Source: a virus. From it: a stretch of DNA of 26,104 nucleotides. The notes under the pieces were generated by a model, which made no database searches, was not told where the DNA came from, and saw only the letters and a program-made list of their open reading frames with translations. This document shows positions 1 through 26,104 of the stretch, one piece after another (within the stretch, counting starts at the first letter, position 1; each line of letters opens with the position of its first letter). The position numbers and the translations under genes are program-made. The stretch lies in the IMG/VR virus record IMGVR_UViG_3300018080_000532, positions 1 to 26,104 of that record, one strand, 5' to 3'.

Positions 1-333
1 AAAATTCATGAATTTTCTCTACGTGGGGGGATTATAGGGTTGATAATACTTTGTCTTATTTTGGAATTACTTTTGCGACCACACAAAACCAAAAATAACA
101 AAGATTATCGGGTGTTTTTATTGGGGAAATGTCACCACTTTGAAATGCCAAGTTTGGGGGGAAAAGATTGAACTTACGAGAGCGGTTTGTAATTAGTTTG
201 TCCCATTAAAAACCGTTTAATTTTTAAACACTTTCTTGAAGAACTGTTTAATATGCTGTTTTTTGGTATGATATGATGATCCCCGAAAGTGTCATGGAGT
301 TGGTTTTTTCGGTCGGATTTTTTGATGATTTCA

Positions 334-355
334 AGTACTACCAGCTTATAGTACT
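334..355. repeat. Palindrome AGTACTA-8 nt-TAGTACT
   Basis: Perfect 7-bp inverted repeat (334-340 and 349-355) with an 8-nt centre. It could be a protein-binding site or a short hairpin. No gene is adjacent, so the role is unknown. Confidence 0.45.
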
Positions 356-385
356 ATTTACCTTCAAATTAACTACCGATTAAAA

Positions 386-482
386 GAAGGCGCATGAGTA
401 GGCGCACGAGGTGTTGACTGTATTAACTCTAATAAACACAAGTAATGACATTAATTTTTTAAGATGTCGAGTAGGCGCACCG
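386..482. repeat. Three AGGCGCA direct repeats near the presumed left end
   Basis: GAAGGCGCATGA (386-397) is followed at once by GTAGGCGCACGA (398-409), and GTAGGCGCACCG recurs at 471-482. The last two share the 12-mer GAGTAGGCGCAC (396-407 and 469-480), 73 bp apart. They are GC-rich islands in AT-rich DNA, between the presumed terminus and the repressor gene. Transposase end-binding sites are the first guess by analogy with Mu attL; repressor operators are the alternative. Confidence 0.5.
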
Positions 483-506
483 TGCTTTACAATCTGACAC
501 TCGTTG

Positions 507-531
507 TTAGTTTGTAGCGATTACAAACAAA
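507..531. repeat. Inverted repeat GTTTGTA-GCGAT-TACAAAC
   Basis: A perfect 7-bp inverted repeat (510-516 and 522-528) around a 5-nt centre, extended two more pairs outward past one mismatch. It sits 8 bp beyond the stop codon of the leftward repressor gene. It could end repressor transcription, but there is no clear U-run after it on that strand, so a protein-binding site is equally possible. Confidence 0.45.
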
Positions 532-538
532 TAAGCAC

Positions 539-1201
539 TTATTTCATTAAAGATATTTGAGCTTTTATTAATTGTAATATTGCCTCTTGTTTTTCTATAG
601 GGATTCTTTTTAGTATGTCGATAATCTCCCCTAATATTAAAGGGTCAATGTCTATGAGGTCATCTTCGGGGTCAGGTTTATCGTTCTTGCTTTCCACCAT
701 TAGATTTATTATGTTGTCCTCGTAAAACTCTGGCCCCTCTCCAGTAATAATCCAATGCAAATTCACATTGTATCTAACAAATAACCGCAGTAGAGTGTCT
801 AAGTTAGGTTTACTTTTCCCGCGTAAAATCCCTGCTAAAGAAGCTAATCTAATTCCGGTATCAGCCATTAACTGTTTTTGAGTTATTTCCATGATAGATA
901 TTAAACGCTCTAACCTATCTCCCACAGAAGTTTCTGGCCCCCCATCAAAATCATGGGCTATAGGATTTATTTTCCACCCGTCTCTGGAAGAGTCCTTCCC
1001 CTGCCCTGTTACCAACCAATGTAAATTGACATTAAATGCCCTATAAATTTTATACAAAGTATTGAATCCAGGGTTACTTCTTTTTTTGAGAATATCCGTA
1101 AGTAGCGCTTCTTTTATCTTTGTATACTTACAGAATTGTTTCTGAGTCAGATTATGGTGTGCTAAAATAATCTGAATTCTTTCTTGGATGTCTTCTTTCA
1201 T
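539..1201 (-). CDS. Phage repressor with two tandem HTH domains
   Basis: A 220-residue protein encoded opposite to all other genes, at the position of the Mu c repressor. Two copies of one XRE/CI-type module are visible: residues about 8-68 and about 99-156. Both have an LTQKQ or ITQKQ helix, a later SNP or SKP with NTL/DTL, and end in NVNLHWLVTGQG or NVNLHWIITGEG. The acidic linker after 165 and the C-terminal helix (about 185-218, ending in a KQEAILQLIKAQ stretch) look like an oligomerisation region. The expected role is to bind operators in the divergent region next door and hold the early promoter off in the lysogen. ATG at 1201 has no good Shine-Dalgarno, which suggests weak or leaderless translation. 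Function is confident as a transcriptional regulator; repressor identity is from position and orientation. Confidence 0.85.
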   Translation of the reverse strand: MKEDIQERIQIILAHHNLTQKQFCKYTKIKEALLTDILKKRSNPGFNTLYKIYRAFNVNLHWLVTGQGKDSSRDGWKINPIAHDFDGGPETSVGDRLERLISIMEITQKQLMADTGIRLASLAGILRGKSKPNLDTLLRLFVRYNVNLHWIITGEGPEFYEDNIINLMVESKNDKPDPEDDLIDIDPLILGEIIDILKRIPIEKQEAILQLIKAQISLMK

Positions 1202-1297
1202 AAATATGAAAATTTTTCAGATTTTTCTTGACAGTTATAGAAATTTTTTGTATATTTAATTGTAATACGAAATAATTATTAATTTTTGGAGGTAATT
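1202..1297. promoter_or_regulatory. Divergent control region with candidate operators
   Basis: AT-rich 96-bp space between repressor and Ner-like gene. ATTTTTC occurs at 1212-1218 and 1221-1227, 9 bp apart and abutting the -35 box, and related T-tracts recur at 1242-1250 and 1281-1287. On the opposite strand TATAAC lies within the same segment and may be a repressor -10 box, though no good -35 box fits. The repeats are candidate operators for the flanking HTH proteins; this is inference. Confidence 0.5.
1228..1256 (+). promoter_or_regulatory. Early promoter, TTGACA-17 bp-TATATT
   Basis: Perfect sigma-70 -35 box at 1228-1233, a 17-bp spacer and TATATT (5 of 6 matches) at 1251-1256, about 42 bp before the Ner-like ATG. 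Its position corresponds to the Mu early promoter and should drive the rightward early genes. It lies within the presumed operator region, so repression by the divergent regulator is expected. Confidence 0.8.
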
Positions 1298-1732
1298 ATG
1301 TCACAAAATCCACCCATCTCATTAAACGCTTCTAAAGACACAATTAAAAAAATGTTGTCTGATTTGGGGTTAACCCAAACACATATTGCAAAGGAACTTG
1401 GTATATCCTATTCTACCGTTCATCTTGTAATAAAAGGTTATAGTACACATCAAAAGGTTGTCGAGTGCATTAACGACCTTTTTGAAAAGTATACGAAAGG
1501 AGAAGCTATACCAAGTCCGAAAAGATTTAAAGTCCCTCCCAAAGAAATAAAAAAAATGCTTATCGATTTAGAATTAACACAATCAATATTAGCCAGAGAA
1601 TTGGATAAAAACATAAAGACAATTCATGCTATCATTAAAAATGGTTCTGGGAACGAGGCTGTAATAGATTATATCAACAATCTCTGGGAAAAATACCAGG
1701 AAGACCAGCAGAAATTAAAAAAAGCTGCTTAA
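1298..1732 (+). CDS. Ner/Cro-like regulator with duplicated HTH domain
   Basis: A 144-residue, lysine-rich protein made of two similar HTH units: about residues 13-66 and 82-134. Each has the pattern IKKML.DL.LTQ..(I/L)A.EL....(S/K)T(V/I)H..IK and then an I(N)(D/N)L(F/W)EKY helix. A TTG occurs in frame 12 bp earlier, but ATG at 1298 is chosen because GGAGG at 1288-1292 stands 5 nt before it. As the first early gene divergent from the repressor it matches Ner, which in Mu turns down both early and repressor transcription. Known Ner/Cro proteins are single-domain dimers, so a two-domain chain may act as a built-in dimer. Specific function is inferred from position. Confidence 0.8.
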   Translation: MSQNPPISLNASKDTIKKMLSDLGLTQTHIAKELGISYSTVHLVIKGYSTHQKVVECINDLFEKYTKGEAIPSPKRFKVPPKEIKKMLIDLELTQSILARELDKNIKTIHAIIKNGSGNEAVIDYINNLWEKYQEDQQKLKKAA

Positions 1733-1844
1733 CCTGGCTTTTTATTTCATACCGTTAATATAGGAAATTAAACTACAAAAATCAATTAAAATAATGGACG
1801 TACTTATTATGGGTTACGAAACTGAGATTAAAGCGAGGTCGAAA

Positions 1845-2306
1845 ATGGAAAAACTACAGGAAGCGCTGTGGAGGACGGTGCATAAAAGCAAACGAAAATC
1901 ACCGAAGGAAATAGCCGGTGACCTGGGGATTTCATTAAATTATTTATACCGGAGCGTATTGCCGGATACCGGCGGCTCCGGGTGTAATTTCCCGCTGAAA
2001 AAGTTGGTCCCGTTAATGGCATCGACAAAGGATTATTCAGTACTTAAAGTGATTGCCAGTGAATGCGGGCATCTGATTACCAGGCCGCCGCGCACTGCCA
2101 GGAACCGCATGGAAAAAGCGGAGATGATGTTAATGTTTCAAAAAGAGTGTTTAAACACCATTGAAAAGCTGTTAAATCATTCTTCACACGATGATATTAC
2201 AGTTATTAATGGCTCTATTACAAGATTGATGGAATATTCAGAAGGCGTCAGAAAAAGAATTAAACAAGATAACGGACAAATGGAAATCATTTTAGAAGAG
2301 GTGTAA
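1845..2306 (+). CDS. CII-like phage regulatory protein (Phage_CP76-like)
   Basis: A protein of 153 residues from the chosen start. The N-terminal part (SPKEIAGDLGISLNYLYRS) is an HTH; it is followed by a GG.G..F.L..L..LM..T.D..VL..IA...G segment typical of the phage CII/CP76 family, then a helical C-terminus. ATG at 1845 is preferred because GCGAGG lies 6 nt before it; in-frame ATGs at 1794 and 1809 add 17 and 12 residues but have no ribosome site. It probably binds DNA and helps control early or lysogeny genes. In Mu this place holds short early genes, so the family assignment rests on sequence, not synteny. Confidence 0.7.
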   Translation: MEKLQEALWRTVHKSKRKSPKEIAGDLGISLNYLYRSVLPDTGGSGCNFPLKKLVPLMASTKDYSVLKVIASECGHLITRPPRTARNRMEKAEMMLMFQKECLNTIEKLLNHSSHDDITVINGSITRLMEYSEGVRKRIKQDNGQMEIILEEV

Positions 2307-2307
2307 C

Positions 2308-2505
2308 ATGAGAAAGATCGATATTAGAGACGCTATGTTTGAAGTAAGGGAGGCGTTGGATTTTGCAAGACGCCAGGTTAGTGGAGAGGGCATTTCTCCG
2401 AGAGCAAAATTAAATGAATATCAAGTGCCAGGCCATAAATCATGGATTATTGAGCCACTGGAGAAGGCTCTTAAAACACTAAATACCGAGGTTAAACGAG
2501 TATAA
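2308..2505 (+). CDS. Small early phage protein, unknown
   Basis: A 65-residue protein starting two bases after the previous stop, with AGAGGTG about 6 nt before its ATG. It is charged and mostly helical, with no Cys and no membrane span. I do not recognise a family. Tight spacing with its neighbours places it in the early operon ahead of the transposase. Confidence 0.7.
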   Translation: MRKIDIRDAMFEVREALDFARRQVSGEGISPRAKLNEYQVPGHKSWIIEPLEKALKTLNTEVKRV

Positions 2506-2530
2506 AATAAATTTATTGGAGGTGGAGACA

Positions 2531-2836
2531 ATGATCCCGACAAGAATGAAATTAATCCCATGCCCATGTTGTGGCAAATCCCCTGAATTGATTTTAGTCG
2601 ATATTTATGGATTTGATAACAATCGACGTTATCGGGTTATTGGTGAAAAGTTTCAGATCGAATGTACAAATTCACAGTGTAAACGGCGTCCAGCTACGAT
2701 TAAGTATGATTTTAAGCGGGACGCCATTTTCTTTTGGAATAACATCCAATCGGAAAATCCTGCAATAAAGCAGATCACTACAAAGAACCGGAGAGAATTG
2801 CAAAAAAGATTAGGGCAGTTGGAATTAGTAATATAA
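2531..2836 (+). CDS. Lar-like zinc-ribbon protein, possible restriction alleviation
   Basis: A 101-residue protein. The N-terminus has CPCCGKSPEL (first Cys pair), then I-E-C-x4-C, and later an A-x4-W-N motif. This Cys pair, Cys pair, A...WN layout is that of the Lar/restriction-alleviation zinc-ribbon family common in phages. ATG at 2531 is used because GGAGGTGG (2518-2525) precedes it by 5 nt; the in-frame TTG at 2516 overlaps that site. Proteins of this family are linked to protection from type I restriction, but many members are untested. The basic C-terminal tail (residues about 80-101) is not part of the motif. Confidence 0.6.
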   Translation: MIPTRMKLIPCPCCGKSPELILVDIYGFDNNRRYRVIGEKFQIECTNSQCKRRPATIKYDFKRDAIFFWNNIQSENPAIKQITTKNRRELQKRLGQLELVI

Positions 2837-2858
2837 CTATTATCGAGAGGACTTTAAA

Positions 2859-4904
2859 ATGCAACAATTACCAGATTTAATTTCAATCGGAGATTTGAGT
2901 ATGTACTTAGAGGTTGACTATGCTACAGCAAAACGCTGGGTACAAAAGAATAAATACCTAATCATCGAAAAACCCGGCAAAGGGGGCCGGGGAGGAATCA
3001 AGCGCTGGATCAAGTATGATTCTTTACCAAGACATGAGCAGCTTAAAGTCTTTTATAGTTATTATCAAATAAACGGTGTTGATGAGATCGCGGGTATTAA
3101 TTTAGCAGAATACCCGGACTGGCAGGTTGACCAGGCGTTCAAGCGCCTGGCAATCATAGAAAGAGCGTTACAATATGAGTATGAAGATAAAGACACCAGT
3201 GGCCCTAAAAAGAAACGACTGGCAGAGGAGAACGGCATATCGGCACGAACGCTTAACCGGTGGATTTTCAACTATTATTATAATAAAAAGACTCATCAAG
3301 AGCAGATATTGGCGCTAATGCCGAAATACGGAAAAGGGAAAGGAAAGCGCTATAAGGGTGTTGATGAGGAAATTGTTGATCTTATCCAATCCAAATATCT
3401 GCAACTGACACGGCCCAAAATCCAGCATGTCTATGAGTACCTGAAAGAATATTGCCGGGAGAATAATAAAATACACTGCCCCGGCTATCACACAGTGCGT
3501 AGTATTATTAAAGAAATCCCACCGGCAAAGGAGATATACTATCGTGATGGTAAAAAGGCCTGGAGTAAAACGTATGAGCCAATCGCGCGGCGTAACTTTG
3601 ACGATCTCTTTATAAACCAATATTGGTGCGGAGATCACCGGGAGCTTGATGTTTTTGTATACGCGAACAAAGAGAAAACCATTATCAAGCGACCCTGGGT
3701 AACGGCCTGGTTAGATTTACGATCCCGAAGACTTGTTGGCTGGTGTCTTTCTTTTCGACCCAATTCACACACAATCGCCCTGGCCCTCCGCAATGGAATT
3801 TTGTGCTGCGGCATCCCCTCGAATGTTTACGTCGATAATGGCAAAGACTATCGCTGCCATTATTTAGATGGTCGTGTTAAAAAAATAGGTGCAATTGGTT
3901 ATCACAAGGAAACAGAATCTATACTTAAGAGCCTTAATATTCAGGCCATTCCGGCATTGCCTTACAACGCACGGGCGAAGCCAATTGAACCGTTTTTTCG
4001 CAACATCGCGTGGCGTCTTGAGCAGTATATCCCTGGCTGGTGTGGACGGGATAATAAACAACGCCCGGAGAAATTAAAAAAAGAATTAAAGAATGGGGCA
4101 CTCCTCCATTTTGATGAACTTGGAGATCAGCTTGAGAAGATGTTAGATGATTATAATAACAGGGAACATTCCGGGATTGACGGCCAGACCCCAATGTCCC
4201 TGTGGAAAAATGTGACGGTTGAACGGATTCCTGCTCGTAATCTTGATTTTCTGCTCATGAGAAAGAAACAGGTGCGATTCTGGAATGACGGTATACACAT
4301 GTTTAACGGGCGGTTCAGGACGCCCGAACTAATAGAGAAATGTTTTGTAGGGGAAAAACTTGATGTTCGTTATGACTTCAATGACGCTGGCAGATTGTAT
4401 GTGTACCGGGGAACGGAGTTTATTGCGGAGGTCACAAGAGAAAAAGATTACCGGATGGGAGCTACAAAAGAAGATTATGCGAAAATGGGCAGAGCGAGAA
4501 AAGCTCAACTTGCTATGATTAAAAATGTCCCCTCACTCTACGAGAAGAAGAAACCGGCGGAAGTGAATAAATTAAATAAAACCAGGGAAAATAAAGTCAC
4601 TGACAAAGAACCTGAAAAAGCTTCAATTATTAAATTAAGAACGGAAGATGAAAAGGCGATCAAGAGCAAAGAGCAATACGAAGCAACTAAACAGCCGGAA
4701 GAAATGAAACAGGCTGTAAATAGTGAGTATGCTAACCTTGATGCTGAAGAGCTACAATTGCTGGAAAACCACAGGGAAAATATGCTGATGAAAGCAGAGG
4801 CCAGGGAGGAGTTAGAACGGGAACCGAGGTTACTATTTTACACTGATGATGAGATTGTGAAAAAATTTGGGCCTAAGAATAAACCACGAAAGGAAGAATC
4901 ATGA
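2859..4904 (+). CDS. Mu-type DDE transposase (MuA-like)
   Basis: A 681-residue protein. Residues about 5-60 form a MuA-like winged-helix DNA-binding domain; about 110-240 hold further HTH segments that would bind the phage ends. The catalytic core has D259 (in CGDHRELDVFV), D326 (in VYVDNGKD) and E377 (in AKPIEPFF). The D-D spacing of 67 equals that of MuA (D269 and D336). A Mu-type beta-barrel C-terminal domain lies at about 465-550. The final 120 residues are highly charged, as expected for the tail that contacts MuB and ClpX. ATG at 2859 follows GAGAGGA. It catalyses strand transfer of phage ends for integration and replicative transposition. The next ORF overlaps its stop as ATGA. Confidence 0.95.
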   Translation: MQQLPDLISIGDLSMYLEVDYATAKRWVQKNKYLIIEKPGKGGRGGIKRWIKYDSLPRHEQLKVFYSYYQINGVDEIAGINLAEYPDWQVDQAFKRLAIIERALQYEYEDKDTSGPKKKRLAEENGISARTLNRWIFNYYYNKKTHQEQILALMPKYGKGKGKRYKGVDEEIVDLIQSKYLQLTRPKIQHVYEYLKEYCRENNKIHCPGYHTVRSIIKEIPPAKEIYYRDGKKAWSKTYEPIARRNFDDLFINQYWCGDHRELDVFVYANKEKTIIKRPWVTAWLDLRSRRLVGWCLSFRPNSHTIALALRNGILCCGIPSNVYVDNGKDYRCHYLDGRVKKIGAIGYHKETESILKSLNIQAIPALPYNARAKPIEPFFRNIAWRLEQYIPGWCGRDNKQRPEKLKKELKNGALLHFDELGDQLEKMLDDYNNREHSGIDGQTPMSLWKNVTVERIPARNLDFLLMRKKQVRFWNDGIHMFNGRFRTPELIEKCFVGEKLDVRYDFNDAGRLYVYRGTEFIAEVTREKDYRMGATKEDYAKMGRARKAQLAMIKNVPSLYEKKKPAEVNKLNKTRENKVTDKEPEKASIIKLRTEDEKAIKSKEQYEATKQPEEMKQAVNSEYANLDAEELQLLENHRENMLMKAEAREELEREPRLLFYTDDEIVKKFGPKNKPRKEES

Positions 4905-5062
4905 AAGATTTAACAGAACGATATGATCGATTGATTAAGAAAGCAAACGCGTTGAACCGTGAATTACAGGTAACAAAGAAAGCAATTAATAAATTATTAG
5001 CGGAGGAACATTATGTCAACCCCATTAGCATTGAAACACGAGATTGCATTATCTCCAACTAA
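4901..5062 (+). CDS. 53-residue ORF overlapping both transposase genes
   Basis: ATG overlaps the transposase stop (ATGA at 4901-4904) and AGGAAG lies 5 nt ahead, so translational coupling is likely. The first 35 residues form a charged amphipathic helix (ERYDRLIKKANALNREL), probably a coiled coil. The last 17 residues overlap the start of the MuB-like gene in another frame. Its own 3' part also supplies the GGAGG for that gene. No known Mu counterpart comes to mind. It might be a small partner of the A or B protein, or merely a coupling ORF that links translation of the two. Confidence 0.55.
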   Translation: MKDLTERYDRLIKKANALNRELQVTKKAINKLLAEEHYVNPISIETRDCIISN

Positions 5063-5966
5063 GCGAGAAGAATTAGTAAAAATGCTTAATGAATATATCC
5101 AGTATAAATCATTAAGTTGGAATAAGATAGCCACTATGATGAGTCTTTCTCCGGCAACGTTAAATCAGTGGAAATATGGGAAATACCTGGGCGATGTCGT
5201 GACTATCGAAAGTAAGGTAATGCAGTTTTTGGCATTTACTGAGAAGAGAGAGGAAATTGTTAATGATGAGCCATTTATATTTACAGAGGCGGCTAAAATA
5301 GCATTAGAGGCATTGGACGTAGCTTATAAAAGACATAAAATGATTGCCCTGACAGGCAAAGCCGGTCGTGGTAAGACGACGGCAATAAAACATTATATGC
5401 AGCATAACCCGGAAACAGCCCTGATTACTGTAACCCCGGTATATCGCAGTACATTTAAATTAGTGCGAAAAGTTGCCGGGGTATTGGGCACATCTATTAG
5501 GAATGATTCAGGAATGATTGAAGACCGGATCATTACATACCTGAAAAGTAAACCAAAGTTGCTAATCTTTGATGAGGTACAACGCCTTACGAGGACAACA
5601 ACCGGCTATTATGATGCCCTGGAAGAAATCAGAAGCATCCACGATCTATCCGGCTGTGGTGTTGTTTTGAGTGGTGCACCTGAGTTTATAGACCGAATAA
5701 TTTCGGGTATGCGTGAATGCGACCAGATATACAGTCGTATTACCATCCGGCGGAACCTGCCTGATCTTGATCAGGCGGATGCTACGAAGTTTACCAATTA
5801 CTATTGTCCGGGGATTCCCCAGGAAATGTCGAATCTTGCCTGGGATTATTCAAAAGGCAGCGTTCGTCAGTTAACTGAGTTATTGGAAAATGTGAGTGGC
5901 ATGTCCGGGGGAAAAATTACTAAAAAAATCCTGGATTTAGCTAATAAAAATATGACCATGAAATAG
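5013..5966 (+). CDS. MuB-like AAA+ target-selection ATPase
   Basis: A 317-residue protein with a short N-terminal HTH (about 15-60, LSWNKIATMMSLSPATLNQW), as in MuB. The AAA+ core has Walker A GKAGRGKT at 115-122 and Walker B LLIFDE at 183-188, with an LSGAPEF sensor-like segment after it. MuB length is about 312 residues, so this is full length. It binds target DNA with ATP, stimulates the transposase and directs it away from phage DNA. GGAGG precedes the ATG, within the upstream 53-residue ORF. Its place directly after the transposase repeats the Mu A-B order. Confidence 0.93.
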   Translation: MSTPLALKHEIALSPTKREELVKMLNEYIQYKSLSWNKIATMMSLSPATLNQWKYGKYLGDVVTIESKVMQFLAFTEKREEIVNDEPFIFTEAAKIALEALDVAYKRHKMIALTGKAGRGKTTAIKHYMQHNPETALITVTPVYRSTFKLVRKVAGVLGTSIRNDSGMIEDRIITYLKSKPKLLIFDEVQRLTRTTTGYYDALEEIRSIHDLSGCGVVLSGAPEFIDRIISGMRECDQIYSRITIRRNLPDLDQADATKFTNYYCPGIPQEMSNLAWDYSKGSVRQLTELLENVSGMSGGKITKKILDLANKNMTMK

Positions 5967-5977
5967 GAGGTGATTAA

Positions 5978-6199
5978 ATGCTTAGAAAATTGTGGCTACC
6001 GGCCCCGAATTATAAAAGAGGTGATGAAATGCACTGCGGGAATTGTGCCCGGTCGATTACGTTCATGAAGGGAAAGACCCAGAACAAAAACGTTATTTGT
6101 GTTGCCGAAGTAATTGACGGCGGTAATGGCTCTGTGTACGTGGTTTCTACGTGCACGGGTGAAAAGAAAAAATACTCAAAAGAAATAATTAACCTGTGA
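5978..6199 (+). CDS. Small four-cysteine phage protein, unknown
   Basis: A 73-residue protein behind a near-perfect AGGAGGTG ribosome site. It contains CGNC at 39-ish hydrophilic surroundings, a further Cys in VICVAEV and one in STCTGEK, which could bind one zinc ion. An internal ATG (6028) is preceded by GAGGTG, so a shorter 56-residue form starting at MHCGNCARS is possible and may be the real product. The gene sits between B and gam in the early operon. I know no function for it. Confidence 0.65.
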   Translation: MLRKLWLPAPNYKRGDEMHCGNCARSITFMKGKTQNKNVICVAEVIDGGNGSVYVVSTCTGEKKKYSKEIINL

Positions 6200-6207
6200 G
6201 GTCAACA

Positions 6208-6807
6208 ATGAATATGAAAGCAACTCCCACAAAGAAGCGCAAAAAGAAGATAGCCCAAAAAATCTTTAATGATATGGACTTGAATTTAAAGCGGGTCATG
6301 AAGATTGAGGCACGCCTGGAGAAAGTAGAGGCGGAAAAGGCAGAGGCAATCGAAAAGGTTCTCTCCAGGGCCAGAACGAAAACAAAACAGTTGCAGGATC
6401 GGAAGTTAAAACTGGAGATCAAGAACGAGGCCCTGCTTAAGGGCATTAAGGACAAATTAGGTCGCAACCGGTCACGCAAATTGAACTTCGGTTCCATAGG
6501 TTACCGTCGTTCAAAGAGGCTTGATTTACTACCAAACTGGACATGGCAGCAAGTCCTTGAAAAGATAATCGACATGGGAGGGAGTAAGTTCCTCCGCATT
6601 ACGAACAATAAGATCAAGGACGTAAAATTCGTCAGCGTCAAGCGGAGCTTAAACAAGCGAGAGATAATTAACGCCGGGTTATCTATTCAGGAACTCGCGA
6701 ATATCGGGCTGCAAATTATTGAGAGAGACCGGATTTGGTACAAGGTTGCCAAAATGGAAACAAAGTCAACTGTAGAAATGGATGGTAAAAAAAATGAAGG
6801 CAAGTAA
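6208..6807 (+). CDS. gam: Mu Gam-like DNA-end-protecting protein
   Basis: A 199-residue protein. A long charged coiled coil covers about 15-85, followed by the RKLNFGSIGYRRSKRL segment and a mixed alpha/beta domain, the usual Gam arrangement. Gam binds double-stranded DNA ends and blocks host exonucleases; it is related to eukaryotic Ku. ATG at 6208 has GAGG 6 nt upstream; an in-frame GTG at 6196 overlaps the previous stop and is less likely. The 3' end overlaps the next gene by 26 bp. Position after the B-type gene fits the Mu early region. Confidence 0.88.
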   Translation: MNMKATPTKKRKKKIAQKIFNDMDLNLKRVMKIEARLEKVEAEKAEAIEKVLSRARTKTKQLQDRKLKLEIKNEALLKGIKDKLGRNRSRKLNFGSIGYRRSKRLDLLPNWTWQQVLEKIIDMGGSKFLRITNNKIKDVKFVSVKRSLNKREIINAGLSIQELANIGLQIIERDRIWYKVAKMETKSTVEMDGKKNEGK

Positions 6808-7204
6808 CAGTCAGATAAGAGCTATTTGGGGAATGTCTAAAAAAGCGAGTATGGACGAAGAAATCCTCCGTGACCTGTGTGAAGGTGTCACAGGTACACG
6901 AAGGATTTCCAAATTAACGATAAAGCAGGCAAATGCGTTGATTTCAGCATTGAATAAGAGCCTGCCTAAAAGAAGCAGCCATTCTCCCAGTGGCAAACTC
7001 TCCGCGGCACAGAAGGCAAAGATATTTAAATTGATGTACTTATTAGGATGGAATTATTATCAGTTAAGAGGATTTATCAAAAAAAATACCGGCGTAGATC
7101 ATATTAATTGGTTGACTCAAAAACACGCTTTCAACATAATAGAAGGATTAAAAAAGATACATCAAAGAAAAAATGAGGTGAAGAGTGACGTTGTGGAGGT
7201 CTAA
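6782..7204 (+). CDS. gemA: GemA / Mu gp16-like regulatory protein
   Basis: A 140-residue protein with the family pattern: NSQIRAIWGMSKKASMDEE, a GVTGTRRISKLT..QANALI segment, and a C-terminal part with an LMYLLGW helix and an NWLTQKHAFNIIEGLKK end. In Mu, GemA (gp16) modulates host gene expression and DNA supercoiling in early lysis; the molecular role is not settled. It overlaps gam by 26 bp, so the two are probably coupled. Neither candidate ATG (6782 or 6794) has a good ribosome site; the first is given. Confidence 0.82.
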   Translation: MVKKMKASNSQIRAIWGMSKKASMDEEILRDLCEGVTGTRRISKLTIKQANALISALNKSLPKRSSHSPSGKLSAAQKAKIFKLMYLLGWNYYQLRGFIKKNTGVDHINWLTQKHAFNIIEGLKKIHQRKNEVKSDVVEV

Positions 7205-7246
7205 AATTAATCACAACTTATGCTATACAAGAGGGAGACGTTTAAA

Positions 7247-7873
7247 ATGCCGGGAATTAATTACTATAAAGAGAAAATATCTCAATATCCGGTATTGCCG
7301 GATAAAGAGGTCAGATCGCTGATTGCCCTGGCGAAAAAGGGGGATATTGAAGCCAGGAATAAAGTAGTAAAACACAATTTGCTCTTTGTGTTGAAATTAG
7401 GGCTTGTAGCCAGCTACAACACTGGTGTTGAGCTGGATGAGTTAGTATCAGAAGGGAACATTGGTTTATTTGAGGCGATTGACCATTACGACGAAAAAAA
7501 CGGGGCACGTTTTTTAACGATCGCTAAGTATTATATTGAACGTGCGATAAAGACGTATATCCGCGATAAAAGAAAAGTAGTCCACGCTCCTGCCTACAAG
7601 ACCGTTACGTTTTGTGACGTGAACGAAGTGTACCACCAGAACCATCTCCAGCCCACATCTTACGAAGAAACGGATTTTATAGACAACCTACTATCAGAGT
7701 TAACAGAATTTCAGCAGTTTATTATCCGCCGGTATTACGGGATAGGTGTGGAACAACGCAAAAGTTTCAGGTGGATTGGTAACGAAAGGGGACGCAGTCG
7801 CCAGATCACCTGGCATCACTATGATAAGGGGATGAAAAAGTTGAAGAAAAAATTAAGAAAAGAATTGAAATGA
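7247..7873 (+). CDS. Phage-encoded sigma-70 family factor
   Basis: A 208-residue protein. Residues about 3-30 resemble region 1.2, and about 35-115 match sigma region 2: GDIEARNKVVKHNLLFVLKL, then ELDELVSEGNIGLFEAIDHY, ARFLTIAKYYIERAIKTYI and RDKRKVVHAP. The C-terminal third (FQQFIIRRYYGIG, then an HTH-like segment with GNERGRSRQITWHHYDKGM) looks like a short region 4. ATG at 7247 is chosen for GAGGGAG 9 nt upstream; an earlier ATG at 7220 has no ribosome site. It lies at the end of the transposition genes, where Mu has its middle/late activators Mor and C. Redirecting host RNA polymerase to phage late promoters is the likely job, but that is inference. Confidence 0.85.
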   Translation: MPGINYYKEKISQYPVLPDKEVRSLIALAKKGDIEARNKVVKHNLLFVLKLGLVASYNTGVELDELVSEGNIGLFEAIDHYDEKNGARFLTIAKYYIERAIKTYIRDKRKVVHAPAYKTVTFCDVNEVYHQNHLQPTSYEETDFIDNLLSELTEFQQFIIRRYYGIGVEQRKSFRWIGNERGRSRQITWHHYDKGMKKLKKKLRKELK

Positions 7874-7879
7874 GGTGTT

Positions 7880-8143
7880 ATGATGAATGAAGATAGAATG
7901 ACAAAGCTTTTGAGAAAATTACTCGCGGAATGGCATTCGTTTGATCTTTTTATTACGGAATTCAAGGGAGAAGTAGACCGCATGGTCAACGATGAAGAAT
8001 ACGGAGCGGCTCTGGAAATGGCGTTAGATTTAAATGTGAGCCGAATGTCAAAGATAATTAACGTCCTAAAAACGGAAGCAGGGATTACACTGGTGAAAAA
8101 ATATGATGACGGGGACGGTGAGTCACGCTATGAAAGATTTTAA
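7880..8143 (+). CDS. Small helical phage protein, unknown
   Basis: An 87-residue acidic protein with TGAGGTG just before a double ATG (7880 or 7883). It appears all helical, with no Cys and no membrane span. It overlaps the next gene by 14 bp. No family recognised. Confidence 0.65.
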   Translation: MMNEDRMTKLLRKLLAEWHSFDLFITEFKGEVDRMVNDEEYGAALEMALDLNVSRMSKIINVLKTEAGITLVKKYDDGDGESRYERF

Positions 8144-8555
8144 ATTACTTGTGTGCCAGTGGGCTTTTACGCTGAAATGCTGTAAAAGCCCTTGTCTGAT
8201 ACGATGTTACGATACAGAGGAGGGCAGGCGGATATTAACTGTAGCGGATGCGTCGTTCAGGCAATATTGCCCGGTGCGGCAATCTTTGCGTAACCAGTTG
8301 CCACCGGCATTTACACCGGACATACCAAAGAAACATGAGGAGCGGAGCGACTGGCACAACTTCAATGTAATGAATGTGATCTGCTGGGAAAAAAGAAAGC
8401 GCAATCTGTGCGAAAAGGAGTGCAGGCTCGTTTTCCCGGATACCGGGAATAATAAAGGATTATTCAGAGCGATATTACAGGACATGCGGAGCGATTGTCC
8501 TGTGAAAGAAAATAATAAGTTACCAAGATTTATACTAACGCAGCGAGGTGAGTGA
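8130..8555 (+). CDS. Cysteine-rich phage protein, unknown
   Basis: A 141-residue protein from ATG 8130, which has GGTGAG upstream; an in-frame ATG at 8103 would lie deep in the previous gene. About ten cysteines occur, in clusters near the N-terminus (CQWAFTLKCCKSPC and RC) and in the middle (ICWEKRKRNLCEKEC), so one or two zinc sites are likely. The end couples to the next gene as TGATG. No family recognised. The frame is the only long one here on this strand, and the spacing on both sides fits a real gene. Confidence 0.6.
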   Translation: MKDFKLLVCQWAFTLKCCKSPCLIRCYDTEEGRRILTVADASFRQYCPVRQSLRNQLPPAFTPDIPKKHEERSDWHNFNVMNVICWEKRKRNLCEKECRLVFPDTGNNKGLFRAILQDMRSDCPVKENNKLPRFILTQRGE

Positions 8556-8818
8556 TGAGATTTAAAAACAGAAAGATCGCAAAGATGAGGGTATCGTTAT
8601 CAATATTGACCGAGCTATTACGATTGGGCGCTGACCTTATAGAGGCCGAAACGAATGCCCCGGAAGATTTAGAGGTATTAAATGTAGAGCAGCCGGTTGA
8701 AGGAACTTACAACGGTTGGTTTTATGTGTATATGACAAGTGAAACGTATGAAAGCGTGCCTCCGGGCCAGGTGATCCCGGAAATTGAGCCGTACCAATAC
8801 CAGAAAGTTTACGAATGA
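8555..8818 (+). CDS. Small acidic phage protein, unknown
   Basis: An 87-residue protein. ATG at 8555 overlaps the previous stop (TGATG) and GAGGTGA precedes it by about 4 nt; the GTG one codon earlier is less likely. The N-terminus is basic and helical, the rest acidic with several Tyr and Pro near the end. No membrane span or metal motif. Function unknown. Confidence 0.65.
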   Translation: MRFKNRKIAKMRVSLSILTELLRLGADLIEAETNAPEDLEVLNVEQPVEGTYNGWFYVYMTSETYESVPPGQVIPEIEPYQYQKVYE

Positions 8819-8846
8819 ATTTTCTCACATAAAGATCGGAGAGATC

Positions 8847-9107
8847 ATGTTAGAAGTCTATAAACCAAAACGAAAAAGCAAAATGTTTATCCTGGCGTTA
8901 TTGATAGCCCTCCTGGGCATTGGTGTTTTCGGGTATCAGTATGGTCAATACAAGGAAAAGCAAAGGAGCCTGCAATTTGTGCAGTTGAAACTGATGCAGG
9001 CGTATGAGATGGGCTTTTATAAAGGATATTACCATGCAACCCGGCAGATACCGGAACAGGAGAGCTTCTCAGGCGGCAAGGATAAACAATGCAGGGAGGC
9101 GTTATGA
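8847..9107 (+). CDS. Small single-span membrane protein
   Basis: An 86-residue protein. A basic N-terminus (KPKRKSK) is followed by a hydrophobic span at about 13-32 (FILALLIALLGIGVFGYQYG) and a soluble tail. The positive charges predict the N-terminus inside. ATG at 8847 is chosen for GGAGAG just upstream. The stop overlaps the next ATG (ATGA). Its place among early genes speaks against a lysis role; superinfection exclusion is one possibility, not shown by sequence. Confidence 0.7.
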   Translation: MLEVYKPKRKSKMFILALLIALLGIGVFGYQYGQYKEKQRSLQFVQLKLMQAYEMGFYKGYYHATRQIPEQESFSGGKDKQCREAL

Positions 9108-9514
9108 CAAAGCAGGAATGGAAGGAAGTCGAGAGTAATATGCAGCCTTTCGGGGCCGCCAGACTGAAAATTGACGGGTATGAAATTTCGTTAGCAGTGC
9201 ACCCGGTTAATAAGTTTAAGTTTGCTATCTGTATCTATGTGAATGGTGTTATTAAAGGTAATTATTTAACAGAAGATTGTGAAGAGCGGCGGCGTTTCAT
9301 GCGGGAGAGCAAAAGGTGCGCCTATTCAGGTAAGCACAAAAAAAGGATGTTGAAATTCGGGAAGAAGTATCTTAAGGAATGGGGTGTTGATATAAACAAG
9401 ACCTATTCGATTTATTTCCCCTGGTGGAATTCGTTCAATTCCCTCAAAAGGCATCTTGTTAAGAACAATAAAAGTATTGAGTTAGTGAGGGACGGACATG
9501 AAATGGACGAATGA
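9104..9514 (+). CDS. Conserved-type phage protein, unknown
   Basis: A 136-residue protein with GGGAGG before its ATG. The pattern KIDGYEISLAVHP..., IYVNGVIKGNYL, EERRRFMRESKR and a C-terminal KFGKKYLKEWG is one I associate with small hypothetical proteins in many phages, without a known function. It is basic overall and could bind nucleic acid. It overlaps both neighbours by a few bases. Confidence 0.7.
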   Translation: MTKQEWKEVESNMQPFGAARLKIDGYEISLAVHPVNKFKFAICIYVNGVIKGNYLTEDCEERRRFMRESKRCAYSGKHKKRMLKFGKKYLKEWGVDINKTYSIYFPWWNSFNSLKRHLVKNNKSIELVRDGHEMDE

Positions 9515-10193
9515 CCAGGATAGATTTCTGAAAGAAAGTATGAGTACCATGACGAATGCGGAGATTGCCGAAAAGATGGGCAGAACAAACCAGTCCATTA
9601 TGGCCAGAATCTATAAATTAGGTCTGCGCCGGTCGGATAAAGTGCGTGCAGCACATAAGTCACGAACCCAGTTTGTCAAAGGGCAGGAACCCTGGAACAA
9701 GGATTTAAAAGGGATTCATTTTTCACCAGCGACGGAATTTAAACAAGGGCATAAGCCGCATAATACCAAACATGACGGCTATATCGGGATCAGGCTGCAT
9801 AAGAGGACACAGACGCCTTATAAGTATATCCGGCTGGGAGAAGGTGATTGGTGTCTCTATCACCGGCATGTGTGGCGGATGCATCACGGTGAAATCCCGG
9901 AAAGCCATGTGATAGCGTTTAAGAACGGCGATACACTGGATTGCAGGATAGAAAATCTGCACTGTATGAGCCGGGCAGATAATGCCCGACGTAATATGAA
10001 TCATGCAAAAGCTTCTGTGAAGATGAGAAAGAATTGGGCAGAGGGCAGGCACTATAATATTGATAATTATATCGCCTATACCCTGTTTCCAAAAGATTTA
10101 GATATGAGAGAAGAAGTTAAACAGTACCCGCATATAATTGAGCTTAAGCGGGCGCAATTAAAACTGAGAAGGGCACTGAATGAAGCGAAATAA
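9498..10193 (+). CDS. HTH plus HNH endonuclease
   Basis: A 231-residue protein. The first 45 residues form a Myb/SANT-like HTH (WTNDQDRFLKESMSTMTNAE, then IAEKMGRTNQSIMARIYKLG). Residues about 92-165 form an HNH_3-type nuclease domain: YHRHVWRMHHGEIP with H122 and H124, then IAFKNGDTLDCRIENL with N143, D145 and N153, and a CMSRADNARRN end. Such proteins nick or cut double-stranded DNA. It may be a free-standing homing endonuclease or a phage function in replication or packaging. It lies among early genes, away from terminase. GAGGGACGG precedes the ATG, inside the end of the previous gene. Confidence 0.88.
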   Translation: MKWTNDQDRFLKESMSTMTNAEIAEKMGRTNQSIMARIYKLGLRRSDKVRAAHKSRTQFVKGQEPWNKDLKGIHFSPATEFKQGHKPHNTKHDGYIGIRLHKRTQTPYKYIRLGEGDWCLYHRHVWRMHHGEIPESHVIAFKNGDTLDCRIENLHCMSRADNARRNMNHAKASVKMRKNWAEGRHYNIDNYIAYTLFPKDLDMREEVKQYPHIIELKRAQLKLRRALNEAK

Positions 10194-10422
10194 TTGGTTG
10201 TTACTTACAAATTGTTGTTTGTGTGATTACCATTCTAAGGTAAGGGTAATTTGTGAAAACAGACCGCTTTACGATCATTTTTGCAACCATCCGGATATAA
10301 AGCGAATTGAATTTGAAGAATTACCGTTGGTTCCCCATCCAGAGGGAAATGGGCGATACATCGGTATGACTTCTTTTATTCCTTCATGGTGTCCAATTAA
10401 AAACGAGAGGAGTAATCAATGA
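10180..10422 (+). CDS. Small Cys-rich zinc-ribbon-like protein
   Basis: An 80-residue protein overlapping its neighbours by 14 and 4 bp. Cysteines occur as CCLC near residue 12, then ICENRP, FCNHPD and PSWCP at the end. This C..C - C - C.H - P.WCP layout recurs in small phage and bacterial proteins predicted to bind zinc. Function unknown. Confidence 0.65.
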   Translation: MKRNNWLLLTNCCLCDYHSKVRVICENRPLYDHFCNHPDIKRIEFEELPLVPHPEGNGRYIGMTSFIPSWCPIKNERSNQ

Positions 10423-10805
10423 ATTTACAACAAAGATTAGATGAAATGATAGGACGATCCTTTTTAATCAATACCAGAGAGCATAGAATCGTCAGGTATC
10501 GTTTTAATGACGATTCGGTGGAAATTGTAACAGATAAAAAAACATTTGAATTCTCTTGTGATGAGGTAGAAAAGGAAATAGCTGAATTTTTACCTATTGG
10601 AAATGATAAAGTTGATGCACTTGAACTATTACCAAAGAAAAACGAATTGGTTGAACTAAAGGCCACGATCATGGAGAATATAAAGAAGGTTAAGAGAGAC
10701 AAGGCTTATATTCCCCAGGCCAATTCGATAAACAGCTCTATTAACACCCTGATTAATATGGCCAAATTAGACATTACTTTTATGAAGCTGATGAACGGCA
10801 ATTGA
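10419..10805 (+). CDS. Phage protein of 128 residues, unknown
   Basis: ATG overlaps the previous stop (ATGA) and GAGAGGAG lies upstream. The first half looks like a small beta-rich domain (residues about 10-60), the second a long helix (about 65-125). No metal motif or membrane span. I recognise no family with confidence. Confidence 0.7.
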   Translation: MNLQQRLDEMIGRSFLINTREHRIVRYRFNDDSVEIVTDKKTFEFSCDEVEKEIAEFLPIGNDKVDALELLPKKNELVELKATIMENIKKVKRDKAYIPQANSINSSINTLINMAKLDITFMKLMNGN

Positions 10806-10822
10806 ATTAGCGAGGGAGTAAC

Positions 10823-11086
10823 ATGAATTCAGATGACGTTATTAAAGAATTTACAGAGCAATTACTCTATGGGCTTGAACCAAATCCCGTAGAGTATGCC
10901 CTGAAATCAAACGAGGGCGAAGATTTATTATTTACATTACAATTGATTCAGATATGTTATGAAGAATCTCTGCACTGTCCTGAACCGGAGAAATACTTCC
11001 TGATGTTCATGGATTATACAATTGAATATATTGGCCATATCTATGATAATATGATATTAGATTTTCACCCTTATTGCTGTAATTAA
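10823..11086 (+). CDS. Small acidic helical protein, unknown
   Basis: An 87-residue acidic protein with GCGAGGGAG before ATG. All-helical in appearance. It shares a general resemblance with the next protein (helical, E/D-rich, similar length), so the two may be distant paralogues; this would need alignment. Function unknown. Confidence 0.65.
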   Translation: MNSDDVIKEFTEQLLYGLEPNPVEYALKSNEGEDLLFTLQLIQICYEESLHCPEPEKYFLMFMDYTIEYIGHIYDNMILDFHPYCCN

Positions 11087-11108
11087 TTCTTACTCGGAGG
11101 GAGTTAAG

Positions 11109-11369
11109 ATGAATAGTAATATATTAACGGAAATCGACGATTTTAGCCGGGCGCTATGGGATGGTAAGAATCCACAGATCGAAGTGATAATAAAGATTCT
11201 GCCGGTAGATTCCCGCGATAAAGCCCAATATACGTTAAACTCGCTCAGGAAGATATATGAGGAAGCCAGGAATGACCCTGAGATGGAATTGATTTTATAT
11301 GCGATGCTGCAAAGCATGTCCTATGAACTGGGCCGGGAGCTTTTTGTTAAACCGGATTTGAAAAGATGA
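11109..11369 (+). CDS. Small helical phage protein, unknown
   Basis: An 86-residue protein behind a strong GGAGGGAG site. Mostly helical with no special motif. Its stop overlaps the ATG of the following small membrane protein. Function unknown. Confidence 0.65.
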   Translation: MNSNILTEIDDFSRALWDGKNPQIEVIIKILPVDSRDKAQYTLNSLRKIYEEARNDPEMELILYAMLQSMSYELGRELFVKPDLKR

Positions 11370-11500
11370 ATTGTGGTAAAACATTTAAATCATTGTGCCG
11401 CATATTCAAACGGCTTTTCAACATAATAACCGGTATAATTATGATAGCAATTTTACTGGTAGTATTGCGGGTAATTAGAACGAGCACAGGCCGAAAATAA
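11366..11500 (+). CDS. 44-residue single-span membrane peptide
   Basis: ATG overlaps the previous stop (ATGA at 11366-11369). The peptide has a basic Cys-containing N-terminus (KTFKSLCRIFKRLF) and one hydrophobic span (IITGIIMIAILLVVLRVI) with a basic tail. There is no clear ribosome site, so it would depend on coupling. It is the last gene before the antirepressor leader. The basic-hydrophobic pattern resembles small toxic or exclusion peptides, but no family is recognised. Confidence 0.5.
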   Translation: MNCGKTFKSLCRIFKRLFNIITGIIMIAILLVVLRVIRTSTGRK

Positions 11501-11527
11501 TATTGCTGTAACTATTTTTAACCAAAT

Positions 11528-11549
11528 GAAAAAAACGCTTGCTTTTTTC
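11528..11549 (+). terminator. Weak terminator candidate of the early operon
   Basis: GAAAAAA (11528-11534) and TTTTTTC (11543-11549) can pair around an 8-nt centre. The stem is all A-U apart from one pair, so termination would be weak. It stands just after the last early gene. A poor promoter match, TTGCTT (11540) and TATTAA (11564) spaced 18 bp, overlaps it and could start the antisense RNA. Confidence 0.25.
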
Positions 11550-11611
11550 TACGTATTTGACGATATTAATAATGCGTAGAACTCTTTAGCTTTTTAAATT
11601 CGAAAATAATT

Positions 11612-11700
11612 AAAGACCTGTCAGGCCGACTCTGGTGATTGTAGAGATCATCGGGAAGTCTCGCTAAAGAGCTTCACGCAAGTCCCTGGCAGGTCTTTTT
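11612..11700 (+). ncRNA. c4: C4-type antisense RNA upstream of the antirepressor
   Basis: A compact fold is visible. The outer stem pairs AAAGACCTGTCAGG (11612-11625) with CCTGGCAGGTCTTT (11685-11698), one G-U. Inside, GACT+CTGGTGAT (11628-11639) pairs with ATCATCGG+AGTC (11647-11660), leaving a 7-nt loop. The segment 11655-11671 (GAAGTCTC then GCTAAAGAG) is complementary to the antirepressor ribosome site: CTCTTTTAG (11710-11718), GAG (11722-11724) and ACTTC (11727-11731), with small bulges. GCTAAAGAG is also a perfect complement of CTCTTTAGC at 11582-11590, upstream in the same transcript. A T-run after the outer stem would end transcription. This is the arrangement of c4 in phages P1/P7, where the RNA is made from the same transcript and blocks ant translation. 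Rfam membership is not tested here. Confidence 0.78.
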
Positions 11701-11715
11701 GTTTTCGAACTCTTT

Positions 11716-11733
11716 TAGAAGGAGATACTTCTA
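11716..11733 (+). promoter_or_regulatory. Hairpin holding the antirepressor Shine-Dalgarno
   Basis: TAGAAG (11716-11721) and CTTCTA (11728-11733) are perfect inverted repeats around GAGATA. The AAGGAGA ribosome site lies in the stem and loop, and the last A of the stem is the A of the start codon. This would lower translation even without the antisense RNA. Confidence 0.55.
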
Positions 11734-12833
11734 TGAATGTACAACACACATTAGAGAAAGTCCCGTTTTATGACCAAAAGATTAGTGTGGTCATTAAAGG
11801 CAGGGATAAATTTATAGTAATGAAACCAATCTGTAAAAATTTAGAGTTGGATTGGAACGGTCAGTGCAGGAAGTTGTTAAGCCATAGGGATTTTGAGTAC
11901 AGGCTTGTCACAGTGGTTTCAAGCGATGGGAAAAGAAGGGACATGGGTTGTATCCCTTTGAAAAATCTTAATAAATGGCTTTTTTCGATTAATGTCAATA
12001 AGATGAGAAGTCCCAAATTAGTAGAGTGTTACCAGAAAGAATGTCTGGCAATACTGGAGAACCATGTGTATGGTATTCGAGATTCAGTGAATACTGAGTA
12101 TGCTTTAGAAAAAGTACCCTTTCATGGGCAGAAAATTACTGTCGTTATTAAGGATGGTGAGCAATTCGTTGCTATGAAGCCGATTTGCGAGAATTTAAAT
12201 TTAGACTGGCCTACCCAATTGATTAAATTAAAGATGAAAGCAGAAAAGTATGGGTATTGGGAAACCCCCATACCTACAAAAGGTGGGCGCCAAACAATGG
12301 GTTGTATCCCGTTAAAGAAGATAAATGGCTGGCTCTTTTCAATTAATCCTGACAAAACAAATAATCCAGGCTTGATTGAACGTTACCAGGAAGAATGCTT
12401 TACAGTATTATACAACTATTTTAATAAGGGAGCTGCTTATAACCCGGCGTTCAAAGGGGAAGAGCCTAATGGGCAATATTCCAAAGATAAATTAATGGAG
12501 GTGTCCCTTCGCTTGAATGAAGCACTCCTGGAAGCGGATAAGATGAGAAGAAAGTTATGTCCTCAGGCTTATGATCTGGACAATATTCCTGTTAATCATG
12601 AAACAATTCCGGATCCTTCTGTATTAACAAATACTGTTACTATAACGTATCTAAAATTAAGAAAATACCCCAAAGAACGTGCGATGCTGGAGAAATATTT
12701 AAACACATATCCGAGAGCCAGAAAGAGCATGGCCGAATTTTATGATAAAAATAAAGATGCTTCCCAGGTTTGTAAAAGAACCATTGCCCGGCTTATATGG
12801 CAGTATAATAAAAACAGAGAAGGGAGGTGGTGA
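11733..12833 (+). CDS. ant: Antirepressor with two P22 Ant N-terminal-like domains
   Basis: A 366-residue protein. Residues about 7-114 and 126-231 are two copies of one module. Each has VPF..QKI.VVIK, F(I/V).MKPIC.NL.LDW, an MGCIPLK..N.WLFSIN block and a final C-terminal helix around YQ(K/E)EC. This is the pattern of the P22_AR_N antirepressor domain, normally present once. Residues 232-366 are a helical, basic C-terminus. Antirepressors bind and inactivate a phage repressor and so cause induction; here the partner may be the double-HTH repressor at 539-1201. AAGGAGA precedes the ATG. Translation is likely controlled by the C4-like RNA. The repressor partner is inference. Confidence 0.82.
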   Translation: MNVQHTLEKVPFYDQKISVVIKGRDKFIVMKPICKNLELDWNGQCRKLLSHRDFEYRLVTVVSSDGKRRDMGCIPLKNLNKWLFSINVNKMRSPKLVECYQKECLAILENHVYGIRDSVNTEYALEKVPFHGQKITVVIKDGEQFVAMKPICENLNLDWPTQLIKLKMKAEKYGYWETPIPTKGGRQTMGCIPLKKINGWLFSINPDKTNNPGLIERYQEECFTVLYNYFNKGAAYNPAFKGEEPNGQYSKDKLMEVSLRLNEALLEADKMRRKLCPQAYDLDNIPVNHETIPDPSVLTNTVTITYLKLRKYPKERAMLEKYLNTYPRARKSMAEFYDKNKDASQVCKRTIARLIWQYNKNREGRW

Positions 12834-12838
12834 TTAAG

Positions 12839-13027
12839 ATGAAGAGTAAAGCATCCAAACCTCAAGAGATTCCGCAGGGGCCGGAACTTGCAGAAGAACA
12901 TCTATTGTTCTTTTTCCCATGTTTGCTAAAAGAGCATCAAGATGGTGATAATCTTTCTTCGGATATGAAAGAAGGATTATTGTTTTTATCTCCTGATTAT
13001 ATCAAAGAGAGGAGTGGGGCAAAATGA
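12839..13027 (+). CDS. Small protein in the antirepressor operon, unknown
   Basis: A 62-residue protein. ATG at 12839 is used; GGAGGTG lies 9 nt before it, and an in-frame GTG at 12827 overlaps that site. It contains a hydrophobic LLFFFPCLL stretch, too short for a sure membrane span. The stop overlaps the next ATG (ATGA). Function unknown. Confidence 0.55.
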   Translation: MKSKASKPQEIPQGPELAEEHLLFFFPCLLKEHQDGDNLSSDMKEGLLFLSPDYIKERSGAK

Positions 13028-13416
13028 AACTGAATCAGGTAATACCGTTAATGGTGACCGTGCTGTTTAAAACGATTCCGCTTTTCATCTATAAAAACCA
13101 ACTGTTTGTAAGTATTGATGCGATCTGTGATAACCTCTGCCTGGATAATAATTTTGAGAAAGACTCTATCAGACAGGGGACTTACATAAGCTGTGTGATG
13201 GGTCTTAATGGTCGTACTTTTGAATGTATTTCCATAGATAGTCTAACAGATTGGTTGAATACGATTGATGCTGAATTTGATACTGATGAAACAGTTAAAT
13301 GCCCTCCCCTTTTATTGCGCTACTATCAGGAACATCTTGTTAGTAAGATAAAAGAGGGCTACATCAGGCTGGTACGTTTAAAAATGCTAACCTTTGCCGG
13401 GGGTGATCGCCGATGA
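13024..13416 (+). CDS. Divergent third antirepressor-domain protein
   Basis: A 130-residue protein coupled to the previous gene. It follows the same order as the two modules in the antirepressor: TIPLFIYKNQLFVSIDAICDNLCLD, a FECISIDSLTDWLNTID block in place of GCIPLK..N.WLFSIN, and a YYQEHL end. Identity to those modules is low, so this is a degraded or specialised copy of the P22_AR_N-type domain. It could act as a partner or competitor of the larger protein. Evidence is pattern similarity by eye. Confidence 0.5.
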   Translation: MKLNQVIPLMVTVLFKTIPLFIYKNQLFVSIDAICDNLCLDNNFEKDSIRQGTYISCVMGLNGRTFECISIDSLTDWLNTIDAEFDTDETVKCPPLLLRYYQEHLVSKIKEGYIRLVRLKMLTFAGGDRR

Positions 13417-13535
13417 AATCATTAATCAATAATATATGCGTTAATATTTTACGCAAATCGGGAATATTGCCGTATTTATCAACAGAGGTGGCCAAAACCA
13501 ACTATCGCACAGGGAGGTGTCACCATGGAAAATGA
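13413..13535 (+). CDS. 40-residue ORF, uncertain
   Basis: ATG overlaps the previous stop (ATGA), with GGGGGTGAT about 6 nt upstream. It encodes a basic peptide with no recognised motif and its end overlaps the start of the next gene by 11 bp. Either a real small gene or a coupling ORF. Confidence 0.35.
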   Translation: MKSLINNICVNILRKSGILPYLSTEVAKTNYRTGRCHHGK

Positions 13536-13713
13536 ACCCCTATTCAGTGATGAATTAAACACCTTGTTCGATGAGGCGAACACCAAAATTGCGATCCTCT
13601 ATTGCCTGTCAAAGGCCAGTGAGGATAGTGATCTCTCTAACGGGCTGTATGCAACCACGTCAGAACTGGAGATGATTGTTGATAAATTAGCAGAATCTGC
13701 ACGCCACAATTAG
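13525..13713 (+). CDS. Small acidic phage protein, unknown
   Basis: A 62-residue acidic helical protein behind a strong GGGAGGTG ribosome site. It is the last gene before the terminator at 13734. No family recognised. Confidence 0.6.
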   Translation: MENEPLFSDELNTLFDEANTKIAILYCLSKASEDSDLSNGLYATTSELEMIVDKLAESARHN

Positions 13714-13733
13714 TACTCGTTGCATGTACCCCG

Positions 13734-13770
13734 AAAGCCCCTTGTAAGTTAATTACGAGGGGCTTTTTTA
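13734..13770 (+). terminator. Rho-independent terminator ending the antirepressor operon
   Basis: AAAGCCCCT (13734-13742) pairs perfectly with AGGGGCTTT (13758-13766), and the T-run continues to 13769. The loop contains a small inner inverted repeat (TTGTAA/TTACGA). It separates early/control genes from the late operon. Confidence 0.9.
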
Positions 13771-13773
13771 TTT

Positions 13774-13790
13774 ATGACATTTTGCGTCAT
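13774..13790. repeat. Palindrome ATGAC-7 nt-GTCAT
   Basis: A 5-bp inverted repeat (13774-13778 and 13786-13790) between terminator and late promoter candidate. Short, so it could be chance; a regulator site is possible. Confidence 0.25.
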
Positions 13791-13805
13791 TACATGGTGA
13801 ATTCA

Positions 13806-13835
13806 TTGGATTAAAACCCTGAAATATTATATAAT
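13806..13835 (+). promoter_or_regulatory. Late operon promoter candidate
   Basis: TTGGAT (13806-13811), 18 bp, then a perfect TATAAT (13830-13835). It lies after the terminator and about 130 bp before the first late gene, and no other good -10 box is seen here. The poor -35 box could mean that it needs an activator or a different sigma factor, such as the one at 7247-7873. That link is inference. Confidence 0.5.
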
Positions 13836-13855
13836 CAGGCAAATAGAAGACGTTT

Positions 13856-13942
13856 CCACCATCAAGAGTACCTCCTTCTCATTAATCTCGGTTACACGAC
13901 AGTTGCCCAGGATGGTGGCTCATACCACCTCCCATCCTGGGC
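13856..13942 (+). promoter_or_regulatory. Late leader with two exclusive hairpins
   Basis: A stable hairpin pairs GCCCAGGAT+GGTGG (13905-13918) with CCACC (13925-13929) and ATCCTGGGC (13934-13942), a 4-nt bulge apart, loop CTCATA. Upstream, CCACCATC (13856-13863) is a perfect complement of GATGGTGG (13911-13918), which is the core of the left arm. The two pairings cannot coexist. No T-run follows the stable hairpin, so it is not a plain terminator. It sits between the promoter candidate and the first late gene, 22 bp before the ATG. Attenuation, translation control or an RNA-protein site are all possible. Confidence 0.55.
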
Positions 13943-13964
13943 GCTGCTATTTTAGGGAGAATGT

Positions 13965-14198
13965 ATGTTAAACGAGGAATTGAAAATAGCAATCGCAGAA
14001 TTTAGAAGAGACATCATACACCTAGGCGAAAAATTTGACGACTTTGCAGTAGAGCAAAGGCAATTCAACGCGCTCATTGATGACCGTGTTACCCAGCTTG
14101 AGCAGGTTGTCGAGCGCTGGAAAGGCTACTGGTTGGGCGGCCTTGCTGTCTGCACAGCCATATTTTCTCTAATCACTTTGATAGCGAGGTTAATTTAA
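13965..14198 (+). CDS. Tail-anchored small membrane protein, XhlA/holin-like
   Basis: A 77-residue protein. A long helix with heptad-like hydrophobics covers about 1-50 (ending QLEQVVERWKGYW), then one hydrophobic span to the end (LGGLAVCTAIFSLITLIARL). Coiled coil plus C-terminal anchor is the layout of phage XhlA-type and similar lysis accessory proteins. AGGGAGA precedes the ATG. As first gene of the late operon, next to another membrane protein, a lysis role is plausible, though no endolysin is seen in this window. Confidence 0.6.
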   Translation: MLNEELKIAIAEFRRDIIHLGEKFDDFAVEQRQFNALIDDRVTQLEQVVERWKGYWLGGLAVCTAIFSLITLIARLI

Positions 14199-14651
14199 AT
14201 GGCTAAATATAGAAGTTACGGCATGGAAGCGGAAAGTATGTATATCCGCAAAAATAAGAAATGCACAGAGATCGGTGAGTTGCTTGGAATATCCTGGCGA
14301 ACAATAGAACGATGGAAACGGAAGTACAACTGGGAAGAGAAACGCCTTGAATATAACAAGACAGCCAGGGGAGCCATCGAAGTTATAGAGACCCTTTTAC
14401 ATGAGAAGTTAGATGACTTTGTAAAAAAGGAAGACATTACGTTAAAAGACATCAAGGGTTTTGCAGACGCCATTTCCAAGATTGTGGCGTCCCTGGAAAA
14501 ATTAAGAAAGACAACTGACCTGCGAACGCAGGTTATCACAGTCATGACCGAGTTTTCCAGCTATATAAAAAAGATCAATTTAAAAGTTGGCCAAATAGAA
14601 TTTGTAACAAAGCTGGTGCAGGGATTTTTTGATTATACGAGGGATCGATGA
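14199..14651 (+). CDS. HTH protein, possible small terminase subunit
   Basis: A 150-residue protein. Residues about 10-45 form an HTH (IGELLGISWRTIERWKRKYN with a following WEE), and the rest is helical. This resembles the HTH-plus-helical proteins (DUF1804-like in D3112-type phages) found shortly before Mu-type large terminases and proposed as small terminase. Here the large terminase is 2.3 kb downstream, in the same operon. It would recognise DNA and hand it to the packaging motor. GCGAGG lies 9 nt before the ATG. Confidence 0.6.
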   Translation: MAKYRSYGMEAESMYIRKNKKCTEIGELLGISWRTIERWKRKYNWEEKRLEYNKTARGAIEVIETLLHEKLDDFVKKEDITLKDIKGFADAISKIVASLEKLRKTTDLRTQVITVMTEFSSYIKKINLKVGQIEFVTKLVQGFFDYTRDR

Positions 14652-14842
14652 AAACGATCTGGAATAGAATTAACGGCAAGAAAACCCTAAGCGGGATTCT
14701 TGTAACCATTATCGGCATCATTATGTTTCAAATAAAGTTCACCGTCCCGGCAGCGCCTTACGTCCTTTCGACCGGACTGGGAATGCTGGGGATCGGTGGG
14801 ACGCATAAATATACTAAACACAAACAATTTAAAAAGGAGTAG
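14648..14842 (+). CDS. Two-span small membrane protein, holin-like
   Basis: A 64-residue protein overlapping the previous stop (ATGA). Two hydrophobic segments, about 15-30 (SGILVTIIGIIMFQI) and 36-50 (APYVLSTGLGMLGIGG), separated by a short polar turn, then a basic tail (HKYTKHKQFKK). This size, topology and basic C-terminus are those of small phage holins. It may also be a non-lytic membrane protein; no endolysin lies nearby. Confidence 0.55.
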   Translation: MKTIWNRINGKKTLSGILVTIIGIIMFQIKFTVPAAPYVLSTGLGMLGIGGTHKYTKHKQFKKE

Positions 14843-14844
14843 TT

Positions 14845-15000
14845 ATGGCCTTAGAGACTTATGAAGCGGTTGAAGTTGTATCACGGGCATTAGCTAATGT
14901 GGCAAAAGCGCTTAAGGATGATAACAAGATTTCCACGAAAGAAGTTGTGGACATCGTTATTAAGACGCTGACAGACCTGGGCACGGAAGTTCTTGATTAA
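14845..15000 (+). CDS. 51-residue helical protein, unknown
   Basis: ATG at 14845 has AAGGAG 6 nt upstream, two bases after the previous stop. The product is an acidic, all-helical peptide. Its stop overlaps the next ATG (TAATG). Tight spacing and a good ribosome site support a real gene. Function unknown. Confidence 0.6.
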   Translation: MALETYEAVEVVSRALANVAKALKDDNKISTKEVVDIVIKTLTDLGTEVLD

Positions 15001-16532
15001 TGTGGTACAAAGAGTTAAATAGCGACTGGCAGGCGCAGTTAGATCGCCCCATCGGCGCAAAACACCGTGTAAAAGTAGTGTTCGATCCTTCCGGCGACAA
15101 TGTTGATTTGAGTGAACGTTTAGCATCGATGGGCGCGCTTGTCCAGAAGAAAAATATATTGCCTGGTAAATTGGGGCAATATATCGCTTCACAAGTCAAT
15201 TTGAAATTTAATGACCCAGACTCCTATTTTAATGAATTGGACGCGGAGTCATTTCTGTATGGTACAGACTGGTATCATACGGAAGTACAGATAAAATCGA
15301 AAATGGCCGGGACATCCAGCGATGTCAACCAGGGACTGATGTATCTGGAAGCAGTCAAGCTGGAAAAAGCGAACGCGTCGTTTGTCCTGGTTGATCTCTT
15401 CAAAGTGCTGTTAGATGAAAAGCTGACGGCAGATACCTACAACCGGATTAAGGATGGTGTCTCCCAAAGTACGATCTCCTACGAACGCACCGGCTCCAGC
15501 ACAGGTACGCTGGATGATATGACGATTTATTCAACGTACTGTAAATTAGGGCAATGGACGATCACGTTCACGGATGGTTCCGGTAATTATACCGTTGACG
15601 GCCCCGGTGTTACCGAAAAGGAAGGAAGCACAGGATCGGATTTTTATTCAAATACGGATGCAACCGACAGCCAGATTAAAATCGCATCCGGTGACTGGAC
15701 AGGCACTTTTGATGAAGGTGATTCAATAACATTCAGTACCTGCCGGACATGGGAAAACAAGGTACTTATCGAAATCATCCACGACCTGGCAAAAACGATG
15801 TTAAGCGATAGTGACATTGATAAAAGCGGAACGTATCCTTCGACACTGGATACGGATTATAGCTTTGACCGTGCCCACAATTGGCTGGCATTGTTTAAGC
15901 TTTCGATCTCATTTGACAGGACAACAACGGTGTTAAAAGCGATTGAGCTGGTCGCTAACCATGGGAATTCGACACCGTTCAGCAACCGGGACGGTAAGCT
16001 GGCCATCGACGTATATCGCCCGAAATACCAGGATAGTTTTTATAATCTTCAAAATTATAACGATCTGAAAGAATGCAAGAGCGAGACATTAGCGCCGATA
16101 GAGGCGTTCAGGATATTTTTTAATTACGACTACGAAAACTCTGCTTATTTGAATGAGTACGTTTACCCGAATGACGCTACCGAGGACATATTCGAAATAA
16201 AGCTCCACGGGTTCACCTCTGAAGATGCCGGACTTGTGCACTGGATGGCCACGTTTTATTATAATTTATGGCATGACGGGGTCAGGGTATTCGACCCCAT
16301 AAAAGAGAAATTACATGCTCTCGCGATAGACATCGGAGAGCATTATTATATAAACAGCTTAAACCCGGTCTATGAAAACCGGGCAATCGAAATTATTGAA
16401 ACGCAAAAGCGACTGCTAAAGAGAGATATATCGCTGAAAGCGTTTGATGTAAACAGCTTAATGGGCGACATCAGCGCGTATTGCTTTTGCGATGTCGGCC
16501 ATAAATGCGATGATGGAAGGATAATCTGGTAA
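15000..16532 (+). CDS. Large tail protein, tail-hub-like
   Basis: A 510-residue protein. The N-terminal part (about 1-150) and the C-terminal part (about 290-490) together look like a tail hub or tip protein. The C-terminal segment KLHALAIDIGEHYYI...NRAIEIIET..LLKRDISLKAFDV has the 'small final strand after an IG-D/E turn' look of J/hub-type proteins. Residues about 155-260 are a glycine, serine and threonine-rich beta insert with WTITFTDGSGNYTV and GTFDEGDSITFST, as in phage decoration domains. A Cys cluster (CFCDVGHKC) lies near the end. It sits before the terminase, not with the tail genes, which is unusual. The hub assignment is a by-eye guess. Confidence 0.5.
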   Translation: MWYKELNSDWQAQLDRPIGAKHRVKVVFDPSGDNVDLSERLASMGALVQKKNILPGKLGQYIASQVNLKFNDPDSYFNELDAESFLYGTDWYHTEVQIKSKMAGTSSDVNQGLMYLEAVKLEKANASFVLVDLFKVLLDEKLTADTYNRIKDGVSQSTISYERTGSSTGTLDDMTIYSTYCKLGQWTITFTDGSGNYTVDGPGVTEKEGSTGSDFYSNTDATDSQIKIASGDWTGTFDEGDSITFSTCRTWENKVLIEIIHDLAKTMLSDSDIDKSGTYPSTLDTDYSFDRAHNWLALFKLSISFDRTTTVLKAIELVANHGNSTPFSNRDGKLAIDVYRPKYQDSFYNLQNYNDLKECKSETLAPIEAFRIFFNYDYENSAYLNEYVYPNDATEDIFEIKLHGFTSEDAGLVHWMATFYYNLWHDGVRVFDPIKEKLHALAIDIGEHYYINSLNPVYENRAIEIIETQKRLLKRDISLKAFDVNSLMGDISAYCFCDVGHKCDDGRIIW

Positions 16533-16533
16533 T

Positions 16534-16911
16534 ATGCCTTATTCAGAAGTCACCTGGAATACACAGGATTTAGTTACATCGGCAAAGTTAGCCACAATGG
16601 ATAACAACGATAAAGCCAGGGCTGACGGCAGCACGGTGGCCGATGGTGAATACCATGGCCATGTTATTTATGACAGTGGGAACATAAGTGTCCCCAATGC
16701 CTCCGCAACACAGGTTACGTTTAATAGAACATTCAATGAGATACCCCTGATAACCGCTTATTACGAGGGGGCTGATCTCAGAAATGACGGCTTAGGAGGC
16801 TATGGGGCCAGTACCGGGTATCGTTTAGAGCAAATTACGTTAACAGGGTTTTATATAATGCAAAACATGGGTTCAACACTCACTTTTCGATGGAGAGCAA
16901 TCGGGGTATAA
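16534..16911 (+). CDS. Receptor-binding / tail fibre-like protein
   Basis: A 125-residue protein, one base after the previous stop. The C-terminal 75 residues (VTFNRTFNEIPLITAYYEGA, then ITLTGFYI and STLTFRWRAIGV) follow the strand pattern of H-type lectin or fibre tip domains that end in a W.A.G strand. The N-terminus (SEVTWNTQDLVTSAKLATMD) resembles the short attachment segment of small fibre proteins. It would attach to the tail and contact the host surface. Its stop overlaps the terminase ATG (TAATG). Confidence 0.6.
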   Translation: MPYSEVTWNTQDLVTSAKLATMDNNDKARADGSTVADGEYHGHVIYDSGNISVPNASATQVTFNRTFNEIPLITAYYEGADLRNDGLGGYGASTGYRLEQITLTGFYIMQNMGSTLTFRWRAIGV

Positions 16912-18383
16912 TGGCACAGCGTAAAATCACAATCAGAGAGTATGATAAGAGGGTAGATCAGATTCTCGAAAAGATGAAGTCGAAAGCAACGGAGTTTGTT
17001 GATGACTCCGATATTGCTAAGAAAGAACGAAAAGATCGGGCAAAAGTTGACCGGCTTTGGTTTGCTGCGAACTATCTCCCCCATTATTGCTATAAACCTT
17101 TTGGTGATTTCCATCGCCAGTTAAATGCATTCCTGGATGTGAAAGATGAAATGTGCTTCCTTGCCGGGCCGCGAGAATCAGGGAAAACAACGATTGACGG
17201 CCTGGTAGTGCAGCTTCATGATATATGTTTTGGATTAAAGCACTTTGAAATGCTCGTTTCGGAGACCGACACCCAGGCCAGCGATTTCGCCCGGTTTATT
17301 AAGTTGGAAATTGAAGAGAACGACCGGATTAAACAGGATTTTGGCGATCTGAAAGGGCGTTATCGCTGGCAGGACGATGATTTTGTCACGGCTAACAATA
17401 TCCGGGTGTTGAGCAGAGGACGGGGGCAGGCGGTTAAGAGTATGCGCTGGCGTCAGTACCGACCGGATCGTATAGTAATCATTGATTTTGAAAACTGGAA
17501 GAATGTATTCAATCCGAAACTGATAAAGCGGGGTGTAAGCTGGATTCGAGGCGAGTTACGAGGATGTCTGGCAGAGGGCGGCAGCATGTTGATGGAAGGC
17601 CAGATCATCCGTAAGAACTGTATCCTTGATACTTTTGTCAGGGAGAAAGACGAAAAGGGGCGCTCCAAATACAGATCAGCCGTCTGGCCTGCAATCTTTG
17701 CAGACGGCAGTTCTTTTTGGCCGGAAGGCCGGTCGAAAGCCAGTTTAAAACGGTTGAAGAAGGATATGGGAACCGTCGAGTTTAACCGGTGGATGCAGAA
17801 CAATCCGGTTGATGAAGATGGGTTATTTAGAGAAGAGTGGGTAACGTATTACAAAGAAAAGGAATTGCTCGGACGGGCACTGAGAACATTTCAATACACT
17901 GATCCCAGCGTGGGCCGGGGCCAAACGCATAATTTTAAGGCCACCCTTGTCGTCAGCTTTGATGAAAACGGCATCTGCTATATTAGAGATGCCTGGATTC
18001 GAAAAGCTTCAGTAAATATGATGATTATGCACGGCTATAACGTGTACAGCACGTTAAAGCCCGAATTGTGGGAATACGAAGATAATTCAAGTCAGAAGTT
18101 CCTGGACACCGACTTTCAGCAATACGCGAAAGATCACGGCTACAATTATTTCCCCAGGGGCTTCTCGAATTCAGAAAATAAAGTTGTACGGATTTCAAGG
18201 TTATCGCGACCGATAGAACTGGGTTTAATCCGATTTTTAAAGGGCCAGGGAGATCAGGGGTTGCTCATAGAGCAACTTTTGTTTTATGACGAGGGCCGAG
18301 CCGTTGAAGACGACGGCCCGGATGCGTTAACAGGAGTGTATCGCTTAGGCCAGAGAGTAGCGGACTTAATTGTACTAATATAG
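16911..18383 (+). CDS. terL: Terminase large subunit
   Basis: A 490-residue protein. ATPase part: Walker A GPRESGKT at 86-93 and a Walker B-like IVIIDFEN at 188-195 where the acidic pair is separated by Phe (D192, E194). Nuclease part: YTDPSVG with D331, acidic residues around 388-391, and DDGPDALTG with D468 and D471. This is the standard two-domain motor that packages DNA and cuts it. ATG at 16911 overlaps the previous stop; a longer in-frame start at 16890 lies inside the previous gene. In a transposable phage it should package headful DNA including host flanks. The presence of both domains makes this secure. Confidence 0.92.
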   Translation: MAQRKITIREYDKRVDQILEKMKSKATEFVDDSDIAKKERKDRAKVDRLWFAANYLPHYCYKPFGDFHRQLNAFLDVKDEMCFLAGPRESGKTTIDGLVVQLHDICFGLKHFEMLVSETDTQASDFARFIKLEIEENDRIKQDFGDLKGRYRWQDDDFVTANNIRVLSRGRGQAVKSMRWRQYRPDRIVIIDFENWKNVFNPKLIKRGVSWIRGELRGCLAEGGSMLMEGQIIRKNCILDTFVREKDEKGRSKYRSAVWPAIFADGSSFWPEGRSKASLKRLKKDMGTVEFNRWMQNNPVDEDGLFREEWVTYYKEKELLGRALRTFQYTDPSVGRGQTHNFKATLVVSFDENGICYIRDAWIRKASVNMMIMHGYNVYSTLKPELWEYEDNSSQKFLDTDFQQYAKDHGYNYFPRGFSNSENKVVRISRLSRPIELGLIRFLKGQGDQGLLIEQLLFYDEGRAVEDDGPDALTGVYRLGQRVADLIVLI

Positions 18384-18390
18384 AGTGACT

Positions 18391-20403
18391 ATGAAGATCA
18401 AACAGAAAATAGAAAACTGGGTATTAGGTAAAATATCAAGCCGCTTTTATACCAATGTCGACGGCAGCTTTTCGTATAGCGGCGGGATTTCTCATAATGC
18501 CGATCAGGCGGAAATGCTCAAAGCATACCAGGGCTGGGTCTATGCCTGTGCTTCTATTATTGCCCGGAATGTAGCGAAAGTGCCATTGAGATTATATCAG
18601 CAGTTGCAAAAAAAGATGGAAATAGAAGATCATGTTCTTTTGGAATTATTACAAAACATAAACCCAATTCATACTCAATATGAATTATGGGAATTAACTG
18701 TTACCTGGCTGGAGTTAACCGGCAATAGTTACTGGTATCTCCCCAAAAACCGGTTGAATGTTCCTGGAGAAATATGGCCGGTTCCTCCGGATCGAATGTG
18801 GGTTGTGCCGGATAAACAGGAAATAATTAAGGGGTATTTGTATAGATACCAGGGAAAGCAAATCGCTTTTGATCGGGATGAAATTGTACACCTCCGTTAC
18901 CCCGATCCTAATAACATTTACTATGGTTGCAGCCCGTTAAAGGCGGCTGCGTATAGTTATGATATTGATCTGTATATGAAGAAATATTCCCTAAACCTGT
19001 TTAAAAACGACGGCAGGCCAAAAGGCGTGCTGGAAACAGACCAAACACTTGATGAGCCAACAACCGATAGATTGCGACACGCCTGGCATCGAACGTATGG
19101 CGGTATAGAGAACCAGGGGAAGATCGCCATTTTGCAGGCAGGGGCAAAGTATAAAAACGTACAAGTATCTCCTTCTGAGCTGGATTTCATGGCATCCCGG
19201 AAATTAACCAGGGATGATATTTTGGCAATCTTTGGAGTCCCCGGTTCAAAGTTAGGGCTGGTCGAAGACGTTAACCGGGCCAATGCAGAGGCCAACGATT
19301 ACACATTTCAGTCGGAAGTTATCTCTCCCCGGCTGAAATTGATCGGCTCCAAGTTGAATAAGGATTTGACCCCGAAATATGATCTTAAGCTTTCGCTTCA
19401 ATTTGATGACCCTGTCCCGAAAAACAGGGTTCTTCTCCTGAAGGAGCGGGAAACTAATTTGAAGAATTATGTAACAACGATCAATGAGGAACGAGAAGCT
19501 TTAGGTAAGAAACCGGCTAAATGGGGAGATGCCCCGTGGATGCCGTTTAATTTGGTTCAGGCTGGTTCAGGAATAGAGACGCCATCAGACAGGCAGATTA
19601 AGCAATACGGATTTCCAGGTCTCAAAAGGGACGCTGAAAAGGTTAAAGAAGCCCAGTGGCGCAGTTACATAGCGCTTCATTATCCTGCGGAGCGTTCATT
19701 CCGCCGTGATGTACGAAAGTTGTTTGGGCGGCAGAAAGCTGAAGTCCTGGACAATCTTAAAAAAGTATTCAATGAAAAGAGCCTCGTCAGAAATGCAGCC
19801 CAAATCGAATCTATACTATTTGGCAGGAACGACTGGGAGCGAATCTTTTCCGAGGAGATGGGCGCCAACTATCAGGATATGCTGTTAGGCGCTGCTGAGA
19901 AAGCGATCTCCGACTTAGGTGTTGATAGTACGTTTGATTTTAAGAACCCCAGGGTAGCTCGCTTCCTGAGAGAAAAAAAGTATAAATTCTCTTTTCAGGT
20001 GAACGACACCACAATAAAAAGCCTGAGAGGGGAATTGACCGAAGCGTTTGCCAATGATGAGGCGATGGAGGCATTTGCCGAACGCATCGACAAAGTATTT
20101 GGTTTTGCCGATCAATATCGTTCGTTACGAATCGCCCGGACTGAGGCGACATCAACGACGAATTTCGGCATATTTGAGAGCTATAACCAGTTAGGAATCG
20201 TTACGGGCAAAACCTGGCTATCTGCCAGGGATGAACACACCAGGGAAAGCCACCAGGTACTTGATGGAATCACCGTCGGATTAGATGACTATTTTGAGAC
20301 AAGATCGGGCATTCTCCTGAAATATCCGGGCGATCCAGACGCTGATATTGCAGAAATTATCAATTGTCGGTGTACAGAATTGCCGGTAATTGAGGGTAGC
20401 TAA
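18391..20403 (+). CDS. Portal protein fused to a MuF-like domain
   Basis: A 670-residue protein. Residues about 10-385 are an HK97-family portal: AYQGWVYACASIIARNVAKV near the start, DEIVHLRYPDPNN, YGCSPLKAA, DDILAIFGVPGSKLGL. Residues about 540-665 are a MuF/SPP1 gp7-type head morphogenesis domain: RIARTEATSTTNFG, WLSARDEHTRESHQVLDG and the final NCRCTELPV. The stretch between (about 400-530) is helical. Portal proteins form the DNA entry ring; MuF-type proteins go into the head. Fusion puts both in one chain, known from some phages. ATG at 18391 is used; a GTG at 18385 is possible. No strong ribosome site. A 376-bp gap follows. Confidence 0.9.
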   Translation: MKIKQKIENWVLGKISSRFYTNVDGSFSYSGGISHNADQAEMLKAYQGWVYACASIIARNVAKVPLRLYQQLQKKMEIEDHVLLELLQNINPIHTQYELWELTVTWLELTGNSYWYLPKNRLNVPGEIWPVPPDRMWVVPDKQEIIKGYLYRYQGKQIAFDRDEIVHLRYPDPNNIYYGCSPLKAAAYSYDIDLYMKKYSLNLFKNDGRPKGVLETDQTLDEPTTDRLRHAWHRTYGGIENQGKIAILQAGAKYKNVQVSPSELDFMASRKLTRDDILAIFGVPGSKLGLVEDVNRANAEANDYTFQSEVISPRLKLIGSKLNKDLTPKYDLKLSLQFDDPVPKNRVLLLKERETNLKNYVTTINEEREALGKKPAKWGDAPWMPFNLVQAGSGIETPSDRQIKQYGFPGLKRDAEKVKEAQWRSYIALHYPAERSFRRDVRKLFGRQKAEVLDNLKKVFNEKSLVRNAAQIESILFGRNDWERIFSEEMGANYQDMLLGAAEKAISDLGVDSTFDFKNPRVARFLREKKYKFSFQVNDTTIKSLRGELTEAFANDEAMEAFAERIDKVFGFADQYRSLRIARTEATSTTNFGIFESYNQLGIVTGKTWLSARDEHTRESHQVLDGITVGLDDYFETRSGILLKYPGDPDADIAEIINCRCTELPVIEGS

Positions 20404-20457
20404 AAAGCCCATAAATCGATCCTAAGAGACGATCTCAAAAAACGGGCATGGAAATAC

Positions 20458-20481
20458 AAAAACCCGAAAAAACGAGTTTTT
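20458..20481 (+). terminator. Terminator-like hairpin after the portal gene
   Basis: AAAAAC...CG (20458-20466) pairs with CG...GTTTTT (20473-20481) with one mismatch pair (C and A), loop AAAAAA, and the right arm ends in five T. Moderate strength; partial termination or processing after the portal gene is possible. Confidence 0.4.
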
Positions 20482-20506
20482 AAACGGTATTCTGGAGGTG
20501 CTTTTT

Positions 20507-20572
20507 ATGAGGCCGCATAAGTTGTTAATAATTAAGTTGTTGGTAACATCACGTAAAAACAGCGTATTTTAA
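20507..20572 (+). CDS. 21-codon ORF with strong ribosome site, uncertain
   Basis: TGGAGGTG lies 7 nt before ATG 20507, one of the better ribosome sites in the late region. The peptide is basic and hydrophobic (MRPHKLLIIKLLVTSRK). It may be a leader peptide, or the start of a gene lost by deletion. Length alone makes it doubtful. Confidence 0.25.
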   Translation: MRPHKLLIIKLLVTSRKNSVF

Positions 20573-20635
20573 CATAAAACGACATTAAAGATCATTTTAT
20601 TTAGCAATCATACCATAATACGATTTTTACTATAG

Positions 20636-20694
20636 TTTAAACGGTAATAAGGGGTAATAAACGGAAATTAAACGATTTTAAAAAACCGTTTAAA
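20636..20694. repeat. 10-bp inverted repeat TTTAAACGGT / ACCGTTTAAA
   Basis: Perfect arms at 20636-20645 and 20685-20694, 39 bp apart. AAAAACCGTTTAA around the right arm (20681-20693) recurs exactly at 208-220 in the presumed left-end region. Possible protein-binding pair. Confidence 0.4.
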
Positions 20695-20779
20695 AGATAC
20701 AACTAATGGTAATTATACAGCTTAACCCGATTTTAACAAATTTCATGGAAAATAACTACAAAATATCAGTGAGGTAAAA

Positions 20780-21559
20780 ATGGACGAAATTTTACAGAAT
20801 AGAGAATTAGGGATCGAGGTGCGCGATATAAACGAGGAGGAGCGATCATTTGTGGCTTACGCCTCCACCAAAACAATGGATGCTTACGGTACGGTGATCC
20901 TGCCCGACGCCTTTGATCTAAAGAGGTTTAACAAAAACCCGGTTATCCCCTGGGCGCATGATTACAAGAGTCCACCGGTTGCCCGGTCTATGTGGGCAAA
21001 GCCCGATGAAAAAGGATTACTGTTTAAGCCGCAATTTGCCAAAACAGCATTCGCGGAGGAAGTCTGGCAGCTTTACAAAGAAGACTACCTCAATGCATTC
21101 TCAATCGGTTTTGATCCATTAAAGGGAGTTGCCGACGATGACGAGTTGTATGATCAACTCCGGGAAAAGTGGGGCATCAAGGAAAAACCCTGGCGGATAT
21201 TCACGAAAGTTGGGTTGTATGAAATATCTGCCGTGCCGGTTCCGGCAAATGAGGATTCATTGAAATTAGCAATTAAAAATGGTATTGTCAAATCGAGAAA
21301 TTTAATAACGGCATTCGAAAAGCGGGAGCAGGAAAATCTCGTTAATCAGAGGCTGGAAGACCTGTTCAAAAACATGGGGGATAGTGCTAAAATCATCGAA
21401 GCGATGTCGAAAAAATTAGATGATTTAGAGCAACTTTTATATAATCAGTCAAACAAGGATAAAACTCCGGGGAGTTTAGTCGATTTGGATATATACCTCA
21501 AAAACAGGTTGCCCCAGTTGATCGATGGAGAACTCAGGAGATTAAAGGGAAAAGTTTAG
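20780..21559 (+). CDS. HK97-type prohead protease (S78 family)
   Basis: A 259-residue protein. The fold motifs are all present: YASTKTMDAYGTVILPDAF near 27-45, PWAHDY with catalytic H60, LNAFSIGF with S108 and KVGLYEISAVPVPAN with E148. The rest (about 165-259) is a helical, charged tail that may act as part of the scaffold. It matures the prohead by cutting the capsid N-terminal delta domain. ATG at 20780 follows GTGAGG. The major capsid gene follows 28 bp later, the usual pair. Confidence 0.93.
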   Translation: MDEILQNRELGIEVRDINEEERSFVAYASTKTMDAYGTVILPDAFDLKRFNKNPVIPWAHDYKSPPVARSMWAKPDEKGLLFKPQFAKTAFAEEVWQLYKEDYLNAFSIGFDPLKGVADDDELYDQLREKWGIKEKPWRIFTKVGLYEISAVPVPANEDSLKLAIKNGIVKSRNLITAFEKREQENLVNQRLEDLFKNMGDSAKIIEAMSKKLDDLEQLLYNQSNKDKTPGSLVDLDIYLKNRLPQLIDGELRRLKGKV

Positions 21560-21587
21560 TAATATTTTTAAATAAAGGAGTTTAACA

Positions 21588-22742
21588 GTGCCAAAAGATA
21601 AAAACACACAACAGGAACCCATCGTCCAGCAGGAACCGCAGGCACAAATTATACAGCTTACGACGCAGCAGTTAGATGAATTGCTGATAAATGCAATCCG
21701 AAAGGCATTGGAGCCACTGACAAAAGTGGATCGTAAGCATGGTGTATTCCCCGGAGCCGATTCACCGGAAGATGTGGCAAAGTTATCCAGGAAAGAACGC
21801 AGCCTTAAATTCATCAAGGCCGTTTTTATGAACGACTTAGCTGAAATCCGGGCGCTATCCGAGGGTACTTCCACTGCTGGCGGGTATTTAGTACCGGAAG
21901 AATTCCGGGCGGAGGTCATTCGGTTAATCCCGAATTATGGCCTGGCACGGAAATTATGCAGAGTCGTTCCCATGACTCGTGACAAGATGAATTTCCCCAA
22001 AGCAGGAGCTACCGGTGTTACAGCGTATTGGGTAAGCGAGAACGGTCAAATTACCGAGTCTACACCCAATTTTGGCCAAATTCAACTTGATACCAAGAAA
22101 TGCGCCGGGATTGCCGGTTTATCAAACGAGTTCGTTGACGATGCCGAGGTTGATGTTCTCGATTATTTGTTTCAACTTTTCGCGGAAGCGATAGCGGGCG
22201 GAGAAGATACTCAATGGCTAACCGGAACCGGTTCACCGATCACCGGCATTTTGGGCGGAAGTTCAGTCAATGTCGTTACGATGGGTGCTGGAATGACGGC
22301 ATTCGCTAACATTACGGCGGATAACCTGAGTGACCTCCCCAATGCCGTCAGTGGTAACAGCGAAGCAAATGGCGCATACTTCATGCATAAGAATATTCTA
22401 AATTACGTCCGTAAATTGAAAGATGATAACGGCCAATATATCTGGCAGGCCCCGGCAGGATCACAGCCTGGTACTATCTGGGGTTATCCTTATCATATAA
22501 CGGATGTAATGCCGGGTACAGCTCAGAGTGCAGTCGCCACAAAGTTTGTGGCTTTTGGTGATCCTAAATACACGCTTTTTGGTGACCGGAAGCAAGTAAG
22601 TATTAAGATCGCAGAAGAGGCCACCGTTGGTTCAAATAAGCTGTTTGAACAGGATATGAAGGCTCTTAGAGTTATTGAAAGAGTTGATATTCAGCTTGCT
22701 ATTGAGGAAGCGTATGCCTGTTTAAAAACGGCTGCTGTTTGA
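21588..22742 (+). CDS. HK97-type major capsid protein
   Basis: A 384-residue protein. The first 90 residues are polar, Gln-rich and helical (QQEPIVQQEPQAQ, then LTTQQLDELL), the expected delta domain. EGTSTAGGYLVPEEF at about 91-105 begins the mature HK97 fold; it continues with RKLCRVVPMTRDKMNFPKAG, TPNFGQIQL and GGEDTQWLTGTG, and ends with VDIQLAIEEAYACL. GTG at 21588 is the start, with AAAGGAG 7 nt ahead. Cleavage by the upstream protease is expected before the EGTSTAGG segment. It builds the icosahedral shell. Confidence 0.95.
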   Translation: MPKDKNTQQEPIVQQEPQAQIIQLTTQQLDELLINAIRKALEPLTKVDRKHGVFPGADSPEDVAKLSRKERSLKFIKAVFMNDLAEIRALSEGTSTAGGYLVPEEFRAEVIRLIPNYGLARKLCRVVPMTRDKMNFPKAGATGVTAYWVSENGQITESTPNFGQIQLDTKKCAGIAGLSNEFVDDAEVDVLDYLFQLFAEAIAGGEDTQWLTGTGSPITGILGGSSVNVVTMGAGMTAFANITADNLSDLPNAVSGNSEANGAYFMHKNILNYVRKLKDDNGQYIWQAPAGSQPGTIWGYPYHITDVMPGTAQSAVATKFVAFGDPKYTLFGDRKQVSIKIAEEATVGSNKLFEQDMKALRVIERVDIQLAIEEAYACLKTAAV

Positions 22743-22782
22743 TATTCAATAAATATATTTTAAAGCGAGATAAAATATAATA

Positions 22783-22816
22783 AGAGCCGGGTTTGATGAT
22801 AGTTGAATTCGGCTCT
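22783..22816 (+). promoter_or_regulatory. Hairpin after the capsid gene
   Basis: AGAGCCG (22783-22789) pairs with CGGCTCT (22810-22816), loop 20 nt, no T-run after it. Possibly an RNA processing or stability element that keeps capsid message abundant. It lies just before a short gene. Confidence 0.4.
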
Positions 22817-22837
22817 GTCATAATTGAAAGGAATACC

Positions 22838-23062
22838 ATGGGAATTTACGTTGAAGTAAAAGAGCGAATTAATGAAGATGGCGCGGGCTATCCGAAGGGA
22901 GCCATCATCAGGATTGATCCGCAACGGGCCAAAGTCCTGGGTGATTCTGTGAGGAAGCTATCCAAACAGGAAGTTAAAGAGCTTGAAAATCCGGGCCTCA
23001 AAAATGAGGTTATTCCTTCGGAAAATGAAGCTGTGAACCCCGATGAATTAGAGCAAGCATAA
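22838..23062 (+). CDS. Small head-region protein, unknown
   Basis: A 74-residue protein between capsid and connector genes. A small beta-rich N-terminus (YVEVKERINEDGAGYPKGAI) leads to an acidic tail. ATG at 22838 has AAAGGA ahead; a longer frame would begin inside the hairpin. Its stop overlaps the next ATG (TAATG). Small acidic proteins at this position occur in HK97-type clusters, but no function is assigned. Confidence 0.6.
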   Translation: MGIYVEVKERINEDGAGYPKGAIIRIDPQRAKVLGDSVRKLSKQEVKELENPGLKNEVIPSENEAVNPDELEQA

Positions 23063-23610
23063 TGTTAGGGTCATTAGCACTGTTAAAAGATCATCTGAAA
23101 ATAACTTCCGATGCCCAGGACGATCTACTGACGAATTTTATAACCAGGTCTTCGCAGGTCGTGAAAGACTATTTGAAAAGAGACATCGAAGCGACGGACT
23201 ATTCAGAAAAATACGATGGCGACGGCAGGTCAAATTTCATCGTGTTGCGGCATTATCCTATTAATTCGGTTAGCTCTTTAGCAGAGGATGAGGCAGCAGT
23301 TGACAGCGATGATTATGTTTTTTACGAAAATGGGATTATTAAACTGAAAGCCGGATTTTTCTCTAATGGGATTCAAAACATTGAAATTTCGTATAACGCA
23401 GGTTATGCTGCTGATAACATTCCGGCAACAATTACAGAGGCAAGTTTAGAGATTGCTGTTTTACTCTACAAAGGCAGCGATGCCGGTGAAGGCCGGTTAG
23501 GAAAAGCAAGTATCTCCCAGGGCCAGGGCGGAGGTACGTTATCTTTTATTAATCAACTTTCAGGCCCATTACAGGAAGCATTACGTAACCATAAACGAAT
23601 AGCAATATGA
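23062..23610 (+). CDS. Head-tail connector, HK97 gp6-like
   Basis: A 182-residue protein. LALLKDHLKITSDAQDDLLT at the start, then FITRSSQVVKDYLKR, LRHYPINSV, a Y-N-A-G-Y turn and PATITEASLEIAVLLYKG are those of the gp6-like connector family. The glycine-rich segment near 150 (SQGQGGGTLSF) is variable in the family. It forms a ring below the portal. ATG overlaps the previous stop. Confidence 0.85.
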   Translation: MLGSLALLKDHLKITSDAQDDLLTNFITRSSQVVKDYLKRDIEATDYSEKYDGDGRSNFIVLRHYPINSVSSLAEDEAAVDSDDYVFYENGIIKLKAGFFSNGIQNIEISYNAGYAADNIPATITEASLEIAVLLYKGSDAGEGRLGKASISQGQGGGTLSFINQLSGPLQEALRNHKRIAI

Positions 23611-24164
23611 AAACAGATATTAAAATCAAAGACAAAGAGTTAAAAAAGCGAATTGACAGGTTTCTGGAAAAGTTACCCCATGAGCTTTCTGCCGGTGTCG
23701 CCGATGCGTTTGATTTGATCGGGCAAATATCACAGGCAAAGTACTGGATTTCACCAGGCGGTGAAGGGTTGCGAACGAATCCCAGCAAGTTAACCGTTCG
23801 ATCTGGCCGCGGCATCCGGTCGTTATCACCACAAGGCGGGGCATTCAGTCCGACAGGTGCGAGGGAGCAAATCAGAGAGGTTAATATAGAAGGCTTGGAA
23901 ATCCATGCCAGATTTGGGTCCCGGGTTCCATATTTACCCCTTCACGAGCACGGAGGAACGATCCCGGCAATGACGATTAGACCGGTCAAGGCAAAGGCAT
24001 TGCACTTTTTCATTAATGGTCAGGAAGTATTTGCAAAAAAGGTTGAATTACCGGCACGGAGTGTTCAGGCGAGGCCTTTCTTATCACCGGCGCTAAAAGA
24101 GGCAGAACCGAAAATAATGGGAATTATTGAGAACCGGATTATAGGATTGTGGGCTAATGTATAG
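23607..24164 (+). CDS. Tail completion protein, HK97 gp10 / Mu gpG-type
   Basis: A 185-residue basic protein. It begins with a helix and has an R-V-P-Y-L-P-L-H-E-H-G-G turn around 108-119, a HFFINGQEVFAKK strand pair and a VQARPFLSPALKE end, the features of the HK97 gp10 and phage virion morphogenesis families. It links head and tail. ATGA overlap with the previous gene. Confidence 0.75.
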   Translation: MKTDIKIKDKELKKRIDRFLEKLPHELSAGVADAFDLIGQISQAKYWISPGGEGLRTNPSKLTVRSGRGIRSLSPQGGAFSPTGAREQIREVNIEGLEIHARFGSRVPYLPLHEHGGTIPAMTIRPVKAKALHFFINGQEVFAKKVELPARSVQARPFLSPALKEAEPKIMGIIENRIIGLWANV

Positions 24165-24624
24165 GCGGATTGAGATCATAAAGGACGTAGAAACGTCGTT
24201 ACAAAACATTACAGTCGCTAAAGGCTATGTGAGCGAGGTTGGAACTAAAGTTACGCGACGGTTTAAACACTATTCAAAAGTAAATGAGTTCCCATTTATT
24301 AATGTTATATCAGGAACCGGAACCATAAAGCCGGGAGGCTATAATCACAACGCTACGGGATATGAGCAAAAGTTTTCTTACGGGATTATCGGTTATGTGA
24401 AGACAGACAAAGATATTGAAGGCATTGGATTGCTGAGTGACGCCCTTGAAAATCTCATGGGCGATGTTATTAAATGTTTAACAGCCGATGTTGCCAGGAG
24501 CCAGGCGTATGTTATGTCTACTGATCCTGTCAGTATTAATCCTTATATGGACTGGGGAGCAAATATCGGGATATGCGAAATCATGTTTGAAAGTGACTTT
24601 CATCTTTTAAATACAGAGCCATAA
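24157..24624 (+). CDS. Tail terminator-like protein
   Basis: A 155-residue protein. It starts with a helix (RRIEIIKDVETSL), then FPFINVISGTG, beta strands with GYEQKFSYGIIGYV, and LENLMGDVIKCL followed by a final strand GICEIMFESDFHL. This is the usual tail terminator layout. It caps the tail tube and joins it to the head. It overlaps the previous gene by 8 bp. Confidence 0.7.
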   Translation: MYRRIEIIKDVETSLQNITVAKGYVSEVGTKVTRRFKHYSKVNEFPFINVISGTGTIKPGGYNHNATGYEQKFSYGIIGYVKTDKDIEGIGLLSDALENLMGDVIKCLTADVARSQAYVMSTDPVSINPYMDWGANIGICEIMFESDFHLLNTEP

Positions 24625-24625
24625 A

Positions 24626-24847
24626 ATGGATAAACAGAACGAAACACAGGAATTTGTGCATTTAATCCTGGATTTGAACTCATATAAAAAAGTAACTATT
24701 CAAGTCAAAGATCAATTGATTTGCATTGAACGAGGAATTCCCTTGAGAATTAAAAGGGATATTGCTCTACTGGCAATTAAAGAGCGGGCAAAAAACAGTA
24801 AGAAAGCAAATAAAAAGAACGATTTATCTATTGAGGAAATAAAATGA
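24626..24847 (+). CDS. Small basic protein in the tail cluster, unknown
   Basis: A 73-residue protein, one base after the previous stop. A short beta-rich region (KKVTIQVKDQLICIERGIPL) leads to a lysine-rich tail. Its stop overlaps the next ATG (ATGA). Function unknown; position suggests a minor virion or assembly part. Confidence 0.6.
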   Translation: MDKQNETQEFVHLILDLNSYKKVTIQVKDQLICIERGIPLRIKRDIALLAIKERAKNSKKANKKNDLSIEEIK

Positions 24848-25416
24848 GTATAACAGACGGGAATTTCAGGCATGGGGCCGCTATTATACTGATGAAGCCG
24901 TATGATTCCGGTGTTATGGCCGATATTGGAGCGCTATCAGTAGAGGCTGCGGTTGAATTTAATTATGAAGCCGAGAAGCTGTACGACGAAGTCCAGCGCC
25001 ACACCGCGCCGGGGAAGGTCTACATCCACGCTGAAAGCGGCATTCTAAAGCTGAAAGTCAAGGAAGTGAATCTAGATGAAAATTTAGCCAGGTATTTGGG
25101 ATACCAGACAAGTGACATCACAGATAATTCCGGGGATTCCCCAAAAAACAAGGAGCTGTATGTTGGCGGATTGAGAGAACTCCCGTACTGGCAGATCGAC
25201 GTCAAAGCCCCACAGACGCACGCAGCCAGCCCTCTTTACGACTACATTCACATATTAAGAGCGGTTGCCGGTGATAAGGATACATTGAGCTTTATGCTGG
25301 ACTTCCACCGAAAGCAACATCGTGAACCGGACGTGGTTTTTGAGTGCTTGTCTGACTGGGATCACGCCACAGAACCAGGCGCTTTATTTAGTTATGAGGA
25401 AGAATACACAACTTAA
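24844..25416 (+). CDS. Major tail tube protein
   Basis: A 190-residue protein. It has strands around IGALSVEAAVEFNYEAEKLY near 27-46, a variable loop, a GGLRELPYWQIDVKAPQ segment and a DTLSFMLDFHRKQHREP stretch. This size and position, between tail terminator and tail assembly chaperone, are those of siphovirus tail tube proteins. The assignment rests mostly on synteny. Confidence 0.65.
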   Translation: MSITDGNFRHGAAIILMKPYDSGVMADIGALSVEAAVEFNYEAEKLYDEVQRHTAPGKVYIHAESGILKLKVKEVNLDENLARYLGYQTSDITDNSGDSPKNKELYVGGLRELPYWQIDVKAPQTHAASPLYDYIHILRAVAGDKDTLSFMLDFHRKQHREPDVVFECLSDWDHATEPGALFSYEEEYTT

Positions 25417-25436
25417 ATATATTTCGCGAGGTGAGA

Positions 25437-25841
25437 ATGGAGAAGTCATATAAAATCGGCAGCAGGGAATATGTTTATAAAAAACCCTGTTTAAAGCAAG
25501 TACAGCTTGTTATTAGCAAGCTGGAAGATTTTGGGGTTGATTCTTTTGCAGATTTTAAGTCCCCGAAAGTTATCGCCATTGCAGGCAAAAATGAGTTATT
25601 TGAATGGATATTAGCGACGTTGCTTATCGAAAAGGGCAAAAAGTTCAACAAAGATCAAATTTGTGAGAACCTCAAATACTTTGATACAGAGGAAATTGAT
25701 ATTGATGTCCCCTGGGAGGTTATTGGCCATTTTTTCGTTCATGTTCTGAAATTGCCCGAAGATTTCCTCGACTTTGCCCCCCAGATAATGACGCAGGTGC
25801 AAAAGATTCTGGCAAGATCAATGAAGGATTTAGCGAAGTAG
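25437..25841 (+). CDS. Tail assembly chaperone, first frame (gpG-like)
   Basis: A 134-residue protein. It starts with KIGSREYVYKKPCLKQVQLV and a helical body ending MTQVQKILARSMKDLAK. It lies straight after the tail tube gene, the place of gpG in lambda-type tails. ATG at 25437 has GAGGTGA ahead; GTG at 25431 is inside that site. The frame one base back stays open past its stop with no start codon of its own, which supports a -1 extended product. It guides the tape measure protein during tail assembly. Confidence 0.75.
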   Translation: MEKSYKIGSREYVYKKPCLKQVQLVISKLEDFGVDSFADFKSPKVIAIAGKNELFEWILATLLIEKGKKFNKDQICENLKYFDTEEIDIDVPWEVIGHFFVHVLKLPEDFLDFAPQIMTQVQKILARSMKDLAK

Positions 25842-26104
25842 TTGAAGACATTATATTTGAACTATCTGACGGGGACATATTAAAGAGGGAGAAGGTTTTT
25901 TCAGAAGAATTCGAGAATGTTTGTTTTTATTTGGATAGAAGGTTAAAAAAGCAAGACCGGGAAGACCAGGAAAAACTGATCGATTTATCATTAACGGCAG
26001 CGATGCATGGGATTGACTGGAAGCCCCCGGAGATTGAATCAAAGGAACCACGGAAGGGGGAAAGTATCGGGAATCAATTGAAAAGCCAGGGGATATTCCC
26101 CACA
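25778..26104 (+). CDS. Chaperone -1 frame extension (gpT-like), cut by window end
   Basis: The -1 frame is open from 25706 to the window end and encodes a helical, charged segment after 25829 (FSEVVEDIIFELSDGD, then ENVCFYLDRRLKKQDREDQE and a final AAMHGIDWKPPEIES). No ATG, GTG or TTG occurs in it before the TTG of FYLDRR, so it has no good start. It should be made by -1 slippage in the preceding gene. Candidate sites are the canonical T TTT TTC at 25730-25736 and the six-C run at 25777-25782. The start given is that of the second site. The 3' end is missing. Confidence 0.6.

Follow-up and report, generated by a model that had tools for sequence, protein, structure and literature searches.

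A probable C4-type antisense RNA ahead of the antirepressor gene in a Mu-like, HK97-headed phage

C4-type switches and the phage studied here

The C4 antisense RNA of phages P1 and P7 (Rfam RF01695; its targets are filed as c4-a1b1, RF03163) lies upstream of an antirepressor and on the same strand, and copies of its target are found both upstream of the RNA and at the ribosome-binding site (RBS). The phage P1 record, our control throughout, annotates a1, b1, c4, a2 and b2, and in Rfam scans its C4 scores 68.8 bits and its c4-a1b1 region 51 bits. The RNA folds with zero linkers as a P1 stem enclosing hairpins P2 and P3, followed by 7 nt and the closing P1 strand; the strand after P3 is a' (CUGUCAA) and the P3 loop is b' (UCACUAAC). 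The GGW with which C4 starts has been linked to RNase P processing (PMC5320573). The sar RNA of phage P22 (RF00262) likewise exerts antisense control of an antirepressor, Ant, but is made from the opposite strand and overlaps the RBS. Here we describe an element at 11612-11703 that probably encodes a C4-type antisense RNA able to silence the downstream antirepressor gene, ant, in trans and so to sustain lysogeny. If so, the C4 immunity logic extends to a Mu-like phage in which a P22-type antirepressor is combined with an HK97-type head.

The window, the whole stretch analysed, spans 26,104 bases and makes up a complete IMG/VR record. As the preliminary description recognised, it belongs to a transposable phage with an HK97-type head: it encodes a transposase, a MuB-like ATPase, Gam and GemA homologues, an HK97-type capsid and a portal fused with a Mu F-like domain. 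The transposase, ATPase, terminase and capsid share only about 25-39% identity with the best matches found. A first genome scan and exact-peptide scans of IMG/VR with the antirepressor, transposase and capsid returned no close relative, and a DNA pattern search with the outer stem of the element likewise returned none. Among 398 genomes from one phylum, identity to the antirepressor reached 50% at best and over part of the protein, and distant Mu-type loci yielded no P22_AR_N gene by tblastn.

The ant gene (11733-12833, + strand) encodes 366 amino acids with two tandem P22_AR_N domains (Pfam PF10547, E 2e-57) and matches the PHROG anti-repressor Ant (E 3e-68). A third, weak P22_AR_N match (15.8 bits) lies at 13024-13416, two genes downstream, and together with the tandem domains suggests that this domain has been duplicated repeatedly here. 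The presumed target of the antirepressor is a CI-like repressor at 539-1201 on the minus strand, whose 220 amino acids contain two tandem Cro/CI-type HTH matches, an unusual arrangement in one chain. Upstream of ant, a 44-codon reading frame stops at 11500 and leaves a gap of 232 nt. Judging from its position after this frame, the AT-rich stretch at 11501-11546 (+ strand) is where a promoter for the element would be expected, and it contains no convincing sigma-70 promoter match. The phage encodes a sigma-70 region 2 protein of its own in the early region (7220-7873), which might drive the element's promoter where the sigma-70 consensus is not seen.

Fold and complementarity of the element

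The RNA from 11612 to 11698 on the + strand is predicted to form a three-way junction at -42.3 kcal/mol, and the slightly longer segment 11605-11705 folds at -42.8 kcal/mol (z -5.7), a value that none of 200 shuffles reached. The parts follow one another with zero linkers as P1 stem, P2 hairpin, P3 hairpin, a 5-nt single strand and the closing P1 strand. P1 (11612-11631 with 11681-11698) opens with the outer stem of the preliminary description, 14 perfect pairs between 11612-11625 and 11685-11698, and continues past a 2-nt CC bulge for another 4 bp (11628-11631 with 11681-11684). The inner hairpin is differently placed than proposed there: in the fold, the 9-bp P2 occupies 11632-11654 rather than 11628-11660, and the segment 11655-11671, which that description pairs with the Shine-Dalgarno region, makes up most of P3 (11655-11675). 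P3 carries the b'-like sequence GCUAAAGAGCUUC, and its loop GCUAAA (11663-11668) has a modelled unpaired probability of about 1. The adjoining a'-like strand ACGCA (11676-11680), which that description missed along with its upstream complement, is also predicted to be unpaired with a probability near 1. The stem runs into a U-run at 11696-11705 that includes one G (T at six of the eight bases past the stem) and was correctly placed 33 bp before the antirepressor ATG at 11733; from its sequence, we presume that it is an intrinsic terminator and the 3' end of the RNA. On the 5' side, the leader forms a small predicted hairpin (11547-11581) whose 3' arm holds the a1-like TGCGT at 11573-11577.

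The P3 hairpin can pair on both sides of the element. As previously noted, GCTAAAGAG (11663-11671) is an exact 9-bp complement of 11582-11590, and the match extends to 12 bp with one bulged C; the b1-like site thus defined, GAACTCTTTAGC at 11579-11590, is mostly unpaired in the folded leader. In 0.8% of shuffles (P 0.008), the 110 nt upstream yield a complement as good as the best one here. A near-repeat of this site, GAACTCTTTTAG, recurs at 11707-11718 against the ant Shine-Dalgarno, within a b2-like site (CGAACTCTTTTAG, 11707-11725) that adjoins the Shine-Dalgarno AAGGAGA. Here GCTAAAGAG does pair with CTCTTTTAG at 11710-11718 with one bulged T, as the preliminary description had it, and the pairing amounts to 6 bp exact or 8-9 bp with the bulge; taken alone it is equalled by 5-12% of shuffles and is not clearly above chance, so that the "visible pairing" of that description is insufficient by itself. 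Reading the sequence further, a' ACGCA complements TGCGT at 11573-11577 over 5 bp, and the leader between the RNA and b2, inspected by eye, offers only the mismatched a2 candidates TTGTTT and TTTTCG.

When both sites are required to pair with the same RNA residues, the complementarity exceeds chance. The joint score is 18, attained in 4 of 1500 dinucleotide shuffles and in 0.13% of 1482 mismatched RNA/flank pairs, and phage P1 itself scores 15. We set aside duplex energy by itself as a measure of pairing between RNA and leader, since even real C4 RNAs and mismatched pairs scarcely differ in it.

The junction is also rare. Across 4,668,672 strand-bases, 16 of 226 comparable stems (at least 12 bp, with a suitable span) had a C4 junction, and 11 of these 16, the present element (11612-11698) included, precede antirepressor or icd-like genes; since the criteria were set knowing phage P1 and the element, and the loci were gathered around antirepressors and Mu-type transposases, these counts describe rarity and are not a blind test. 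Ten of the 16, again with the element among them, lie directly before antirepressor genes or the icd/ant of phage P1, and the eleventh (L005) is followed by a short gene that, like icd, comes before an antirepressor. Per Mb of strand, about one element has this topology without preceding an antirepressor. The descriptor tried first was looser and returned 484 matches in 3.5 Mb of strand, a high background.

These observations bear on whether the element is simply an ordinary intergenic terminator whose topology and complementarity are coincidental. The AT-rich flanks and an RBS pairing that is within chance on its own would suit such a structure, but we find it very improbable given a joint complementarity with P of about 0.003 and a topology this seldom seen away from antirepressors that sits 35 nt before one. 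A purely cis-acting leader, in which a terminator or attenuator combined with an RBS-masking fold limits ant and no antisense RNA acts in trans, deserves more weight and is still unlikely in our judgment. It would account for the U-run directly behind a long stem, for a P1 stem that can be extended by TTCGAAAA/TTTTCGAA, and for one fold of 11575-11750 in which the ant RBS is paired with the upstream strand. However, that masking fold is lost once a longer transcript is folded, and neither the C4 junction nor an exposed P3 segment complementing both flanking copies of one sequence is explained by it.

We favor regulation in trans, which could work as follows. Transcription would start at about 11500-11570 and usually stop at the U-run, yielding an RNA of roughly 90-150 nt that keeps the P3 loop (b') and the adjoining single strand (a') exposed. 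Whenever a transcript read through into ant, the b' and a' of RNAs already made would pair in trans with the b copy beside the ant Shine-Dalgarno and bar ribosome entry. With translation blocked and the antirepressor off, the repressor encoded at 539-1201 would be left to maintain lysogeny and keep the phage dormant. The upstream b1/a1 copies may offer an alternative pairing within the long transcript.

Relation to phage P1 C4 and its RNA family

Several features place the element close to the C4 RNAs of phages P1 and P7. A P1 stem encloses P2 and P3 in a junction with zero linkers, b' lies in P3 and a' in the single strand 3' of P3 before P1 closes, and target copies stand upstream (b1, 9 bp exact; a1, 5 bp) and, less clearly, at the RBS of a same-strand antirepressor. 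The site order a1, b1, RNA, b2 and RBS/gene is likewise that of phage P1, with an a2 that is not convincing here. Other features differ. A U-run follows the stem where C4 usually has CC, most of b2 flanks the Shine-Dalgarno instead of covering it, no icd separates the element from the antirepressor, and the antirepressor is of the P22_AR_N type whereas Ant1 of phage P1 has a KilAC domain. The P1 stem neither begins with GG nor has CC after its 3' strand; it reads AAAGACC...GGUCUUU and then UUG.

The covariance model of RF01695 finds no match in the window, either at its gathering threshold (45 bits) or at E<=10, with phage P1 scoring as above in the same library. Because the model does not match, the GG/CC is replaced by a U-run and a2 is unconvincing, we do not file the element under RF01695. 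The c4/ant logic proposed in the preliminary description has good support from the structure, the order of sites, the location ahead of an antirepressor and the comparison with loci that carry genuine C4. The missing C4 match, one of the outcomes which that description had listed as refuting, speaks against family membership, and the 3' end is unlike that of C4. Most likely, the element is a divergent, terminator-ended variant of the known C4 switch and works like C4. A scaffold of this kind is missed by the current RNA model, so C4-type switches are probably under-counted. A covariance model of our own, built from 12 C4 elements, went unused as its consensus structure came out wrong, and a mixed alignment of elements proved unusable.

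A sar-type antisense RNA, transcribed over the ant RBS from the other strand as in phage P22, would fit the antirepressor, which belongs to the P22 Ant family; phages with such antirepressors often carry sar. The sar model gave no match in the window at gathering or at E<=10, and the structured element lies upstream of ant on the same strand; we rejected this arrangement as exceedingly improbable.

RNAs at other antirepressor loci

Genuine RF01695 C4 precedes the same kind of antirepressor in four of our loci (L203, L204, L230 and L237), and C4 also occurs at an antirepressor in the genome of the best genome match (L255). Antirepressors with the MKPIC motif have upstream elements in most of the IMG/VR and GTDB loci examined. 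Many prophages carry sRNA-Xcc1 (RF02221) before P22_AR_N genes, most of the matches falling at about 2770-2950 of their loci (L038, L052, L064, L069, L080, L180, L181, L183, L194, L195, L205, L212 and L215). Further sites were found at 4861-4944 in L176, 1505-1589 in L178, 1502-1588 in L179, 2142-2225 in L180 and 1508-1592 in L188, and five of seven further matches were also before P22_AR_N-like genes. One loop of sRNA-Xcc1 is complementary to the RBS region and the strand following that loop to a site just upstream, an arrangement resembling that of our element. The two differ in that the P2 region of sRNA-Xcc1 is a longer, conserved asymmetric domain, its stem is followed by CC and its sequence is unrelated; the window has no RF02221 match even at E<=10.

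In 26 C4-like and sRNA-Xcc1-like loci, the loops and the antirepressor ribosome sites co-vary: the loop/RBS complement averages 7.4 bp for matched and 5.1 bp for mismatched pairs (P < 5e-5). The longest complement between interior and leader is 7.18 matched versus 5.34 mismatched for the 17 non-redundant sRNA-Xcc1-like elements and 7.78 versus 4.71 for the nine C4-like ones, and none of 20,000 permutations gave matched-pair means as high in either set. This comparison suggests a phage role for sRNA-Xcc1, which apparently forms another class of C4-type RNA, a second one, outside Rfam's C4 clan. The passages on it found in two papers (PMC2996969, PMC12189769) discuss it as a possible virulence regulator or sRNA and state no link to antirepressors, and a joint text search of an open-access library returned no paper with both terms.

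An unnamed hairpin class appears in Haemophilus prophages (L176-L179, L185, L188, L190, L191, L198, L257 and L260), where the stem, about 67 nt long (GCCUGUAAGA...UCUUACAGGC), stands 29-31 nt before the antirepressor start codon; four copies scanned gave no Rfam match at this site. Like our element, these hairpins present a loop, of the UUUCUCCAC type, that complements the antirepressor RBS, and some copies have a U-run after the stem, but their predicted fold lacks the two-hairpin C4 junction. One possibility, to which we give an even chance, is that C4, sRNA-Xcc1, the Haemophilus hairpins and the present element are variants of one widespread control module, in which unlike scaffolds present short loops evolving together with the ribosome site of the antirepressor downstream. 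According to this view, our element would be the terminator-ended scaffold, and the "virulence" RNA sRNA-Xcc1 would at root be a prophage immunity RNA. Just upstream of C4 in two of the loci, isrK (RF01394) matches at 2698-2779 (L230) and 2702-2776 (L237) occupy the place that the a1/b1 leader holds in antirepressor loci.
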